Shown here: piece after piece, positions 1-64,000 of the stretch | Numbering within the stretch: the first letter of the stretch is position 1 | How the letters are laid out: every line of letters begins with the position of its first letter | Source of the DNA: Natronospirales bacterium | GTDB lineage: Bacteria; Pseudomonadota; Gammaproteobacteria; Natronospirales; REEB76 | Assembly: GCA_021792635.1 (NCBI GenBank) | Contig: JAJYUH010000001.1 | Location: 136,515 to 200,514 of the forward strand | Direction of reading: 5' to 3' | Length of the DNA stretch: 64,000 nucleotides | The notes under the pieces: generated by a model | Databases searched by the model: none | Told to the model about the DNA's origin: nothing | What the model saw: only the letters and a program-made list of their open reading frames with translations | Program-made: the position numbers and the translations under genes

Positions 1-294
1 CGTGCACTGCTGGCGCGCGTGCCGGGTCTCACGCTGGTGGAGATGGCCAACGCTGAAGACTGCTGCGGTTTCGGCGGCACCTTCGCGCTGAAGTACGGCG
101 CGATTTCCGCAGCCATCTGCGACCGCAAGTGCGCGGCGATCCGCGCCAGCGGCGCCGGCACGGTCACGGGCGGCGACCTCGGTTGCCTGATGCACATGGC
201 CGGGCGGTTACAGCGCACGGGCGATACCACCACGCGCGTGCTGCACTGGGCCGAGCTTGTGGCCGGCACAGACGGAGTGCAGACGTGGAAGTAA
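1..294 (+). CDS. lutA: LutA, (Fe-S)-binding lactate utilisation protein, 3' end only
   Basis: The last 97 codons of a gene that enters from the left edge of the window. The visible part contains the CCGFGG signature of the cysteine-rich CCG domain (about residues 21-26 of the visible part) that binds an Fe-S cluster in LutA, GlcF and heterodisulfide-reductase subunits. The following genes encode LutB and LutC, so LutA of the L-lactate oxidation complex is the best call. Its end overlaps the GTG start of lutB by 10 bases, which indicates translational coupling. A GlcF-type glycolate oxidase subunit is possible in principle, but the LutB/LutC partners argue against it. Confidence 0.85.
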   Translation, partial: RALLARVPGLTLVEMANAEDCCGFGGTFALKYGAISAAICDRKCAAIRASGAGTVTGGDLGCLMHMAGRLQRTGDTTTRVLHWAELVAGTDGVQTWK

Positions 295-1691
295 CCTCGC
301 ACAGGTTCCGCGCGGCCGCGGCCGAGAGCCTGGCCAACACGCAACTGCAGCGCGCGCTGGCGCGCATCCCCGAGCGCTTTGTGGCGGCACGCGCCCGCGC
401 CGCCGCCGAGTTCGGCGAGTTCGAGCAGTTGCGCGCGGCGGGCGCGGCCATCCGCGAACGCACACTGGCGCGCCTGGACGTGCTCCTGGAGCGTTTCGAA
501 GCGGAAGCGGTGCGCCGGGGTGCGCGCGTGCATTGGGCCGTGGATGCCGCCGAGGCCAACCGCATCGTGCTGGACATCGCCCGCGGGCACGGGGTGCGGC
601 GCATCGTCAAGTCCAAGTCCATGGTGACCGAGGAATGCGCCCTCAACGACGCGCTCGAAACCGCGGGGCTGGAGGTGCTGGAGACCGATCTCGGCGAGTA
701 CATCCTGCAGCTCGCCCGCGAGCGACCCTCGCACATCATCGCGCCGGTGATCCACAAGAACCGGGAGGAGGTGACCGAACTGTTTTCCGCCCGGCATCGG
801 CGGCCGCGCAGCACCGACATCGCGGCGCTCTGCCAAGAGGCGCGCGAGATCCTGCGGCCGCAGTTCTTCGCCGCCGACATGGGCATCACCGGGGCGAATT
901 TCCTGGTGGCGGAAACCGGGTCGGTGGCGCTGTTTACGAACGAGGGCAACGGCCGGCTGGTGACCACGCTGCCGCGGGTGCACGTAGCCGTCGCCGGTAT
1001 CGAGAAAGTGGTGGAGACGCTCGGGGAGCTGGCCGCACTCGCACGCCTGCTGCCGCGTTCGGCCACCGGCCAGGCGATCTCCAACTACTTCACGCTGCTC
1101 ACCGGGGTGCGCGGCGCGACGGAGAGCGACGGTCCCGAGGCGTTCCACATCGTGCTGCTGGACAACGGCCGCAGCCGGCTGCTCGGCTCGGAATTGCATC
1201 CCATCCTGCGCTGCATCCGCTGCGGCGCCTGCCTCAATCACTGCCCGGTGTACCAGACGGTGGGGGGCCATGCCTACGGCTGGGTGTATCCGGGGCCCAT
1301 GGGCGCGGTGTGGACGCCGGCGCTCGTGGGGCTTGAGCGCGCGCGCGAGCTCCCCGAGGCGGCCACGTTCTGCGGCCAGTGTCAGGTGGCCTGCCCGGTG
1401 ATGATCCCGCTGCCGGATTTGCTGCGCCGGCTGCGCACGCGCGCCACCGCGGAACGTCTGCGCCCGGCGCGCGAACGCCTGGCGCTCAATCTCTGGGGGT
1501 GTGCCGCCCGCCACCCGCGGCTGTACGCATTGCTTACCGCGTTGGCCGCCCGGATGCTCTACCGGCTCGGCCACCGCCGTGGCTGGGTGCGCCGGCTGCC
1601 CTTGGCTGCGGGTTGGACGGCGACGCGTGATTTCCCCGCGGGCGAGGGCCGTACCGCGCGCGAAGTATTGCGGCGGGAGCGCAGCGGATGA
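285..1691 (+). CDS. lutB: LutB, iron-sulfur lactate utilisation protein
   Basis: A 468-residue LutB-type protein of the LutABC complex, which oxidises L-lactate to pyruvate in the cytoplasm. The N-terminal two thirds form the LUD domain (for example KSKSMVTEE and ADMGITGANFLVAETGS). The C-terminal ferredoxin-like part has two cysteine clusters: C310, C313, C316, C320 (CIRCGACLNHCP) and C363, C366, C370 (CGQCQVACP). The GTG start at 285 lies inside the end of lutA and gives a normal-length protein; the open frame extends further upstream but that part is a shadow of lutA. The stop overlaps the ATG of lutC (ATGA). The second cluster shows only three cysteines in the local motif, as is common in this family. 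Confidence 0.93.
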   Translation: MEVTSHRFRAAAAESLANTQLQRALARIPERFVAARARAAAEFGEFEQLRAAGAAIRERTLARLDVLLERFEAEAVRRGARVHWAVDAAEANRIVLDIARGHGVRRIVKSKSMVTEECALNDALETAGLEVLETDLGEYILQLARERPSHIIAPVIHKNREEVTELFSARHRRPRSTDIAALCQEAREILRPQFFAADMGITGANFLVAETGSVALFTNEGNGRLVTTLPRVHVAVAGIEKVVETLGELAALARLLPRSATGQAISNYFTLLTGVRGATESDGPEAFHIVLLDNGRSRLLGSELHPILRCIRCGACLNHCPVYQTVGGHAYGWVYPGPMGAVWTPALVGLERARELPEAATFCGQCQVACPVMIPLPDLLRRLRTRATAERLRPARERLALNLWGCAARHPRLYALLTALAARMLYRLGHRRGWVRRLPLAAGWTATRDFPAGEGRTAREVLRRERSG

Positions 1692-2302
1692 GCGCGCGCG
1701 AGGCCATCCTCACACGGGTGCGTGCCGCGACTGCCGGCACACGGGCGCCGCCCGCAGCCGAGATGATTCCGCGAGCCGCCGGCACCCTGACGGAAGATCC
1801 GCTGGCGCGGTTCCGCCGCCTGGCGGAAGCGTCGGGCTCGACCCTGGATGAGGCCGCTTCGGCGGCGGTCCCCGGGTGTGTCGCCGCCTATCTGAAGGAC
1901 GCGGGCCTGACGCACGCAGCCGTGGTGTGGCCCGCGTTGGCGGCGTTGCCGTGGACCGCAGCCGGTATCGCCGCCGAGGCGCGTGCGCCGCAGACGACGG
2001 ATGCCATCGGCATCACCGGAGCCTTCTGCGGCATCGCCGAAACCGGCACGTTGCTGCTGCTTTCGGCAGGTGATTCACCCGGCGCCACGAGCCTGGTCCC
2101 GGAAACCCACATCGCCTTGCTGCCGCGCGAGCGTATCGTGCGGGATTTCGAGGCCGCGTTCGCGCGCGTGCACGCCGAACGCGGCGCGCTGCCACGGGCG
2201 CTGGCTTTCATCTCCGGCCCCTCGCGCACCGCCGACATTGAGCAGACCATCGTCATCGGCGCCCACGGCCCGAAGCGGGTACACATCATTCTTGTGGGTT
2301 GA
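1688..2302 (+). CDS. lutC: LutC, LUD-domain lactate utilisation protein
   Basis: A 204-residue protein consisting of one LUD domain, the third subunit of the LutABC lactate oxidation complex. Diagnostic segments are AIGITGAFCGIAETGT, ETHIALLPRERIV, and the C-terminal SGPSRTADIEQTIVIGAHG, which in this family lies near the nucleotide-binding site. It starts at the ATG that overlaps the lutB stop by four bases, so lutA, lutB and lutC form one transcription unit. No clear intrinsic terminator is visible in the 49 bases before the convergent permease gene. Confidence 0.93.
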   Translation: MSAREAILTRVRAATAGTRAPPAAEMIPRAAGTLTEDPLARFRRLAEASGSTLDEAASAAVPGCVAAYLKDAGLTHAAVVWPALAALPWTAAGIAAEARAPQTTDAIGITGAFCGIAETGTLLLLSAGDSPGATSLVPETHIALLPRERIVRDFEAAFARVHAERGALPRALAFISGPSRTADIEQTIVIGAHGPKRVHIILVG

Positions 2303-2351
2303 ACCGGACCGCGCGGCGGACAGCCGTGCCGGCCGGCGACGACACGCGCGT

Positions 2352-3656
2352 CTAGCCGGCGGCTTTCTGCCGCTTCTGCCAGACGTAAATCGGGACTCCC
2401 ACCAGCATCAGCAGCGTGCCCCAGTAAAGAGAATCCCTGCCGGTGCCGGCTGCGGCCCACAGCGCGAAGACGAACGCCAGACAGGCGAGTACGGTGCCGC
2501 GTACGCGTATGCCCAGCGCGCGGGCACGGTTCCGGGTACGGCTCAACACGATCTCGGCCATGGAGCAGAACATGTAGGGTACCAGCACGAAGAAAGTCGT
2601 GATCAGGATGAGGGTGGTAAACATCGCCACCAGACCGTGGCTGTAATTCGTCAGGATAAGCAGGCTAGCCAACACGCTGGAAAGCAGCAATCCGTGCGTG
2701 GGGGTATGGCGGCGCGATTCACGCGCAAACAGCTTGGGGAACAGACCGTCATTCGCCACTGCCTGGGGAAATTGTCCCTGCATCAGGATCCAGCCGTTGA
2801 GCGCGCCGAAGCAGGAGATCAGGGCGGCGGCGGCGATAAGATAGCCGGCCCAACTGCCCCACAGCATCTTGGCGGCATCGGCGAAGGGCGCATTGGAATG
2901 TGCCAGCGCAGTGCTGGGAATGATGCCCATCACCACCGTGGTGCAGACAATATAGAAGAACGCGGCGATGAGGGTGCCGAGCATGGTGGCACGCGGGATG
3001 GTTTTCTCCGGATTCTTCACGTGCGCCGCGGGGATGGTGGCGCATTCCAGACCCAGGAACGCCCACATGGTCAAGGCGGTGGTTTTGTTGATGGCCGAGA
3101 ACGGCGATAGGGTCGGGTGCGCGGAGTGGAATATCTTCGGATCGAAGTGGAAGATGCCGAATGCCGCCAGTGCCAACAGGGGGCTGAGCTTGAGAATTAC
3201 GGTGATGAGCTGCACATTGCCCGCCGCGCGCACGCCCCGGATGTTGACTGCGGTGAGCAACCATACGGCGGCAAGCGCCGCGAGCGCACCGAAGAGCGGC
3301 GTCGAAGCCAGCGCCGGAAAGAAGTCCGCCAGGTAGCTGGCGAAAGCCACGGCGATGGCGGCGTTGGTGCCGAGGATACTGAGCCAGTAGATCCAGGCGA
3401 TCAGGAACCCGGGGAAATCCCCGAAGGCCTCGCGCGGGTAGGCGTAAGGACCGCCGGCCCTGGACAGGCGGCGCGACAGGCTGCTGAACACCCAGGCCAG
3501 CAGCAACGCGCCGCAGGTGCTGAAGCCCCAGCCCCCCAGGCTGTAGGTGCCGTAGATGGCCAGCGAGGCGGGCAGCAGGAACACCCCGGACCCCACCATA
3601 TTACCGAGTACAATCGAGGTGGTGGTGGCCAGGCCGAGACTGCGTTGATTTTGCAT
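2352..3656 (-). CDS. AdiC-like amino acid/polyamine antiporter (APC superfamily)
   Basis: A 434-residue inner-membrane transporter with about 12 hydrophobic segments. The first helix carries GNMVGSGVFLLPASLA, very close to the helix-1 substrate-binding loop of the arginine/agmatine antiporter AdiC. Two tryptophans known to be important in AdiC have counterparts here: one in MWAFLGLE and one in NGWILMQGQ. HVKNPEKTIPRAT is the usual conserved loop. The family exchanges basic amino acids and polyamines (AdiC, CadB, PotE), but the exact substrate cannot be read from sequence. The gene is divergent from the small protein and deoxyhypusine-synthase-like gene that follow, which suggests a link to agmatine or polyamine metabolism; that link is inferred. 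Confidence 0.85.
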   Translation of the reverse strand: MQNQRSLGLATTTSIVLGNMVGSGVFLLPASLAIYGTYSLGGWGFSTCGALLLAWVFSSLSRRLSRAGGPYAYPREAFGDFPGFLIAWIYWLSILGTNAAIAVAFASYLADFFPALASTPLFGALAALAAVWLLTAVNIRGVRAAGNVQLITVILKLSPLLALAAFGIFHFDPKIFHSAHPTLSPFSAINKTTALTMWAFLGLECATIPAAHVKNPEKTIPRATMLGTLIAAFFYIVCTTVVMGIIPSTALAHSNAPFADAAKMLWGSWAGYLIAAAALISCFGALNGWILMQGQFPQAVANDGLFPKLFARESRRHTPTHGLLLSSVLASLLILTNYSHGLVAMFTTLILITTFFVLVPYMFCSMAEIVLSRTRNRARALGIRVRGTVLACLAFVFALWAAAGTGRDSLYWGTLLMLVGVPIYVWQKRQKAAG

Positions 3657-3763
3657 TGGCAGGCATCCTCAGGTGTTATGACCCGGCGGGATTGTAGCGG
3701 AATGTATCCTCTGTCCGCTGGAGACGGACGCCGGTGCTGCACCGTCGTGGACCGGAGCGCGTC

Positions 3764-3976
3764 ATGACCCGCAGCGGGCCATCGCACGGCAATTTGCAGC
3801 AACTGGCCGCCGCAGTGCGCGAGGCCTGCGTCGCGGCGGCGCGTGCGGGCTATGAGCGGGCGGCCTTGGCCGGTCTGTGCCACGAGGGCGCGATGGAAGC
3901 CTCGCTGGACGCCATCCGCGCCCTGGATCTCGACGCACTTCTGGCCGGGCGCGCGGACCCCGGCAAAAAGCCCTGA
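3764..3976 (+). CDS. Small conserved protein upstream of the DHS-like gene
   Basis: A 70-residue protein of unknown function, mostly alpha-helical in appearance (NLQQLAAAVREACVAAARAG, then GLCHEGAMEASLDAIRALDL). The start at 3764 is chosen because a GGAG ribosome-binding sequence precedes it at about 3753-3756; an upstream in-frame ATG-like start would add ten residues without a site. It reads in the same direction as the deoxyhypusine-synthase-like gene and ends 79 bases before it. The CHEGA segment and the helical pattern recall short proteins often annotated as hypothetical or, doubtfully, acetyltransferase in gammaproteobacteria. Confidence 0.65.
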   Translation: MTRSGPSHGNLQQLAAAVREACVAAARAGYERAALAGLCHEGAMEASLDAIRALDLDALLAGRADPGKKP

Positions 3977-4055
3977 CCGGGCTGCTCCATTTCCGCTGCG
4001 AGCCGCTACAATCTCCAGCCCGTTACCGTCCATGCCGCGGAGGCCGCCAGGCGAG

Positions 4056-5030
4056 ATGAACACCCAGCCCGTCGCCGATTTCATCCGGCATCATTACCGC
4101 CATTTCAATGCCGCCGCACTGATAGATGCGGCAGAGGGTTATAAAAAGCTGCTCAAGGCTGGTGGCAAAATGATGGTAACGCTGGCCGGCGCCATGAGCA
4201 CCGCGGAACTGGGGCTGTCGCTCGCCGAGATGATCCGCCGCGACCAGGTGCAGATCATCACCTGCACCGGCGCGAATCTCGAGGAGGACATTTTCAATCT
4301 GGTGGCCCATGACCATTACGTGCGCGTGCCGCAGTACCGGCAGTTGTCGCCGGCCGAGGAGCAGGCACTCCTGAAACGTCACCTGAACCGTGTGACCGAC
4401 ACCTGCATCCCCGAGGGCGAGGCCATCCGCCGCATCGAGCAGGCGATTCTTGCGGAGTGGACCGCGGCGGACGGCAAGGGCGAGCGCTATTTCCCCCATG
4501 AATTCTTTTACCGCCTGATCCGCTCCGGCGTGCTCCAGTCCCACTACCAGATTGAGCCGAAGGATTCCTGGATGGTGGCCGCCTGCGAGAAGAATCTGCC
4601 GATCATCGTGCCGGGCTGGGAGGATTCCACGCTCGGCAACATCTTTGCCGCGCATTGCCTCAAGGGCGACGTGAAGAACGTGCACACGGTGCGCACCGGC
4701 ATCGAGTACATGATGCTGCTGGCGGACTGGTACCGCAGGAACTCGGCCGGCCGGGGTGTGGGCTTCTTCCAGATCGGCGGCGGCATCGCCGGGGATTTCC
4801 CCATCTGCGTGGTGCCGATGCTGGAACAGGACATGGAGCAGGACACGCCTTTGTGGGCCTATTTCTGCCAGATCAGCGACTCCACCACCAGCTACGGTTC
4901 CTACTCCGGCGCCGTGCCCAACGAGAAGATCACCTGGGGCAAACTCGGTGCGGACACGCCGCGCTACATCATCGAGTCCGACGCCACCATTGTGGCGCCG
5001 CTGATTTTCGCCTGCGTATTGGCCGATTGA
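4056..5030 (+). CDS. Deoxyhypusine-synthase-like enzyme
   Basis: A 324-residue cytoplasmic protein of the deoxyhypusine synthase family. The conserved segment SGAVPNEKITWGKLG contains Lys296, matching the catalytic lysine (Lys329 in the human enzyme) that accepts the aminobutyl group from spermidine. NAD-binding signatures of the family are also present (TLAGAMSTAELG, CTGANLEEDIFN, FFQIGGGIAGDFP). Bacteria have no eIF5A hypusine pathway, so the bacterial enzymes must use other acceptors, making homospermidine-type or guanidino-polyamine products. The start at 4056 follows AGGCGAG. The divergent AdiC-like transporter supports a polyamine or agmatine role, but the product here is inferred and not shown. 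Confidence 0.85.
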   Translation: MNTQPVADFIRHHYRHFNAAALIDAAEGYKKLLKAGGKMMVTLAGAMSTAELGLSLAEMIRRDQVQIITCTGANLEEDIFNLVAHDHYVRVPQYRQLSPAEEQALLKRHLNRVTDTCIPEGEAIRRIEQAILAEWTAADGKGERYFPHEFFYRLIRSGVLQSHYQIEPKDSWMVAACEKNLPIIVPGWEDSTLGNIFAAHCLKGDVKNVHTVRTGIEYMMLLADWYRRNSAGRGVGFFQIGGGIAGDFPICVVPMLEQDMEQDTPLWAYFCQISDSTTSYGSYSGAVPNEKITWGKLGADTPRYIIESDATIVAPLIFACVLAD

Positions 5031-5041
5031 GGAGCGCCGTC

Positions 5042-5740
5042 ATGCTGCGTGCCCGCCTGGTTGTCCTCGCTCTGCTGCTGATGCCGGCTGCGGCGCTGGC
5101 GGGCGTGCTGCCGTCCGTACCCTTTATCCGGGTATCCGGCTACGGCAGTCTCAGGGTGCCGCCCGATATGCTGCGCATTTCGTTCACCCTGGAGCAGACG
5201 AACAAGGATCTGGGCGCCGCCGAACGGGACGTAAACACCCGCGCGCAAGAGGTCATCACCCTGGCCCATCGCCTGGACATTGCCGACCATGACATCAACG
5301 CCGCGGCTATTTATATTTCACCGCAATACAGCTGGCAGAACAATCAACAGCGCTATCTCGGCGAGCATGTCATCCGTAGCGTGCAACTCACGCTGCGCGA
5401 TCTAAAACGCTATCCACAACTGGTGAACGGGCTGGTGCGGATCGGTGTCACCACCCTCGGTGCGGTGCAGCCGGGCCGCAGCAATATGCAAAGCCTCAGG
5501 GCCAAAGCGCTCGCCCAGGCGGTGAGAGATGCGCACGCACGCGCCGCAGCCATGGCCGCCGGTGCGGGCGTATCCCTCGGCAGGGTGTATAGCATCAGCG
5601 ATAACAGCGTGGTTTCTCGGCCGCGTCCCCTGATAATGGCAGCCGGCGCGGCTTCATCCGGCGGTCCGGAATACGCAGCCGGCAGCATTGAAATCACCGA
5701 GGAGGTGACCGCGGTGTATTTCATCGGGGGAGCACATTGA
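5042..5740 (+). CDS. SIMPL domain (DUF541) periplasmic protein
   Basis: A 232-residue exported protein with a clear signal peptide (hydrophobic residues 5-19, cleavage likely after ALA at about 20). The mature part is the SIMPL/DUF541 domain, beginning with IRVSGYGSLRVPPDMLRISF, a characteristic start of YggE/BP26-type proteins, and including NAAAIYISPQYSW and the later block ALAQAVRDAHARAAAMAAGAG. These proteins are periplasmic or outer-membrane associated; E. coli YggE is linked to oxidative stress tolerance, but the molecular activity is unknown. A GAGGAG ribosome-binding site lies just upstream, 11 bases after the DHS-like gene, so co-transcription is likely. Confidence 0.85.
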   Translation: MLRARLVVLALLLMPAAALAGVLPSVPFIRVSGYGSLRVPPDMLRISFTLEQTNKDLGAAERDVNTRAQEVITLAHRLDIADHDINAAAIYISPQYSWQNNQQRYLGEHVIRSVQLTLRDLKRYPQLVNGLVRIGVTTLGAVQPGRSNMQSLRAKALAQAVRDAHARAAAMAAGAGVSLGRVYSISDNSVVSRPRPLIMAAGAASSGGPEYAAGSIEITEEVTAVYFIGGAH

Positions 5741-5789
5741 TTTCCGCTGGCGTACAATCGAATAACCAACTGATGATCGGAGGTGTGGT

Positions 5790-6266
5790 GTGAATAGCAA
5801 CATTATCAAAACATTGACTGCTGCCGCGGCACTGGTACTGACGCTTACGGGCTGTGCCAGCATGGGAGGGGTTGCGGGCGTGGATGTACTTGCCACTGGC
5901 AATCACAGCAGTATGAAGAACCAGCAATATGTGGACGTACACAATCAGGCGGATTTCGCCGCCCTGTGGGCCAAGACTTTCAAGGGATTCTCGGCACCCA
6001 GCATGCCGCAGGTGAATTTTTCCAAGGACATGGTACTCGGGGCCTTTATCGGCGAGCAGAAGCACACCGGCTATCTGATCCGTATTAAGAAAATAAACGC
6101 CACCGGTGCCACAACGAACGTGACAGTCGAAGTCACCATCCCGGGAACCAACTGCCAGCATATCATCCGGGGGAGGACCCAGCCTTATCTGTTCGTGACG
6201 GCGCCCGCTGAAAGCAAGCCGGTGAATTTCAATGTCACGCAAAGGAACGCACCTCCCTGCGGCTGA
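5790..6266 (+). CDS. PrcB-like lipoprotein
   Basis: A 158-residue lipoprotein. The signal peptide (residues 1-22) ends in the lipobox LTGC, so the cysteine at about 22 should be lipidated. The remaining domain resembles the C-terminal domain of PrcB, the lipoprotein partner of the Treponema protease complex: QADFAALWAKTF, VNFSKDMVLGAFIGEQ and GYLIRIKKI fit that fold. It uses a GTG start at 5790 behind a strong GGAGGT site at 5779-5784. An intrinsic terminator follows at 6293. Family membership is judged by eye, and the partner protease, if any, is not in this window. Confidence 0.75.
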   Translation: MNSNIIKTLTAAAALVLTLTGCASMGGVAGVDVLATGNHSSMKNQQYVDVHNQADFAALWAKTFKGFSAPSMPQVNFSKDMVLGAFIGEQKHTGYLIRIKKINATGATTNVTVEVTIPGTNCQHIIRGRTQPYLFVTAPAESKPVNFNVTQRNAPPCG

Positions 6267-6292
6267 AGCATATTCATCGGGCAAACCGATGC

Positions 6293-6328
6293 ACGGGCGG
6301 GTTGCGTTTGAACCCGCCCGTTTGTTTT
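6293..6328 (+). terminator. Intrinsic terminator after the PrcB-like gene
   Basis: A perfect 11-base-pair stem (ACGGGCGGGTT at 6293-6303 with its complement at 6311-6321) and a 7-base loop are followed by the T-rich run TTGTTTT. It lies 27 bases after the stop codon and should end transcription of the DHS-like/SIMPL/PrcB-like unit. Confidence 0.9.
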
Positions 6329-6401
6329 GCGGCTGCCGGGAATTCATGTCCGAAAACGGCTAGCCGGCTGCCGGCCAAGGGTATAGGGTGAGGGCCATGG
6401 G

Positions 6402-7916
6402 ATGTTTTCCCGCTGTGGCAGGCACGAACCGGTGGAACTTGACGAGACCGTCTGTGAACGCGCCCGGCTCGCCCGGGACCCGCGCTTTGACGGGCGGTTT
6501 TTCATCGGCGTCAGCTCCACGGGTATTTATTGTCGGCCCGTCTGTCCCGCACCCGCAGCCAAGCGTTCCAACGTGCGCTATTTCCCCTCGGCTGCGGCCG
6601 CCGCCGAGGCGGGTTTCCGTCCGTGTCTGCGCTGCCGGCCCGAGGTAGCGCCCGGTACCCCCGCCTGGAATGGCACCTCGGCAACCGTCAGCCGTGCGCT
6701 GCGGCTGATTTCCGCCGGGGCCCTGGATGAGGACGGCGGCGTAGGGGCGCTGTCCGCGCGCCTGGGGGTGAGTCCGCGGCATCTGCACCGGTTATTCCTG
6801 CAACATCTCGGCGCCCCGCCCATCGCCGTGGCGCAGACGCGGCGGCTGCATTTCGCCAAGCAGCTTATCAGCGATACGCACCTGCCCATGGTGCAGGTGG
6901 CCCTGGCATCCGGTTTCCGCAGCATCCGTCGTTTCAACGACCTCTTTCGCAAACTCTATGCACGCACACCGTCGGAATTGCGCCGGCTGCGCCAAGCCGC
7001 GACGTCGCATGCGGAACGCGGGGAATATGTTTTCCGTCTGGCGTACCGACCGCCCTACGACTGGGCATCGTTACTGGCATTCCTTGCGGCGCGCGCCACG
7101 CCGGGTGTGGAGGAAGTGACCGATAACAGCTACCGGCGCAGCATCCTGTTCCATGGTCAGCATGGCATTCTGCAGGTGCGGCCGGTAACCCGCGCTCACG
7201 TCTTGCAGGTACACATCCGTTTCCCCGAGCCTTCCGCTCTGCTGCAAATCGTGACGCGGGTGCGTGCCCTGTTCGATCTGGCGTCCGATCCGGCGCTGGT
7301 CGCCCGGCAGTTGCGCCGTGACCCGTTGTTGGCGGCGCTGCTGAAAAAGTATCCCGGTCTGCGCGTGCCCGGCGCCTGGGATGGCTTCGAGTTGGCGGTA
7401 CGCGCCATCCTCGGCCAGCAGGTGAGCGTGCGCTGCGCCACCACCCTCGCGGGCCGTCTGGTGCAGCGCTTCGGCACACCGCTCGCCCCGGGCGACCGCG
7501 GCGGACTCACCCACGTATTCCCGCAGCCCGAAGACATGACCGGCGCCACGCTTGCCGGTATGCCCGCGGTTCGCGCCCAGGCCATTCAGACGCTGGCGCG
7601 GGCGACCGCGGCAGGCCGCATCCATTTTGACGGCACCGACCCGGGCAAGGGGCTGGCGGCGCAACTGGGTGCCATCCGTGGCGTCGGTGAGTGGACGGTT
7701 CAGTACATCGCCATGCGCGCGCAGAACGAACCCGATGCCTTCCCCGCGGGTGACCTGGTGCTGTTGCGCACGGCGGGTAACGGCAAATCGCTGACACCCG
7801 CGGCCTTGCGCAAGCGCGCCGAGAACTGGCGGCCCTGGCGCGCGTATGCGGCCATGTATCTGTGGCGTGCGGCGGCCCACGCGACATCACGATCAAGCAA
7901 GCCGGTGCGGAGGTGA
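6402..7916 (+). CDS. Ada N-terminal domain / AraC HTH / AlkA glycosylase fusion
   Basis: A 504-residue alkylation-damage protein. Residues 20-90 form the Ada metal-binding domain: Cys44, Cys48, Cys75 and Cys78 have exactly the spacing of E. coli Ada Cys38, 42, 69 and 72, so the methyl-phosphotriester acceptor cysteine is kept. Residues about 95-200 form an AraC-type HTH region (GVGALSARLGVSPRHLHRLF, VALASGFRSIRRFNDLFR). The rest is an AlkA-type 3-methyladenine DNA glycosylase with the helix-hairpin-helix region AIRGVGEWTVQY and the catalytic Asp451 in PAGDLVLLR. It should sense methylated phosphates, activate transcription and excise alkylated bases. The methylguanine transferase half of Ada is the separate gene immediately downstream. 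Confidence 0.92.
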   Translation: MFSRCGRHEPVELDETVCERARLARDPRFDGRFFIGVSSTGIYCRPVCPAPAAKRSNVRYFPSAAAAAEAGFRPCLRCRPEVAPGTPAWNGTSATVSRALRLISAGALDEDGGVGALSARLGVSPRHLHRLFLQHLGAPPIAVAQTRRLHFAKQLISDTHLPMVQVALASGFRSIRRFNDLFRKLYARTPSELRRLRQAATSHAERGEYVFRLAYRPPYDWASLLAFLAARATPGVEEVTDNSYRRSILFHGQHGILQVRPVTRAHVLQVHIRFPEPSALLQIVTRVRALFDLASDPALVARQLRRDPLLAALLKKYPGLRVPGAWDGFELAVRAILGQQVSVRCATTLAGRLVQRFGTPLAPGDRGGLTHVFPQPEDMTGATLAGMPAVRAQAIQTLARATAAGRIHFDGTDPGKGLAAQLGAIRGVGEWTVQYIAMRAQNEPDAFPAGDLVLLRTAGNGKSLTPAALRKRAENWRPWRAYAAMYLWRAAAHATSRSSKPVRR

Positions 7917-7924
7917 AACCAAAC

Positions 7925-8407
7925 ATGTATTACTGCTACCAGTCGAGTCCGGTGGGAAAGTTGCTGCTGGCGGGCGATGCAAAAGGCTTGCGCATGCTGG
8001 ATTTTCAGGGCGGCCCCCATGCGACGCAGCCAAAACCAGGCTGGCGGGAGGACCGGAAGCCCTTCCGTGAGGTGATCGTACAGTTGCAACAGTATTTCGC
8101 CGGCAAGCGGCGCGAGTTCGATGCGCCCCTGTCCCCCGAAGGCACGCCTTTCCAGTTGCAGGTGTGGCGCGCGTTGCGCGGCATCCCCTACGGCGAGACC
8201 CTTTCCTACGGGGAACTGGCGCGGCGCATCCGCAAACCGGGTGCTGCGCGCGCCGTGGGCGCCGCCAACGGCGACAATCCCATCGCCATCATCGTGCCCT
8301 GTCATCGCGTCATCGGTGCCGACGGCAGTCTCACGGGCTACGGCGGTGGTCTCGGGATCAAGCAAAAACTGCTGGAACTGGAGCGGGGCGAACATTCCTT
8401 GTTTTGA
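7925..8407 (+). CDS. ogt: Methylated-DNA-protein cysteine S-methyltransferase
   Basis: A 160-residue O6-alkylguanine-DNA alkyltransferase that transfers the methyl group from O6-methylguanine to its own cysteine. The active-site motif PCHRVIG carries Cys126, preceded by the family segments TPFQLQVWRALRGIPYGET and GAARAVGAANGDNPI. The start at 7925 is preferred over an upstream in-frame start because CGGAGGTGA precedes it at the proper distance. The gene follows the Ada/AlkA fusion after only 8 bases and almost certainly forms an operon with it. It could be named ogt or adaB. Confidence 0.93.
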   Translation: MYYCYQSSPVGKLLLAGDAKGLRMLDFQGGPHATQPKPGWREDRKPFREVIVQLQQYFAGKRREFDAPLSPEGTPFQLQVWRALRGIPYGETLSYGELARRIRKPGAARAVGAANGDNPIAIIVPCHRVIGADGSLTGYGGGLGIKQKLLELERGEHSLF

Positions 8408-8442
8408 TGCTGCGTCTCGGCCGAATGGCAAGCGCTGCATGC

Positions 8443-9075
8443 TTACTCTTTTAACGACGCGAGATGTGTCCGCATCAGCTCGGCCACTTCCCGTTTCAGC
8501 GGATCATCGGAGCCGGCCAGTGCCCGCACCACGCCTTCCTGGTCACCGCGGGAGCGGTTCTGGTTGAGCTTGAACTTGCCTTCCAGCCGTTCGACGGCCA
8601 TCTCGAACGCCACGATGTAATCCAGTTGCTCATCCACGTAGTGGTCTGCCTGGGCGGTGCTCCAGGGCGGGTCCATGCAGGCTTCGTGTTCCGCCACCAG
8701 ACGTTCCAGCATGGCGCGCACGCGGGTTTTGTCGTGCACGATCATAGGCCGGCCGTGGGCGTGCACTACCGCATAGTTCCACGTGGGCACCGTCACCGGG
8801 CTCTCATACCATGACGGCGAGATGTAGGCATGCGCTCCGGTGAATATCACCAGCGCCCCGCGTTGCCCGTCAAACAACTGCCAGTGTGGATTGGCGCGTG
8901 CCATGTGTGCCAGCAGCGTGCCGTACCGGCCGTGTTTTTCGTCCACCATGAAAGGCAAGTGGATTGTGGCGATTTCGCCGTCGTGGGCAGTCAAAAGCAG
9001 CGCGAACGGAAAATCCCGCATGAGCGCGTGCAGGCGTTTAACGTTGCTTTCTTTGAAAGCATCAGGTGTGTACAT
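8443..9075 (-). CDS. PaiB-like FMN-binding protein
   Basis: A 210-residue member of the PaiB family (FMN-binding negative transcriptional regulator in older annotation), which has a split-barrel flavin-binding fold. It begins MYTPDAFKE, typical of the family, and has the conserved blocks FPFALLLTAHDGEIATIHLPF, HMARANPHWQLF and WYESPVTVPTWNYAVVHAHG. The start at 9075 is preferred to a more upstream in-frame ATG because it gives the standard N-terminus. The gene is convergent with ogt. Bacillus PaiB affects sporulation and protease genes; the function in gammaproteobacteria is not established. Confidence 0.87.
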   Translation of the reverse strand: MYTPDAFKESNVKRLHALMRDFPFALLLTAHDGEIATIHLPFMVDEKHGRYGTLLAHMARANPHWQLFDGQRGALVIFTGAHAYISPSWYESPVTVPTWNYAVVHAHGRPMIVHDKTRVRAMLERLVAEHEACMDPPWSTAQADHYVDEQLDYIVAFEMAVERLEGKFKLNQNRSRGDQEGVVRALAGSDDPLKREVAELMRTHLASLKE

Positions 9076-9205
9076 TGAATTGATCTCAGTGTTTCGTTGG
9101 GATGTTTTTGTCTGGTCAAGAGAGAAGTGCCCGGCACGGTGAGTTTTTAGCATTCCAATTTCAGATTATACTTAGAGGCGATCTGATCGAAAGGTTATAA
9201 ACGCC

Positions 9206-9679
9206 GTGAATAATGCGTTGACAAATCAGCCCATCGCCTCTTTGCCAGTGCTAAACCAGTTGAACCTGGTGGTAAAAAACATGGCGGCATCCATTGCATT
9301 TTACCGTCTCCTTGGAATAGCCATTGAACCGGCCGCCCATCCGGGCTGGCGGGCACATCACGCCACCGCGATCATGCCAAACGGGATGCGACTGGAACTT
9401 GACAGTGAGTTGTTTGCGAAACAATGGAACGCCGGCTGGCAAACAGCAAGAGCGGGCGCCAATGGCGTGATTTTCTTTTACGTGGGAACCCGCAATGAGG
9501 TAGATCGGCTTTATGTTGAAATAACGCATGCTGGCTACGAAAGCCAGCAGTATCCATTGGACGCTTTCTGGGGCGCACGTTATGCCATTGTGTTGGACCC
9601 AGACAAAAACCCGGTGGGAATCATGAGCCCCATTGAATCTGACAGGCGAAGCGTTCCTCCTCCACCGCCGTCTGATTGA
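9206..9679 (+). CDS. VOC-family (glyoxalase-like) protein
   Basis: A 157-residue protein of the vicinal oxygen chelate superfamily. The two beta-alpha-beta-beta-beta repeats start at LNQLNLVVKNMAASIAFYRLLG and at GVIFFYVGTRNEVDRLYVEI, and the C-terminal block ARYAIVLDPDKNPVGIMSP is typical. Metal ligands are not certain, because the first strand has an Asn in place of the usual His. The substrate is unknown. It starts with GTG at 9206. The local base composition is lower in GC than the flanking genes, which may point to separate acquisition. Confidence 0.8.
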   Translation: MNNALTNQPIASLPVLNQLNLVVKNMAASIAFYRLLGIAIEPAAHPGWRAHHATAIMPNGMRLELDSELFAKQWNAGWQTARAGANGVIFFYVGTRNEVDRLYVEITHAGYESQQYPLDAFWGARYAIVLDPDKNPVGIMSPIESDRRSVPPPPPSD

Positions 9680-9693
9680 ATGGTTAAAGCCTC

Positions 9694-10293
9694 TTAGAAC
9701 TGAGCTGCCCGTTTGATGGCGCGTAACGCCGAATGGCGGCGCAGCGCGGGGATCACTTTTTGCTCCAGCCACGGATTGTATTGGAACCAGCCGGTGTTGC
9801 GCGGCGAGGGGTGCGGTAGCGGCAGATAGCGCGGCCAGTATTCACGCCAGGCGCGCACGGTTTCGGTGAGCGTCTGCTTGCGCTTGTCACCCAGATAGTA
9901 CCTCTGCGCATACCGGCCGATGAGCAGTGTCAATTGGATATTGGGCAAGGACGCCAGCAGCCGTTCCAGCCACAGTTGCGCGCACTCCCGCCGCGGCGGC
10001 AGGTCGCCGGATTTATCCTTGCCGGGGTAGCAGAAGCCCATGGGGAGGATGGCGAAGCGGCGCTCGTCATAGAAGGCATTCCGCTCCACACGCAGCCATT
10101 CCCGCAAACGGTCGCCGCTGGCATCATCCCAGGGAATACCGCTCGCATGCACTTTCCGGCCGGGGGCCTGGCCCACGATCAATACACGCGCGTCTGCATG
10201 GGCGCGCAGGACGGGTCTGGGCGCGGGAATTCTGCCTTCACACGCACGGCAGGCACGCACTTCCTTGAGGAGTTGGCTGAGGTTTTTGGACAT
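9694..10293 (-). CDS. Uracil-DNA-glycosylase superfamily protein
   Basis: A 199-residue protein of the uracil-DNA glycosylase superfamily. The water-activating-type motif is GQAPG (41-45) followed by SGIPWDDASGDRLREWL, and the second motif is HPSPRN (160-165). Two cysteines near the N-terminus (RACRACEGR) are present, but the four-cysteine cluster set of family 4 enzymes is not clear. It probably acts in base excision of deaminated bases, though family assignment inside the superfamily is open. It lies tail-to-tail with the VOC gene. Confidence 0.8.
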   Translation of the reverse strand: MSKNLSQLLKEVRACRACEGRIPAPRPVLRAHADARVLIVGQAPGRKVHASGIPWDDASGDRLREWLRVERNAFYDERRFAILPMGFCYPGKDKSGDLPPRRECAQLWLERLLASLPNIQLTLLIGRYAQRYYLGDKRKQTLTETVRAWREYWPRYLPLPHPSPRNTGWFQYNPWLEQKVIPALRRHSALRAIKRAAQF

Positions 10294-10353
10294 AGGTTAT
10301 GTCGAATGTCCCCTCAGTTTACCCCGATGGTCAAGCGGCGGGAGAATAGCGGC

Positions 10354-11310
10354 ATGCGCGGCATATTCCTGGATATGGATACCGTCAGCCATCAGGGTGA
10401 CGTGGACCTTGCACCTCTGCGGCAAGTGCTTGCCGATCTGCGCACCTTCGGTACTACGCCGGCGGAGCATACGGCATCGCGCATTGGCGACGCCGAGGTG
10501 GTGCTGGTCAACAAGGTGAAGCTCACGGGCACGCTGCTGGCGCGCGTCACGCGCCTGCGGCTGGTGTGCCTCGCCGCCACCGGCACCGACAACCTGGACC
10601 TGGAGGCCGCCCGCGGCCGTGGCATTGCGGTGTGCAACGTACCGGCGTATTCCGCGCTGTCAGTGGCGCAGCACGTGTTCGCACTGATACTGGTACTCAA
10701 TCAGCACCTGAAGGAATACGAAGCGCTGCTGCGTCAGGGCGCCTGGCGGCAAGCGCCGCAATTTACGCTGCTGGATCATCCCCTGCGGGAGCTGGACGGC
10801 AGGAGCCTGGGTATTCTCGGCTACGGCGACATCGGCCGCGCGGTGGCGAAGATCGCCGCAGCCTTCGGCATGCGCGTACTCATCGCCGCGCGGGATGCCC
10901 AAGATTCCCGTCCCGGCCGACTGCCGCTCAGCGAGTTGCTGTCGCAGGCGGACATACTCAGTCTGCACCTGCCGCTCACCGCCGAAACCCGCGGCGTGAT
11001 CGGCACCCGCGAACTCGCGCTCATGAAGCGCGACGCGTTGCTCATCAACACTGCCCGCGGCGGTCTCGTGGACGAGCAGGCGCTGGCCGATGCATTGCGC
11101 GCCGGCAAGCTCGGCGGCGCAGGTGTGGACGTGCTCAGCGAAGAGCCACCGGTGCGCGGCAACCCGCTGCTCGCCCCGGACATCCCCAACCTCATCGTCA
11201 CCCCGCATATCGCGTGGGCCACCCGCGAAGCGCGCCAGCGGGTGATTAACGAAATGGCGGCCAACATCGCCGCCTTTCAGAAAGACGGGAAGCGCAACCG
11301 GGTGGTTTGA
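10354..11310 (+). CDS. D-2-hydroxyacid dehydrogenase (hydroxypyruvate/glycerate type)
   Basis: A 318-residue NAD(P)-dependent D-2-hydroxyacid dehydrogenase. The nucleotide-binding motif is LGILGYGDIGRAVAKIAAAF; the catalytic Arg is in INTARGGLVDEQ, the Glu in GVDVLSEEPP and the His in TPHIAWATREARQR. The overall pattern resembles glycerate dehydrogenase/hydroxypyruvate reductase (HprA), which interconverts hydroxypyruvate and D-glycerate. The start at 10354 follows CGGGAGAA; an in-frame ATG at 10327 would add nine residues. Substrate is assigned from family resemblance only. Confidence 0.88.
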   Translation: MRGIFLDMDTVSHQGDVDLAPLRQVLADLRTFGTTPAEHTASRIGDAEVVLVNKVKLTGTLLARVTRLRLVCLAATGTDNLDLEAARGRGIAVCNVPAYSALSVAQHVFALILVLNQHLKEYEALLRQGAWRQAPQFTLLDHPLRELDGRSLGILGYGDIGRAVAKIAAAFGMRVLIAARDAQDSRPGRLPLSELLSQADILSLHLPLTAETRGVIGTRELALMKRDALLINTARGGLVDEQALADALRAGKLGGAGVDVLSEEPPVRGNPLLAPDIPNLIVTPHIAWATREARQRVINEMAANIAAFQKDGKRNRVV

Positions 11311-11340
11311 TGGAGTCTGACCACGTGCGGCCGCAATACG

Positions 11341-11364
11341 TCATTCCCCGGAAGCGGGAATCCA
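11341..11364. repeat. Dispersed TCATTCC...GGAATCCA palindromic repeat, copy 1
   Basis: The sequence TCATTCCCCGG, then GCGGGAATCCA, forms a 6-base-pair stem (ATTCCC/GGGAAT) followed by CTTTTT. It matches the widespread proteobacterial intergenic repeat of the form TCATTCC(C/G)GC...GGAATCCA; a second copy is at 25508-25534. It may serve as a weak terminator after the dehydrogenase gene. Confidence 0.65.
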
Positions 11365-11408
11365 TCTTTTTCTACATGCAGCCGCCTACGTGAACCCGGA
11401 GAGCGGGT

Positions 11409-11702
11409 TCAGTTCCGCACACTCCCGTCCTGATAGTCCCGTTCACCGGTTTCCGGGTTGTAATACACTTCCACCAGTTTGCCGCTGGTGGGATCCATGA
11501 AGCGTTCCCCGGTAGCCTGCCAGTGACCCTGGTTGCGGTTGACAGAACGGGCGTAACGCCAGCGCTCGAACAAAATACCGAGCGTGAGGGCGATACCCAT
11601 GATGAACAGATAAAAGGCCGCAGCGTAGGTCTTCGCCAACAGACACACGAACGCCGCCAGCAAACCCGCTGCGCCCAGAACCAGCAGCACGCGGCGCAGC
11701 AT
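11409..11702 (-). CDS. Small membrane protein next to ybjQ
   Basis: A 97-residue protein with two hydrophobic segments (about 4-24 and 27-45) and a polar C-terminal tail that includes TGERFMDPTSGKLVEVYYNPETGERDY. No family was recognised with confidence; the tail resembles short beta motifs seen in hypothetical membrane proteins. The start overlaps the end of the YbjQ-like gene region with only one base between them, so the two are very likely translated from the same mRNA. It may assist or anchor the YbjQ-like protein, but that is only inference from position. Confidence 0.7.
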   Translation of the reverse strand: MLRRVLLVLGAAGLLAAFVCLLAKTYAAAFYLFIMGIALTLGILFERWRYARSVNRNQGHWQATGERFMDPTSGKLVEVYYNPETGERDYQDGSVRN

Positions 11703-11703
11703 T

Positions 11704-12027
11704 TCAGCCGTCCTTTTCCAGTACCACAGCCGTGCCGTAGGCCACGATTTCGCTCATGGTCTGGCCGATTTCCGAGGAATCGAAGCGCATCACGACGATG
11801 CCGTTGGCGCCCATGGCGGTGGCGTTCTGCACCAGCCGATCCACCGCATGCCGCCGCGCCTCTTCGAGCATCTGGGTGTATTCGGTGATCTCACCGCCCA
11901 CCAGCGAGCGCAGCCCGGCCATGATGTTACCGCCGATGCCGCGGCTGCGTACCACCACGCCGAACACCTGGCCCTTGGTTTCCCTGACCCGGTAGCCCGC
12001 TGCATATTCGGATGTCACGACGATCAT
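11704..12027 (-). CDS. YbjQ/UPF0145 family protein
   Basis: A 107-residue YbjQ-family protein (UPF0145, heavy-metal-binding-like domain, dodecin-like fold). Diagnostic sequence is VVVRSRGIGGNIMAGLRSLVGGEI, followed by EEARRHAVDRLVQNATAMGANGIVVMRFDSS and ending in YGTAVVLEK. The family is common and oligomeric, and its function is unknown. It is the first gene of a two-gene unit with the small membrane protein. Confidence 0.88.
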   Translation of the reverse strand: MIVVTSEYAAGYRVRETKGQVFGVVVRSRGIGGNIMAGLRSLVGGEITEYTQMLEEARRHAVDRLVQNATAMGANGIVVMRFDSSEIGQTMSEIVAYGTAVVLEKDG

Positions 12028-12143
12028 GCTGGATGCTCCCTTTCAGTATGGATGTTTGAGCGGCATAGGATACGCCGAAGTATATTTTTGTGCGGCCGGT
12101 GGTCGCGTGCGTTTTTTAGGGCGGGTTCCCGCACCCGCGGGCG

Positions 12144-12171
12144 GGGCACTTTTGTTTCGGCAAAAGTGCCC
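12144..12171. repeat. Hairpin of a dispersed intergenic repeat
   Basis: A perfect 11-base-pair inverted repeat: GGGCACTTTTG at 12144-12154 and its complement at 12161-12171, with loop TTTCGG. It sits in a longer conserved-looking element (GCGGGCGGGGCACTTTTG, then CCGGAGCGCGGGTCGCCGA) of a kind found between genes in many gammaproteobacteria. A structurally comparable hairpin lies at 25415-25438. Confidence 0.7.
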
Positions 12172-12463
12172 AAAACCATTCCCCCGGAGCGCGGGTCGCC
12201 GAAGCGGCGGCTGCCCTGCGCACTTCCTTCGCTACGGAGTCCCGCCGACAGGCCATCCGTGGCCTGACGGCGGCAGCGCGAACATCCTGTTCGCGCCCCT
12301 TCGGGCTTAACCTTGCTCAGTCCAGTGCTCGGCTCGCGCTGCGGGTATTCAGAGAACCCGCGAAGCGTGGGCGACTCATGGCTGCGAGCGCTGCACGCTC
12401 GGCGGAATCCACGGGTTTTGATTAGAAAGGGCTTACTCGTTATCGCCTCATCATTTTCGATTT

Positions 12464-12500
12464 ATGTAGGTTGTGGGTGAGGCGCCAGCCGAACCAAACA
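12464..12500. repeat. GTAGGTTG...GGTGAGGCG dispersed repeat, copy 1
   Basis: TGTAGGTTGTGGGTGAGGCG, then CCAGCCGAACCAAAC, matches the reverse complement of 25107-25150 (TAGGTTGCAGGTGAGGCG, then GCAGACGAACCCCAAC) at most positions. Both copies flank the AT-richer accessory islands. Confidence 0.7.
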
Positions 12501-12555
12501 AGTCCGACCAATCTCGTTGGGGCTCGCTTCGCTTGCTCCGTCTTATGCTGCGCAC

Positions 12556-13455
12556 CTACTTTTCTTCTCGCGCAAAAATGGAATAGGCCGGGATCAGGCC
12601 TCTGCGCTGCTGTCGCCAATGCGTGTAATTTATTTTGGTTGTGTCTAGAAACGCGCTACCGTCGCGCAATTTTGTGGTTCCCGTGCCAGTCGTGTTGTAG
12701 GTCTCTGTTCGACGGGAACCAGTATCTTCATTTACTTTGCTACCGACATACTTCCAATCTGCGTCGCGTTTCTGATGGCCTTTAAGCTCTGCAAACATTA
12801 CGTGAATGAATTCAATGCCGGTGTTAGTCCTCTCGAAGCAAAGGACCGTATGCCATCCGCTGTGCCCGTTGTGCGACTCTCCGCCTTTTCCGATCTGAAT
12901 TGTCGCTTTCACTTCAAGGCCAACTTTTGTTGTTTGACAAATCAGATCTGGGTAGCGTTGGTCATGGTTATGCTTGAATGTAGTGCGCTGATCCATCGCA
13001 TCAGTGAATACATTAGAAACAAGCCCACTGAAATTGTTGCCTTGAATCAGTTCCTGTAATGGGCGGCCCACTTCCACGGTCATGTTGCGATTGATCAGGT
13101 AAAAAATCGCTTGCGTTTGATTTAGTGCATCTTCGAGCGCTTGGAACGTAAGTGCCCCCGGCAAGGGTACGCTCCGCCGGAAGTACGCACCGTTGACTTT
13201 CGGTGTGCGCAATCGGTCGGTGCCCTCATAGGCCAGCGTGACCAACGCCTTTACAGGGAAGCCTAGCGCTTCAGATAGCCGCTGCAGTACGCTGATAGAG
13301 AAGTTCTCTCGGCCGTTTTCAACACCGGAAAGATACTGATACGTGATACCGGCCTTTGCTGCAAGCTGTTCAAGGGTAAGGCCTTTTTGTTCGCGCCCTG
13401 CGCGAACGGCGCGGCCGATAAGGAATTGTGCCTCTTGGTTTTCGGAGCTGGTCAT
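12556..13455 (-). CDS. HTH-fused Type II restriction endonuclease candidate
   Basis: A 299-residue protein. Residues about 13-70 form an XRE/Cro-type helix-turn-helix (GLTLEQLAAKAGITYQYLSG, VENGRENFSISVLQRLSEAL). Residues about 100-299 are unlike a regulator and include YPDLI at 168-172 and LEVKAT at 180-185, a good PD-(D/E)XK nuclease signature with Asp170, Glu181 and Lys183. The gene is divergent from a DNA methyltransferase 55 bases away. The simplest reading is a restriction endonuclease whose N-terminal domain also acts as the controller of the pair. Base composition is lower in GC than the flanking housekeeping genes. Recognition sequence is unknown. Alternative: a DNA-binding regulator with a nuclease-like but inactive domain. 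Confidence 0.8.
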   Translation of the reverse strand: MTSSENQEAQFLIGRAVRAGREQKGLTLEQLAAKAGITYQYLSGVENGRENFSISVLQRLSEALGFPVKALVTLAYEGTDRLRTPKVNGAYFRRSVPLPGALTFQALEDALNQTQAIFYLINRNMTVEVGRPLQELIQGNNFSGLVSNVFTDAMDQRTTFKHNHDQRYPDLICQTTKVGLEVKATIQIGKGGESHNGHSGWHTVLCFERTNTGIEFIHVMFAELKGHQKRDADWKYVGSKVNEDTGSRRTETYNTTGTGTTKLRDGSAFLDTTKINYTHWRQQRRGLIPAYSIFAREEK

Positions 13456-13474
13456 ACGTATTGAAGTCTACGGT

Positions 13475-13504
13475 TTGCGTTGGCCCCGGTCTTTCATCTA
13501 TAGT
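13475..13504 (+). promoter_or_regulatory. Predicted promoter giving a leaderless methyltransferase mRNA
   Basis: TTGCGT (13475-13480), 18 bases, then TATAGT (13499-13504). Six bases separate the -10 element from the ATG at 13511, so transcription would start at the A of the start codon. No ribosome-binding sequence is present in front of the gene. An 8-base palindrome ATACGTAT at 13454-13461 overlaps the divergent start codon and is a candidate operator. Confidence 0.55.
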
Positions 13505-13510
13505 TGAAAT

Positions 13511-14467
13511 ATGTCATTTGTTCTGCACAATGGCGACTGCCTCGATTGGCTTGTTTCGCAGCCAGCGAACACCATTTGTGCTGTAGTTACGGACCCGCCA
13601 TATGGCCTGATCGAATTTTCGGAGAAGGAGCGCGGAATCCTACGGAACGGCCATAGCGGAGGTGTTTGGAGGATTCCTCCGAAGCTCGGAGGGGTCGAGC
13701 GCGATCCACTCCCTCGCTTCACAATACTGACTGACGACGAGAAAAAGAAACTGTGGAAGTACATGCGAGATTGGGCTGCGGCGTTGTTGCCTGTGCTCGT
13801 ACCTGGTGCACACGTTTGTGTCGCCGGGAATCCCTCACTTCAATACCTTGTTCAGTCAGCGGTGGCCGAAGCGGGATTCGAGGTTCGATCAGCAATTATG
13901 CGGCTGTATGTTGGCCTGCGAGGCGGCGACCGACCGAAATTAGCTGAGAAGGAATTTCCTGATGTTTGTGTAACGCCTCGCGGGGGTTACGAGCCATGGA
14001 TGCTCTTCAGAAAACCCATCAGTGAGCGAACGGTAGCTGACAACCTTCGGCGATGGGGTACTGGTGGGTTGCGGCGCTTATCAGGTGAAAAGCCACTCCC
14101 AGACGTTATGCAATCTGCACGCACACCCGATGTCGAAACGAACCTATCGAAGCATCCCACAATGAAACCTCAGCATCTGCTGCGGATCTTGGTGCGTGCG
14201 ATGTTGCCTCTGGGCAACGGTGTAATACTTGATACATTTGCTGGTTCCGGGTCAACTCTGGCCGCGGCCGAAGCTGTTGGCTATGACTCGATTGGCATTG
14301 AACTTGACCGACATTACTACGATGAGGCTACTAAACTGATCCCACTATTAGCGAAGCTATACCCAGGATTTACCGGGGACTCACTTGAACAGCCTTCTGC
14401 TCTTCTTGAACCGTCAAATATGCCGCGCAAGCAGTCGAAGAAAACGCGTCAGCACTCACTCCTTTGA
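13511..14467 (+). CDS. DNA methyltransferase (N4-cytosine/N6-adenine, beta class)
   Basis: A 318-residue DNA methyltransferase. Motif IV is DPPYG (28-32) near the N-terminus and the AdoMet-binding motif I is DTFAGSGS (241-248) near the C-terminus; this order is the beta class, which modifies exocyclic amino groups. KHPTMKP before motif I is typical. It is divergent from the HTH-nuclease gene and should protect the host recognition site. No Shine-Dalgarno sequence is visible and a -10 box lies six bases before the ATG, pointing to leaderless translation. The last about 40 residues are polar and Lys/Ser rich. Confidence 0.9.
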   Translation: MSFVLHNGDCLDWLVSQPANTICAVVTDPPYGLIEFSEKERGILRNGHSGGVWRIPPKLGGVERDPLPRFTILTDDEKKKLWKYMRDWAAALLPVLVPGAHVCVAGNPSLQYLVQSAVAEAGFEVRSAIMRLYVGLRGGDRPKLAEKEFPDVCVTPRGGYEPWMLFRKPISERTVADNLRRWGTGGLRRLSGEKPLPDVMQSARTPDVETNLSKHPTMKPQHLLRILVRAMLPLGNGVILDTFAGSGSTLAAAEAVGYDSIGIELDRHYYDEATKLIPLLAKLYPGFTGDSLEQPSALLEPSNMPRKQSKKTRQHSLL

Positions 14468-14645
14468 ATCCTAGCGAACCGATTCTCTCGTCTTCCAATT
14501 ACAAGGTTCTTAGTAGGCCTATCCATTTAGCAAACGATTCGTAAAGACCGGGTCCGTGCGGTAAAGGAGCGATTTGACGGAAGTCGTGGCAACGGAATAG
14601 CCTACCAGTGAGCGTGTATCTGAGGTCCATTGATGAGGTTTTCCT

Positions 14646-15110
14646 ATGTCTTACCCAGTGTTTATAAGCTATTCAACACTTGATTTAGCGGTGGCAAAAT
14701 CATTGCGTGAATGGCTGAGTTCTGCTGGCGCTAGCGTCTTTCTAGCAGAATACTCTGTGCAGCCGAGCCAGCCATTGTCAGCAAGCATTACCAATGCAAT
14801 AAGAGGTTGCGATTTATTTATTCTTCTTTGGAGTAGTAATGCCAAGACATCAGAATGGGTGCCGCAGGAAATTGGTATTGCCAAAGGCGCACAAAAACCA
14901 ATTATGCCAGTGATACTTCACGCAGGCATTGAACTACCGGGATTTGTTCGCGACTTGAAATATCTAGAGCTTTACAAAGATCCGCAGGCGGCGGCGCAGT
15001 GGCTTCGCAATTTTGTTATTACACAGCAAAAGAAAAAAGAAACTGACACCTTGATGCTATTAGGCATAGCTGGGGCTGTCGTATTTGCCTTATTGGCTGG
15101 CGGTAAATGA
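14646..15110 (+). CDS. TIR-domain protein with C-terminal membrane anchor
   Basis: A 154-residue protein. Residues 1-125 form a TIR domain: YPVFISYSTLDLAVAKSLREW, then GASVFLAE, SITNAIRGCDLFILLWSSNA and WVPQEIGIAKGAQKPIMPV. Glu75 in WVPQE sits where catalytic TIR NADases have their glutamate, so NAD-directed activity is plausible. A charged linker (QQKKKETD) is followed by one hydrophobic helix (134-151), predicting a membrane anchor. The gene lies 178 bases after the methyltransferase and has GAGG before its start. TIR proteins commonly act in antiphage defence; no partner sensor is present here, so the role is inferred. Confidence 0.85.
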   Translation: MSYPVFISYSTLDLAVAKSLREWLSSAGASVFLAEYSVQPSQPLSASITNAIRGCDLFILLWSSNAKTSEWVPQEIGIAKGAQKPIMPVILHAGIELPGFVRDLKYLELYKDPQAAAQWLRNFVITQQKKKETDTLMLLGIAGAVVFALLAGGK

Positions 15111-15136
15111 GAGAAGTATTGCGCAGTTTTTGCGTT

Positions 15137-17626
15137 TCAAGTCTCTCGCAGGGTTTCCACCGGCGGCGCATTCAGCACGTGCCGGGTCGCCAGTAATCCG
15201 CTCAATGCCACGATCAGCGTACCCGCGGCGATTCCCACCACCCACACGCGCCAATCCGGATGATAAGGCAACGAAAATACGCGGCGGGCAAGAATCCAGG
15301 CGACCAGTGTGGCGGCGAGCGCACCCAGCAGCCCCGCCGCAAACCCCAGTGCGGCGTATTCCACCGCTGTTGCGGAGCGTATGAGATGCCGCGAGGCACC
15401 CAGTGCGCGCAACACCGCGGCTTCGAAGCAGCGTTCGTCGCGGGTCGCCTGGGCCGCGGCCAGCAGCACCACGATGCCGGCCCCCAGGGTGAACAGAAAC
15501 ACGTATTCCACCGCCAGCGAGGCCTGGTCCATGAGATGGCGTATCTGCTCCAGGATGGAATCCACGTCGAAGATGCTGAGCGCAGGCAATTGCCGCACCA
15601 GGTCCGCGAGGATAACCGCCTTTTGCGGCGGCAGATACACGCTGGTGATCCAATCGGCGGGATAACCGCCAAGCGCGCCGGGAGAGAGTTCCACGAAGAA
15701 GTTCGGTTGAAATGAATCCCAGCGGACTTTGCGCAGGCTCATGATTTTTACCGACAGCGGCGTACCGGCGAGATCGAAGGTAAGCGTGTCGCCGACTTTC
15801 AGATTCAACTGTCTGGCAAAACCCTCCTCGACGGAGGCGAGTGGTTTTCCCGTTTCGCCGGCGTTCCACCAGTGTCCCGCCACGATGGTGTTCGCGGGCG
15901 GCAGCGCCTGGGACCAGCTCAGGTTGGCTTCGCGATCCAGCATGTGCCGGGCGCGCGCATCCCTGAAATGGATTTTTGTGACGGAGACACCGTTAATCGC
16001 GCTGAGGCGGGCACGCACCACGGGATAAAGCGGCGGCGCAGGAATTCCGCGGGAAGTAAAGAATCGTTCAACGCTGGTACGCTGATTTGGCTGGATGTTG
16101 ATAATAAACTGGTTGGGCGCATCCGCCGGCAGCGTGGTGCGCCAGCTTGAAAGCAGATCGCCGCGCACCAGACCCAGCAGCAGCAGCACCATGAGGCCGA
16201 TGCCGAAGGCCGTCATCTGGATGACCGCGTCGCGGCGGTGGCGGCTCAGGTTGGCGAGACCATAACGCCAGCCGGCGCCGGCGCCATGCCGCAGTGGTTT
16301 GAGTATGACGAGCAGCAACCCTGCCCCCAGGCCGAGCATCAGTACCGTGAGCGTGAGGCCCAGCAGCACATACAGCGCGAGCTTGAGCTCGCGCACCTGC
16401 CACCAGGTGAGCGCCAGAGTGGCGAAAATCGCCGCGCCATAGATGACGTAGCCGCGTACCGGCGGCGGTACCAGATCGCGACGCAACACCCGTGCCGGCG
16501 GCGTGTCGCCGAGACGCATGAGGGGCGGCAGGGCGAAACCCATGAGCAGTGCCAGGCCGATGCCGAAGGCGGACAAGGCCGGGATGAAAGACGGGTAAGG
16601 CAGGTGCGCCGGCAGCAGATTTCCGAGTGCCGTCACCAGGCCGAACTGAGCGAGGAAACCGAGCACCGCGCCGCTCACGCCGGCGGCAATGCCGAGCCAC
16701 AGGAGCTCCAGCAGCAGCAACATCTGTACGCGGCGGCGCGTGAGACCCAAGCATTTGAGTACCGCGGCGGTATCGGTGTAGCGCGTGGCGTAGCGACGCG
16801 CCGCCAGCGCCACCGCCACGGCGGAGATGAGCACGCTCACCAGCGCGGCGAGGCCGAGGAAACGCTGCGCGCGGTCAATGGCATCCACCAGCTCGCGCCG
16901 GCTGTCACGTGCATCGCGCATTTCCACGCCGGCGGGCAAATGATGACGGAAAGTTTTTTTGAGTTCACTGATCACATCCGGCGTGCCGGCCATGAGCAGT
17001 TTGTAGTTGACGCGCGAGTTGGCGTTCACGAGTCCGGTGGCGGGAATATCGGCGATATTGAGCAGCACTTTGGGTGCGAGTGATGCAAACCCGAAGCCGC
17101 CGTCGGGGAGATAGGCGATCACGGATGCGATGCGTGCCTTGAGGTTGCCGATCCGCACCTTGTCGCCGACCCTGAGTCCCAGCATGGTGAGTACACGCGG
17201 TTCCATCCACACGGTACCCGGCACGGGGATGATGTGAGTCACGTCCGCGGGGCCGAAGGATACTTGGCTGGTGCGTACCCGGCCGCGCAACGGATAGTCC
17301 GCGCTGACCGCGTGTATATCCGTAAGCACGGAGTGATTGCCGCTGAACAGCACCGTGGGGAAATCCATGACCTGGACGGTGCGCGCGCCGGCGGCGCGGG
17401 CGGTTTGCGCGAACCGGGGTGACAACGGTTCGCCGGAAGACAGCACCAGGTCTGCGGCGAGGCTTTCGCCCGCCTGTTCCTGTATCGCCGTATGCACCCG
17501 GCCGGTGAAGAAACCCACGGCACTCACGGCGGCAAGGGCGAGGGCGAGCGCCACGGCGATGACAGTGAGCTCACCGCTTTTCCAGCCGCGGCGGAACTGC
17601 CGCAGGGAAAGGCGCAGCAGCATCAT
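15137..17626 (-). CDS. ybbP: ABC transporter permease YbbP
   Basis: An 829-residue inner-membrane protein of the FtsX/MacB permease family, with an N-terminal helix, a large periplasmic domain, and two sets of transmembrane segments (about 265-480 and 715-815). Two FtsX-like halves, each with QATRDERCFEAAVLRALGA- or RYTDTAAVLKCLGLT-type signatures, identify it as YbbP. Its start overlaps the end of the ATPase gene ybbA (ATGA). The order tesA, ybbA, ybbP matches E. coli. The substrate is unknown, and family members often extrude or shuttle lipids or lipoproteins. Confidence 0.92.
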   Translation of the reverse strand: MMLLRLSLRQFRRGWKSGELTVIAVALALALAAVSAVGFFTGRVHTAIQEQAGESLAADLVLSSGEPLSPRFAQTARAAGARTVQVMDFPTVLFSGNHSVLTDIHAVSADYPLRGRVRTSQVSFGPADVTHIIPVPGTVWMEPRVLTMLGLRVGDKVRIGNLKARIASVIAYLPDGGFGFASLAPKVLLNIADIPATGLVNANSRVNYKLLMAGTPDVISELKKTFRHHLPAGVEMRDARDSRRELVDAIDRAQRFLGLAALVSVLISAVAVALAARRYATRYTDTAAVLKCLGLTRRRVQMLLLLELLWLGIAAGVSGAVLGFLAQFGLVTALGNLLPAHLPYPSFIPALSAFGIGLALLMGFALPPLMRLGDTPPARVLRRDLVPPPVRGYVIYGAAIFATLALTWWQVRELKLALYVLLGLTLTVLMLGLGAGLLLVILKPLRHGAGAGWRYGLANLSRHRRDAVIQMTAFGIGLMVLLLLGLVRGDLLSSWRTTLPADAPNQFIINIQPNQRTSVERFFTSRGIPAPPLYPVVRARLSAINGVSVTKIHFRDARARHMLDREANLSWSQALPPANTIVAGHWWNAGETGKPLASVEEGFARQLNLKVGDTLTFDLAGTPLSVKIMSLRKVRWDSFQPNFFVELSPGALGGYPADWITSVYLPPQKAVILADLVRQLPALSIFDVDSILEQIRHLMDQASLAVEYVFLFTLGAGIVVLLAAAQATRDERCFEAAVLRALGASRHLIRSATAVEYAALGFAAGLLGALAATLVAWILARRVFSLPYHPDWRVWVVGIAAGTLIVALSGLLATRHVLNAPPVETLRET

Positions 17627-18315
17627 GGGGTCGCCACCAGCCGGCCGGCGCGCAGGTGCAGGATGCGGTTGCAGCGGGATGCCAGCTGCGTATCGTGGCT
17701 CACCAGCACCAGCGTGGCATAGTGTTCACGGTTCAGACGAAACAGCAGTTCAATGATGAGCTGACCGGTGGCGGCATCCAGATTGCCGGTGGGTTCGTCG
17801 GCGAACAGGATCGCCGGTTCACCGGCGTAGGCACGGGCGATGGCCACACGCTGCTGCTCGCCACCGGAAAGTTTCGGCGGGTAATAGCCGGCGCGCTCCG
17901 CGAGACCCACCGCCGCGAGCACCGCGCGGGCGGTCTGCTCGGGTTGCCGTTGTCCGCCGAGTTCCAGTGGCAGCATGACGTTTTCCAGGGCCGTGAGACC
18001 GGGCAGCAGATGAAATGACTGGAACACGAAGCCTATGCGTCGCGCGCGCCGTGCGGCACGCGCGTCTTCATCCAGGGTACTCAGGTTCTCGCCATCGAGC
18101 CACACGCTGCCGCGGCTCGGTACATCGAGTCCGGCCAGCAGGCCCAGCAGTGTGGATTTGCCGGAACCGGAAGGACCCACAATGGCCACCGATTCGCCGC
18201 GCAGAATGGCGAGGGATACATCCTCGAGGATGGTCAGCGTACCGTCGGGGCTGGTAACCTGTTTGCCGAGATGCTCCGCGCGAAGCAGGGAATTATCGGG
18301 AGTGCCGCTGCGCAT
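17623..18315 (-). CDS. ybbA: ABC transporter ATPase YbbA
   Basis: A 230-residue ABC ATPase of the LolD/MacB group. Walker A is GPSGSGKST, the signature is LSGGEQQRVAIARA, Walker B is ILFADEPTGNLD and the switch His is in LVSHD. It pairs with YbbP. The start codon at 18313-18315 overlaps the start codon of divergent tesA by two bases (CATG); an in-frame ATG at 18327 is an alternative and would lie wholly inside tesA. The gene ends four bases inside ybbP. Confidence 0.93.
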   Translation of the reverse strand: MRSGTPDNSLLRAEHLGKQVTSPDGTLTILEDVSLAILRGESVAIVGPSGSGKSTLLGLLAGLDVPSRGSVWLDGENLSTLDEDARAARRARRIGFVFQSFHLLPGLTALENVMLPLELGGQRQPEQTARAVLAAVGLAERAGYYPPKLSGGEQQRVAIARAYAGEPAILFADEPTGNLDAATGQLIIELLFRLNREHYATLVLVSHDTQLASRCNRILHLRAGRLVATP

Positions 18316-19060
18316 GTTGAAACGCATCCTTTTTATTTGCTTGCTGTGTTTTGCCATGCCGGCCTGGGCCAGGCCGTCGCTGATCCTGGTGATGGGCGAC
18401 AGTCTGAGTGCCGCCTACGGTATCGAAACTTCCCAGGGTTGGGTAGGTTTGCTGCGCAAACGTCTTGCGCAACGCGGCTATGACTATAGCGTGATTAACG
18501 CCAGCATCAGCGGCGAAACCAGCGCGGGAGGACTGACACGCCTGCCCCTGGAACTCGCGCAGTATCGTCCCGCCCTGGTGATCCTGGAACTGGGCGCCAA
18601 CGATGGCCTGCGCGGTCTGTCGCTCGGGGCAATGCAACAGAATCTGGAGAAAATGATCACACTGTCGCAGCACGCGGGCGCCAAGGTGCTGCTCATCGGT
18701 ATCCTGCTGCCGCCCAATTATGGACCGCGTTATACGCAAGAGTTCGCTGCGATCTATCCGCGGCTCGCAAAAAAACAGCACGTGCCGCTGGTACCGTTTT
18801 TGCTGGCGGGTATCGCCGAGCACCGTGAACTCATGCAGGCGGACGGCATGCACCCGCTGGCGTCCGCCGAGCCGCGGGTGCTGGACAATGTCTGGCAGTA
18901 TCTCCAATCTCTGCTGATAAAATCCCGCCCGCCGGAGAGCAGCCCGGCAAAGTTCAACGTGCGTGGAATGCTTATTCCGGCGTACTCGGTGTTTTCTCCG
19001 GACGAGCGCCGCGGGCCATGGTATCCGCCCAGTCCAGTATCAGTTGCACCCGCGGTGTGA
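18314..19060 (+). CDS. tesA: TesA-like multifunctional acyl-CoA thioesterase/lysophospholipase
   Basis: A 248-residue SGNH hydrolase with a signal peptide (cleavage likely after AWA, residue about 19). Block I is LVMGDSLSAAYGI with the nucleophilic Ser, block III is ELGANDGLRG, and block V is DGMHP with the catalytic Asp and His. It hydrolyses acyl thioesters and lysophospholipids in the periplasm. The C-terminus runs about 30 residues past the usual end of TesA and lies antisense to the end of the Nudix gene. The gene is divergent from ybbA, as in E. coli, with overlapping start codons. Confidence 0.93.
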   Translation: MLKRILFICLLCFAMPAWARPSLILVMGDSLSAAYGIETSQGWVGLLRKRLAQRGYDYSVINASISGETSAGGLTRLPLELAQYRPALVILELGANDGLRGLSLGAMQQNLEKMITLSQHAGAKVLLIGILLPPNYGPRYTQEFAAIYPRLAKKQHVPLVPFLLAGIAEHRELMQADGMHPLASAEPRVLDNVWQYLQSLLIKSRPPESSPAKFNVRGMLIPAYSVFSPDERRGPWYPPSPVSVAPAV

Positions 19061-19427
19061 CCAGCTTGAGCGCCTGTGCGTAGCTCACCCAACGGTATTC
19101 CGCATGTTCGCGGATGCCGGTCTCGGGATTGGCCGCAAGCACGACTTTTTCTTCGCGGGTACAGGCCAGGTAGTAGCGCGCCACCTTGCCGCGGTTATAG
19201 GGCTCGGTCTCCCGGTAGTCCTTGCCCCAGGCGAACTCCAGTTCATGGATACCGGTTTCTTCCTGGACTTCACGCATCGCCGCCTGCAGGGGTGTTTCAT
19301 GCTGTTCCACGGCGCCCTTGGGGAAGTCCCAGTATCGGTAGGCGCGCAGCAGGAGATAAAGACCACCGGCCGGCGTATCGCGCAGCACAGCGACCCCGGC
19401 GGAGAGGCGCAGAGGTGTGGAGGGCAT
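18972..19427 (-). CDS. Nudix hydrolase
   Basis: A 151-residue Nudix protein. The Nudix box begins at GAVEQHETPLQAAM and ends REVQEETGI, agreeing with the GX5EX7REUXEEXGU pattern. The opening LSAGVAVLR and LLLRAYRYWDFPKG are typical of diadenosine tetraphosphatase-type (Ap4A) Nudix enzymes, but the substrate cannot be fixed. The gene converges on tesA and the last about 90 bases overlap the tesA 3' end. Confidence 0.88.
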   Translation of the reverse strand: MPSTPLRLSAGVAVLRDTPAGGLYLLLRAYRYWDFPKGAVEQHETPLQAAMREVQEETGIHELEFAWGKDYRETEPYNRGKVARYYLACTREEKVVLAANPETGIREHAEYRWVSYAQALKLVTPRVQLILDWADTMARGARPEKTPSTPE

Positions 19428-19586
19428 AGGGACAGTATAGAACCCGCCGCAGGAAAGGGGCGGGCTCGTTTAATTTAATCGTCGGGGTGGCGTTTCCTGT
19501 GTGCATGCAGGGGGCGGAATGCGGCGCGTTGCAAGTACGCATGCTTGCCGACGATGCCCATCCCGGCGATCGCCGCAGCAGTTAGA

Positions 19587-20285
19587 ATGCGCAGTGTGAA
19601 AACCCTGCTTGCCATTCGTCACGTCCCTTTTGAGGATTTGGGTTCCTTGGAAGGGCTGCTTGCTGAGGCGGGCTATGCCATCCGCTATGTGGATGCACCC
19701 ACGGCGGATTTTGCCCGGCTCGACCAGACAAGCTGGGATCTGCTGGTGCTATTGGGCGGGCCCATCGGCGTCAACGACGCGCACGACTATCCTTTCATCA
19801 CCGACGAGCTGAAGTTCATTGAGACGCGACTGCGGCGCGAACAGCCCACGCTCGGCATTTGTCTCGGCAGCCAGCTCATGGCCCATGCCCTGGGGGCGCG
19901 CATACACAGGAGCTGCGCGCTGGAAATCGGCTGGAAGTCCCTGCATCTCAGCGACGCCGGTCGTGACTCTTCGCTGCGGCATTTCAGCAAACCCGTGTTT
20001 CACTGGCACGGCGAGAGTTTTGACTTGCCGTCCGGTGCCCGCTCGCTGGCCTCCACCGAAAGTTGTCCCCATCAGGCGTTTTGCCTGGGCAGTGCGCTTT
20101 TGGCGCTGCAATTCCATCCGGAGGTCACGGCGCGCGGACTGGAGCAGTGGTATGTGGGCCATGGCGGCGAGCTGCGCGTCCACGGCCTGTCGGTGGCGGG
20201 CCTGCGGCAGGAGGCGGCGCGTTTTGCCCCTCTGTTGGCGCGTCAGTCCGCCGCTTTTCTGCATGACTGGCTGGCGGTGCTGTAA
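19587..20285 (+). CDS. Class I glutamine amidotransferase (GATase1)
   Basis: A 232-residue stand-alone class I amidotransferase. The nucleophile elbow is GICLGSQL (Cys), and the His-Glu pair is in LQFHPEVTARGLE; the oxyanion region LLVLLGGPIGVND is also present. Such proteins resemble the glutaminase half of GMP synthetase and are usually annotated as GMP-synthase-like amidotransferases of unknown acceptor. The start at 19587 (ATG) is chosen; GTG at 19596 is a close alternative. It stands alone here. Confidence 0.85.
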   Translation: MRSVKTLLAIRHVPFEDLGSLEGLLAEAGYAIRYVDAPTADFARLDQTSWDLLVLLGGPIGVNDAHDYPFITDELKFIETRLRREQPTLGICLGSQLMAHALGARIHRSCALEIGWKSLHLSDAGRDSSLRHFSKPVFHWHGESFDLPSGARSLASTESCPHQAFCLGSALLALQFHPEVTARGLEQWYVGHGGELRVHGLSVAGLRQEAARFAPLLARQSAAFLHDWLAVL

Positions 20286-20302
20286 CGCGCAGCATCGGGT
20301 TC

Positions 20303-20776
20303 TCAGCCGCGCATCACGATGTCCGGCCGGATTTCAATCTCGGTTTTCAGACTGTTGGCGATGAAACACTGTTCGTGGGCGGTATGCACGCACTCGAGGA
20401 GGCGTTCCCTCCGCGCCTCGCCGCGGATCACCATGCGCGGCCTGAGCACGATGCGCGTGATGCGCACCGGTTTGTCGTCCTCGGGCATGAACCCCTCGGC
20501 CCGGTCCTCGTATTCCACCACATCGAGACGGGCGCGCGCGGCGATGGCCAGAAACGACAGCATCTGGCAGGAGGCGGCCGCCATCACCAGCAGTTGTTCC
20601 GGATTGAGCAGCGCCGGATCACCGCGGAACGCCGGGTCGGATGACATGGGCAGAGATTGCGCCACCGGCGGCACCGTTATCTGATGGGTGCGATCATAGG
20701 CTTCATAACCGGCGCCGGTGCTGCCTTTCCAGTTGCAGCTGACACGATACTGATGAATCGCATGTTTTTCAGCCAT
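20303..20776 (-). CDS. OsmC/Ohr-family protein
   Basis: A 157-residue OsmC-family protein, probably a thiol peroxidase for organic hydroperoxides. The two redox cysteines are in MAAASCQMLSFLAIA and AHEQCFIANSLKT. The conserved NPEQLLVMAAASC segment is typical. It is co-directional with the SDR gene, whose stop overlaps its start by eight bases, so they probably form an operon transcribed SDR then OsmC. Confidence 0.9.
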   Translation of the reverse strand: MAEKHAIHQYRVSCNWKGSTGAGYEAYDRTHQITVPPVAQSLPMSSDPAFRGDPALLNPEQLLVMAAASCQMLSFLAIAARARLDVVEYEDRAEGFMPEDDKPVRITRIVLRPRMVIRGEARRERLLECVHTAHEQCFIANSLKTEIEIRPDIVMRG

Positions 20777-21548
20777 GACGGTGCCTCCTGTTGATACCGG
20801 TGAATTTACCCATGATCGGAAAGTACAGAGCGTACGGCAGGCAGCGGAACAGCTTTAGCAACCACACGAAGCGCCGGGGGAAAGCGATTTCAAATTTCTG
20901 TTGCATGATGCCGCGATAAAGCGTCTCCGCTGCGTCTTCCGCGTTCATGAGGAACGGCATCGGGAAGCGGTTGCCGGCAGTCATGGGCGTGTCCACGAAA
21001 CCCGGATTGCAGATAGAAATTCGGATACCCTCGCGTTCGAGATCGAAACGCAGCGACTCGGCCAGATTGATGAGCGCGGCTTTCGTCGGACCGTAAGCCG
21101 CCGCGCGCGGCACGCCGCGGTAGCCGGCAATGCTCGCCACGATGACGATGTGACCGCTGTGTCGCCGGCGCAGCGCGGGCAACAAGGCCTCGATGCCGTT
21201 TACCACGCCCAGGTAATTCACCTGCATATGTGCGGCAAACGTCGCGGCGTGGAAATTGTCGAGTTTCACGAACTCTCCAATGCCCGCGTTGAGCACCGCG
21301 AGTTGCAGGGGGCCGAGCTGTGATTCAATGCGCTCCGCCGTGACGCGCACGGCAGCGGTGTCGGTTACATCCAGCGGGAAGGCATGGATTAAGTCTTTGG
21401 CAAGCCCGGCGGTTTCCTGCAGCAACTCCGTGCGACGCGCGGAGACGGCTACCATCCAGCCTTCGCGGGCGAGCCTGAGTGCCAGCGCCCGGCCGATGCC
21501 ACTGCCGCCGCCGGTGATCCAGGCCACGCGCTTTGGCGCTGCATTCAT
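20769..21548 (-). CDS. Short-chain dehydrogenase/reductase
   Basis: A 259-residue SDR oxidoreductase. The Rossmann motif is TGGGSGIGRALALRLA, the conserved NAG is in LNAGIG, Ser is in VASIAG, and the catalytic pair is in YGPTKAAL. The C-terminal region with hydrophobic stretches (WLLKLFRCLPYALYFPIMG) suggests membrane association, as in several SDRs acting on lipids. The start at 21548 is chosen over an upstream in-frame ATG because it gives the usual short lead to the Rossmann fold. Substrate unknown. Confidence 0.88.
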   Translation of the reverse strand: MNAAPKRVAWITGGGSGIGRALALRLAREGWMVAVSARRTELLQETAGLAKDLIHAFPLDVTDTAAVRVTAERIESQLGPLQLAVLNAGIGEFVKLDNFHAATFAAHMQVNYLGVVNGIEALLPALRRRHSGHIVIVASIAGYRGVPRAAAYGPTKAALINLAESLRFDLEREGIRISICNPGFVDTPMTAGNRFPMPFLMNAEDAAETLYRGIMQQKFEIAFPRRFVWLLKLFRCLPYALYFPIMGKFTGINRRHRHG

Positions 21549-21680
21549 GCCGCTTGCCCTCATGAGACCGGGGGCGCGATTTTACCCCGAATTACGCCTG
21601 TTCCCCGGCTTGCCGCCGCCGAGCGACTGCTATACCTTGTGGCTCCCTGATGGCGCCTGCCGAAGCCGACGAGGAGCGTA

Positions 21681-23363
21681 ATGGAAAAAATCTGGCTCAA
21701 GGAATATCCCAAAGGCGTGCCCGCCGAGATTGATCGCAATCAATACGCATCTTTGAAGGCGATTTTCGAGGACAGTTGTCGCCGGTATGCGGGTTTACCG
21801 GCCTATTCCAATCTGGGCGCTACGCTCGACTATGCGAACCTGGAACGGCTGAGCCGCCGCTTCGGTGCGTATTTGCAAAAAACAGCGGGTCTCAAACAGG
21901 GCGACCGGGTCGCCATCATGATGCCCAATCTGTTGCAATATCCGGTGGCGCTGTTCGGCATTCTGCGCTGCGGCATGGTGGCGGTGAACGTCAATCCGTT
22001 GTACACCGCCCGCGAACTCGAACATCAGCTTCAGGACTCCGGCGCACGCGTCATCGTGATCGTGGAAAATTTTGCCGCTACCCTACAGGAAGCACTGCCC
22101 CATGTGGATGTAAAAACCATCGTTACTACGCAGATTGGCGATCTGCTGCCGTTCCCAAAACGCACGCTGGTGAATTTTGTGGTGAAGCGCGTGAAGAAAA
22201 TGGTACCGGCCTGGCGGATCCCCGGTGCTGCTTCATTCCGCGCGGCGCTAGCGCAAGGCGCAGCACAGACGCTGGATGAAGTGATAGTTAACCATGAAGA
22301 TATCGCTTTTCTGCAGTACACCGGCGGCACCACCGGCGTTGCCAAGGGTGCGGTGCTCACCCACGGCAACATGGTAGCGAACGTGCTGCAGGCGTCGGCG
22401 TGGCTGGGCGCCTACCTGAAAAGCGGCCAGGAAGTCATCATCACGGCGTTGCCGCTGTACCACATCTTTTCGCTTACCGCGAACTGCCTGACATTCATGC
22501 AGATCGGCGGTCACAACGTCCTGATCACCAACCCGCGCGACATGCCCGGCTTCGTGAAGGAGCTCGGCAAGGTCAAGTTCAGCGCCATCACAGGCGTAAA
22601 TACCTTGTTCAACGGATTGTTGCACACACCGGGTTTCGACAAGCTGGATTTCTCCGCGCTCAAGATCGCGCTGGGTGGGGGCATGGCGGTACAGCGTGCG
22701 GTGGCGGCGAAATGGAAAGAGGTAACCGGGGTTACGCTCATTGAAGCCTACGGTCTTACGGAAACGGCGCCGGCGGCGTCCATCAATCCGCTGGATCTCA
22801 AGGACTACAACGGCAGCATCGGCCTGCCGCTTCCCTCCACCGACTTCTCCATCCGCGATGATGTCGGCAAGGAACTCAAGGTGGGCGAGGTCGGCGAGAT
22901 CTGCATCAAGGGGCCGCAGGTGATGCGCGGCTACTGGAACCGCCCGGATGAGACCGCCAAGGTGCTGTCGGCCGACGGCTGGCTGCGCACCGGTGACATA
23001 GGCCGCATTGATGCGCGCGGGTACGTGTATATCGTGGATCGCAAAAAGGACATGATCCTGGTGTCCGGTTTCAACGTGTACCCCAATGAAATCGAGGATG
23101 TAATGATGATGTATCCGGGAGTGCGCGAGGTGGCAGCCGTGGGAGTTGCAGACGAACATTCCGGCGAAGTGGTGAAATTGTTTGTGGTGAAGAAAGACCC
23201 CACGCTCACCGTCGAGGCTCTGAAAGAATGGGCCCACAAGGAACTCACCGGCTACAAGCGCCCCAAGTACATCGAATTTCGCGATGAATTGCCCAAATCC
23301 AACGTCGGGAAAATATTGCGACGGGAATTGCGGGAAGCGGAACTGAAAAAGCAGCAACATTAA
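21681..23363 (+). CDS. fadD: Long-chain fatty acid-CoA ligase
   Basis: A 560-residue AMP-forming acyl-CoA synthetase that activates fatty acids for beta-oxidation or lipid synthesis. The phosphate-binding motif is [16 protein letters not shown] (from about residue 213), the adenine motif is YGLTETAP (from about 357), and the C-terminal hinge and catalytic part include [12 protein letters not shown] and the final [10 protein letters not shown] with the catalytic Lys. Length and pattern match FadD. A GAGGAGCG site precedes the ATG. Confidence 0.94.
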
Positions 23364-23416
23364 CTTAAAGGGCTCTGAAATCGTACTCAGGCGCCGTATT
23401 GACTGACGGAGAATAT

Positions 23417-23959
23417 GTGACTATCAAAGTGCTTTTTTTTGATACGAGTGCATTACTCAAGATGTTCGTTCAAGAACAAGGAAGTGACAAGGTAAGGTGG
23501 CTCACCTCACACGATACTAAGGTGACCATGGGACTTCATTTTGTAGTAAATGAACAGGTTTGCATTGAATTTGACCGGAAACTAAGAGATTTCTCCAGCA
23601 ACGGCAAGATACCTGCTGTCGAAGCCGATCGAATCGGCCGTGTCTTTAATCGAGATCATAGAAACAAATGTTTTCAGGTAGTCGGACAGAAGATAATTTC
23701 CAATACGAAACAAGAGAAGACCTTGAATACGATTTGTCAGGACCTGAACTTGAGGGTTGGGCAGAATGATTGGGATGGCCGCATATGTCAATCAATTGTC
23801 AATGCCCTCGCATTTCTTGGCGGGGCATCCCATCCGATTTTGGTTACCTGCGACGGTGCCTTCGGAAGGAAGGCTATGAGTAAAGGGTATCGAGTAATTG
23901 ATCCAGCGCGACAGAGCTTGGACGAAATTCGCGCGGTAATTAGCCAACAAATCATTTAG
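23417..23959 (+). CDS. PIN-domain RNase (VapC-like)
   Basis: A 180-residue PIN-domain protein. The first strand carries FFDTSALLKMFV with Asp9, a VapC hallmark; further acidic residues are Glu46 or Glu52 (VVNEQVCIEF), Asp118/Asp120 (NDWDGRICQSIVNAL) and Asp146 (VTCDGAFG), the expected metal-binding set. It is likely a metal-dependent RNase. The GTG start at 23417 follows CGGAGA; a TTG six codons upstream is an alternative. No small antitoxin is seen upstream of it; the downstream neighbour (188 residues) is a possible partner. The region is AT-richer than its surroundings. Confidence 0.8.
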   Translation: MTIKVLFFDTSALLKMFVQEQGSDKVRWLTSHDTKVTMGLHFVVNEQVCIEFDRKLRDFSSNGKIPAVEADRIGRVFNRDHRNKCFQVVGQKIISNTKQEKTLNTICQDLNLRVGQNDWDGRICQSIVNALAFLGGASHPILVTCDGAFGRKAMSKGYRVIDPARQSLDEIRAVISQQII

Positions 23960-23985
23960 TCTGATCGCCTCTATCCCAAGACTAA

Positions 23986-24552
23986 ATGAATCACGGCTTT
24001 CGTAAAAGAGGTAGGCAGCAGACCATAGCAGGTCGCCGTCCGGCGAAGAAACAACATGAACGTGCAGTGATCGATGAGTTTCTTACTTGGCTCAACAAAC
24101 ATAGAGGAACACGGTTTAAAGTCGTCGCTGAACCCGACCCACCAGATGCGATTATTGCCTCAGTCCGCGCAAAGAGTTGGATCGAGGTAGCTGATGTATT
24201 TTGGACGACCAACTACGCTCGGCATCTCTATTCTTACGCAACGCCAGGTGAAAGGCGTTACCCACTTAACCCAGGTTACTATAGCCAGATGGATCAAGCA
24301 TTTGCGCAATGTTTCGTCTATGTGCTCTCCACTAAGCTGAAGAAACGTAGCTACCTTCCGTTTCTTAAGCGTTATGGCGCTGGTTATCTGGTCATACGAG
24401 TTCAGCATCCATGGTTTGACGGGCAGACGATCCGAGAGATGAGAGATTACTGGCGTGCGGAGCAACCAGTCAGGAATCTTGGGTGTTTCGATGCGGTGTA
24501 TGTTAAGTTTTCATCGATGAATCGCTTGGCATTCAGGAAATGGCAGGTATGA
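23986..24552 (+). CDS. Unknown protein with nuclease-like PD...E-x-A signature
   Basis: A 188-residue protein that I could not place in a named family. The N-terminus is very basic (RKRGRQQ, GRRPAKKQHER). Residues 49-69 include EPDPPDAIIA and SWIEVADVFW, which fit the spacing of a PD-(D/E)XK nuclease core with Asp54 and Glu67, except that the position of the usual lysine is alanine (EVA). Glu26 could supply the first acidic residue. It follows the PIN gene by 26 bases and probably shares its transcript. Possibilities are a partner or antitoxin for the PIN RNase, an independent nuclease, or a DNA-binding accessory protein. Confidence 0.7.
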   Translation: MNHGFRKRGRQQTIAGRRPAKKQHERAVIDEFLTWLNKHRGTRFKVVAEPDPPDAIIASVRAKSWIEVADVFWTTNYARHLYSYATPGERRYPLNPGYYSQMDQAFAQCFVYVLSTKLKKRSYLPFLKRYGAGYLVIRVQHPWFDGQTIREMRDYWRAEQPVRNLGCFDAVYVKFSSMNRLAFRKWQV

Positions 24553-24625
24553 AGCATTGCCATCTCTCTCCGTCATCAAACGGACGTGTACCATAGCGGC
24601 CGTGTCGTCTGGATACTATAAGGTT

Positions 24626-24662
24626 CCTCGCTGTTTCTTGTGAAACGAAACAATGCGCGAGG
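24626..24662. repeat. Interrupted inverted repeat upstream of the DUF4156 lipoprotein
   Basis: CCTCGCTGTTTC pairs with GAAACA and GCGAGG across a 9-base loop and a 4-base bulge (ATGC), a stem of 12 base pairs. It ends just in front of a perfect -10 hexamer TATAAT at 24666-24671. It could be an operator or an mRNA/DNA structure at this promoter. Confidence 0.6.
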
Positions 24663-24665
24663 TAT

Positions 24666-24671
24666 TATAAT
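24666..24671 (+). promoter_or_regulatory. -10 element for the DUF4156 lipoprotein gene
   Basis: A consensus TATAAT about 64 bases before the ATG. The -35 region at normal spacing is poor (AAACGA); TTGTGA at 24638-24643 is 22 bases upstream, too far for a standard promoter. Activator dependence, perhaps through the adjacent inverted repeat, is possible. Confidence 0.45.
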
Positions 24672-24734
24672 ATTGTGTGGTATCTGATCTATTAAAAACA
24701 TCCATACAAATCTCTAAACTATATGGAGAAATCA

Positions 24735-25085
24735 ATGAAAAGAACCATCCTAATTTTGGTTGCGACGTTGATATTATTGGGATGTTCTGCCATTTCGCTT
24801 AAACCCGGAGCAGAAAAAGTCCTAATCACCGATACGAAGCCAGCAGATGGGTGTAAATTTTTGGGTGAAGTAGTCGGAAACCAAGGGAATTTTTTTACGG
24901 GTCGTTATACCTCAAATGAGAACCTCGAGATAGGTGCGCAGAATAATCTTAAAAACAAGGCCATGGAAATGGGAGGCAACGTAATAGTCCTTTTGACTCA
25001 GCGAGCAGGTCAAACAACAGGTATGTATGGAGCGGGCAGTGAGACAAATGTTACTGTATCCGGAAATGTCTACAAATGTCCTTAG
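24735..25085 (+). CDS. DUF4156-like lipoprotein
   Basis: A 116-residue lipoprotein. The hydrophobic signal segment ends in the lipobox LLGC, with the lipidated Cys at about 17. The remaining domain has DTKPADGCKFLGEVVGNQGN, then LKNKAMEMGGNVIVLLTQ and the C-terminal GNVYKCP, a pattern matching DUF4156 outer-membrane lipoproteins of unknown function. The ATG at 24735 has GGAGA five bases upstream; an in-frame ATG four codons earlier lacks one. Base composition is like the preceding two genes and unlike the chromosome around it. Confidence 0.8.
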   Translation: MKRTILILVATLILLGCSAISLKPGAEKVLITDTKPADGCKFLGEVVGNQGNFFTGRYTSNENLEIGAQNNLKNKAMEMGGNVIVLLTQRAGQTTGMYGAGSETNVTVSGNVYKCP

Positions 25086-25106
25086 AGCACCTAGCAAAAT
25101 GAGCTC

Positions 25107-25149
25107 GCGTAGGTTGGGGTTCGTCTGCCGCCTCACCTGCAACCTACGC
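25107..25149. repeat. GTAGGTTG dispersed repeat, copy 2, with inverted ends
   Basis: GCGTAGGTTG (25107-25116) and CAACCTACGC (25140-25149) are perfect 10-base inverted ends around TCTGCCGCCTCACCT. In reverse complement the element matches 12464-12500, placing the same repeat beside both accessory inserts. Confidence 0.7.
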
Positions 25150-25414
25150 AAGATTGAATAGCGATGCGGTGGTCGTGGCGTGTGATCTTTCTTGTAAACC
25201 CCGTGGATGACGCCGAGTCTCGTAGCCCGACGAGGGTGAAGCCCACCCATAGGGTGGGGCGAAGTCAGGATGACGAACCGGCGCAGCGGGCCAAGGATGG
25301 CCCGTCTGCGCCGCCCCGAGTCGGGCGAGAAACGAGGGTACGCGGCTAAAACCGAATGTTCTCTCATTCGGTTTTAGCCAAGCGCGGAATCCTCGGGGCG
25401 TGTTTCTTTGGTGA

Positions 25415-25438
25415 CTTTCTTTGCACGTACAAAGAAAG
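25415..25438. repeat. Hairpin of a dispersed intergenic repeat
   Basis: CTTTCTTTG (25415-25423) and its complement (25430-25438) form a perfect 9-base-pair stem with loop CACGTA; after one mismatch GTG/CAC extends it. The structure parallels the hairpin at 12144-12171. Confidence 0.6.
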
Positions 25439-25507
25439 CCACCCGGCCGCGGGACGGAATCCCGCCCTCAAAAGTGGTTGCCGCCGGAGGCGGCTGCATT
25501 CAAGATC

Positions 25508-25534
25508 TGGATTCCGGCTGTTGCCGGAATGACG
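25508..25534. repeat. Dispersed TCATTCC...GGAATCCA palindromic repeat, copy 2
   Basis: TGGATTCCGGC and GCCGGAATGACGA, with an 8-base perfect stem (25511-25518 with 25523-25530) and loop TGTT. It is the reverse orientation of the copy at 11341 and lies 39 bases from the end of hemE. Confidence 0.7.
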
Positions 25535-25572
25535 ATAAGACGAAGCGGCGGTTGCCTTGCAGCCGCATCAAT

Positions 25573-26643
25573 TCACTTGTGATAGGCCGGGCTCAATTCA
25601 TGAACGGCTGCAACCATCGCCGCGACACTTTCGGGTTTGGTGCCGATTTGGACGCCGTGGCCCAGATTGAAAATGTGGCCCGGACCGTGACCATAACTGT
25701 CCAGGACTTTCTTGACTTCTTCGCGGATGCGTTCGGGCGGGGCGTAAAGCGCAGCGGGATCGAGATTGCCTTGCAGCGCGACCTTGTCTCCGACACGGCG
25801 GCGTGCGTCACTCAAATCCTGTGTCCAGTCCACGCCCAGCGCATCGGCGCCGGAATCCGTCATAGCTTCCAGCCACGGGCCGCCGCCTTTGGTGAATAAA
25901 ATCACCGGCACGCGCCGGCCTTCGTATTCGCGTTGCAACTCTGCAATCACCGCGCTCATGTAACTTAGGGAAAACTCTTTATAGGCTTGGCCGGTGAGCA
26001 CGCCGCCCCAGGTATCGAACAGCATAACGGCTTGGGCGCCGGCGGCAATCTGAGCGTTCAGATACAATGCGACGCTGCGCGCCAGCAGATCCAGCAGTTT
26101 GTGGAGTGTCGCCGGTTCGCGGTAAAGCAGACCTTTGACCAAAGCGAATTCCTTGCTGGCGCCGCCCTCGACCATGTAACAGGCCAGCGTCCAGGGGCTG
26201 CCGGCGAAACCGATGAGCGGCACGCGGCCGGCGAGTTCGCGGCGGATCAGGCGCACCGCATCCAGCACGTAGCGCAATTCCGTTTCCGGGTCGGGCATTG
26301 CCAGTTTCGCCACTGCGGCGGCATCCCGCACCGGCCGTTCGAAGGCCGGGCCTTCGCCTTCCACGAAATGCAGGCCCAGACCCATGGCCGCGGGGATGGT
26401 GAGGATGTCGGAGAACAAAATCGCCGCGTCCAGCGGAAAGCGATTGACGGGTTGCAGCGTGACTTCGCAGGCCAGTTCCGGTGTGCTCATGAGTTGGATG
26501 AAACTGCCGGCGCGGGCACGGGTTTCGCGGTACTCGGGGAGGTAGCGGCCCGCCTGGCGCATGATCCATACGGGCGTGCGCGGCGTGGCTTCGCGCAAGA
26601 GCGCACGCAGGAGCAGATCGTTTTTGAGTACGGTTTGCGTCAC
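25573..26643 (-). CDS. hemE: Uroporphyrinogen decarboxylase
   Basis: A 356-residue HemE, which decarboxylates uroporphyrinogen III to coproporphyrinogen III in haem synthesis. Diagnostic segments are [20 protein letters not shown] near the N-terminus, [20 protein letters not shown] and the C-terminal FNLGHGV. Two in-frame GTG codons (26652 and 26643) are possible starts; 26643 gives the standard N-terminus VTQTVLKND and lies close behind GAGGCGA. The leader contains a tandem purine-rich duplication (26647-26674). The gene is downstream of pyrF and in the same direction. Confidence 0.94.
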
Positions 26644-26646
26644 TCG

Positions 26647-26674
26647 CCTCACCCCTCACTCCTCACCCCTCACT
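26647..26674. repeat. Perfect 14-base tandem duplication in the hemE leader
   Basis: CCTCACCCCTCACT occurs twice without a gap (26647-26660 and 26661-26674). On the hemE mRNA strand it reads AGTGAGGGGTGAGG twice, giving several Shine-Dalgarno-like GAGG/GGGG runs ahead of the GTG starts. Confidence 0.85.
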
Positions 26675-26709
26675 CTTACGGCGGTTGAGGGGGAATTGAG
26701 TTAAACCAT

Positions 26710-27426
26710 TTAATTGTGGAATAAAGCGGCGATTGTTTTTTGAATTTCTTCAGCCGCCGCGCGCGGATCCGGGGCTTTGCGGATGGGCCGCCCCACCACG
26801 ATGTAGTCGGCACCGTTGCGGAACGCCTGTTCCGCGGTGACGGCGCGCTTCTGATCATCGTCGGGACGGTTGTCCACCGGCCGGATACCGGGCGTCACCA
26901 CCAGCAGGCGCTGGTCAATGAACGCGCGTAATTTTGCCGTTTCCATGCCGGAGGACACCACCCCGTCGCAGCCGGCCTGCAGCGCGCGACGCGCGCGGGA
27001 CAGCACCAACTGCTCTACATCGCAGTGAAAACCCAGATCATCCAGATCGCCGCGATCCAGGCTGGTGAGCACCGTGACCGCCAGTACCTTGAGATCGCCC
27101 TTTATTTCCGCCGCCGCTTCCATGATCGCCTGATTACCGTGCACGGTGCAGAAATCCGCGCCGCGCTGCGCCAACTGCCGTACCGCCGCCTGTACGGTGG
27201 CGGGGATGTCGAAGAACTTGAGGTCCACGAAGACTTTTTTGTGCTGTTGCTTCAGCCAGTCGAGCAGTTCGAAGTAACCGCCGGTCATGAACAGTTCCAG
27301 GCCGATCTTGTAGAATTGCACCGCATCCCCGAGCCGCGCTACCAGTTGGCGCGCGCTCTCGGCATCGGCGACGTCGAGGGCGAAAATCAACCGTTCGCGG
27401 CGCGGCACGGAATTGCTGGAAAGCAT
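26710..27426 (-). CDS. pyrF: Orotidine 5'-phosphate decarboxylase
   Basis: A 238-residue PyrF, which makes UMP from orotidine 5'-phosphate, the last step of de novo pyrimidine synthesis. It opens with RLIFALDVADAESA; the catalytic Lys-Asp array is in KVFVDLKFFDIPATV; the C-terminal phosphate-binding portions are VTPGIRP and NGADYIVVGRPI. All belong to the group I enzymes of bacteria. It lies between dgt and hemE on the same strand. Confidence 0.94.
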   Translation of the reverse strand: MLSSNSVPRRERLIFALDVADAESARQLVARLGDAVQFYKIGLELFMTGGYFELLDWLKQQHKKVFVDLKFFDIPATVQAAVRQLAQRGADFCTVHGNQAIMEAAAEIKGDLKVLAVTVLTSLDRGDLDDLGFHCDVEQLVLSRARRALQAGCDGVVSSGMETAKLRAFIDQRLLVVTPGIRPVDNRPDDDQKRAVTAEQAFRNGADYIVVGRPIRKAPDPRAAAEEIQKTIAALFHN

Positions 27427-27466
27427 GGCTGTGCGGATTATTGTGAGTACAGTTTCCGTGATTCTA

Positions 27467-28648
27467 TCATGCCACTCCGGTCAAACCGGGCGTGGTATCC
27501 GTGTCCCCGGTGAGACGCCGGTATTCGCGCAGGGCATAACGGTCGGTCATACCGGCGATGTAATCCGCCACGATGCGCGCCCGGCCCGCCTTACCCTGTT
27601 GTGTTTCCGCCTGGCGCGCGGCACGGAGGAAGGTTTCGGGTAACGGGGCTGTATCACCGAAATGTATCTCGAACAAGGTGCGTACCACACGCGCTGCTTT
27701 ACGGTTCGCATGGCGTACCTGTTGATGCTGATAAAGCCGTGTGCGCAGGAAACGCGCGAGTTCCCGGCTGCGCGCGCCGACCATGCTGCTGAAGCCTATG
27801 AGCGGCCCGGGAAGCAAGCGTACCGTCTCAATGCTGTTCGGGGCCGCTGCCGCAATATTCGCGCGGCTTTGTTCGATGAGATCGCCGATGAGCTGGTTGA
27901 TCATGCGGCGTACCGTCTCGTGTATCAGCCGCCGCGGCGTGAGCGCTGGATAACGCTGCTTCACCGCCGTGCAGTGCTCATGAAAGAGTTCGGTTTCCAT
28001 GAGCCGGTTCACGCTGATGAGGCCGGCACGCAGACCGTCATCCACGTCATGGTTGTTGTAGGCGATTTCGTCGGCGATATTGGCAAGCTGCGCTTCGAGT
28101 CCGGGTTGCCGTCCGTCAATGAAGCGTTGACCCAGCTCGCCCAATTGCCGGGCATTTTCGCGGGAACAGTGCTTGAGGATGCCCTCGCGACTCTCAAAGG
28201 TGAGATTGAGCCCGGGGAATTCGGCGTACTTTTCTTCCAGCTCATCCACCACCCGCAATGATTGCAGGTTATGTTCGAAGCCGCCGTAATCGCGCATGGC
28301 CTGGTGGAGCGCATTCTGTCCCGCGTGACCAAACGGCGTGTGGCCGAGGTCATGCGCGAGAGCGATGGCTTCCGTGAGCGGTTCATTGAGCCCAAGCGCC
28401 ACGGCCACGCTGCGTGCAATCTGCGCCACCTCCAGGGAATGAGTGAGGCGCGTGCGATACAGGTCGCCTTCGTCGTACACGAACACCTGGGTCTTGTACA
28501 TGAGGCGGCGAAACGCGGTCGAGTGGATGATGCGGTCACGGTCGCGCTGGTATTCGCTGCGGTAATTGGGCGGCGGTTCGGGATAACGGCGTCCGCGGGA
28601 GGCGGTATCACGCGCGGCATAGTCGGCGAGTGGCGGGATTCCAGTCAC
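27467..28648 (-). CDS. dgt: Deoxyguanosinetriphosphate triphosphohydrolase-like HD protein
   Basis: A 393-residue HD-domain dNTPase-like protein. The N-terminal [17 protein letters not shown] is typical of Dgt and the metal site is built from [19 protein letters not shown] and later conserved His/Asp residues. E. coli Dgt hydrolyses dGTP to deoxyguanosine and triphosphate; the shorter type here (E. coli has 505) is the Dgt-like group 2, whose exact substrate preference varies. It is followed by pyrF and preceded by aroB, 13 bases away, on the same strand. Confidence 0.9.
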
Positions 28649-28661
28649 GCGGGTGGCCGTT

Positions 28662-29741
28662 TCAAACTGGCCTGCCTGCCAAGGTGTCGCCCAGCATCTT
28701 TACATCGAAATCGTCACTGACCACCGCTTGGCCGATGCCTTTTGGCAGCACCAGACGCAGTCGTCCCGAGCGCACTTTCTTGTCGCGTCGCATGTGCTCG
28801 AGGATCCGCATCGGTGTGAGCGAGGCGGGCGGCTTGCACGGCAATCCGGCCCGTTCCAGCAGCCGGCAGATGCGGCGGTACTCGGCGGCTTTGAGCCAGT
28901 CCATGCGTACCGCCATGTCCGCCGCCATGGCGATGCCGGCCGCCACGGCTTCACCATGCAGCCACTCGCCATAACCGAGGGCGCTCTCGATGGCATGACC
29001 GAAGGTATGGCCCAGGTTGAGCAAGGCGCGCCGTCCCTGCTCGCGTTCATCCTCGCTCACGATGGCAACTTTGATCTCACAGGCGCGCGTGATGGCATGT
29101 ACGCAGGTTTCCGGGTCCAGCGCGAGCAGTTCCTGTACGTGGGTCTCCAGCCACAGGAAAAAATCCTCATCGCTGATGAGACCGCATTTGATGATTTCCG
29201 CCAGACCCGCGCTCACTTCCCGCGGCGGCAGGGTTGTGAGCGTGGCCGTGTCGGCGATTACGGCGAGGGGCTGGTGGAAGGCACCGATCATGTTCTTGCC
29301 GTGACGGTGATTAATGGCGGTTTTGCCGCCCACGGAGGAGTCCACCTGCGCCAGCAGGGTAGTGGGGATCTGTATATGGCTGATGCCGCGCTGATAACAG
29401 GCTGCCGCGAAACCCGTAAGATCACCCACTACGCCGCCACCCAGGGCGATCAATGTGGCATCCCGGCCGAAGCTGTTTTTCAGCAGGAAGCGGAAAATGA
29501 AATCCAATGTCCGCCAGTTCTTGTGTGGCTCACCGTGAGGCAGGACCAGGCTGCGCGGCGCGAACGCCGCCAGCGCCTGGCTGAGTTTGTGCAGATACAG
29601 GGGAGCCACATTGTCATCCGTGATGATACACACTGCGTCTTTCTGCAGTTGTCCCTCCAGGAGCTCGGCACGGGCAAGCAGCCCCGCTCCAATGTGAATG
29701 GAATAGCTGCGTGTTCCGAGCTGGACGGTGAGGGTGGGCAT
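28662..29741 (-). CDS. aroB: 3-dehydroquinate synthase
   Basis: A 359-residue AroB, the NAD- and zinc-dependent second enzyme of the shikimate pathway, converting DAHP to 3-dehydroquinate. The glycine-rich NAD loop is in [17 protein letters not shown] and further conserved regions are [12 protein letters not shown] and [13 protein letters not shown], which carries zinc ligands. It follows aroK closely, as in most gammaproteobacteria, in the pil-aro gene string. Confidence 0.95.
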
Positions 29742-29757
29742 GAGGTCGCTGCCTTGT

Positions 29758-30360
29758 TCAGCACATATTTCTTAGGATTCCGGCCGCTTTGTCGAGTTCG
29801 CGCCGGATATTCTGCGCCAGCGGCCGTACGCGGCCGTGGTCGGTGATTACCGTAAGCTGGGCGATACTTTCATAGAGGGGCTCCCGATCCAGGAACAATT
29901 CCCGCAACCGGGTTTCGCGATTGTTTGCCATCAGCAGGGGTCGGCGGGAATCGCGGCCGGTGCGGTTTGCCTGGGCATCAACGGAGGCTTTGAGATAAAT
30001 CACGAAACCCCGGTTGCCCAGGCACTCGCGGTTGGCCGGATCCAGCACCGCGCCGCCGCCGGTGGCGAGCACGATGTTGTGTCGCTGGGTGAGTTCCTCG
30101 ATGATCTGACGCTCGCGGCGGCGGAACCCGGTTTCACCCTCCTTTTCGAATATCAGCGCAATATCCGCGCCCGTGCGCTGTTCGATTTCCCGGTCGGTAT
30201 CCAGAAACTCGCGCCCCAGCAGCCGCGCGAGTTCACGTCCGATGGCGGTTTTCCCGGCCCCCATGGGGCCCACGAGGAAAATCCTGCCTGGCAGTGAATC
30301 TGTCACATTGTCATGCCATCGGTCACGTGTGCCCTGGAAGCTGCGCCGTGCATCATTCAC
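29758..30360 (-). CDS. aroK: Shikimate kinase
   Basis: A shikimate kinase (up to 200 residues), phosphorylating shikimate at the 3-position. The P-loop is GPMGAGKTAIG, the shikimate-binding DTDREIEQRTG and GGGAVLD segments are present, and the lid contains RDSRRPLL. The GTG start at 30360 overlaps the end of pilQ by eight bases; GTG at 30306 would give a 182-residue protein with the lead length usual in this family and is a real alternative. It ends 17 bases before aroB. Confidence 0.92.
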   Translation of the reverse strand: MNDARRSFQGTRDRWHDNVTDSLPGRIFLVGPMGAGKTAIGRELARLLGREFLDTDREIEQRTGADIALIFEKEGETGFRRRERQIIEELTQRHNIVLATGGGAVLDPANRECLGNRGFVIYLKASVDAQANRTGRDSRRPLLMANNRETRLRELFLDREPLYESIAQLTVITDHGRVRPLAQNIRRELDKAAGILRNMC

Positions 30361-32581
30361 CCAGCATTGCTGTCTGGGTCATGATTCTTGGGGTGACAAA
30401 GATCAGCAATTCGTCTTTGTTATTTGTGGTCTGGGTATTGCGGAACAGCCAGCCGATGAGCGGCAGGTCGCCCAGTAACGGAACTCTATTGATGGTGGTA
30501 TTACGGGTAGTTTCATAAATGCCGCCCAGCACCACTGTGTCGCCATTGTCCACCAGCACTTGCGTCTTCACATCGCGGGTATCAATGCTGGGGACGCTGC
30601 CGCCGTTGGCGGTGGGAACAAACGATCCGACACTGTCTTTGTGAACTTCCAGGTCCATGATGATACGGTTGTCCGGTGTGATCTGCGGGGTCACATCCAG
30701 GCTGAGTACGGCTTTCTTGAACTGCACCGTGGTGGCGCCGCTGGAGGCCGACTGGGTGTAAGGGATTTCCACGCCCTGTTCGATTTTTGCTTCCTTGGCA
30801 TTGGCGGTGATTACCCGCGGACTCGATACCACCTCGCCCTTGCCCTCTGCCGCCATGGCGGAAAGTTCCAGGTCCAACAGGTAGTTTTGCCGCAGCACCG
30901 CGAAGGCAATCTGGCCGAACGGATTGGCGGTGGGTACGTTGATATTGAGCTGATCCGGCAGCGTCGGTATGCTCAGCAACGGTGTACCGGTCACCGGAAC
31001 GGTGCCCGTGGCGGAGGGGTTGAAGGCGTTCTGCTGGGCGTTGGCGGCGGTCAAATCACCGTTTACGCTCATGAGTCCGCCGCTGGTCTGACGAATACCG
31101 TTGGTGGCGAAGCGTACCCCCAACTGGCGGCTGAAATCATTTTGCGCAATGACGATGCGCGACTCGATGAGTACCTGCTTGACGGGTATGTCGAGCCTTG
31201 CCACCAGGCGGCGGATTCTGGTGATGTCATCGGCGGTATCCGTTACCAGCAGAGTGTTGGTGCGGGTATCCACACTGATGCTGCCGCGCGGGGACAGCAG
31301 AGAGGTCTTGCCGGCGCTCCCTGCGCCCTGGATGAGCGCGGCAATGTCGCTGGCCTTGGCGTAGTTCACCTGGATAAAGGCGGACTGCAGCGGCGCGCTC
31401 TGTTGCAGACTCTGCTGGGCCGCGTATTCCGCCTGTTCCTGCGCGGCGATATCCTGGGCTGTGCCCACGATCAGGGTATTGCCGTACTGGCGTGACGCGA
31501 GCCCCTTGGTTTTCATGATGATGTCGAGCGCCTGGTCCCAGGGGACATCCTGCAGACGCAAGGTGATGTTGCCCTTCACGCTGTCGGACACCACGATATT
31601 CTTGCCGCTCGCATCCGCGAGAATCTGCAGCACGGCGCGGATGTCAATATTCTGGAAATTCAGGCTGATCTTCTGGCCGGTGTACTGTTTCTGCCGAGCC
31701 ACCTGCGCGCTCTGGACCGAGACAGGTGAAAATTCCATGGCGAACAGGTTGTCGCTCTGATAGGCGAGTTTTTCATATTGTCCGGTCGGATGGATGACCA
31801 GACGCGCGCCGCCGGGTGTGTTCTCAGCGTCAATATACTGTACCGGCGTGGCGAAATCGCTCACGTCCATGCGGCGTACCAGTTTCTGCGGCAGCCTGGT
31901 GTTTGGGAAATCCACCACCACATTGTTGCCGGAAGCGTGCACGCTGCCCACGATGGCGGGGCTGCTCAGATCCACGATTACCCGACCCGTGCCATTACTG
32001 CCACGACGGAAATCCACATTGGTGATGCTTTGCCCCGCGGTGGTAGCAGCCGCGAGAACCGGGGTTCCCGCCGCCGGGCTGGCAGTGAGGGCGCCGGCGC
32101 TCGGGGAGAGGGTGACGGGGTCAATCTGTGCCACGGCGGTGTCACCGGGGTTGCCGCCCAGCAGCATGTACACGGTATCGCCTTGGGTGCTGATGTGGTA
32201 GGGAACCAGCGAAGTCAGATCTACGACCACGCGTGTGCGTGTGCCCGCCTCCGCCACCACCACGCTGTCCACGTTGCCTACGTCAATATCAGTCTTCCGC
32301 TCCTTCAGTGCGAGACGTGTGTCATTGAGATCCAGGGCGATGCGGGCCGGCTGTCCGACCGTGAAACTAAGCGGTTGAGGCGCCGGGCCGCTCAACTTGA
32401 GCTGCAGTTGTACTCGGTCTCCCGCCAATTTGGTGGCCGTGACGGCCTGCAGCCGGTTGCTGCCTTCCTGGCCGTTGGCCGCGAACGTCAACGGTATTGC
32501 CAGGCAGCCCAGCAACAGCACGCAAGCTGTCGGCAGCGCTCGGCGTATCCGGTTCAGGGGGGGAACGTATATGCTATTCAT
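30353..32581 (-). CDS. pilQ: PilQ, type IV pilus secretin
   Basis: A 742-residue outer-membrane secretin through which type IV pili extend. After a signal peptide there are two AMIN-type peptidoglycan-binding regions (around residues 50-260), then STN and secretin N domains (QKISLNFQNIDIRAVLQILAD, ASDIAALIQGAG), and the C-terminal secretin channel (GEVVSSPRVITANAKEAKIEQG, VPLLGDLPLIGWLFRN). The start at 32581 is chosen because it places the signal sequence next to the ATG; an in-frame ATG seven codons upstream lacks a better site. It follows pilP by 21 bases. Confidence 0.95.
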   Translation of the reverse strand: MNSIYVPPLNRIRRALPTACVLLLGCLAIPLTFAANGQEGSNRLQAVTATKLAGDRVQLQLKLSGPAPQPLSFTVGQPARIALDLNDTRLALKERKTDIDVGNVDSVVVAEAGTRTRVVVDLTSLVPYHISTQGDTVYMLLGGNPGDTAVAQIDPVTLSPSAGALTASPAAGTPVLAAATTAGQSITNVDFRRGSNGTGRVIVDLSSPAIVGSVHASGNNVVVDFPNTRLPQKLVRRMDVSDFATPVQYIDAENTPGGARLVIHPTGQYEKLAYQSDNLFAMEFSPVSVQSAQVARQKQYTGQKISLNFQNIDIRAVLQILADASGKNIVVSDSVKGNITLRLQDVPWDQALDIIMKTKGLASRQYGNTLIVGTAQDIAAQEQAEYAAQQSLQQSAPLQSAFIQVNYAKASDIAALIQGAGSAGKTSLLSPRGSISVDTRTNTLLVTDTADDITRIRRLVARLDIPVKQVLIESRIVIAQNDFSRQLGVRFATNGIRQTSGGLMSVNGDLTAANAQQNAFNPSATGTVPVTGTPLLSIPTLPDQLNINVPTANPFGQIAFAVLRQNYLLDLELSAMAAEGKGEVVSSPRVITANAKEAKIEQGVEIPYTQSASSGATTVQFKKAVLSLDVTPQITPDNRIIMDLEVHKDSVGSFVPTANGGSVPSIDTRDVKTQVLVDNGDTVVLGGIYETTRNTTINRVPLLGDLPLIGWLFRNTQTTNNKDELLIFVTPRIMTQTAMLGE

Positions 32582-32602
32582 GTTGCTTGCCTCATCTCGC
32601 AA

Positions 32603-33154
32603 TCAGCCACCGAGCTGGATGGTCGTCATCCTTTCCATCCAGCCACCCTGTCCATCCGGTATGATTTCCCGTAACACCAGGCCCGCCTGGCTAATTTTGA
32701 CAATCTTGCCGAAATTCTGTCCCATGTAATTGCCCAGCGTAACGCGATGCACGATACCGTCACCATCGCGTATCAGCGCGTATATTTTGCCGTTGACGGT
32801 GATGGTGCCCATCATCTTCAGGCTGTCCAGCGGGAACTGCTCCAGGTATTGACGCGCACGGTTGAAGTTCGGGTGCAGACCGGATGTGCCCTTGCCGCCT
32901 GTCATGCCGGCGTAACTTTGCAGTTCAGGAATGAAGGGTGAGCGCAGATTCATATCGTCATAGGTGTAGGTTTCAAACGGCTTGATCTGCGGTAACGGCT
33001 CAATCCGACCGCCACGGCGTGCCTTCACCTGGGCTACGTATTGTTTCAGGTCCTGCATGCGGTCCCCGCAGCCGGCGAGAAAAACAGTGGCGCACAGCAT
33101 CATCAACACCATGACCCGGCGGTTGTGGCGGCCCGGAGAAGTGGCTCTGCTCAT
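32603..33154 (-). CDS. pilP: PilP, type IV pilus inner-membrane lipoprotein
   Basis: A 183-residue PilP. The signal peptide ends in the lipobox LAGC, giving a lipidated Cys at about 29. The mature protein has KPFETYTYDDMNLRSPF and a C-terminal beta domain with ITVNGKIYALIRDGDGIVHRV. It connects the PilN-PilO complex to PilQ in the periplasm. Its start overlaps the stop of pilO by four bases. Confidence 0.94.
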   Translation of the reverse strand: MSRATSPGRHNRRVMVLMMLCATVFLAGCGDRMQDLKQYVAQVKARRGGRIEPLPQIKPFETYTYDDMNLRSPFIPELQSYAGMTGGKGTSGLHPNFNRARQYLEQFPLDSLKMMGTITVNGKIYALIRDGDGIVHRVTLGNYMGQNFGKIVKISQAGLVLREIIPDGQGGWMERMTTIQLGG

Positions 33155-33807
33155 GGCTTCACCCGCCCCTTTAACGGCTTCGCCCCGGGTTGTTCGCTGT
33201 TTTCGAGATAACGGTAGGTTTTGGCCGTGAGTATCATCACCAGTTTCGTGCCGGTAGTGTCGTTGCCCCGCGGTTTGATGCTGATGTCGTGCACGGTCAC
33301 GATACGCGGCAACGCCGCTATATCACTTACGAACTTGCCAAACTGCGGATAGGTGCCCTCGACCTGGATCTGGATGGGTTTTTCCGCGTAGAAATCCTTC
33401 TTGATCTCATTCTCCGGTTTGAACAGGTTTTGTTTCAAGCCGTCTATCTGCGCGGTCTGCGAGATATCCTGCAACAGGCTGGGAATCTCGGTGCGGCCCG
33501 GCAACTGACGCAACATGGTGCCGAAGGAACGCCGCATCTGTACAAGCTGTGCCTTGTATATGTTCAGGTTGGCGGCCTCCGCGGCCTTCTGCTCGAATTG
33601 CTGCTTGAGAACGGTTTCCTGCTGTTGCGCCTGGTCCAGTTGCTGCTTGTCGCTGCTCAGCCAGAAGTAGTAACCGATGAATACCACCACGATGAAGACC
33701 GCGACATACGCGATAACCCGTGCCGGCAGGGGCCAGCCGCCGGGATTCTTGAAATCCAGGTTCCGCAAATCGTTGAGGTCGAAGTTTTTGAGGTCCGCCA
33801 GATTCAT
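33151..33807 (-). CDS. pilO: PilO, type IV pilus assembly protein
   Basis: A 218-residue PilO with a short cytoplasmic N-terminus (DLNDLRNLDFKNPGGWP), one transmembrane helix (about 30-50), a coiled-coil stretch rich in Gln and Glu (residues 53-85) and a C-terminal ferredoxin-like periplasmic domain. It pairs with PilN in the alignment complex. It is followed by pilP with overlapping start and stop codons. Confidence 0.93.
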   Translation of the reverse strand: MNLADLKNFDLNDLRNLDFKNPGGWPLPARVIAYVAVFIVVVFIGYYFWLSSDKQQLDQAQQQETVLKQQFEQKAAEAANLNIYKAQLVQMRRSFGTMLRQLPGRTEIPSLLQDISQTAQIDGLKQNLFKPENEIKKDFYAEKPIQIQVEGTYPQFGKFVSDIAALPRIVTVHDISIKPRGNDTTGTKLVMILTAKTYRYLENSEQPGAKPLKGRVKP

Positions 33808-33813
33808 AACTGG

Positions 33814-34395
33814 TTACCTCCCATTCCGCTTGTTTTGGGCGGCGTCCGCTTTGTCTATGATTTTGGCGGTAATGTTGAATTGCTGCGCGCGCACGCCAAA
33901 ATCAACCCGCGGATCCTTTTGTACGACTTCCAGGTTTGGATCGCCCATCCAGAGAGAATTGTCAATATTGCGCAGGTAAGTGGAGACCCGCGCGCTGGAT
34001 TCCGCCACTCCCTGCAGTTGTAATTTATCGCCATTCTGAGTGACCTGAGTCAGATACACGCCCGGCGGCAGCGTCCTGACCAACTGGTCAAAAAGATGCA
34101 CTTCCGTGGGGCGGCTCTGCTGCAGTTGCTCGATGATCTGCATGCGCGCCAACAACCGCGCCCTGGTCTGCTGCAAATCCTTGATTTCTGCAATCTGCTT
34201 GTCCATTTGCGCGACCTGCGCTTGGAGATAGGAATTGCGCGCCTGTTGGTTGGAGACGGCATCGCTGATGAGGCCCCACATGCCCAGGAGCACCACCACG
34301 CCGACAATTGCCGCCAGCAGCAAGCGCAAGTTGAAGGTTTTCTGGCGATCCTTACGCCGTACCTCGCGCCAAGGAAGCAGATTAATACTTGGCAT
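33814..34395 (-). CDS. pilN: PilN, type IV pilus assembly protein
   Basis: A 193-residue PilN. The N-terminal motif INLLPWREVRRKDRQK binds PilM in the cytoplasm, the transmembrane helix lies at about 24-46, and a coiled coil (residues 50-95) leads to the periplasmic domain. It overlaps the end of pilM by 14 bases and precedes pilO by 6 bases, which supports translational coupling. Confidence 0.94.
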   Translation of the reverse strand: MPSINLLPWREVRRKDRQKTFNLRLLLAAIVGVVVLLGMWGLISDAVSNQQARNSYLQAQVAQMDKQIAEIKDLQQTRARLLARMQIIEQLQQSRPTEVHLFDQLVRTLPPGVYLTQVTQNGDKLQLQGVAESSARVSTYLRNIDNSLWMGDPNLEVVQKDPRVDFGVRAQQFNITAKIIDKADAAQNKRNGR

Positions 34396-35464
34396 GTTTG
34401 TCGAAGCTCCTTAGGGCCAGGCCGCAGGCGACCAGAAGCGCCGCAGCCTCGTTTTCCACAAACTGCGATTTTGCCCGCGACGACAGTTTCATTCTGCCGA
34501 AGGGGTTGCTGACCAGGGTGGGCGTGTTCAGCTTCCCGGTGATGCGCTCGGCGGCACCGGGAATGGCGGCACAACCGCCGCACAGCAGAATCTGGTCAAG
34601 GTGCTGGTGCTCGCTGGTGGACGACTGGTAGAACTGCAACGAGCGGTTTACCGCCTGGGCCATGTCATCCACGAAGGGGTCCAGAATTTCCACCTTGTAA
34701 TTGTTGGGCAGACCACCCTCTTTTTTGGCCTTGCCCGCTTCCTCGTAGGTGAGGCCGTAATGACGCATGATTTCTTCGGTAAGCTGTTTACCGCCAAAGT
34801 CGGTGGTGTAGCTGTAGATGATGTGGCGGTCGTGCAATACACTGAAAGTGGTGGTGGCAGCACCAAAGTCCACCAGTGCGATGGTACGATCAATGCCTTC
34901 GTCCGTCATTTGATGGGAAATCAACTTGCAGGCGTTCTCCACTGCGTATACTTCCACATCTATGACGGAAGCATTCATGCCGGAGATTTCGAGCACCGCC
35001 TGGAGCTTCTCGATATTTTCCTTGCGCGCCGCAACCAGCAGCACGTCCATGAGATCCGGGTCGGCTTTGGATACGCCGAGAATTTCGTAATCAAAAGCCA
35101 CTTCCTCAAGCGGCTGGGAGATGTACTGATCGGCCTGCAACTCGATCTGTTCGCCCAGATCCTTGTCCGACAGGGCAGCCGGCATCTGGATGGTTTTGGT
35201 CATAACCTGACCACCGACCGCCACGGCCGCATACTTGGTGCGCGGACTGGCGCGCTTGACCACTTTGCGTACCGCATCGCCCACCGCATCCAGGTCCATG
35301 ATGACCTTATCGGTGATAGCATTGAACGGCATGGCTTCGGCGGCGAAACTTTCCACCTTGTAAGCATTGCCGGTCTTGGAAAGTTCAATCAGCTTCACCG
35401 AGGAAGTGCTGATATCGATTCCCACGAGAGGTTTTGACGCCCGCTTGAACAGCCCGTCTAGCAC
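34382..35464 (-). CDS. pilM: PilM, actin-like type IV pilus protein
   Basis: A 360-residue actin-like ATPase of the inner-membrane alignment complex. The phosphate-1 segment is LVGIDISTSSVKLIELS, the later ATP-binding segments are ALVDFGAATTTFSV and ILLCGGCAAIPG. It uses a GTG start at 35462-35464 and is the first gene of pilMNOPQ, which runs on into aroK and aroB. Its promoter is probably in the AT-rich region at 35535-35562. Confidence 0.94.
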   Translation of the reverse strand: MLDGLFKRASKPLVGIDISTSSVKLIELSKTGNAYKVESFAAEAMPFNAITDKVIMDLDAVGDAVRKVVKRASPRTKYAAVAVGGQVMTKTIQMPAALSDKDLGEQIELQADQYISQPLEEVAFDYEILGVSKADPDLMDVLLVAARKENIEKLQAVLEISGMNASVIDVEVYAVENACKLISHQMTDEGIDRTIALVDFGAATTTFSVLHDRHIIYSYTTDFGGKQLTEEIMRHYGLTYEEAGKAKKEGGLPNNYKVEILDPFVDDMAQAVNRSLQFYQSSTSEHQHLDQILLCGGCAAIPGAAERITGKLNTPTLVSNPFGRMKLSSRAKSQFVENEAAALLVACGLALRSFDKHAKY

Positions 35465-35534
35465 GTTCTCAAGTCCTTCCGTTACCCTTGGTTTCCAGCC
35501 CGGAGGGCCGCCCCATGTCTTAACCTACAGCTTC

Positions 35535-35562
35535 AATATATATCAACAAATGATTAAATCAA
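35535..35562 (-). promoter_or_regulatory. Predicted promoter of the pilMNOPQ operon
   Basis: On the minus strand TTGATT (35557-35562), 16 bases, then TATATT (35535-35540), within the AT-rich gap between pilM and ponA. Transcription would start about 65 bases before the pilM GTG. A weaker plus-strand -10-like TATAGT lies at 35564-35569 for the divergent ponA. Confidence 0.5.
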
Positions 35563-35641
35563 ATATAGTTTTTTCTGTTATGCACAGGGTATCCCAGGCC
35601 TGTTCCCGGCAGTGGAAGCGCTGTTATTGAACAAGTAAGCC

Positions 35642-38059
35642 ATGCATCGTCATCTCAAAACACTATATATTGTGATCGGGGCCATGGCTGGGCTCTTTGG
35701 GTTGGGTGTCCTGGCTGTTGTGATTGCCTATTTAGTAGTGGCTCCCAGCCTGCCCGCTGTGGCCGTTCTCAAGGATATCCGTCTGCAGGTGCCCCTCAGG
35801 GTCTATACGCGAGACGGCCGGCTGCTGGCGGTTTTTGGGGAAAAGCGCCGCATACCGTTGGCGTATGACCAGATTCCTCCCATGGTGGTGGATGCCTTTG
35901 TAGCCGCCGAGGATGAGCATTTCTGGGAGCACCCGGGCGTGAGCGTGAAAGGGTTGTTACGGGCTGCGATTCACCTGGCGCTCACCGGTCAAAAGACCCA
36001 GGGGGGCGGTACCATCACCATGCAGGTGGCACGCAATTTCTTTCTGACGCGTGAAAAGACCTATACCCGCAAGCTGCGGGAAGTGTTCCTGGCCTTGAGG
36101 ATTGACCGGGAACTCAGCAAACAGGACGTCCTCGACCTCTACCTCAACAAGATCTATCTGGGCAACCGCGCCTACGGCGTGGGCGCGGCTGCCGAGGTCT
36201 ACTACGGCACGGATCTGGACCACCTGACACTGGCGCAAATCGCCATGATTGCGGGCCTCCCCAAGGCCCCCTCGGCCGACAACCCGCTGGCGGATCCGCA
36301 GCGGGCGCTGGTGCGCCGCGCCTACGTACTCGGGCGCATGCTGGCGAACCGCTACATCACTCAAGCGCAATACCGGCAGGCCATGGCCGCGCCCATTACC
36401 GCTTCCTATCATGAGCCCACCGTGCAGGTGAGCGCGCCCTACCTTGCCGAGATGGTACGCAACTACATGGTGGCGAAATACGGCAACGATGCCTATACCG
36501 CCGGTTATTCCGTGGTCACCACCATTGACAGCCGTCTGCAGCCCATGGCCGTGAAAGCGCTACGCACGGGGTTGCTGGATTATGACCGGCGGCATGGATG
36601 GCGCGGACCCGTGGCGCGTGTGGATATACCCGCCGGCAGCAGCCAGTCGGGCTGGGCAAAACTGGTGGCAGGCCGGGATCATGTGGGGGGTCTGTATCCG
36701 GCCTTGACCGTTATGGTCGGCAATCAGCAAGCCCGGTTTTATGCGGATGGCGCCGGCCTGGTGACCGTCGGTTGGAACGGCCTCAAATGGGCGCGACCGT
36801 ACATCAACGTCAACTCAATGGGACCGCCGCCCCAAACCGCCGCGGATATCCTCAAGCGCGGTGACATCGTTTACCTGCAGCACCACGACGATGGCAGTTG
36901 GTCGCTGTCGCAGCTGCCAACCATCCAGAGCGCGCTGGTGTGCCTTGATCCATTCGACGGCGCCATTGCCGCCCTGGTGGGAGGGTTTGACTTCAATCAA
37001 AGCAATTTCGACCGTGCGACGCAGGCATATCGCCAGCCGGGTTCCTCGTTTAAACCCTTCTATTACTCCGCGGCGCTGGAGGACGGCTTCACGCCGGCGA
37101 GCGTGGTGAACAATGCGCCGGTGGTGGTTCAGGATCCGGCACTCGCCAATGTCTGGCGGCCGGGCAATTATGAGGAAAATTTCAGCGGACCCACGCGCCT
37201 GCGCCTGGCGTTGGCCCACTCGCTTAACCTCGTATCCATCCGCGTGCTGCAGACCATCGGCGTGCCCTACGCCATCAATTACGTTCAAAAATTCGGCTTT
37301 GATCCCGCGAAACTGCCGGACAATCTCACGCTCGCTCTTGGCAGCGCCAGCCTCACGCCGCTGGAAATGGCGCGCGGTTATGCGGTGTTTGCCAACCACG
37401 GTTTCCGCGTAACACCGTACTTCATTCAGCGTATCTACGGTGGTTCCGGTCATCTGCTCTACCGGGCCAATCCGCAGGTGGCCTGTGATACTTGCAGCGT
37501 GGATACCACTCATGCCATGCAAATTCCGGCTCCGGCGGCTGGAACCGGCCCGGCTGCGGCTGATGCCGCGCCGGCAGAAATGCCGCAGTTTGCACCCCGG
37601 GTCATCACCCCGCAGAACGCCTGGTTGATGACCAGCATGATGCGGGACGTGATCAGGTACGGTACAGGCGTCCGCGCCCGGGCGCTCGGTCGCAGTGATT
37701 TGGCCGGCAAGACCGGTACCACGAATGACTTTGACGACGCCTGGTTCGACGGTTTCAACAACGACATCGTGGCGGTGGTGTGGGTAGGCAATGACCAGCC
37801 GTCCCAATCCCTCGGCAACGGCGAACAGGGCGCCAGGGCGGCGCTGCCCATCTGGATGGATTTCATGGGTCCGGCGCTGCAGGACGTGCCGCAGGCGCCC
37901 TTTCTTGAGCCACCCGGTATCGTGCAGGCGCGTATTGATCCCAAAACCGGGCTTTTGGTGAGCGCCAACGATCCGGGTTCCATTTTCGAGTACTTTATGG
38001 CGGGTCATTTGCCGCCCAAAGCACCGGCGAAGAAACAGGCGGCCAAAGATATTTTCTGA
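35642..38059 (+). CDS. mrcA: Penicillin-binding protein 1A
   Basis: An 805-residue bifunctional class A PBP that polymerises and cross-links peptidoglycan. A transmembrane anchor occupies residues about 10-32. The glycosyltransferase domain has Glu90 in AAEDEHFWEHPG and the later KTQGGGTITMQVARN. The transpeptidase has the SxxK motif as PGSSFKP (Ser468, Lys471), SLN, and GKTGTTND. It is also known as ponA and is divergent from pilM, the standard gammaproteobacterial arrangement. The Ala/Pro-rich stretch (PAPAAGTGPAAADAAPAE) before the KTG part is variable in the family. Confidence 0.95.
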   Translation: MHRHLKTLYIVIGAMAGLFGLGVLAVVIAYLVVAPSLPAVAVLKDIRLQVPLRVYTRDGRLLAVFGEKRRIPLAYDQIPPMVVDAFVAAEDEHFWEHPGVSVKGLLRAAIHLALTGQKTQGGGTITMQVARNFFLTREKTYTRKLREVFLALRIDRELSKQDVLDLYLNKIYLGNRAYGVGAAAEVYYGTDLDHLTLAQIAMIAGLPKAPSADNPLADPQRALVRRAYVLGRMLANRYITQAQYRQAMAAPITASYHEPTVQVSAPYLAEMVRNYMVAKYGNDAYTAGYSVVTTIDSRLQPMAVKALRTGLLDYDRRHGWRGPVARVDIPAGSSQSGWAKLVAGRDHVGGLYPALTVMVGNQQARFYADGAGLVTVGWNGLKWARPYINVNSMGPPPQTAADILKRGDIVYLQHHDDGSWSLSQLPTIQSALVCLDPFDGAIAALVGGFDFNQSNFDRATQAYRQPGSSFKPFYYSAALEDGFTPASVVNNAPVVVQDPALANVWRPGNYEENFSGPTRLRLALAHSLNLVSIRVLQTIGVPYAINYVQKFGFDPAKLPDNLTLALGSASLTPLEMARGYAVFANHGFRVTPYFIQRIYGGSGHLLYRANPQVACDTCSVDTTHAMQIPAPAAGTGPAAADAAPAEMPQFAPRVITPQNAWLMTSMMRDVIRYGTGVRARALGRSDLAGKTGTTNDFDDAWFDGFNNDIVAVVWVGNDQPSQSLGNGEQGARAALPIWMDFMGPALQDVPQAPFLEPPGIVQARIDPKTGLLVSANDPGSIFEYFMAGHLPPKAPAKKQAAKDIF

Positions 38060-38100
38060 AGATATGCTAGTCTTTTTATAACGACCCACACGCAGAGCCC

Positions 38101-38718
38101 ATGTCCCGACGCACTTCGCCGCGCATGGACGATTCACGGCGCATACTCGCGCAGGAAGCCGCTCGCATCATGGCCGAGGAGGGCGTGGGCGATTTTCTGT
38201 TCGCCAAACGCAAGGCCGCCGGGCAGCTTGGCCTTGACGTCCGCAATCTGCACTTCCCCACCAACCTGGAGGTGGAGCGGGCACTCGGCGAGCACCAGCG
38301 TCTTTTCCACACCCGTTTCCAAGTCGCACACTTGCGTCGCCTGCGCGAAACTGCCCGCGAAGCCATGCGCATGCTGGACGGCTTCGACGCGCGTCTCGTG
38401 GGCCCGGTGCTCACCGGTACCGCGCCGGTGCATGCCGGCATCTGCCTGCACGTGTTCAGCGAGGTACCCGAACAGGTGGCCATCTTTCTCATGGAGAAAA
38501 ATATCCCCTTCGAACTTTCTGCGCGCAAGCTCAAGAACGGCGCCGGAGTGCAGCGCGAATACCCTGTTTACCGCTTCGTCGCCGGTGATACACCCATAGA
38601 ACTCACCGTGTTCAGTGTGGACGGTATCCGTGAGGCGCCGGCGAGTCCGGTGGACGGCAAGCCCATGCGGCGTGCGTCCTTGCGCGATCTCGATGTACTG
38701 CTTGCAACAGGTTGCTGA
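38101..38718 (+). CDS. Conserved protein related to nucleotidyltransferases, catalytic residues absent
   Basis: A 205-residue protein of unknown function. Residues 101-119 (GPVLTGTAPVHAGICLHVF) align in layout with the GS...RGSDIDLHVF nucleotidyltransferase motif of longer relatives but lack the acidic Asp-x-Asp pair, so classical nucleotidyl transfer is unlikely. N-terminal half: LAQEAARIMAEEGVGDFLFAKRKAA; C-terminal: FVAGDTPIELTVFS and MRRASLRDLDVLLA. It follows mrcA by 41 bases. The closest description would be nucleotidyltransferase-like hypothetical protein; some databases label relatives misleadingly. Confidence 0.75.
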   Translation: MSRRTSPRMDDSRRILAQEAARIMAEEGVGDFLFAKRKAAGQLGLDVRNLHFPTNLEVERALGEHQRLFHTRFQVAHLRRLRETAREAMRMLDGFDARLVGPVLTGTAPVHAGICLHVFSEVPEQVAIFLMEKNIPFELSARKLKNGAGVQREYPVYRFVAGDTPIELTVFSVDGIREAPASPVDGKPMRRASLRDLDVLLATGC

Positions 38719-38760
38719 TTACTGAGATTTTCTGTTGGCACCCGCATATCCATTTCTCCA

Positions 38761-38774
38761 CGATATGCATATCG
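38761..38774. repeat. Perfect 14-base palindrome
   Basis: CGATATGCATATCG reads identically on both strands. It lies 43 bases after the stop of the preceding gene and 22 bases before the bidirectional terminator. No protein-binding family was recognised for it. Confidence 0.6.
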
Positions 38775-38795
38775 GGTCAGAACAGTCCCGGTGCG

Positions 38796-38827
38796 ATCAA
38801 AAAGCGGCTTCCCGGCCGCTTTTTGAT
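38796..38827. terminator. Bidirectional intrinsic terminator
   Basis: ATCAAAAAGCGGC (38796-38808) and its perfect complement (38815-38827) form a 13-base-pair stem with loop TTCCCG. The A-tract and T-tract in the arms serve as uridine runs in both directions, so it can end the plus-strand gene and the minus-strand gltA. Confidence 0.9.
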
Positions 38828-38846
38828 GATGGGAAGCAGGCTGCGG

Positions 38847-40142
38847 CTATTTTCTCTTCCCGATATCCAGGTACTCCCGCTTGGGAGATCCCGTGTAAAG
38901 CTGCCGCGGGCGGCCGATCTTCATGTGCGGATCGGCGATCATTTCCTGCCAGTGGGCCACCCAGCCCACGGTGCGGGCGACGGCGAACATGACTGTCATC
39001 ATGTGCGCCGGAATACCAAGCGCGCGGTAGATGATGCCGGAGTAGAAATCAACGTTCGGATAAAGTTTTTTCTCGATGAAGTAGTCATCCTTCAAAGCGA
39101 TCTCTTCGAGGCGCAGAGCAAGCTCAAGCTGTGGATCATCGTCACGGCCGAGTTTCTGCAACACCTTGTGACAGGTGGCGCGGATGATTTTGGCGCGCGG
39201 GTCGTAGTTCTTGTACACACGGTGACCGAAGCCCATGAGGCGGAAACCGGAGTTTTTGTCCTTGGCCTTGGCGATGACCTTATCGATATTTTTCACATCG
39301 CCGATTTCCCTGAGCATGTTGAGTACCGCCTCGTTGGCGCCGCCGTGAGCGGGACCCCACAGGGTGGCAATGCCGGCCGCAATGGCCGCATACGGGTTGG
39401 TTCCGGAGCTGCCCGCCAGGCGCACCGTGGAGGTACTGGCGTTCTGCTCATGGTCGGCATGCAGGATGAATAAAAGGTCCAGGGCCTTGGCCGCCACGGA
39501 ATCCACCTGGTAGGGTTCAGCGGGCACCGAGAACAGCATGTTGAGGAAATTGGCGCAATAATCCAGGTCGTTTTTTGGGTACACGAACGGTTGGCCGATA
39601 CCGTGCTTGTACACCGCAGCAGCTAGGGTCGGCATCTTGGAAATGATGCGATGCGCGAACACCTCGCGGTGCCGTGGGTTATGGATATCGGTGGAGTCGT
39701 GATAGAAGGCCGACAACGAGCCCACCACAGCGGCCATCATGGCCATGGGGTGGGCGTCATAGTGGAAGCCGGTGAAGAAGCGCAGGATCGCCTCATTGAC
39801 CAACGAGTGGTGCCGGATGGTGTTCACGAAACTGTCCAGCTGTGATCGGATAGGCAGTTCGCCATACAGGATCAGATAGGCCACCTCCAGGAAGCTGCTC
39901 CTTTCCGCCAGTTGTTCCACCGGATAGCCACGGTACAACAACACGCCCTTGTCACCATCAATGTAGGTGACCTTGCTCTCGCAGCTGGCGGTGGACACGA
40001 AACCCGGATCAAAGGTGAAGACGTCCAGATCTCTATAGAGGCTGCCGATGTCCAGCGTGCCGGGGCCGAAAGTGCCTTCGCGCAGGGGAAATTCGCTGAT
40101 TTTGCCCTGGGGGTCGGTAAGTTTGTAGATATTGTTTTGCAT
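38847..40142 (-). CDS. gltA: Citrate synthase
   Basis: A 431-residue citrate synthase of the large hexameric type, condensing oxaloacetate and acetyl-CoA. The N-terminal region has [29 protein letters not shown]; catalytic His residues are in [11 protein letters not shown] and [14 protein letters not shown], and the Asp is in VDFYSGIIY. The start at 40142 (ATG) has GGAG in front and gives the usual MQNN-type N-terminus. An intrinsic terminator follows at 38796. Confidence 0.95.
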
Positions 40143-40475
40143 GCCTGATCTCCGGTAACCGCCCCGCCCGTGCAGGCCAAGTGGCGTAATTAAGCCCAAA
40201 GCGCCCTCAGAAAATCAGGAACGGGTGGCGTGCAAGGCGTAACCAACCATAGCGTGGGCGGAAGCCCTGGAAATTGCTAAAGTCAAAGCGGAAGGAACGC
40301 AAGCGTAATTTGCGACAAGGTTCCCATGAACCCGGCGCGGGCCGGATGCTGGGATTGTAACATCACCTTGCACATGGGTTTCTGACCGATGGTCATCATC
40401 GCGCCGTAGTCAGCGCAGACTAGGTAAGGTGCTCCGCGCCGATACCTTGTGTTTTCATGGATCGGTGCATGGATT
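40143..40475. other. Intergenic region between rpmE and gltA
   Basis: 333 bases with no gene. It contains a GC-rich inverted repeat around 40331-40345 (CCCGGCGCGGGCC). No confident promoter or terminator is visible, though gltA must be transcribed from here. Confidence 0.5.
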
Positions 40476-40685
40476 TTATGCGGGCTTGCGCGCGTACTTC
40501 TTGCGGAACTTATCCACACGGCCGGCAGTGTCCACGATCTTCTGCTTGCCGGTGAAGAACGGGTGACAACTGGAGCAAACTTCCACGTGCAGGTCCCGAC
40601 CCAGGGTGGAACGGGTGACAAAGGTATTGCCGCAACTGCAGGTCACGGTGATTTCTTTGTACTCAGGGTGGATGCCGGATTTCAT
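40476..40685 (-). CDS. rpmE: 50S ribosomal protein L31
   Basis: A 69-residue L31. The start [12 protein letters not shown] and the four cysteines in CSCGN and CSSCHPF mark the zinc-binding (C+) type of the ribosomal protein. An AGAGGC site precedes the ATG at 40685; the longer upstream reading is not supported by family length. Confidence 0.95.
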
Positions 40686-41110
40686 GGATGCCTCTGTGCG
40701 CGGGCAGGAGCCTTTCAAAGGGCGCGCATCATAGCGCGCGTCATCCTGGGTGGCAAGCTTGGGCAGCCCGGTTCGCAAATTGCTCAGGCTGCCGCAGATG
40801 CTTACGGCCTAGACATGATCCAGTTTCTTATTTTTATCTGCTAACAGGCTGGCCTTGTTGGTAAAAACAGTTTGTTCACAAAAACTGTGGATAAGTCTGT
40901 GGACGAACCTCCAGCCACCCCATCCAAGTGCCCGTTCTTGCTCGTTTTGTTTCAAAACGATGAAATCTTATGCAAAATATAAATCTATGATAATCATGCG
41001 GTTACACTGTTTTTACGGATGCATGCTGCGGAACATTTGCTGGGGTTCCACGGCTGAGGTGATGGCCAAGCTGGTGTGTATAACCTCTTGTTCGGTGCCG
41101 TAAAATCGCT
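40686..41110. other. Intergenic region with a DnaA box, no gene supported
   Basis: 425 bases between rof and rpmE. It holds a consensus DnaA box at 40886-40894 and an AT-rich stretch at about 40950-41030. The open frame 40855-41103 on the plus strand has no ribosome-binding site or family resemblance and is not called. Confidence 0.55.
40886..40894 (-). promoter_or_regulatory. Consensus DnaA box
   Basis: TGTGGATAA on the plus strand is the perfect reverse of TTATCCACA. A second partial match (TCTGTGGAC) follows four bases later, and an AT-rich segment is about 60 bases away. It may be a chance hit or a DnaA-regulated site. Confidence 0.5.
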
Positions 41111-41365
41111 TCAGGTCTGAGGTAGAGATTCCGCGGCGGGAATCCGTGCCAAGCGATCGAGCCGCACCCGCCGTGACTCACCCGCGGCATTACGGGCTAC
41201 CAGGAATTCCTCGCCGTTATGCGTAACCAGATCTTCCGGTGTCAGAACCTCAAGGTACGTCACCCCATCGGCGCCTCGCCAACGCACCCGCATGGGCGTG
41301 TGGTGAAGTATGGCGATTTCATACTGGCTGTAGAGTGCGCAGGGAATCGGCTGGTAATCAGTCAT
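41111..41365 (-). CDS. rof: Rho-binding antiterminator (Rof/YaeO family)
   Basis: An 84-residue protein resembling Rof, which binds Rho and inhibits Rho-dependent termination. It starts MTDYQPIPCALYSQYEIAILHH, similar to E. coli Rof (NDTYQPINCDDYDNLELA), and contains HNGEEFLVARNAAGESRRVRLDRLARI like the Rof C-terminus. The ATG at 41365 is chosen because it gives the family N-terminus; it overlaps nothing essential of the following hemW, whose stop is 27 bases away on the same strand (antisense region begins upstream). Confidence 0.82.
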   Translation of the reverse strand: MTDYQPIPCALYSQYEIAILHHTPMRVRWRGADGVTYLEVLTPEDLVTHNGEEFLVARNAAGESRRVRLDRLARIPAAESLPQT

Positions 41366-41391
41366 GCGATGCACTGCCGCAAGTGTTCGTT

Positions 41392-42630
41392 TCAAGTGTA
41401 GCCGTAATTCCCTGGCTGTGCAGTGCAACCCGCTTCCGGCGTATCCAGGTACGCCGCAACGGCTTCCGGCAGGAAGTATGCCTGCAGATCATTAAGGTAG
41501 GCCTGCCCCCGCAGGGTAGTACGCCATTGACCGTCAGTCATTTCCATGAGCCCTGCTGTCCGGGCCTGCTCCAAGGTCGCCTGTATCCTGCTGAAAGACA
41601 AACCCGTGGCGGACTCGAAATCCGCTGCCACGAAGGCTTGCATAAGTCGCAGCCGGTTGAGCATGAATTCAAACGTGCGCTCGGCGGCTGTCACCTGCGT
41701 GATCCCGCCGATGCCGGCGGGTGTGCCCGCATCCCGCAAGTAGGCGGCCGGATGTCGAACCTTGCATAGGCGCACAATGCTGTCGCGGCTGGCCGACGTG
41801 AGCTTTCCATGGGCACCGGCACCGATACCGAGATAATCGCCAAAACGCCAATAATTCAGGTTGTGCCGGCACTGTCGGCCGGCGCGTGCGTAGGCGGAAA
41901 TCTCATACTGCGCATAACCGCGGTTGTACAGCAGCGTTTGGCATTCCTGTTGCATCCGCCAGACCTGCTCGTCTGGCGGAAGCTCGGGTGGATGCGCATA
42001 GAACAGGGTGTTGGGTTCAAGGGTGAGCTGATAATGCGACAGGTGTGCCGGTGCGAGCGATAAGGCCCGCTCCATATCCGTGCGCGCCCCTAACACGTCC
42101 TGTCCGGGGAGCCCGTACATGAGGTCCAGGTTGAAGTTCGCGAGGCCTGCTGCGTGGGCCTCCTCGGCGGCGAGCACCGCTTCAGCGGTGCTATGGATAC
42201 GGCCCAACGCTTGCAGATGACGCGGATTAAAGCTTTGCACGCCGATGGACAGGCGCGTAATACCGGCCGCCCGGTATTCCGCGAAGCGCCCCCGTTCCAC
42301 GGTGCCGGGATTGGCTTCGAGTGTGACCTCCACCTCCGCCACGAACGGCAGCCGACGGTGGGCTTCCCCGAGGATGCATGCGATGCTCTCGGGTCTGAAC
42401 AGGCTGGGCGTTCCGCCGCCGAAGAATACGCTTTCCACGCACCGGCCTGCGACACGCGGCAGATCCTGGTCCAGATCGTGTAGCAGCGCGGCCACATAGT
42501 CAGTTTCCGGCAGTTCGCCTTTCAAGGCATGCGAATTGAAATCGCAGTAGGGACACTTGCGTACGCACCAAGGGAGGTGCAGGTAGAGCGAAAGTGGCGG
42601 GACAGCGAGCACGATTGAACCGGGCGGCAT
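41392..42630 (-). CDS. hemW: HemW, radical SAM haem chaperone
   Basis: A 412-residue radical SAM protein. The CxxxCxxC cluster is in WCVRKCPYCDFNSH, followed by ESVFFGGGTPSLF and NLDLMYGLPGQ; the HemW-type C-terminal domain lies beyond residue 300. HemW lacks the extra cluster residues of the oxygen-independent coproporphyrinogen oxidase HemN and acts as a haem-insertion chaperone. It ends inside the upstream part of the rof reading region and starts three bases after the rdgB stop. Confidence 0.93.
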   Translation of the reverse strand: MPPGSIVLAVPPLSLYLHLPWCVRKCPYCDFNSHALKGELPETDYVAALLHDLDQDLPRVAGRCVESVFFGGGTPSLFRPESIACILGEAHRRLPFVAEVEVTLEANPGTVERGRFAEYRAAGITRLSIGVQSFNPRHLQALGRIHSTAEAVLAAEEAHAAGLANFNLDLMYGLPGQDVLGARTDMERALSLAPAHLSHYQLTLEPNTLFYAHPPELPPDEQVWRMQQECQTLLYNRGYAQYEISAYARAGRQCRHNLNYWRFGDYLGIGAGAHGKLTSASRDSIVRLCKVRHPAAYLRDAGTPAGIGGITQVTAAERTFEFMLNRLRLMQAFVAADFESATGLSFSRIQATLEQARTAGLMEMTDGQWRTTLRGQAYLNDLQAYFLPEAVAAYLDTPEAGCTAQPGNYGYT

Positions 42631-42633
42631 ATT

Positions 42634-43233
42634 TCAGTCTGATGCACACGTCAACCGCGCTACCAGTCGGCGGAGCGCTTGACCACGATGACTGAGACGG
42701 TTCTTTTCCGCCGGCGCGAGCTCCGCAGCGGAATAGGCATGCTCCGCTGGCAGAAATACCGGGTCATAACCGAAGCCGTTGTTGCCGCGGGGCGCATCAA
42801 GGATGCAGCCCTCCCATACGCCTTCGCAGATGAGCGGTGCGGGGTCATTCGCCCCGTGCACGCAGACCAGGACGCAGCGGAACCGCGCCGTGCGCTGCGC
42901 CATCGGTACCGATACCAAATCCCTGAGCAGCTTGCTGAGATTGTCCGCGTCGCTGGCGTGTGGACCGGCATAGCGCGCCGAATAGACTCCGGGTGCGCCG
43001 TGCAAAACGTCCACCTCCAGGCCGGAGTCATCGGCGATGGCGTCCATCCCCGTCTGGCGGGCGGCATGCCGGGCTTTGAGCAGGGCGTTTTCCAGAAAAC
43101 TTGCGCCGCTCTCCGCGATTTCGTGAACTCCAAGCAGTGCCTGGGGCAGTATCTGGATGCGGCTGCCGGCAAGCATTTCCTTGACCTCGCGCAGTTTGCC
43201 GCTGTTGCCGGTGGCCAGCAGCATTTTTTTCAC
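42634..43233 (-). CDS. rdgB: XTP/dITP diphosphatase
   Basis: A 199-residue HAM1/RdgB-type pyrophosphatase that removes non-canonical purine nucleotides. It opens with [17 protein letters not shown] and has the conserved [41 protein letters not shown] region, FGYDPVF and [13 protein letters not shown]. Its start overlaps the stop of rph by four bases, and hemW follows it closely, giving rph-rdgB-hemW as one unit. Confidence 0.94.
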
Positions 43234-43946
43234 AGCGCCAGCGCCTCGCGCTGTTTGACAATAAGTGCGCGGATACCATCGCCAGCGAGCGTCACCAGCT
43301 TATCGAGCTCCTCGCGGCGGAAAGCATGACCTTCGGCGGTGCCCTGGATCTCCACAAACGCACCGGCGTCGTTCATCACCACGTTCATGTCGGTCTCCGC
43401 CTGGGAGTCCTCGCCGTAGTCCAGGTCGAGCACCACCTCACCTTTGACAATACCCACGGATACGGCCGCTACGGCTCCATGCAGCGGATCCCTCCTGAGT
43501 GCGCCCTGCTTGCGCAGGGAGCGCATTGCGTCGGTCAGAGCCACGTAGCCGCCGGTGATGGCGGCGGTGCGGGTACCGCCGTCCGCCTGCAACACATCGC
43601 AGTCAAGCGTAACGGTTCGTTCACCGAGTGCCTCCAGATCCATCACCGCGCGCAGGGCGCGGCCGATGAGCCGTTGGATTTCCAGAGTGCGGCCCGCCTG
43701 TTTGCCGCGCGCGGCCTCGCGCTCGGTACGGGTGTGTGTGGACCGCGGCAACATGCCGTATTCCGCCGTGACCCAGCCCTTGCCGGCGCCTTTCAGGAAC
43801 GCCGGTACCCCCTCTTCCACACTGGCGGTACACAGCACGCGCGTATCGCCGAAACTCACCAGCACCGAGCCCTCGGCATGCCGGGTGTAATGCCGCATGA
43901 GTGTCACGGGACGCAGTGCGTTAAGGGCGCGACCATGACTGCGCAT
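43230..43946 (-). CDS. rph: Ribonuclease PH
   Basis: A 238-residue phosphorolytic 3'-5' exoribonuclease that trims tRNA 3' ends. It has the RNase PH-type core [32 protein letters not shown], the catalytic-site [19 protein letters not shown] and [21 protein letters not shown] lies nine bases before the ATG at 43946, and a much longer upstream reading is not needed. It leads the rph-rdgB-hemW string. Confidence 0.95.
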
Positions 43947-44133
43947 GCAGGGCTCCGACTGTGAATGACGGGGAATTATATAGGGCGTGGACTGCCGGCA
44001 GGGAGGGCGGCTGCCGCGGCAAGCCGGAAGGGATTGCCCGCCTGGCAGTGCCTGTGCGATCGGCAGGTGCGGTGCGGTACGAAGCCCACCATTGGCCGGG
44101 TGCAATCAAAGCCGCCCGCCGGTTTCCGTTTTG

Positions 44134-44871
44134 TCACCCCAACCAGCGCAGGGCAGCGGCAGTGATGTTGTCACTCGCGGGTGTAGCGCGCAATTCCGCC
44201 TCTATCGCCAGCGTATCCAGGCTGGCCTGCAGCTCCAGTTGCTCGCCCAGCGTGGCCGCCAATTGGGCGTCACTGAGCGGTGCCCACAGACCGTCGGAGC
44301 ACAGCAGTATCACATCGCCGGCGAGCAGCGGTTGCGGCTCCGATACATCAATGGTAGGCAGTGCCGGGTCGCCGCCCAGGCACTGGTCAACGAAATTGCG
44401 CAGGGGATGCAGCGCCAGATCCGCGTCATCCAGCAGTCCCTGCTGCGCCAGCAGTTCCACCGCGCTGTGATCGCGGGTGCGCGCCAGCAGGTGGCCGTCA
44501 CGGACGAAATATATGCGGCTGTCGCCCACGTGTGCCCAGCGCACCATGCCGGCGAATACCATGCCGGCGGTAATGGTGGTGCGCGGACGCAGTTCCGGGT
44601 CCAATCCGATACCCAGGGCCACCACCGCTTCGTGCGCGGCGGTGATGGCCCGGCGCAGAAATTCCGCCGGATCAAGGATAGCGTCGCTGCCCTGGAACAG
44701 CCGTACCAGGGTTTCGACGGCGGTTTCCGCGGCAATATCGCCGCCCACATGCCCGCCCATGCCGTCCGCCACGGTCAGCAGTACGCGCGTTTCCGCCACC
44801 ACAATGCGCGCCCGGTCCTGGTTCTCGCTGCGGTTCCCTTGGCGGGATACCTGGGCGGTTTCGATGTTCAC
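44134..44871 (-). CDS. PP2C-family serine/threonine phosphatase
   Basis: A 245-residue PPM/PP2C phosphatase of the Stp1/PppA group. Metal-binding motifs are ENQDRARI near the N-terminus, VADGMGGHVGGDIAAE, HVGDSRIYF, LCSDGLWAPL and SDNITAAAL. No kinase or FHA gene is adjacent, so its target is unknown. It is divergent from yicC. Confidence 0.9.
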   Translation of the reverse strand: MNIETAQVSRQGNRSENQDRARIVVAETRVLLTVADGMGGHVGGDIAAETAVETLVRLFQGSDAILDPAEFLRRAITAAHEAVVALGIGLDPELRPRTTITAGMVFAGMVRWAHVGDSRIYFVRDGHLLARTRDHSAVELLAQQGLLDDADLALHPLRNFVDQCLGGDPALPTIDVSEPQPLLAGDVILLCSDGLWAPLSDAQLAATLGEQLELQASLDTLAIEAELRATPASDNITAAALRWLG

Positions 44872-44968
44872 TAGCGGGTCCTGACGGATAAATGGCTTCC
44901 GGCTGGCAAGGTGTTTAGCTTACCATTTTGCTTTACCGTCACGGCGCTCCCGCCAAAAGAGTATTTTT

Positions 44969-45835
44969 ATGATCTGCAGCATGACGGGTTTTGCCCGCGG
45001 CGAAACCCGAGGCAGCTTCGCTATCCTTACCTGGGAACTGCGCAGCGTCAATCATCGTTATCTTGATGTGAGCCTGCGTTTGCCGGAGGAACTGCGGACG
45101 CTGGAGCCGGAGTGCCGTGAACGCATCGCCGCGGTGATACGCCGCGGCAAGCTGGACGGCCAGCTGCGTTTCGAGCCGGTCAAGGGCGGCGGTGCGGCGC
45201 TGGAAATGGATGAAGCCCGTGCCAAGACTGTGGCGGAGGCCGCCGAACGTCTGGGAAAATTCCTGCGCGCCCCGGCGCCGGTGAATCCGGTGGAACTGCT
45301 GCGCTGGCCGGGTGTGGTGAAAGAACCGCAAACCAACGTGCAGCAAGTGGGCGCGGAAGCGCTGCGGCTTCTTGATGAGGTGCTCGCCACGCTCACCACG
45401 ATGCGTGCACGCGAAGGTGAGCGCATCGTCACGCTGCTGCAGGAGCGTGCACACCGGATCACCGCTATTGTGTGCGAAGTGCGCACTCGTATCGGCAGCA
45501 TTCGCGAGCAATTGCACGGGAAATTGTACGCGCGCTTTGCAGAACTGAAACTCAATGTGGATGAGAACCGTCTCGAACAGGAATTGGTGCTGTGGTTGCA
45601 GCGGCTCGATGTATCTGAGGAGCTGGACAGGCTCGACAGCCATATCACTGAACTGCAGGCGGGTCTCAAGGGCGGAGACGCAGTGGGACGGCGTCTCGAT
45701 TTTCTTATTCAGGAATTCAACCGCGAGACCAATACGCTGGGCTCCAAATGTCAGGATGCTGCCGTCACCAAACGCGTTGTGGAGTTGAAAGTGCTGATCG
45801 AGCAGATGCGCGAGCAGGTGCAGAATGTGGAATAG
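44969..45835 (+). CDS. yicC: YicC-family endoribonuclease-like protein
   Basis: A 288-residue YicC protein. The N-terminus SMTGFARGE, then LRSVNHRYLDVSLRLPEELR and RGKLDGQLRF, and the C-terminal RLDFLIQEFNRETNTLGSK are diagnostic. E. coli YicC has been described as an RNase acting with Hfq or PNPase on small RNAs. The ATG at 44969 gives the usual MI-x-SMT start. It sits directly before gmk, as in many gammaproteobacteria. Confidence 0.93.
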   Translation: MICSMTGFARGETRGSFAILTWELRSVNHRYLDVSLRLPEELRTLEPECRERIAAVIRRGKLDGQLRFEPVKGGGAALEMDEARAKTVAEAAERLGKFLRAPAPVNPVELLRWPGVVKEPQTNVQQVGAEALRLLDEVLATLTTMRAREGERIVTLLQERAHRITAIVCEVRTRIGSIREQLHGKLYARFAELKLNVDENRLEQELVLWLQRLDVSEELDRLDSHITELQAGLKGGDAVGRRLDFLIQEFNRETNTLGSKCQDAAVTKRVVELKVLIEQMREQVQNVE

Positions 45836-45951
45836 CCGAAAAAGCGCTGCGTGCCGGGTACGGAGTGCCGTGGATCGTGCACAAGAAATTTTCCCGGGTT
45901 CGTGCGCGGTACACGGCATAGGGCGCCTGAGCGTGCTACGGAGAGGTGCAC

Positions 45952-46599
45952 ATGGCTGAACGCGGCCGCCTGTTTCTGATTACCGCACCCTCCGGCGCCG
46001 GCAAGACCAGTCTGGTACGGGAAATGCTGCGCAATTATCCGAACCTGCGCTTTTCCATTTCTTATACCACGCGTCCCAAGCGTCCCAATGAGAACCAGGG
46101 TAGCGATTACCATTTTGTGAATCAGCAGGAATTTGATCGCATGCTGGCCGCAGGCGCGTTTCTGGAGCACGCCCAGGTATTTGATTATTGCTACGGCACA
46201 TCACGTAAAAATGTGGAAGCAGAAGTGTCACGGGGACACGATCTGTTGCTGGAGATTGACTGGCAGGGGGCGCAGCAGGTGCGCCGTCTTATACCCGAAG
46301 CGGTGAGTATTTTCATTCTTCCGCCTGCACTCGACGAACTCAGACGCCGCCTGCAAAAGCGCGCTGCGGAGGAGCGTCAGCGGCTCATGGGGCCGGAACA
46401 GGCGGCGACCGAGATTGAACGGCGGTTGCGTGATGCCGTGACGGATATCGCCCATTGGCAGGAGTTCGATTATGTGGTCGTCAATGATGATTTCGCGCGG
46501 GCACTGACGGCGCTGGCTGACATCTTCGCTGGCCGGGGCGAGGCGAGCCGCACCGCCCGGCCGGACCTCAAACCCGTCATCGCCGCACTCTTGGCGTAA
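45952..46599 (+). CDS. gmk: Guanylate kinase
   Basis: A 215-residue guanylate kinase, converting GMP to GDP. The P-loop is [10 protein letters not shown], the GMP-binding segment is [11 protein letters not shown], and [10 protein letters not shown] follows. The start at 45952 follows GGAGAGG at a proper distance; a GTG two codons upstream is discarded. Gmk is followed by rpoZ and spoT, the standard order. Confidence 0.95.
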
Positions 46600-46666
46600 T
46601 TCACGCCACTCAGGTAAACTGAAAAGCCATGATTTTTTTGGTTTTTCTTCAAATCCCGGAGTTCTT

Positions 46667-46936
46667 ATGGCGCGCGTCACTGTGGAAGACTGTCTCGACA
46701 ATGTGGATAACCTGTTCCAGCTCGTGTTGGTGGCTACCAAGCGGGCCCGCCAGCTGGTGCGGGGCGTGGAACCCACCGTACCCTGGGAAAACGACAAGCC
46801 CACGGTAGTAGCGTTGCGCGAAGTGGCCGCCGGCAATATCGGCCCCGCCATCCTTGATGAGGTGGAGCAGCCGGTGGTGGAGGAGCCGGTGGAGCAGCAA
46901 CCGGTGGTGATTATGGACGCGGAGGATCCGCTCTAA
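46667..46936 (+). CDS. rpoZ: RNA polymerase omega subunit
   Basis: An 89-residue omega subunit. [20 protein letters not shown], then [13 protein letters not shown], and [15 protein letters not shown] match the family core; the acidic Glu/Val-rich tail is variable. It helps assemble RNA polymerase and forms part of a ppGpp-binding site. It lies between gmk and spoT with 67 and 15 bases of spacing. Confidence 0.95.
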
Positions 46937-46951
46937 ACCGCGTCCCCTTCC

Positions 46952-49105
46952 ATGAACCAGACCGCTTCCATCTTTGATCGTATCCGGGGGAAGCGGGCGG
47001 CTGGCATCGAGATGCTGCTCTCCAGGCTGCGTGACTACCTGCCGGAGGCGCAGGTCGCGGAGGTTTATCAGGCCTACCAGTTCGGCGCCCACGCCCATGA
47101 GGGTCAGCGGCGCGTATCCGGCGAACCCTACATTTCCCATCCCGTGGCGGTGGCTTCGATCCTCGCCGATCTGCGCATGGACCACCACACCATCGAGGCG
47201 GCGCTGCTGCACGATGTCATCGAGGACACCCCCACCTTAAAAGAAGAGCTGATTACGCGTTTCGGCCGCGAGGTGGCGCAACTCGTGGACGGCGTGTCCA
47301 AGCTCACGCAGATCAAATTCAAAAGCCACGAGCAAGCCCAGGCGGAGAACTTCCGCAAGATGGTGCTCGCCATGGTGGAAGATATCCGCGTGATCCTGGT
47401 GAAGCTCGCGGATCGCCTGCATAACATGCGTACCCTGGGCGTCATGCCGCCGCCCAAACGCCGCCGTATCGCCCGTGAAACCCTGGAAATCTATGCACCC
47501 ATCGCCCATCGGCTCGGCATGAACGCGGTGCGTCTGGAACTGGAGGACCTGGGATTCGAGGCACTGCATCCTTTGCGTTACAAGGTGCTCACCAGGCACC
47601 TCAAGCGTTCCCGCGGCCACCAGAAGGAGATGGTGAAGAAGATCAGCGACGGCCTCAGCAACGCCCTGCAGCGCGAACATATTGACGGAATCGTGGCCGG
47701 GCGCGAGAAACATCTTTACAGTATCTACCGCAAGATGCGCAGCAAGAGCCTGTCTCTCAACGAAGTACTGGACGTACACGGTTTCCGCATCATTGTGGAC
47801 AAAACCGATACCTGTTATCGCGTGCTCGGTATGGCGCACAATCTTTACAAGCCGGTGCCGGGAAAGTTCAAGGATTACATCGCCATCCCCAAGGCCAATG
47901 GTTACCAATCGCTGCATACGGTACTCATTGGCCCCCAGGGCGTACCGCTGGAGGTACAGATTCGTACCGAGGACATGGATAAGGTGGCTGCGTCCGGTAT
48001 CGCGGCTCACTGGCTGTATAAAACCGGGGGTGAGGTCACCACACCCAGCGTACAGGCGCACGAGTGGCTGCAGAACGTGGTGGAGATGCAGCAGGGAACC
48101 GGCAGTTCCATGGAGTTTCTGGATAACGTCAAGGTTGACCTGTTTCCCGACGAAGTGTACGTGTTCACCCCCCAGGGCGACATCCATCGTCTGCCCCGCG
48201 GCGCCACCGCGGTGGATTTTGCTTACTCGGTGCACACCGACGTGGGCAACGCCTGTGTGGCGGCCAAGGTAAACCGGCGGCTGGTGCCGCTGCGCACCCC
48301 GCTGGAAAACGGTCAGACGGTGGAGGTCATCACCGCAGCCAGCGGCCGGCCCAATCCCACCTGGCTCAATTTCGTGGTGACTGCCAAGGCGCGCGCCAAT
48401 ATCCGTCATTTCCTCAAGAACCTGCGTCGCGAGGAGGCCGTTGAACTCGGTCGGCGCATGCTGGAACAGGCACTGGCGCCGTTATCCATGAAATTGAACA
48501 AGATTCCCGAGGTGCAGCTTGCCGCGCTTGTCCGCGAGTTCAAGCTGGAAGACAGCGACGATCTGTTCGAGTCCATCGGTCTGGGACAGCATCTGGCGCC
48601 GCTGGTGGCGCGTCGCCTGATGCCCGCGCATGCCGCGGACAGCCCCCTCAAAAAACCCGGCGCACCGCTCGCCATTCGCGGCACCGAAGGTCTGGTGGTT
48701 ACCTTTGCGCGCTGCTGCCATCCCATTCCAGGCGATGCCATCGTGGGTGTGCTCACCACCGGCAAGGGTATCGTCATCCACCGCGACGAGTGCGGCAATC
48801 TCGCCGAATACCGCAACCAGCCGGACAAGTGGATCGAAGTGCAGTGGGAGAAGCGCATCAAACGCGACTTCCCGGTGGAAATCCGCGCGGATGTGGCCAA
48901 CCAGCGCGGCGTGCTGGCGACGGTGGCCGCCGCCATCGCCGAGATGGGCTCCAACATCGAGCATGTGAACCAGCAGGAGCGCGACGAGCTGACCTCGCAG
49001 ATCACCTTCGTATTCGGTGTCAAGGAGCGCCAGCATCTGGCGCGCATCCTGCGCAAGCTCCGCAGCCTGCCGCAGGTGATGCGCATCCAGCGCACCCGCG
49101 CCTAG
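46952..49105 (+). CDS. spoT: Bifunctional (p)ppGpp synthetase/hydrolase SpoT
   Basis: A 717-residue RelA/SpoT protein. The HD hydrolase domain has HPVAVASIL and LLHDVIEDT; the synthetase domain has RKMRSKSLSLNEVLDVHGFRII and FKDYIAIPKANGYQSLHT with a KFKD-type charge motif, as in bifunctional enzymes. TGS (VYVFTPQGDIHRLPRGATAVDFAY) and C-terminal ACT domains (ANQRGVLATVAAAIAEMGSN) follow. It sets the ppGpp level during starvation. The stop shares the CTAG palindrome with the stop of the convergent gene. Confidence 0.95.
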   Translation: MNQTASIFDRIRGKRAAGIEMLLSRLRDYLPEAQVAEVYQAYQFGAHAHEGQRRVSGEPYISHPVAVASILADLRMDHHTIEAALLHDVIEDTPTLKEELITRFGREVAQLVDGVSKLTQIKFKSHEQAQAENFRKMVLAMVEDIRVILVKLADRLHNMRTLGVMPPPKRRRIARETLEIYAPIAHRLGMNAVRLELEDLGFEALHPLRYKVLTRHLKRSRGHQKEMVKKISDGLSNALQREHIDGIVAGREKHLYSIYRKMRSKSLSLNEVLDVHGFRIIVDKTDTCYRVLGMAHNLYKPVPGKFKDYIAIPKANGYQSLHTVLIGPQGVPLEVQIRTEDMDKVAASGIAAHWLYKTGGEVTTPSVQAHEWLQNVVEMQQGTGSSMEFLDNVKVDLFPDEVYVFTPQGDIHRLPRGATAVDFAYSVHTDVGNACVAAKVNRRLVPLRTPLENGQTVEVITAASGRPNPTWLNFVVTAKARANIRHFLKNLRREEAVELGRRMLEQALAPLSMKLNKIPEVQLAALVREFKLEDSDDLFESIGLGQHLAPLVARRLMPAHAADSPLKKPGAPLAIRGTEGLVVTFARCCHPIPGDAIVGVLTTGKGIVIHRDECGNLAEYRNQPDKWIEVQWEKRIKRDFPVEIRADVANQRGVLATVAAAIAEMGSNIEHVNQQERDELTSQITFVFGVKERQHLARILRKLRSLPQVMRIQRTRA

Positions 49106-49668
49106 TGCTTGACTGTCAATACCGGCTTACCGCCTTTGTCCACGACCATCACGGTGCCCTTGCCGGGGGCGGGCAATTGCTTGAGTAGCGCACGCAACAC
49201 CATCAACTGCCTGTAATTGATCAGCCGAATACTGTGCCAGGGATGACCCAGGGTGGGTGCCGCGCCAGTCTCCTCGCTCATGCCTCCCAACTGGGGTCCG
49301 AGTCCCAACTGGGTTCCGCTACGGCGCATGCTGAACCAACCCTGGGTGCCGCACTCCAGCGTGGCGTCGCCCATTACCCGCATGCCGTGCATGCCGGTAT
49401 GCAGCAGGCAGACCATCTGGTTTACATCTTTGGCTGAGTCGGTGAATGGCGTATTGAGGGCTGCTTTCACCTGCTGAAGGGTTTGCACCAGTTTTTTCAT
49501 GGCGGTGACGTTGATCTTGCCCAGACGGGCGGTTTGCACTGTTTTTCCGGATGACGCGGAGGGGGCTTGGATCGGAGGATTGCCGGCGTGCGCCGGCAGG
49601 CCCAGAGCCCACACCAGTCCCAGCAGGCCGAGGCCTGCACGCAAAAGGATTTTCAATTTGGTGACCAT
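49102..49668 (-). CDS. Exported protein of unknown function, paralogue 1
   Basis: A 188-residue secreted protein with a signal peptide ending in AHA at about residue 28. No known family was recognised. A block LGKINVTAMKKLVQTLQQVK (45-64 region), then a Cys-containing VCLLHTGM and LECGTQG, and C-terminal VLRALLKQLPAPG recur in the next gene, so the two are paralogues. Its stop shares CTAG with the spoT stop. The arrangement suggests a lineage-specific duplicated pair, possibly periplasmic. Confidence 0.75.
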   Translation of the reverse strand: MVTKLKILLRAGLGLLGLVWALGLPAHAGNPPIQAPSASSGKTVQTARLGKINVTAMKKLVQTLQQVKAALNTPFTDSAKDVNQMVCLLHTGMHGMRVMGDATLECGTQGWFSMRRSGTQLGLGPQLGGMSEETGAAPTLGHPWHSIRLINYRQLMVLRALLKQLPAPGKGTVMVVDKGGKPVLTVKH

Positions 49669-49824
49669 GGAAACCTCAGGTGAGAACGGCTGACGGGATG
49701 CGGTCGTGGAAGCGATGAGATTGTCATGTCATGCGATACCCCTTCCGATCCCGGCGTGCGTCTGCCCGCGGGTCAGGTTCGGGAGGATTTCGCGGTTTGC
49801 GGGATCTTGTGCCCGGGCTGTTGT

Positions 49825-50394
49825 TCAATGTTCGGTTTTGCCGGCGGCGGGGGTAACAGCCCGGGGTGCGGGCAGCGGCACCTTCGCCAGCAATGCCCGC
49901 AGGGCGCCCGCATTCACGGGCATGCGCAAGACGTGGAAAGGTTGCCCCGCAAGAACACCGTTCAGTGGCTCAAACACCTGCTGATAACAGGTGCTGGTGT
50001 CGCAGGCGCTTGGGTCCAGTTCGCCCGACATAGCTTCAGTCATGGCGGTCTGCGTTATAGACCGGCGTGTGTTCAAATCTCTGTTGGTGGCGCAGGTAAG
50101 CAGCTTGAGGTGGCTGCCCATTTTGTCGCGGATGCGGCACACCACCACATTGGCAAGCCTGGGATCGCCGGAATTCGGTTGATTCAGTGCAACCTTGATG
50201 GCCTGCAGGGTTGCAATGATTTGTTTCTCGCCTCGCACGGTGACCTTGCCGAGATGCATGACCAGGTGACTGTTCCCGGCAGTCTGGGCGGGGGAGGCGG
50301 CAGCGCCGGATGCCGGTGTCTCCGTGTACCCGGCTGGCAGCCACAGCGCGCTTATCACCAATCCGTATGCCATCAGTCGTTTGCGCGGGTGCAT
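49825..50394 (-). CDS. Exported protein of unknown function, paralogue 2
   Basis: A 189-residue protein with a hydrophobic N-terminal segment (about 9-26) consistent with export. LGKVTVRGEKQIIATLQAIK parallels LGKINVTAMKKLVQTLQQVK of its neighbour, and VVVCRIRDKMGSHLKLLTC and ALRALLAKVPLPAP match later blocks. Four further cysteines (two in ACDTSTCYQQVF) could form disulfides. The start at 50394 has GGAGGG in front. A gap of 156 bases separates it from paralogue 1. Function unknown. Confidence 0.75.
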   Translation of the reverse strand: MHPRKRLMAYGLVISALWLPAGYTETPASGAAASPAQTAGNSHLVMHLGKVTVRGEKQIIATLQAIKVALNQPNSGDPRLANVVVCRIRDKMGSHLKLLTCATNRDLNTRRSITQTAMTEAMSGELDPSACDTSTCYQQVFEPLNGVLAGQPFHVLRMPVNAGALRALLAKVPLPAPRAVTPAAGKTEH

Positions 50395-50563
50395 GACAAT
50401 CCCTCCGTTCAATTTGCGGATTTATTCGTATCTACAGTATAGCGCCGGCCCGGACGGAGCTCTGGCCGGTTGTGAAGCCGCGCGCCAGGTAGGAAAATCA
50501 GCCCGTCTGCCGGCGCGACCGGCCCGTCTGTGCAATTCCGGCCCATTGATCTGCGAGGTTCCC

Positions 50564-50944
50564 ATGACCCGTATCGCCATCTCCACCGACCGTGCTCCGC
50601 GCGCCATCGGCCCCTATTCCCAGGCCATACGCGCGGGCAACAGCGTATATCTCTCCGGCCAGATCGCCCTGGATCCCGAAACCGGCAGGCTGGTGACGGG
50701 TGACATCGCCGCGGAGGCGCGGCGCGTGTTTGAAAACCTCAAGGCCGTGGCGGAAACCGCCGGTCGGGGCCTCGCGGAGGTGGTACGGATCACGGTCTAC
50801 CTGACCGACCTGGCTCACTTTACCGCGGTGAACACGGTTATGACGGAGTATTTCCAGGAACCCTATCCGGCGCGCGCCACCGTGGGGGTGGCGGCGCTGC
50901 CGCGCGGCGCGCGCGTGGAAGTGGACGCGGTGATGGTGGTGTGA
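50564..50944 (+). CDS. ridA: RidA-family enamine/imine deaminase
   Basis: A 126-residue RidA protein that hydrolyses reactive enamines and imines such as 2-aminoacrylate. It begins with APRAIGPYSQAIRAGNSVYLSGQI, and the substrate-binding Arg lies in YPARATVGVAALPRGARVEVDAV. The ATG at 50564 follows GAGG. The stop overlaps the GTG start of recG. Confidence 0.95.
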   Translation: MTRIAISTDRAPRAIGPYSQAIRAGNSVYLSGQIALDPETGRLVTGDIAAEARRVFENLKAVAETAGRGLAEVVRITVYLTDLAHFTAVNTVMTEYFQEPYPARATVGVAALPRGARVEVDAVMVV

Positions 50945-53055
50945 CGCGCGCGCGCGCATCCGCGGCCGCATTTGCCGACCGTGCCGCGACGCCGGTGCGT
51001 TATCTGCGCGGCGTCGGCCCGCAGGTGGCGGAGCGTCTCGCGCGTCTCGGTATCCATAGTGTTGCGGATCTGCTGTTTCATCTGCCGTTGCGTTATGAGG
51101 ATCGCACCCGTGTGACGCCCATCGGCGCGCTGCGCATCGGCGTGCCGGCGGCGGTGGAAGGCGAGGTGGAGCTGACCGAAACCCTCATGCGTCATCGGCG
51201 CATGCTGCTTACCCGCATCAGTGACGGCAGCGGTGCGCTCACGCTGCGTTTCTTTCATTTCAATCTGTCCCAGGCTGCGGCGCTCGCACGCGGCACGCGC
51301 CTGCGCTGCTATGGCGCAGCGCGTCCCGGTGCAGTGACGTTGGAAATGATTCATCCGGAATACCGCTTGCTGAAAGACGCGGCGCCGCTGGCGGAGGATG
51401 CCGCGCTCACGCCCATCTATCCCGCCACCGAGGGCATCGCCCAGTTGAAACTGCGTGCGCTCGTCGCCCAGGCTGTACAAATGCTCGACGAGGAAGTCGG
51501 GTTGCTGCCGGAACTGCTGCCGCCGGAACTGCTGGACCATACCACTATGGCGTCGCTCAATGCGGCGGTGCGCTATGTGCATCGGCCGCCGCCGGATGCG
51601 CCCATGGCGGCGCTCGTGGATGGCAGTCATCCGGCGCAGCAGCGCCTCGCTTTCGAGGAGCTATTGGCCCATCACCTGAGCCTGCGCCAACTGCGCCAGA
51701 ACGCGGATCAGAGTCGCGCGTACACGATCGCCGCCAAGCCTGAATTGGTGGAAAAGTTTCGTGCTGCGCTGCCATTTCAATTGACGGGTGCGCAACAGCG
51801 GGTGATGGCGGAGATTTTCCGCGATCTGGAAAAGTCCCATCCCATGATGCGTCTGCTGCAGGGTGATGTAGGCTGCGGTAAAACCGTGGTGGCGGCGTTC
51901 GCAGCGCTGAACTGTATCGGCGCGGGTTATCAGGCGGCACTCATGGCCCCAACGGAATTGCTGGCGGAACAGCATTACCGCAATTTCCGCGAGTGGTTTG
52001 CGCCGCTGGGCATGGCACCCGTCTGGCTTGCGGGCCGGTTGCAGGCCGCGGAGCGACGCGCAGTACTGGAGAAATTGCGCTCCGGCGCCGCCGCCATGGC
52101 TGTCGGCACCCATGCGCTGTTCCAGGGGGACGTGGCATTCGCGAAACTGGCGTTGGTCATCATTGACGAGCAGCACCGCTTTGGCGTGCACCAGCGCCTG
52201 GCGCTGCGCGAAAAGGGTGCGGCAGCGGCTGTATATCCGCACCAGCTCATCATGACAGCCACACCCATTCCGCGCACCCTTGCCATGACCGCTTATGCGG
52301 ATCTGGACGTGTCTGCAATAAACGAATTGCCGCCTGGGCGTACGCCGGTGCAGACCGTGGCGATTGCCGATACGCGCCGTGACGAAGTGGTGGCTCGCGT
52401 ACGTTTTGCCTGCGCGCAGGGACGGCAGGTGTACTGGGTGTGTTCACTAATTGAAGAATCGGAATTGCTGCAATGCCAGGCGGCGGAAGATACCGCCGTG
52501 GCGCTCGCCGCCGCCTTACCGGAATTGCCTGTCGGCCTGATACACGGGCGCATGCGGGCGCCGCAGAAGGACCGGGCGATGGCACGTTTCAAGGCGGGCG
52601 ATATCCACTTATTGGTGGCCACTACGGTGATCGAGGTAGGCGTGGATGTGCCCAACGCGAGCCTGATGATCATCGAGAATGCCGAGCGTCTCGGTCTCGC
52701 ACAACTGCACCAGTTGCGCGGTCGTGTGGGACGCGGCGCGGTGGAGTCAAGTTGCGTAATGCTCTACCACGCACCGCTTTCCGCCGCCGCGCGGGCGCGC
52801 CTCGAAGTAATGCGCGCAACCAATGACGGATTCGAGATTGCACGCCGGGATCTCGGGTTGCGCGGTCCCGGCGAGCTGCTGGGGACACGCCAGGCGGGTG
52901 AGCTGAGGTTGCGCATCGCCGATCTGACCCGCGACGTGTCACTGGTTCCGCGGGTGCAGCAGGCGGCATCATTGTTGCTGCAACGCTATCCCGAGCGGGT
53001 GGTTCCCATCGTGCGCCGCTGGCTGGGTGATAACGGCCGCTATGGGCAAGTGTGA
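50941..53055 (+). CDS. recG: ATP-dependent DNA helicase RecG
   Basis: A 704-residue RecG, which remodels stalled replication forks and Holliday junctions. The N-terminal wedge/OB domain (residues about 50-170) precedes the helicase core: Walker A GDVGCGKT at about 307-314, DEQH in IIDEQHRFGV, TATPIPRT, and TTVIEVGVDVPNA, QLRGRVGRG near the C-terminus. It begins with GTG, overlapping ridA's stop (GTGA), so translation is probably coupled. Confidence 0.95.
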   Translation: MTRARASAAAFADRAATPVRYLRGVGPQVAERLARLGIHSVADLLFHLPLRYEDRTRVTPIGALRIGVPAAVEGEVELTETLMRHRRMLLTRISDGSGALTLRFFHFNLSQAAALARGTRLRCYGAARPGAVTLEMIHPEYRLLKDAAPLAEDAALTPIYPATEGIAQLKLRALVAQAVQMLDEEVGLLPELLPPELLDHTTMASLNAAVRYVHRPPPDAPMAALVDGSHPAQQRLAFEELLAHHLSLRQLRQNADQSRAYTIAAKPELVEKFRAALPFQLTGAQQRVMAEIFRDLEKSHPMMRLLQGDVGCGKTVVAAFAALNCIGAGYQAALMAPTELLAEQHYRNFREWFAPLGMAPVWLAGRLQAAERRAVLEKLRSGAAAMAVGTHALFQGDVAFAKLALVIIDEQHRFGVHQRLALREKGAAAAVYPHQLIMTATPIPRTLAMTAYADLDVSAINELPPGRTPVQTVAIADTRRDEVVARVRFACAQGRQVYWVCSLIEESELLQCQAAEDTAVALAAALPELPVGLIHGRMRAPQKDRAMARFKAGDIHLLVATTVIEVGVDVPNASLMIIENAERLGLAQLHQLRGRVGRGAVESSCVMLYHAPLSAAARARLEVMRATNDGFEIARRDLGLRGPGELLGTRQAGELRLRIADLTRDVSLVPRVQQAASLLLQRYPERVVPIVRRWLGDNGRYGQV

Positions 53056-53074
53056 TGCTTCAAGGTGCACTACA

Positions 53075-53653
53075 ATGGCGTACGCACCCTGGAAAACAGA
53101 TATGGCGCAGACCCGCGTATGGGAGGAGAACATCGCCGTCTGGCGCCCCTTGGAGGCGTGGCCGGCGGAACAGCGGCCGGCATCCCTGTGGCCGTGGCTG
53201 GCTTATGCCGGCTCGCTGACGGAAAAATTGCGTGCGGCCGTGGGTGATGTGTTTCATATACGCGTACTCCGTGAAGGCGATGCATCCCTGGCGGCGGAGG
53301 ATGCGCATTGCCTGGATGTGGCAACGGGGACAGCCGTGCGGATGCGCGAGGTGTATCTGTGCAGCGACCGGCCCCGGGTTTATGCACGCACCCTGGCGGT
53401 CACCGCGGCGGGTGCGCGCTGGTTGCATGAACTTGGCACGCAACCGCTGGGCGAGCGGGTGTTTGCCGAAGCGGATACGCACCGCGGTCCCATTGAAGTT
53501 GCGTCACTCGATGCCGCGCATCCGCTTTACCGCACGGCAGTAGCGGATGCGCGACATACGCCCGCTCTGCTGTGGGCGCGGCGTTCGCTGCTGACGGTGC
53601 GCGCCAGCCGGTTGCTCATCTACGAATGTTTCCTGGATGAGGCGGGCGTGTGA
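53075..53653 (+). CDS. ubiC: Chorismate lyase
   Basis: A 192-residue chorismate pyruvate-lyase giving 4-hydroxybenzoate for ubiquinone. Segments [37 protein letters not shown] and LGERVFAE (catalytic Glu region) fit the family. Start 53075 is preferred; an ATG at 53102 is an alternative that would still contain the core. The stop overlaps the start of ubiA. Confidence 0.9.
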
Positions 53654-54591
53654 TGGATCCGCGTCTGCGGCCCCTGTGGCGAAAGCTGCGCTATAACCCC
53701 ATGGTGCGGAGATGGCTGCCATTCGCCGGCCGGCGTGTCTCGGCCTATCTGCGGCTCATGCGCCTGCACCGGCCCATCGGCAGTTTTCTGCTGCTGTGGC
53801 CCACGCTGTGGGCACTGTGGCTGGCTTCCGACGGCCACCCGACGCCAAAATTATTCATCATATTTGTAATCGGCGTATTCGTGATGCGTTCCGCCGGCTG
53901 CATCATGAACGATTTTGCCGATCGCAACTTCGATCCGCACGTGATGCGCACGCGTGAACGACCGCTTGCCACCCGCGAAGTGAACGTATGGGAAGCCATG
54001 GTGCTGTTTGTGGTGCTGTGCCTTGTCGCCCTGGGACTGGTATTGCTGCTCAACCGCCTGACGCTGGAGCTCGCGATTATCGGTCTTGCACTGGTGATTT
54101 CCTATCCGTTCATGAAGCGTTATACCTACCTGCCGCAGCCATATCTGGGGCTGGCGTTCGGTTGGGGCATTCCCATGGCCTATGCGGCGGTCACCAACCG
54201 CGTTTCCCAGGTAGCGTGGCTCATCTTTATCGCCAACATTCTCTGGGCCACGGCCTACGATACCATGTATGCCATGGTGGACCGCCCCGATGACATCAAG
54301 ATCGGGGTGAAATCCACCGCGATCCTGTTCGGTGAACTGGACCGGCTCATCATCGGTATCCTGCAGATATTGCTGCTGGCTGACCTGATGCTGGTGGGTT
54401 ACCGTACCGGGATGAGTGGGGTGTATTACCTGGGGTTATTGTGTGCGCTGCTGTTCGCGGGTTATCAGCAGGCACTCATCCGCCGGCGTGACCGGCAGCG
54501 CTGCTTGCAGGCGTTCATGAACAACAATTGGTTTGGTGCGGCGGTGTTTGCGGGAATTCTGCTGCATTACACTTTTACGGCGCGCGTTTAA
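53653..54591 (+). CDS. ubiA: 4-hydroxybenzoate octaprenyltransferase
   Basis: A 312-residue multi-spanning prenyltransferase that attaches the polyprenyl chain to 4-hydroxybenzoate. The two Asp-rich motifs are NDFADRNFD and [13 protein letters not shown]; the region [19 protein letters not shown] matches the N-terminal helix. It starts one base overlapping the ubiC stop (TGATG), giving ubiC-ubiA as a unit. Confidence 0.95.
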
Positions 54592-54598
54592 CCCGGCT

Positions 54599-55888
54599 TC
54601 AGAATACCGGTGGCACGTATTCGTTGACGAACTGGGCGAAAGTTCCGGCAGGCACCGGCTGGCTGATGTAATAACCCTGGGCGTAATTGCACTGCAGCGT
54701 CGCCAGTATGCGCAAGATCTCCATGCTTTCCGCGCCTTCCGCCGCCACCTGCAGCTCGAAAGCCTGGGCGAGATTGATGATGGTACGTACGATATTGGCG
54801 TCGGCCTTGCTTGACAGCATGCTGATCACGAAGCTTTTGTCTATCTTGAGTTCCGACGCGGGGATGTTCTTGAAATTGGCGAGTGAAGAATAGCCGGTGC
54901 CGAAATCGTCTATGGACACCGCGACACCCTTATTCTTGAGCTCACGGATGGTTTCGAAGCTCATATCCGGATTGCCCATCACGGCGGATTCGGTGATTTC
55001 CAGGATCAGCCGGTTGGGTTTGGCGCCCCACATGCCCATGGCGTCGGCCACGCGACTTACCAGCGCTTCGTCCTCCAGCAGCGAGGGTGCAATGTTGATG
55101 GCGAGCGACAGGGGACCGAAGCGTGTGGGCCAGGTGGCGGCGTGCTGCAGCGCCATGTTGATGGCTGACCAGGTCAATTCCTTGATCTGACCGGTGCGGG
55201 TGGCGATGGGGATGAATACATTCGGCGGTACGATGCCGCGTTTTGGACTGCGCCAGCGCAACAGGGCTTCTGCGCCGGCCAGCAGCCCGCCGCGCAGGTT
55301 GATTTTCGGCTGATAGTAGATTTCCAGTTCGCCATTATCGAGCGCGATGTCCAGTTCACTCTCAAGGTCCCAGTTGCCGGCGAGCTTTTCCGGCGTGGTG
55401 TCGCTGTACATCACATAGGATGCGCCGTTGCGGGCGGCATCCGAGAGCGCCAGCTCGGCGTTTTGCAGCAGCGTTTCAGGCTTGCCGGCATGGTCCGGGA
55501 ACAGGGCGATGCCCATGTTGGCACCCATGGAAACCACATGTCCGCCGATCTCAAATGGCGTGGCAAGGGTACGCATGATTTTGTTGGCGGCAAGAATGGC
55601 ATGGCCTTCGTTCATAATTTCCGGCAGGATCAGCGCAAACTCGTAATCACCGACGCGCATGATCCGGTCCTGGCTGCGACAGATGTCATCCAAACGCGCA
55701 CCGAACTGCTCCAGCAGCCCTTCGACGGTCTGATAGCCGAACAGCGCGCCCAATTCATCGCCGCGTTTGACCTGTACCACCAGCAACGCCACCTGTTTGC
55801 CGTCTGCGTGCGCACGGCGGATGTAGCTGTCCAGGTAACGCATCAGCGAGGGCCGGTTCGGCCGGAGCGACAGGATTTTTTCTGACAT
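54599..55888 (-). CDS. EAL-domain protein with degenerate GGDEF domain
   Basis: A 429-residue signalling protein. The GGDEF site reads RVGDYEF (78-84), so cyclase activity is unlikely. The EAL domain keeps its catalytic signature: AEALLRW (Glu207), NIAPSLL, LILEITESAV, SIDDFGTGYSSL (Asp327-Asp328) and LKIDKSFV, indicating a probably active c-di-GMP phosphodiesterase. There is no obvious sensor domain or membrane segment. It follows the HD-GYP gene by 24 bases. Confidence 0.9.
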   Translation of the reverse strand: MSEKILSLRPNRPSLMRYLDSYIRRAHADGKQVALLVVQVKRGDELGALFGYQTVEGLLEQFGARLDDICRSQDRIMRVGDYEFALILPEIMNEGHAILAANKIMRTLATPFEIGGHVVSMGANMGIALFPDHAGKPETLLQNAELALSDAARNGASYVMYSDTTPEKLAGNWDLESELDIALDNGELEIYYQPKINLRGGLLAGAEALLRWRSPKRGIVPPNVFIPIATRTGQIKELTWSAINMALQHAATWPTRFGPLSLAINIAPSLLEDEALVSRVADAMGMWGAKPNRLILEITESAVMGNPDMSFETIRELKNKGVAVSIDDFGTGYSSLANFKNIPASELKIDKSFVISMLSSKADANIVRTIINLAQAFELQVAAEGAESMEILRILATLQCNYAQGYYISQPVPAGTFAQFVNEYVPPVF

Positions 55889-55912
55889 TCAGCGATGCCC
55901 ACGTATTGATGT

Positions 55913-57178
55913 CTAAAGATAAAGCTCCTGCGGATCGATACCATAAGCGCCCGGTTCCAGGCACTTTTCGATCCACAGTTTGCCCATGCCCTTCAAATGG
56001 GTATCAAACAACAGGTCCACCGTCTGGAAGTGGGGAAGGCGCTTCTTTTTCTCATCCAGAATAATCATGATGCGCGGTTTGAGACGGCGCGCATCATTTT
56101 GCGCAATCACCACGGCTACGGCGCCGCTGCTGAGTTCCACCAGCGAACCGGTGGGGAACACTCCCACCACCTGCATGAACTGTTCGACGACTTCCGGCTG
56201 AAACAGGGTGCCGCGCCAGGAATAGATTTCGCGTACCGCTTCGTAGGGTGAACGCAGTTTGCCGTAGGGTCGCGGACTGATAATGGCATCGTAACAGTCC
56301 GCCATGGCGGCTATCTTGGCGAAAGTGGGGATCTGGTTGCCTTTGAGCCGGTCCGGATAGCCGCTGCCGTCGAAGCGCTCGTGATGACTGCGCACCATGG
56401 AAATGACGCGCTCGGTGATGTCGCTGGCCCCTTCCAGCAGATTGACGCTGTAGTCCACATGATTGCGCATTACATGCCATTCGGTCTCCGTGAGTTTGTC
56501 TTCCTTCATCAGCAATGCATGCGGCAGTTTGGTCTTGCCCACGTCGAACAGCATGCAGCCCAAGCCGATTTCGTAGAGCGCCGCCTTGTCGAGACCAAGA
56601 TGCCGGCCGAAGGCGATGCCCCAGATGGAAGCGCCCACCGAGTGATGATACATGTAGGAATCGTGTTTCCGCATGCGGGACAGCCAGATCATGGCATCCG
56701 GATTGCGCAGGACGCTTTCCACCATGGGTTCGACGGTTTCCTTGGCCAGTTGCACGTCCAGCCGTCCGTCTGTTTCCAGCTTGGTGATCAGATCATGTAC
56801 CGCACGATTTGCCTCGATGTAAATTGTCTTGGCGACGGCGATTTCATTTTCTACCGGTTGGGAGTTCACATACACCGTACGGTTGCGGGCGCTCGCCGCC
56901 GCGCGCGATTTGGCGCGGTACAGGCTGGTGATCTGGGTAATGGTATGGTTTTCGCGGTTCAGGCCGCTTTTGGTGTGGGTGGTTTCCTGGGGATTCTGTT
57001 CGAAATCAACATACACATGCTCACAGTGGTGCCGCAGTTCCTCGATTTCATCCTGGTTGCGGATGAAGAATCCCTGGAACAGGAAAGGCGTGTCGGTCCA
57101 GGGGCGGTCGAGGCGCGCCACATACATGCCTACTTCAAGATCAGCGGTGTTAATCTTTATTTGTTTTTTTGATTCCAC
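55913..57178 (-). CDS. HD-GYP protein with N-terminal DUF3391-like domain
   Basis: A 421-residue protein. Residues about 10-60 (NTADLEVGMYVARLDRPW, HHCEHVYVD) resemble DUF3391, which precedes HD-GYP domains. HD-GYP residues include HHSVG (178-182) and HHERFDGSGYP (265-275), but the central HD reads FD (211-212) in CMLFDVGK, so one metal ligand is Phe and activity is uncertain. GTG at 57178 follows GGAGGGA and gives the standard N-terminus; the longer upstream frame is not needed. It is the first gene of a two-gene unit with the EAL gene. Confidence 0.88.
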   Translation of the reverse strand: MESKKQIKINTADLEVGMYVARLDRPWTDTPFLFQGFFIRNQDEIEELRHHCEHVYVDFEQNPQETTHTKSGLNRENHTITQITSLYRAKSRAAASARNRTVYVNSQPVENEIAVAKTIYIEANRAVHDLITKLETDGRLDVQLAKETVEPMVESVLRNPDAMIWLSRMRKHDSYMYHHSVGASIWGIAFGRHLGLDKAALYEIGLGCMLFDVGKTKLPHALLMKEDKLTETEWHVMRNHVDYSVNLLEGASDITERVISMVRSHHERFDGSGYPDRLKGNQIPTFAKIAAMADCYDAIISPRPYGKLRSPYEAVREIYSWRGTLFQPEVVEQFMQVVGVFPTGSLVELSSGAVAVVIAQNDARRLKPRIMIILDEKKKRLPHFQTVDLLFDTHLKGMGKLWIEKCLEPGAYGIDPQELYL

Positions 57179-57348
57179 CCGCGCTCCCTCCGGTAATGTC
57201 CATGAGTATCGAGCATACGAGACAACCCCGGGCGTACGGACGAAAGGAAATTTGCGCCATATCCGCGCCCCCGCAGTATGGCCCGGTGTCCACGGCTTTG
57301 ACAATTCCCGTAGATTTTAATCTTGAGTGCAGGCTGGTAATGAGCATC

Positions 57349-58059
57349 TCAGGGCGCACGCGCGGCGCGCGTCAGACTCCAGACTTGCACCCTGAGCGCA
57401 CCTGCCTTTCTGACCGTGTTGGCGAGGGCCGTCACGGTGGCGCCGGTGGTGACCACATCATCCAGGATAGCCACGTGGGCGCCATCCAGGGTGTGGCGGA
57501 TGGTGAAGGCATTGCGCAGGTTACGCCGGCGTGCGGCGGCGTCGAGCTTGGACTGTACTGCCGTATCCCGGGTGCGCGCGCACAGGTCTTGGGCGATAGT
57601 CAGCCGCAGACGGCGGCTCACGGGCTGTGCCAGCTCCAGTGCCTGATTGAAACCGCGTTCCCGCAGGCGCGTGGCATGCAGGGGAACAGGTAGAAGCAGA
57701 TCCGGTTTTGCCACCCCGGCGGCGAGGAAGTCCGCCAGCAAGCCTCCCAGGAGCCGACCGATGGCCAGGTCGCCGTTGAACTTGAATCGCTGCAACAGCC
57801 GGTCCAGCGGCCAGGCATAGAGCAGCGGACTCAGGGCACGGTCCCAGGGAGGCGGAGTTTTCAGGCAGGCGCCACATGGCACGCCAAGCGTGGCGGGGGG
57901 CAGAGGTGCCGCGCAGCGCTCACAGGCGTGGCGGTTCCAGGGTAAGTCCCGCAGGCAACCCACGCACAGCTCCCGGCCTGCATGGCCGCGGTCGCCGCAC
58001 AGGACGCAATAAGGCGAATAGAGCAGGGTACAGGCCTGCTTCAGCCAACCGTAAACCAT
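57349..58059 (-). CDS. comF: ComF-family phosphoribosyltransferase-like protein
   Basis: A 236-residue ComF-type protein. Its N-terminal zinc-ribbon contains the pairs YCVLCGDRG, LCVGCLRD, ACERCAA and PCGACL; the C-terminal PRTase motif is VAILDDVVTTGATVTALA. Family members are linked to DNA uptake (ComF/GntX), though the biochemical step is unclear. The ATG at 58059 lies inside the predicted BirA operator of bioB, so the divergent genes share control DNA. Confidence 0.9.
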   Translation of the reverse strand: MVYGWLKQACTLLYSPYCVLCGDRGHAGRELCVGCLRDLPWNRHACERCAAPLPPATLGVPCGACLKTPPPWDRALSPLLYAWPLDRLLQRFKFNGDLAIGRLLGGLLADFLAAGVAKPDLLLPVPLHATRLRERGFNQALELAQPVSRRLRLTIAQDLCARTRDTAVQSKLDAAARRRNLRNAFTIRHTLDGAHVAILDDVVTTGATVTALANTVRKAGALRVQVWSLTRAARAP

Positions 58060-58081
58060 TCCGTGTTCCCAGGGTTGACAG
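58049..58081. promoter_or_regulatory. Predicted BirA operator of the biotin genes
   Basis: CCGTAAACC (58049-58057), a 15-base spacer, and GGTTGACAG (58073-58081) match the BirA half-sites TTGTAAACC and GGTTTACAA at 7 of 9 positions each, with spacing in the known range. The right half overlaps the -35 hexamer of the bioB promoter, and the left half includes the comF start codon. Confidence 0.75.
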
Positions 58082-58102
58082 TAATCTGCCCGCCGTTACA
58101 CT
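58075..58102 (+). promoter_or_regulatory. Predicted promoter of bioBFHCD
   Basis: A consensus -35 TTGACA (58075-58080), 16 bases, then TACACT (58097-58102). Transcription would begin about 55 bases before the bioB ATG at 58163. The -35 lies inside the predicted BirA operator, so BirA should repress by occlusion. Confidence 0.7.
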
Positions 58103-58162
58103 GGCCCCCGGCGGGCGGCGGCGAAGGCCGCGCCATCATGCCATGCTTTCACGAGGCTCACC

Positions 58163-59206
58163 ATGCACGCTGCGACCTTGCCTGCCGACCACGATATGCG
58201 CAATGACTGGAGTATGGCGGAAGTCCACGCCCTGTTTGCGCTGCCCTTCAACGATCTGCTGTTTCGTTCTCACGCGCTGCACCGGCGCCACTTTGACCCG
58301 AATGCGGTGCAGGTTTCCACACTCCTTTCCATCAAGACCGGTGCCTGTCCCGAGGACTGCAAGTACTGTCCCCAGAGCGCGCGCTATCACACGGGCCTCA
58401 AGACCGAAAAACTCATGCACGTGAAGGAGGTGGTGGCACAGGCGGAGCGTGCACGCGACAGCGGTGCCACGCGTTTCTGCATGGGCGCCGCCTACCGCAG
58501 CCCCAGGGACCAGGACCTGGAGCCGATCATCGAGATGGTTAAAGCGGTGCGCGCACTGGGCATGGAAACCTGCGCCACCCTGGGCATGCTGACCCGGGCA
58601 CAGGCGCAGAAACTCGCCGCTGCCGGCCTCGATTACTACAACCACAACATTGATACTTCCGCGGAGTACTACGGGAAGATCATCACGACGCGCTGTTTCC
58701 AGGACCGGCTGGACACCCTCCGACATGTACGCGACGCAGGCATGCAGGTATGTTGCGGCGGCATCATCGGCATGGGCGAGGGCGTGCCGGATCGCGCCGC
58801 CATGCTGCATACCCTGGCGACGCTGCCGGAACACCCCGAGAGTGTGCCCATCAACCGTCTGGTGCAGGTGGAAGGTACGCCGCTCTACGGCCGTGCAGAC
58901 GTGGATCCTTTCGATTTCATCCGGGTGATTGCCGTGGCACGCATCCTCATGCCACGATCCCACGTGCGCCTGTCCGCCGGGCGCGCGCAGATGAGCGATG
59001 AGATGCAGGCGCTGGCGTTCTTCGCCGGCGCCAATTCGATTTTCTACGGTGAAAAACTGCTGACCACGGAGAATCCGCAGCAGGCAGCGGACCGGCGGCT
59101 GTTCGCGCGCCTCGGCATCCGTGCGGAGCCCCATGCAGCCGGGGACGGGCGTGCAAACGTGGATGCCGCCGCGGAAGAGCATGAGCAGCGCCGCGCAGCG
59201 ACTTGA
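58163..59206 (+). CDS. bioB: Biotin synthase
   Basis: A 347-residue radical SAM enzyme inserting sulfur into dethiobiotin. The CxxxCxxC site is in [13 protein letters not shown] with Cys62, Cys66 and Cys69; YNHNIDTS and [11 protein letters not shown] are family segments. It begins an operon whose stop overlaps the start of bioF by 26 bases. Confidence 0.95.
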
Positions 59207-60362
59207 TGGCTTGCTCCGCGGGGACCTGGACGCGCTGCACGCCCGCTCCCTCTACCGTGTGCGCCGCCTGGTGGAAGGACCCCAGGGCGCCGAACTCCTG
59301 ATGGACGGCCGGCGCTACCTCAATTTTTCCAGCAATGATTATCTGGGACTCGCGGCGCACCCGGCACTGCGCGATGCCGCACGGCACGCGTTGGACCAAT
59401 ACGGTGTCGGCAGCGGTGCGGCCCATCTGATCACCGGCCATACACGCGCCCATGCGGCGCTGGAAGAGGAACTGGCGGTGTTCGTGCAGCGTCCGCGGGC
59501 GTTGCTGTTTTCCAGCGGCTACATGGCAAATTTGGGACTGGCCGGCGCGCTGGTCTCGCGCGGCGATTGCATCGTGGAGGATCGTCTCAATCATGCGTCC
59601 TTGCTGGATGCGGGATTGCTCTGCGGTGCGCGCTTTTCCCGCTATACGCACGCCGACCCGGCGGCATTGCGGCAACGCCTGACACGGCCAGCGAAGCGCA
59701 CGTTGGTGATGACCGACGGCGTATTCAGCATGGACGGCGACCTGGCACCGTTGCCGGCGCTGGCGCGCACGGCCGGGGCAGCAGGTGCTTTTCTGATGGT
59801 GGATGATGCCCATGGTGTGGGTGTGCTCGGCGACCATGGCCGCGGCAGTCTGGAACATTTCGCACTGGGCATGGCGGAAGTGCCGGTACTGATGGGCACC
59901 CTCGGCAAGGCCTTGGGCACCTGCGGCGCCTTTGTGGCGGGCAGCGACGCGCTCATCGAATCGCTGATCCAGCACGCCCGCACCTATATATATACGACGG
60001 CGCCACCGGCGTGTCTGGCGGAAGCGACCCGTGCTGCTCTCAAACTGGCGCAGGGCGAAAGCTGGCGACGCGCGCATCTTTTCCGGCTGATACGGCATTT
60101 TCGCAGCGGTGCTGCGGCATTGGGCCTGCCGGTCATGGATTCCATCAGCGCCATTCAACCGCTGCTATTGGGTGATGCGCAGAAAGCCATATTGATCTCC
60201 GACAAGTTGCGTGCACACGGCATCTTTGCGGCAGCCATCCGGCCGCCCACCGTCCCCATCGGCCGTGCACGCCTGCGTATTACCCTGACAGCCGCCCACC
60301 GCGAGGAGCATATTGAGCGGTTGCTGGCTGTGCTGGAACAGATCGTTAAGCACAGCCGCTGA
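59181..60362 (+). CDS. bioF: 8-amino-7-oxononanoate synthase
   Basis: A 393-residue PLP enzyme that condenses pimeloyl-ACP with alanine. It has [36 protein letters not shown], the PLP-binding [10 protein letters not shown], and [15 protein letters not shown] with the Schiff-base Lys. The ATG at 59181 has GGAAGAG in front and starts within bioB. Confidence 0.95.
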
Positions 60363-60394
60363 GCTTTGTTATATACAGCACACAGTCTCATGCC

Positions 60395-61183
60395 ATGAAA
60401 TTACACGCGCATACCACCGGTGATGGCCCCGAGCTGGTGCTGATTCACGGCTGGGCCCTGCACAGTGGTGTATGGAACAGTCTGGTTGCGCCACTGGCGC
60501 AACATTTCCGCGTGACCTGTGTGGATTTGCCCGGCCACGGGTACAGCGGCGAGACGCCCATGCCGACCTCGCTTGCGCAGGTGGCACACCTGGTGCGGGA
60601 GGCGGTTCCGGCCCGCGCGGTCTGGCTCGGCTGGTCTCTGGGCGGGCTGGTGTGCCTGCGCGCAGCGCTGGATTTTCCCATGCAACTGCGCGCGCTGATA
60701 CTGGTGAGCAGCACGCCGCGTTTCGTGACGGCGGCCGACTGGCCCCATGCCGTGCCGCCGGTGCAACTGCGGCAGTTCGCGCGGGAGTTACGCCGGGATT
60801 ACCGTCACATGCTGCAGCGGTTTCTCGCCTTGCAGGTGCGCGGCGATGCTGCGGCACGTGCGACCTTGCGCACATTGCGTGCAACGCTACTGGCGCGCGG
60901 TGAACCGCAGCCGGCGAGTCTCACCGCGGGGCTGGAAATCCTGCGCAACAGCGATATGCGCGCAGAATTGGGGTGTATCCGGCTGCCGACACTGGTAATG
61001 ACAGGTGAGTATGACCGGCTGGCGCCACCCCAGGCGGCTAGAGCATTAACCGCGGCCATCCGCGGTGCGGCATGGCTGGGCTTTGCGCGCGCGGCGCATG
61101 CACCGTTTGTCTCACAGCCGTTGGAGTTTATTGCAGCGCTGAATCACTTCATGGAGAAGCTTCCCACCCTGACCTCAACTTGA
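60395..61183 (+). CDS. bioH: Pimeloyl-ACP methyl ester carboxylesterase
   Basis: A 262-residue alpha/beta hydrolase BioH, which frees pimeloyl-ACP from its methyl ester. The catalytic triad is Ser81 (GWSLGG), Asp207 (GEYDRLAPP) and His235 (AAHAPF), almost the same positions as in E. coli BioH (Ser82, Asp207, His235). HGWALHSGVW is the oxyanion region. It works with BioC. Confidence 0.94.
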   Translation: MKLHAHTTGDGPELVLIHGWALHSGVWNSLVAPLAQHFRVTCVDLPGHGYSGETPMPTSLAQVAHLVREAVPARAVWLGWSLGGLVCLRAALDFPMQLRALILVSSTPRFVTAADWPHAVPPVQLRQFARELRRDYRHMLQRFLALQVRGDAAARATLRTLRATLLARGEPQPASLTAGLEILRNSDMRAELGCIRLPTLVMTGEYDRLAPPQAARALTAAIRGAAWLGFARAAHAPFVSQPLEFIAALNHFMEKLPTLTST

Positions 61184-61221
61184 GATGGATAATGTATTTT
61201 TGCACGCAGCACGGATAAATA

Positions 61222-62118
61222 ATGTCAGAGAATCACGCCAAGGGTGATTTTTGGCTCGATCGTCGTCTGTTGCGCACCGCCTTTGAAAGCGCTGCCCGCG
61301 GCTATGACGCGGCCGCGGTGCTGCAACATGAGGTGGGCGAGCGTCTGCTGGAACGGCTCGATCTCACCACCCTGCAGCCCGCACGCATTCTCGATCTCGG
61401 TTGCGGCACCGGCCGCGCTTTGGGCGCGTTGCGCAAGCACTACCCCGAGGCCGGGATGGTCGGTGCGGATATCGCTTTCGGCATGCTGGCGGTGGCACGT
61501 CATGCACAGAGCCGGTTCCGGCGCACGCCGCTGGTATGTGCCGACGCCATGCACCTGCCGTTCACGGCCATGAGCTTCGATCTCATCTACTGCAATCTGA
61601 TGCTGCAATGGTGTAATGATCTCGAGCGTATCTTTGCTGAACTGCGGCGCTTGCTGCGTCCTCACGCCCTGCTGTTGTTCACTACCTTTGGCCCGGACAC
61701 CCTCAGGGAGCTGCGGGCGGCCTGGCGGGAAGTGGACAGTTTTAAGCACGTGAACCGCTTTATTGACATGCATGATATCGGCGATGCGCTCATGCGGGCG
61801 GGGTTCGTGGAACCGGTAATGGATATGGAACACCTGACGCTGACCTACACGGATGTGCAAACACTTATGCATGACCTCAAGAACATCGGTGCGCACAACG
61901 TCACCGCAGGCCGCGCTCATGGCCTCACCGGTCGCGGCCGCCTGCTGCGCATGCAGTCGGCCTACGAGAAGCAGCGCCGCGACGGTCGGCTGCCGGCCAG
62001 TTATGAAGTAATCTACGGCACCGCCTGGACTCCCGCTTACATACCCGCCGCCATGCTGACGCCCGGCGAAGCGCGGGCCGCGATCCGCAAGCGGCGCGGT
62101 GACGGGGACAGGAATTGA
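61222..62118 (+). CDS. bioC: Malonyl-ACP O-methyltransferase
   Basis: A 298-residue SAM-dependent methyltransferase that makes malonyl-ACP methyl ester, the primer for pimelate synthesis. The AdoMet motif is ILDLGCGTGRALGAL; AARGYDAAAVLQHEVGERLLERL precedes it, as in BioC. Downstream, TFGPDTLRELRAAW is also characteristic. The stop overlaps the bioD start by one base. Confidence 0.94.
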   Translation: MSENHAKGDFWLDRRLLRTAFESAARGYDAAAVLQHEVGERLLERLDLTTLQPARILDLGCGTGRALGALRKHYPEAGMVGADIAFGMLAVARHAQSRFRRTPLVCADAMHLPFTAMSFDLIYCNLMLQWCNDLERIFAELRRLLRPHALLLFTTFGPDTLRELRAAWREVDSFKHVNRFIDMHDIGDALMRAGFVEPVMDMEHLTLTYTDVQTLMHDLKNIGAHNVTAGRAHGLTGRGRLLRMQSAYEKQRRDGRLPASYEVIYGTAWTPAYIPAAMLTPGEARAAIRKRRGDGDRN

Positions 62119-62810
62119 TGCGCGGCGTGTTCGTCACCGGCACAGACACGGGCGTGGGCAAGACGCTGGTTGCCGCCGGTCTGCTGCATGTGTTTGCACG
62201 CGGCGGGTGGTCATGTGTCGGCATGAAGCCGGTGGCCAGCGGTGCGGCGATGACCGCGGCCGGCCCGCGTAACGCGGATGCGCTGGCTTTGCAGCGGGCA
62301 GCGAGCCTGCCGCGGCCCTATGAGTGGGTGAACCCCTATGCATTTGAGGCGCCGGTGGCGCCGCACATTGCCGCCGCTGAGGCGGGGGTCAACATCAGTT
62401 TGGCGCGGATTCTGGAAAGTTATACACGGCTCTGCCAGGGTGCCGATGCGGTGGTGGTGGAAGGCGTAGGCGGCTGGCAGGTGCCCCTGTCCGACCGCTG
62501 GGGCATGCCTGATCTCGCCCGGCAGATGGCCTTGCCAATCATCCTGGTGGTGGGCCTGCGTCTCGGCTGTCTCAGCCATGCGCTGCTGAGCGCCCGTGCT
62601 ATCCGCGCCGATGGTCTTGAACTCGCCGGCTGGGTAGCAAACGGCATGGATGCGGGGTTCGAGCGCCGTGGCGAAAATCTCGCCACGCTGGGGCGCATGC
62701 TCGGCGCGCCCCGGTTGGGGGAGATCCCGCACCAACCCGGACAGACTGCCGAGGCGGCAGCGTCCCGGCTCGATGTGGCGGCAATCCCCGGCTTGTTCAC
62801 TGCTTCTTGA
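62118..62810 (+). CDS. bioD: Dethiobiotin synthetase
   Basis: A 230-residue ATP-dependent enzyme that closes the ureido ring of dethiobiotin. The P-loop is GTDTGVGKTL; MKPVASGA and VVEGVGGWQVPL are BioD signatures. It is the last gene of the bioBFHCD cluster. No bioA was found in this window. Confidence 0.95.
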   Translation: MRGVFVTGTDTGVGKTLVAAGLLHVFARGGWSCVGMKPVASGAAMTAAGPRNADALALQRAASLPRPYEWVNPYAFEAPVAPHIAAAEAGVNISLARILESYTRLCQGADAVVVEGVGGWQVPLSDRWGMPDLARQMALPIILVVGLRLGCLSHALLSARAIRADGLELAGWVANGMDAGFERRGENLATLGRMLGAPRLGEIPHQPGQTAEAAASRLDVAAIPGLFTAS

Positions 62811-63112
62811 ACGGTATCAGGGCCGCATTGAGCGGGCGGTTTGCGTACCTAGCGCATAAAAAACCGTCCGCAGCGTTTGCGGTTGCGTGCGCAGGCCGGT
62901 GTCAAGCACGACTTGCGGAATGCACGCAAACCCCGTGATTTCCGTGCGCATACTCGCGCATTCCGTTGCGTGGATTAGGCCCTTGCAGTAGCATATCCGC
63001 CGGTTTTCCGCCGTTTCAGCCTGTACGGCGGCAGCGTTTCCACGAAAGGCGCTTCCCCGGCCAGGTAGTCCGGGAAAGGGTGGCGCGGCAGGCGGCCCCG
63101 AGGTGGACGGCC
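62811..63112. other. Intergenic region before the DUF2244/cox genes
   Basis: 302 bases with no supported gene. GCGGGCGGTTT (62832-62842) and AAACCGTCCGC (62861-62871) form an inverted repeat of 11 bases with one mismatch and an 18-base loop, and no T-run follows, so terminator function is uncertain. Confidence 0.5.
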
Positions 63113-63598
63113 ATGCTGGCAGTCGAACCCGATGCAGCCATGCATCGTATTGTGATCGTTCCGAACCGGTCACTTTCCGTAGCGGGTCTGTGGCTGTTTT
63201 ACGGCAGTATCGTGAGCGTGACATTAACGCTTGCCATGTGGTTCACGTTGCAAGGTTTCTGGCCGATATTGGCGTACGCCATCGTCGAGATGCTGTTGCT
63301 CGGCGTATGCCTTCATATATGCTGGCGACATGGCCGCTACGGCGAGGTGATCATCGTGAGTGGCGACAGGGTAATCGTGGAAAAGGGCGACGATCGCCAC
63401 CTGGAGCACCGGGAATTCAACTGTTACTGGGCGCAGGTGGTGGTGCATGAGCCCGACACACGCCTGCACCCGCCGCGCCTGTATATACGCTCGCACGGCA
63501 GCGAGTGCGAGGTCGGACAATGTCTCACCGAAGCGGAGCGCAAGGCTCTTGGGCAACGGCTTGCACAACTCATCGGCCCCGTGGGGAAAACCGGGTAG
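63113..63598 (+). CDS. DUF2244 membrane protein
   Basis: A 161-residue protein with two transmembrane segments (about 23-45 and 47-67) and the DUF2244 pattern HRIVIVPNRSLS, followed by a C-terminal soluble part. A GAGGTGG site precedes the ATG at 63113; ATG at 63140 is an alternative. Such genes often precede cytochrome oxidase genes, as here. Function unknown. Confidence 0.85.
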   Translation: MLAVEPDAAMHRIVIVPNRSLSVAGLWLFYGSIVSVTLTLAMWFTLQGFWPILAYAIVEMLLLGVCLHICWRHGRYGEVIIVSGDRVIVEKGDDRHLEHREFNCYWAQVVVHEPDTRLHPPRLYIRSHGSECEVGQCLTEAERKALGQRLAQLIGPVGKTG

Positions 63599-63647
63599 CC
63601 TGAGAAGGCCGGCGGACCATTAGATTTCCAGCAGGAGATACACACGC

Positions 63648-64000
63648 ATGGTACTGAACAATGTCAAGCATGCCCTGTGCAGTGTGGCCGGTGCAGCGCT
63701 GGCACTCATCTCGGGGCCGGCTTTCGCCCTCGATCTCAACATGCCGGTGGGTGTGACGCCCATGAGCCATGATGTCTACGATTTGCACATGTATGCCTTC
63801 TGGGTATGCGTGGGCATCGGCGTCGTGGTGTTCGGCCTGATGCTCATCTCCATCATCTGGCATCGCAAGGCCGCCGGCCATCAGCCGGCACAATTTCACG
63901 AGAACACCGCTATCGAGGTTATCTGGACCATCATCCCCTTCATCATTCTGATCGCGCTTGCCATTCCCGCCGCCAAGGTGCTGGTAAAAATGACCAATAC
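63648..64000 (+). CDS. coxB: Cytochrome c oxidase subunit II, 5' part
   Basis: The first about 117 codons of a gene continuing beyond the right edge. An AGGAGA site precedes the ATG. A signal segment ends in AFA, then NMPVGVTPMSHDVYDLHMYAF leads to a transmembrane helix (CVGIGVVVFGLMLISIIWH), and ENTAIEVIWTIIPFIILIALAIPA is the second helix, both diagnostic of COX subunit II. The CuA motif would lie beyond the window. Confidence 0.9.
   Translation, partial: MVLNNVKHALCSVAGAALALISGPAFALDLNMPVGVTPMSHDVYDLHMYAFWVCVGIGVVVFGLMLISIIWHRKAAGHQPAQFHENTAIEVIWTIIPFIILIALAIPAAKVLVKMTN

What the first reader, a model, noticed from the sequence alone, without database searches (positions are those of the whole stretch)
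12556..14467. Type II restriction-modification pair whose nuclease carries its own HTH controller domain
The minus-strand protein joins an XRE-type HTH (about 13-70) to a domain with PD at 169-170 and EVK at 181-183, and is divergent from a beta-class DNA methyltransferase across a 55-base gap. In most controlled systems the regulator is a separate small C protein. Fusing it to the nuclease would make the nuclease itself the transcriptional switch, and I recognised no standard family name for it.
Basis: partly seen in the sequence, partly recalled or inferred. Interest (0 to 1): 0.75.

Follow-up and report, generated by a model that had tools for sequence, protein, structure and literature searches.

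The report
Restriction enzyme that regulates itself
This is a DNA-cutting bacterial defence enzyme with its own gene switch built into the same protein, paired with the DNA-modifying enzyme that protects the host; the same two-gene unit, with one conserved 18-base control site between the genes, recurs in at least seven bacterial phyla, whereas only five such switch-cutter fusions, around an unrelated cutter, were described in the one paper found.

Summary
The 299-aa minus-strand protein is an XRE-type HTH (Pfam HTH_3, residues 18-68) joined to a nuclease domain, 55 bp from a divergent beta-class DNA methyltransferase. Predicted alone, the nuclease resembles type II restriction enzymes (NaeI Z 10.0, then DpnI, SfiI, SwaI, BglI, EcoRV); E181 and K183 are invariant in 53 of 53 relatives, D170 in 52. 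The HTH resembles restriction-modification controller proteins (C.BclI, C.AhdI, C.Esp1396I). In public genomes, 53 loci carry the full fusion divergent from the same methyltransferase. Nearly all have an 18-bp palindrome (TTTC-NN-CTATAG-NN-GAAA) in the gap. It is absent from relatives whose nuclease has no HTH and occurs once in the host genome. It overlaps the methyltransferase promoter and sits about 42 bp upstream of the inferred start of the fusion mRNA, a class II activator position. Best reading: an autoregulated type II system in which one protein is controller and nuclease, repressing M and probably activating itself. Controller-nuclease fusions are known (PvuII family, Liang and Blumenthal 2013); this is an independent fusion with an unrelated nuclease and a different operator. 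Activity and cleavage site are untested.

The parts
12556..13455 (-). CR: fused controller-restriction endonuclease, 299 aa
13252..13404 (-). XRE/Cro-C1 HTH of CR (residues 18-68), recognition helix near residues 39-46 with Y39, Q40, S43, E46 invariant in 53 relatives
12559..13212 (-). Nuclease domain (residues 82-299), PD-(D/E)XK fold; catalytic candidates D170, E181, K183
13511..14467 (+). M: beta-class amino-methyltransferase (DPPY ... FAGSGST), 318 aa, probably N6-adenine (inferred from DPPY)
13492..13509 (.). Operator palindrome TTTCATCTATAGTTGAAA (17/18 to the family consensus), with an invariant GTC at 13489-13491
13499..13504 (+). Inferred -10 of the M promoter (TATAGT) inside the operator; TTGCGT at 13475-13480 is an 18-bp-spaced -35; M mRNA would be leaderless or nearly so
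   Evidence: sequence, family pattern; inferred
13465..13470 (-). Inferred -10 of the CR promoter (TAGACT), 17 bp from a poor -35 (AAGACC, 13488-13493) that abuts the operator; CR start codon 9 nt downstream
   Evidence: inferred
12030..15141 (.). Variable island holding CR, M and a TIR gene; in relative G008 (94-96% identical flanks) it is replaced by about 322 bp

Best explanation
A two-gene, mobile type II restriction-modification system whose restriction enzyme carries its own transcription controller. On entry into a new cell M is made at once from its own unobstructed promoter and protects the DNA. CR starts low because its promoter has a conserved -10 but a poor -35. As CR accumulates, its HTH dimer binds the single 18-bp palindrome in the gap, which (a) covers the M core promoter and lowers M, and (b) lies about -42 from the CR start, so it probably activates CR. 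Shown here: domain make-up, predicted nuclease fold, conserved catalytic residues, M/CR co-evolution, conserved operator and promoter geometry. Inferred: DNA binding by CR, the sign of regulation at each promoter, cleavage, and that M and CR share a recognition site.
For: Nuclease fold: best matches NaeI Z 10.0 (rmsd 3.5, 150 aligned), DpnI 7.1, SfiI 7.0, SwaI 6.6, BglI 6.5, HincII, EcoRV. HTH: C.BclI Z 14.2 over 77/77 residues, C.AhdI 13.2, C.Esp1396I 12.4. 53 loci with the same fusion and divergent M. Operator mean match 16.0/18 in the 53 fused loci; shuffles peak at 9-10 and reach 15 once in 10,600. Operator found only here in 2.71 Mb, one mismatch allowed. CR -10 'TA' at one fixed offset in 46 of 52 loci, at most 11 at any other offset. 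M-nuclease distance correlation 0.93, Mantel null maximum 0.20. All fused loci fall in one M clade (100/99 support) apart from unfused relatives. A PvuII-family fusion was shown to have both activities (PMC3850674).
Against: No expression, binding, cleavage or methylation data. The -35/-10 assignments are pattern-based; the sigma-70 scan did not call either of them in the window. The -42 position could be neutral rather than activating. In the fused clade eight M genes have no CR found, so M can stand alone. The overlap of the operator with the M promoter differs in detail between clades.
Confidence: 0.8

Rival explanations
1. Pure repressor version: CR binds the one operator and only shuts off M; CR rises because the competing M promoter is silenced, not by direct activation (as reported for C.Kpn2I, whose binding represses M and thereby raises the divergent C promoters).
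For: One operator in most loci, including the window, overlapping the M core promoter. Kpn2I precedent (PMC6237814).
Against: The CR -10 is held at one fixed distance from the operator in 46/52 loci and its -35 is poor, which fits direct activation better.
Confidence: 0.3
2. Negative autoregulation: CR represses both genes, keeping the nuclease low.
For: 12 loci have a second palindrome over the CR -10 and start codon (at least 13/18 matches), the usual place for a repressing site.
Against: The second site is absent from the window and from most loci (best 7/18 in the window); the main site is upstream of the CR -35.
Confidence: 0.2
3. The HTH is an extra target-binding (effector) domain of the nuclease, as in type IIE enzymes, with no role in transcription.
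For: NaeI, the best fold match, also carries an added DNA-binding domain (established knowledge).
Against: Conserved promoter-located palindrome that tracks presence of the HTH and is unique in the genome; HTH closely resembles R-M controllers.
Confidence: 0.06
4. The C-terminal domain is catalytically dead or not a nuclease, and CR is only a regulator of an orphan methyltransferase.
For: No assay; several M genes in the clade are solitary.
Against: PD...ExK and the flanking KGGESHNGHSGWH loop are nearly invariant in 53 loci; the fold matches are restriction enzymes.
Confidence: 0.05

Closest known systems
C-REase fusions of the PvuII family (CR.NsoJS138I, Mru1279I, Asp90I, Gsp7428I, Oni7112I; Liang and Blumenthal 2013, PMC3850674)
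   Same: Controller HTH fused at the N-terminus of a type II nuclease, divergent from M, binding sites in the gap; dual activity shown for NsoJS138I.
   Different: Nuclease there is an R.PvuII ortholog; here profile search against solved structures, PvuII included, finds nothing and the fold match to PvuII is weak (Z 3.4-3.8 against 10.0 for NaeI). The palindrome here lacks the symmetric GTC C-box contacted by C.Esp1396I.
Esp1396I / AhdI / BclI controller proteins (stand-alone C proteins)
   Same: HTH fold (Z 12-14); central TATA of the operator; an operator at the M promoter (Esp1396I).
   Different: Here fused to the nuclease. Positions equivalent to the base-contacting T36 and R46 of C.Esp1396I (PMC4041747) are Q40 and E50 by my own alignment, fitting a different palindrome.
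NaeI nuclease domain (and EcoRV/BglI/SfiI group)
   Same: PD-(D/E)XK core, best structural match (Z 10.0).
   Different: 7% identity; NaeI has a C-terminal DNA-binding domain (established knowledge), here an N-terminal XRE HTH.
Ecl18kI / SsoII / EcoRII methyltransferases with fused HTH repressor (PMC12707154)
   Same: One protein both regulates and performs an R-M enzyme activity.
   Different: There the HTH is on the methyltransferase, here on the nuclease.
Acidiphilium multivorum pACMV5 C + R + M (L009)
   Same: Same M and nuclease families.
   Different: C (742-963) and R (960-1628) are separate genes overlapping by 4 bp, convergent with M.

Membership tests
Type II restriction-modification system | Nuclease of restriction-enzyme fold next to a DNA methyltransferase | tested here: met
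Type II restriction-modification system | Nuclease and methyltransferase co-inherited | tested here: met
   53 loci; r = 0.93
Type II restriction-modification system | Both enzymes act on the same site; cleavage blocked by methylation | not testable with these tools
   needs assay or long-read methylation data
C-regulated R-M system | XRE-type controller domain resembling known C proteins | tested here: met
C-regulated R-M system | Conserved palindromic operator at the C/R and M promoters | tested here: met
C-regulated R-M system | Controller protein shown to bind the operator and change transcription | not testable with these tools
   needs gel shift and reporter assay
Esp1396I-type C-box class | Symmetric GTC/GAC C-box | tested here: not met
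   palindrome is TTTCNNCTATAGNNGAAA; GTC only on one flank
C-REase fusion | C-like domain and REase-like domain in one polypeptide | tested here: met
PvuII-family C-REase fusion | Nuclease orthologous to R.PvuII by sequence | tested here: not met
   no sequence or profile match to any solved chain at E up to 10; structural Z to PvuII only 3.4-3.8
Beta-class amino-methyltransferase | Motif IV (DPPY) before motif I (FxGxG) | tested here: met
   sequence; PF01555
NaeI family | Homology to NaeI | tested here: inconclusive
   structural match Z 10.0 but 7% identity; no sequence match

The most novel reading that the evidence does not exclude
CR works as a sensor of DNA methylation state: its nuclease domain, when engaged on unmethylated target sites, draws CR away from the single operator (or blocks the HTH dimer), so M is derepressed exactly when unmethylated sites appear, and the fusion couples cutting and protection in one molecule without any separate signal.
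Probability: 0.15. Interest if true: 0.75.

Novelty: new variant of a known kind. Interest (0 to 1): 0.5.

Why it matters
Only five controller-nuclease fusions, all with PvuII-like nucleases, are described in the one dedicated paper found. This is an independent and more widespread fusion (53 loci, at least seven phyla) with an unrelated nuclease and its own operator, so merging switch and nuclease can be stable over long evolution. Because one molecule holds both roles, the competitive-dimerisation question raised in 2013 becomes testable in a family with many natural variants and a well-defined single operator. The nuclease family matched no Pfam or NCBIfam model, so its members are probably missed or annotated only as HTH regulators.

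Tried and rejected
Direct pattern search with the window CR in genome contigs and viral contigs found nothing; searching with M instead brought the family in. Phage collection: no match. Sequence and profile search of the nuclease against solved structures: none. Pfam/NCBIfam scans of 60 members: only stray single hits. The first fold search was filled by the HTH, so the nuclease was predicted alone. The degenerate operator (14 fixed bases) scanned over viral contigs gave at least 120 stretches, uninformative. The idea that the R-M target is the CTATAG core was dropped: several loci have CTATAC, CTATAA or TTATAG there. L232 looked like an independent test of the operator but is the same sequence as L052. 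The TIR gene as a third part of the system was rejected: no relative of it near any other family member. The main paper on predicted C-protein binding sites (10.1093/nar/gkn931) is not held, so whether this operator class was listed there is unknown.

Full report
Observation. The two ORFs lie exactly as described: CR on the minus strand, 13455-12556, 299 aa, and M on the plus strand, 13511-14467, 318 aa, with 55 bp between start codons. CR has a strong HTH_3 match at residues 18-68 (E 1.1e-14) and no Pfam or NCBIfam match beyond its HTH end. M is PF01555 N6_N4_Mtase and matches a PADLOC type II methyltransferase model at 295 bits. DPPY precedes FAGSGST, the beta-class order.

Family. Direct searches with CR found little, but M retrieved 71 loci from one-per-species genomes. 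A full-length CR fusion divergent from M, mostly 52-75 bp away, is found in 53 loci including the window. The other fusions are 48-67% identical to the window protein. Organisms named include Pseudomonadota, Verrucomicrobiota, Thermodesulfobacteriota, Kiritimatiellota, Acidobacteriota, Cyanobacteriota, Planctomycetota and one Bacteroidota record; most are metagenome bins, so single phylum labels are soft.

The C-terminal domain has a restriction-enzyme fold. AlphaFold2 gave mean pLDDT 91.2 for the whole protein and 92.0, pTM 0.89, for residues 82-299 alone. With the isolated domain, Foldseek's five best chains are NaeI (three chains), SfiI and SwaI (the best E-value is a modest 0.005). Re-alignment gives NaeI Z 10.0, then DpnI 7.1, SfiI 7.0, SwaI 6.6, BglI 6.5, HincII 6.1, EcoRV 5.6 and, far lower, PvuII 3.8. 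Only NaeI stands above the range the tool calls middling, but the rows down to PvuII are all restriction enzymes apart from the related repair nuclease MutH. E181 and K183 are invariant in 53/53, D170 in 52/53, and the loop KGGESHNGHSGWH is nearly invariant. PD...ExK persists in unfused relatives 20-27% identical. PADLOC's type II nuclease model PDLC03564 matches 26 of 60 members, best 1.1e-7.

The N-terminal domain resembles R-M controllers. C.BclI aligns over all 77 residues at Z 14.2, C.AhdI at 13.2, C.Esp1396I at 12.4; the unrelated regulator ClgR scores equally (14.2), so fold alone does not prove a controller.

The gap holds a conserved operator. Of the 53 fused loci, 52 keep at least 14 of 18 positions of TTTCAACTATAGTTGAAA near M, and the other, L046, shows a one-base deletion in it; a GTC flank is nearly invariant. 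The mean match is 16.0, against a shuffled maximum of 15 in 10,600 trials with a peak at 9-10. The consensus was read from the same loci, so the shuffle test flatters it somewhat. As an internal control, M genes whose neighbouring nuclease has no HTH show at most 12/18, as in shuffles. The site occurs once in the 2.71-Mb host genome with one mismatch allowed. In the window it is 13492-13509.

Promoter geometry. On the CR strand a 'TA' that starts a -10-like hexamer lies at one fixed offset from the operator's GAC in 46 of 52 loci (23 of 28 after removing near-copies), against at most 11 at any other offset. That gives a 17-bp spacer behind a poor -35 (AAGACN), with the CR start codon 9 nt after the -10 in the window and the operator centre near -42, the class II activator position (inference from established promoter knowledge). 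On the M strand TATAGT inside the operator is a -10 candidate with TTGCGT 18 bp upstream in the window. The generic scan did not report these, so they rest on conservation. Twelve other loci carry a second palindrome over the CR start; the window does not.

Evolution. The M tree splits into one well-supported clade holding every fused locus (64 rows, 100/99) and 11 others with no fused HTH. The root is a midpoint, so a single origin of the fusion is consistent, not proven. On Acidiphilium pACMV5 C and R are separate genes overlapping by 4 bp, a plausible pre-fusion arrangement. M and nuclease distances correlate at 0.93. In the closest relative by M, Candidatus Accumulibacter aalborgensis (L010), the 5' half of CR and the left part of the operator are missing while M remains.

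Setting. GC falls to about 47-54% over 12.5-15 kb between flanks of about 60-67%, and a congener with 94-96% identical flanks has about 322 bp in place of window 12030-15141. Of 369 genomes of the class only three had the nuclease, one of them interrupted by a stop. So this is a patchy, probably recently acquired island.

Interpretation. The concept is not new: PvuII-family fusions are published, one with both activities shown, and mentioned in a 2025 review. New here are an unrelated nuclease, a different operator, wide distribution and fixed promoter geometry. Not shown: DNA binding, direction of regulation, cleavage, methylated site.

Noticed in passing
window 14646-15110 (+): A 154-aa TIR-domain protein (PF13676, 1.6e-20; ThsB-like matches) with a hydrophobic C-terminal tail lies just downstream of M in the same low-GC island; no relative near other family members.
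   Followed up: partly
window 12090-12440: Repeated intergenic element next to the island: seven matches in the host genome including itself, and further copies in congeners near the same site.
   Followed up: partly
L104:3690-4304: A 149-kb viral contig encodes a stand-alone relative of the nuclease (42% identical, 204 aa, no HTH) next to genes that look like phage recombination nuclease/ATPase subunits, with a similar loop (KGAESHNAHSGWH); a phage may use this cutter.
   Followed up: partly
L010:4497-5012: Accumulibacter relative: CR truncated from its 5' end through the left half of the operator, M intact, apparently a methyltransferase left without a working partner.
   Followed up: partly
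L017:2887-4140: A second partial copy of the nuclease C-terminal part (68% identity over 81 residues) lies just beyond the intact CR gene.
   Followed up: no
L009:5557-7526: On plasmid pACMV5 near the split C/R/M system: multiubiquitin, E2-like and ThiF-like genes (a bacterial ubiquitin-like cluster).
   Followed up: no

Follow-up and report, generated by a model that had tools for sequence, protein, structure and literature searches.

DUF1626 and DUF506 are examples of PD-(D/E)XK families with a displaced lysine, as far as the account of these families in Knizewski et al. (2007, PMC1913061) goes. In DUF1626 threonine often takes the place of the motif III lysine, which according to that account is thought to have shifted to the motif IV helix, behind strand 3. 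VapC, a type II toxin, carries an N-terminal D-T-S-A...E...SDKV stretch. Hotspots lacking mobile elements, as described in PMC5635113, hold variable cargo between core genes.

The locus reported here lies between fadD and hemE in a window of 64,000 nucleotides, which is the whole stretch of DNA analysed, and it resembles each of these systems in part. One of its genes encodes a 188-aa nuclease-like protein (23986–24552, forward strand), to which the working name ren is given here. The ren family shares with the displaced-lysine families of PMC1913061 the PD and E motifs, threonine in motif III of the relatives of ren, and conserved lysines on the helix following strand 3 or just behind it. ren differs from these families in matching no Pfam, NCBIfam or PADLOC model. 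The neighbouring PIN-domain protein has the D-T-S-A...E...SDKV stretch of VapC and four acids that can be placed, but it consists of 180 rather than 140–145 residues, aligns poorly in its C-terminal half and lacks a VapB/Phd gene. The gap itself resembles the hotspots described in PMC5635113 in holding variable cargo between core genes with no integrase seen, but it spans only 1–2 kb and its variability is scored on seven species-level genomes of one genus, not on strains. The original prediction treated PIN and ren as a paired module. The gap is probably an integrase-less variable slot that holds independently acquired nuclease passengers, and not a PIN-ren pair. A slot of this kind, small, variable and flanked by core genes, is easily taken for a functional gene pair. 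In addition, an unnamed nuclease-like family can now be assigned a motif, a predicted fold and a context (an integron array with Shedu, and variable slots), and thereby becomes testable.

Gene content and variability of the fadD-hemE gap

The left flank of the gap is fadD (long-chain acyl-CoA ligase; 21681–23363, forward strand), named by inspection of its protein and in the original prediction. The right flank is hemE (25573–26652, reverse strand), which is convergent with fadD. fadD orthologues also adjoin hemE in the genomes G002, G003 (partial), G010 and G005. After fadD come roughly 1.75 kb of AT-rich inserted sequence (23364–25108), which is absent from G005 and G010. This insert is followed by a repeat-bearing intergenic stretch common to G002, G008 and G010 (25109–25538), and the right edge of the insert lies near 25108, where this repeat-rich stretch starts. 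The palindrome GCGTAGGTTGGG...CAACCTACGC of the repeat stretch occurs once in the genome of the window. The GC content is 0.41–0.50 across the insert patch and about 0.60 in the surroundings, as expected for the AT-rich insert that had been proposed. A further lower-GC stretch (0.49–0.55) is found at 12001–15000 of the window.

The insert contains three genes on the same strand as fadD. They encode the PIN protein (23417–23959), ren, which starts with ATG, and a DUF4156 lipoprotein (24735–25085; Pfam E=4.6e-30), whose lipobox LLGC is read from the translation. The lipoprotein gene starts at the ATG at 24735, with GGAG upstream, and its open reading frame is listed from 24723. The PIN and ren reading frames are thus present as originally described and do interrupt the fadD-hemE region, but the interruption is larger than was proposed, because the earlier coordinates leave out the third co-oriented gene. 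The GTG codon at the start of the PIN gene is favoured over TTG at 23399, which is also possible, because GGAG is located just before the GTG. PIN and ren are 26 bp apart, and this spacing and the shared orientation suggest that they are co-transcribed. No terminator-like site is reported between fadD and PIN, so that read-through from fadD into PIN may occur. No integrase reading frame is recognised in the insert, and none of the PADLOC families of known anti-phage defence systems is matched by PIN, ren or the DUF4156 lipoprotein.

hemE is matched in seven of the 11 genomes of the genus, and the neighbourhoods of the other six were compared with the window (G000); the remaining four genomes are uninformative. 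Only 40 bp separate fadD from hemE in G005. In G010 the distance is 538 bp; the gap there contains only repeats, which match 25190–25449 of the window, and the motif GCAGGTTGGG is located 9 bp after the fadD stop. Comparison with these two gaps indicates that the foreign part of the window extends from 23364 to about 25108. The gap is effectively empty in G005 and G010, and contains differing reading frames in G000, G002, G003, G007 and G008; the contigs of G007 and G008 end before fadD, and the gap is occupied as far as they reach. The cargo is located between the fadD side and the repeat-bearing sequence adjoining hemE. It consists of 230- and 174-aa proteins with no Pfam match above the cutoff and no PADLOC match in G002, and in G003 of a 173-aa protein distantly related to ren and a 103-aa protein that has a lipobox. 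The cargo of G008 is a 171-aa protein that matches PADLOC PDC-S61 (2.2e-6) and phrog_34041 (1.6e-16), and whose IIDIKTTK stretch looks like PD-(D/E)XK by eye, and that of G007 is an HNH protein (Pfam HNH_3, 1.4e-5, above the cutoff). Three of these four genomes have nuclease-like cargo, and one of these three proteins is the distant ren relative. The Pfam PYRIN match of the 173-aa protein (E 4e-4, below the cutoff) is taken as chance. A lone PF09720 addiction-module component (E=5.6e-18) is encoded in the repeat part of the gap of G002 (L010, 3634–3840).

These comparisons show that the content of the convergent fadD-hemE gap varies within the genus. The gap is probably a small slot for insertions, which in this species acquired an orphan VapC-like PIN ribonuclease, ren and the DUF4156 lipoprotein independently of each other.

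Family, motifs and predicted fold of ren

Residues 17–149 of ren match phrog_23471 (PHROGs v4, function unknown) with E=3.3e-13. Other matches to this family are found at the loci L040 (1.1e-33), L030 (1.1e-29) and L039 (1.9e-4). The close relatives of ren are encoded in G591 (L030/L035, profile E=7.4e-30), a Granulosicoccaceae MAG (L031=L037=L039; the gene is cut at the contig start) and Psychrobacter luti (L040), and the distant ones in G505 (L032/L036) and the slot of G003. The identity of ren to L039, L040 and L030 is 36%, 25% and 22%, respectively. Because distant relatives match it in length and motifs, ren is a real gene and not a chance frame.

Relatives are rare in the collections searched. 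The ren protein alone matches only its own genome among 95 relative genomes and again among 398 genomes of the phylum, and nothing beyond its own genome in plasmids, phages, viral contigs and genome contigs; no phage record is matched by tblastn. The phrog_23471 profile finds six of 350 class genomes at E<=0.05, its own included, and only its own among 299 phylum genomes. G020, whose frame is interrupted, and G650 (E 0.03) were left out of the family alignment, and none of the reading frames of the G650 region passed the inclusion threshold of the four-sequence ren profile. Alignment-based scans matched 97 stretches of genome contigs, two of which are ren relatives, and found no relatives in viral contigs. 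The back-translated pattern YSYATPGE matched eight viral stretches, none of them related to ren. Literature searches found no paper on the ren family or on a PIN-ren pair among the papers listed, and no credible match to a PDB sequence is found.

Residues P53, D54, A55, K63, W65, E67, D70, A78, P93, D103, K117, K120, G131, G133, L135, P142, F168 and Y172 are invariant in ren and its three close relatives. When the two distant sequences are added, P53, D54, E67, D103 and K120 remain invariant in all six, and K117 is kept in the closest five (a five-sequence alignment without G505). The PPD...IEVA core noted originally corresponds to P53-D54 and E67-V-A69. D54 and E67 are the motif II aspartate and the motif III glutamate of PD-(D/E)XK, and both are invariant in the six sequences. 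ren shares its motifs with the phrog_23471 members that score 1e-29 to 1e-33. It differs from its three close relatives in the position two after E67, which is Ala in ren and Thr in these relatives; the six sequences have A, T, T, T, T and S there, so that ren alone has Ala and none has Lys. The original prediction was right that Ala occupies the Lys position in ren, but this is not a loss special to ren: it is a family trait, with Ala, Thr or Ser there in all six sequences. The conserved K117/K120 could replace the Lys, a variation published for other families (PMC1913061).

An AlphaFold model of ren, built from three sequences (pLDDT 74.6, pTM 0.75), has the element order H-E-E-E-H(H,H)-E-H-E-E, which fits PD-(D/E)XK. 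It consists of a helix (17–40), three strands (45–48, 55–58 and 63–72), three helices (75–82, 99–118 and 121–130), a strand (133–140), a helix (146–159) and two strands (170–175 and 183–186). In this model D54 is located beside the second strand and E67 within the third, while a later helix ends around K117, so that K117 and K120 lie on the helix that comes after strand 3 or just beyond it. The ren family fits, by analogy, the displaced-lysine pattern described for DUF1626 in PMC1913061. VIA-align of the model gives matches to PaqCI (Z 6.7, rmsd 3.9, 117 aligned), XisH 2okf (Z 6.7, 3.4, 115), MspJI (Z 5.2, 3.2, 103), Hjc (Z 4.2, 3.6, 85) and Shedu (Z 4.2, 4.5, 116), as well as to CdiA-CT toxin domains. 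The central domains of acetyl-CoA carboxylase score Z 5.3–7.3 and rank level with the nuclease matches or above them. All these fold matches have middling Z scores under 8, with PD-(D/E)XK proteins at 4–6.7 and unrelated folds at about 7, and a Foldseek search of the PDB gives nothing at E<=0.001. The assignment of ren to this fold rests for this reason on motif and topology and not on Z, and the motif and the element order of the model support the PD-(D/E)XK resemblance that had been noticed. The fold search against BFVD gives one match at E<=0.001, an uncharacterised giant-virus protein.

The absence of the Lys, and the replacement of Thr by Ala in ren, would also be expected if ren were a catalytically dead protein of the PD-(D/E)XK fold that works by DNA or protein binding. 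This is unlikely, considering that the two acids and the helix lysines are conserved in distant relatives and that DUF1626 offers a published precedent in which Thr occupies motif III and the Lys has migrated to the helix of motif IV (PMC1913061). Rather, ren most likely cuts nucleic acid with an active site of D54, E67 and either K117 or K120, the lysine being shifted to the next helix, to judge from its conserved residues and model.

The PIN protein and its relation to ren

The PIN protein has only one match in Pfam, PIN_12, with E=0.13 and 13.1 bits against a cutoff of 32. Its full acidic set can be placed as originally described, as D9, E51, D118 or D120, and D146, the first two by alignment and the third and fourth by eye. 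Weak matches to it occur in two other genomes among 398 of the phylum and in two of the ten other genomes of the genus; its single-protein search gives no match in plasmids or viral contigs. All four matches are VapC-like genes of 140–145 aa that are directly preceded by a small Phd/YefM-like gene (the PIN proteins of L019 and L020 and the L019 antitoxin were examined with Pfam, and the other antitoxins were assigned by eye), and they align with only about the first 80 residues of the PIN protein or fewer. The AlphaFold model of the PIN protein has a pLDDT of 43.7, which is too poor for a structure search. Ordinary VapBC-type pairs are located elsewhere in the genome, before a glycosyltransferase-like gene, in G010 (L041, 756–1471) and G007 (L042, 1228–1943).

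No VapBC-type antitoxin gene is found beside PIN, as was noted originally. The 53 bp between the fadD stop at 23363 and PIN leave no room for a small reading frame, and the first gene after PIN is ren. The absence of an antitoxin gene, the 26-bp spacing on one strand and the foreign composition of the insert are what would be expected if PIN and ren formed a two-gene toxin-antitoxin or abortive-infection module, in which PIN would be the RNase toxin and ren its neutraliser or a second effector; toxin-antitoxin genes also lie near several ren relatives (YafQ/RelB in L035, and Gp49/HTH pairs in L037 and L036). However, a sequence similar to the window PIN is found in none of the loci of the five ren relatives, three close and two distant (tblastn E<=1, which detects proteins similar to this PIN and not every PIN; one locus is cut at the contig end inside the gene, so that its upstream side is missing). 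Among the neighbouring reading frames of the relatives, read by eye and partly by Pfam, no PIN hit is seen. Moreover, the VapC genes that PIN weakly matches are of the ordinary kind, each preceded by an antitoxin gene of its own, and the predicted fold of ren is nuclease-like and not of the DNA-binding antitoxin type. Pairing of PIN and ren thus lacks support from conservation, the absence of PIN being weak evidence because the relatives are few, and a two-gene module is improbable. The original observation is confirmed, and its interpretation is partly supported: the co-occurrence that a paired module would lead one to expect is not seen among the relatives.

Neighbours of ren relatives and the origin of the cargo

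The ren relative of G591 lies between two attC-like hairpins, at about 3485–3605 and 4929–5049 of L035, in an array that also encodes Shedu SduA (PADLOC 1.3e-100), YafQ and RelB. Positions 1–5169 of L035 form an integron-like cassette array with four attC-like hairpins that share sequence, and an HdeA-like protein is among its genes. This context raises the possibility that the three genes of the insert entered a secondary site as integron cassettes. A strict attC scan, which found one site in L035, gives no candidates in 23301–25600, and a relaxed scan gives only one weak hairpin (93 bases, -18 kcal/mol), which is located inside the coding part of ren. An integron origin of the insert was rejected on the result of the strict scan, and is very unlikely. 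The insert shows neither an integrase nor attC, and for this reason exchange of the cargo by homologous recombination is proposed instead, probably across the flanking core genes or repeats. The relative of Psychrobacter luti lies alone between parC (by eye) and a MATE-like gene (MatE, E 0.0034, below the cutoff). ren is probably carried as a mobile single-gene passenger, likely a defensive or selfish one.

The 173-aa slot protein of G003 shares 30% identity with ren across 149 columns (BLASTP pairwise E=8e-7), a score reached by none of 2000 shuffles (1871 of which gave an alignment). It is the best non-member of the four-sequence profile among 1426 reading frames (E=0.0016), followed by G505 (0.0019). 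Searched alone, it matches none of 398 genomes and nothing in plasmids, phages or viral contigs. The two proteins are read, from their sequences, as distant homologues, which would represent either two captures of related genes by one slot or an old, fast-diverging resident. The identity, the shuffles and the profile are consistent with a ren-like gene in the slot of the common ancestor of G000 and G003, whose two copies diverged vertically. Vertical descent is nevertheless doubtful to the point of being unlikely, given that the flanking hemE is 86% identical as compared with 30% for the slot proteins, that neither PIN nor DUF4156 is present in G003, whose own lipoprotein lies on the opposite side, and that phrog_23471 does not match the G003 protein.

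In four of the six loci, ren or its relative has a neighbouring gene with a lipobox: the window (24735–25085), L011 of G003 (4505–4816), L035 (3653–4135) and L036 (5485–6213). Such a neighbour is not found in L040, and L037/L039 is cut on one side. These neighbours, which belong to different families, lie on different sides and were noticed post hoc, could be chance or mobile-gene company; a crude lipobox scan flagged two of 66 gene-like reading frames of the window and missed the DUF4156 gene and that of L035. It is possible, but can be held only with low confidence, that the gap is a genus-specific miniature integrase-less defence slot, into which small stand-alone nucleases are taken repeatedly (ren in G000, its relative in G003, the PDC-S61-like protein in G008 and the HNH protein in G007), and that ren founds a displaced-lysine family travelling with small lipoproteins. 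The Gp49/HTH pairs close to ren relatives are of the HigBA type, and are located at 3504–4138 of L036 and 2201–2826 of L037.
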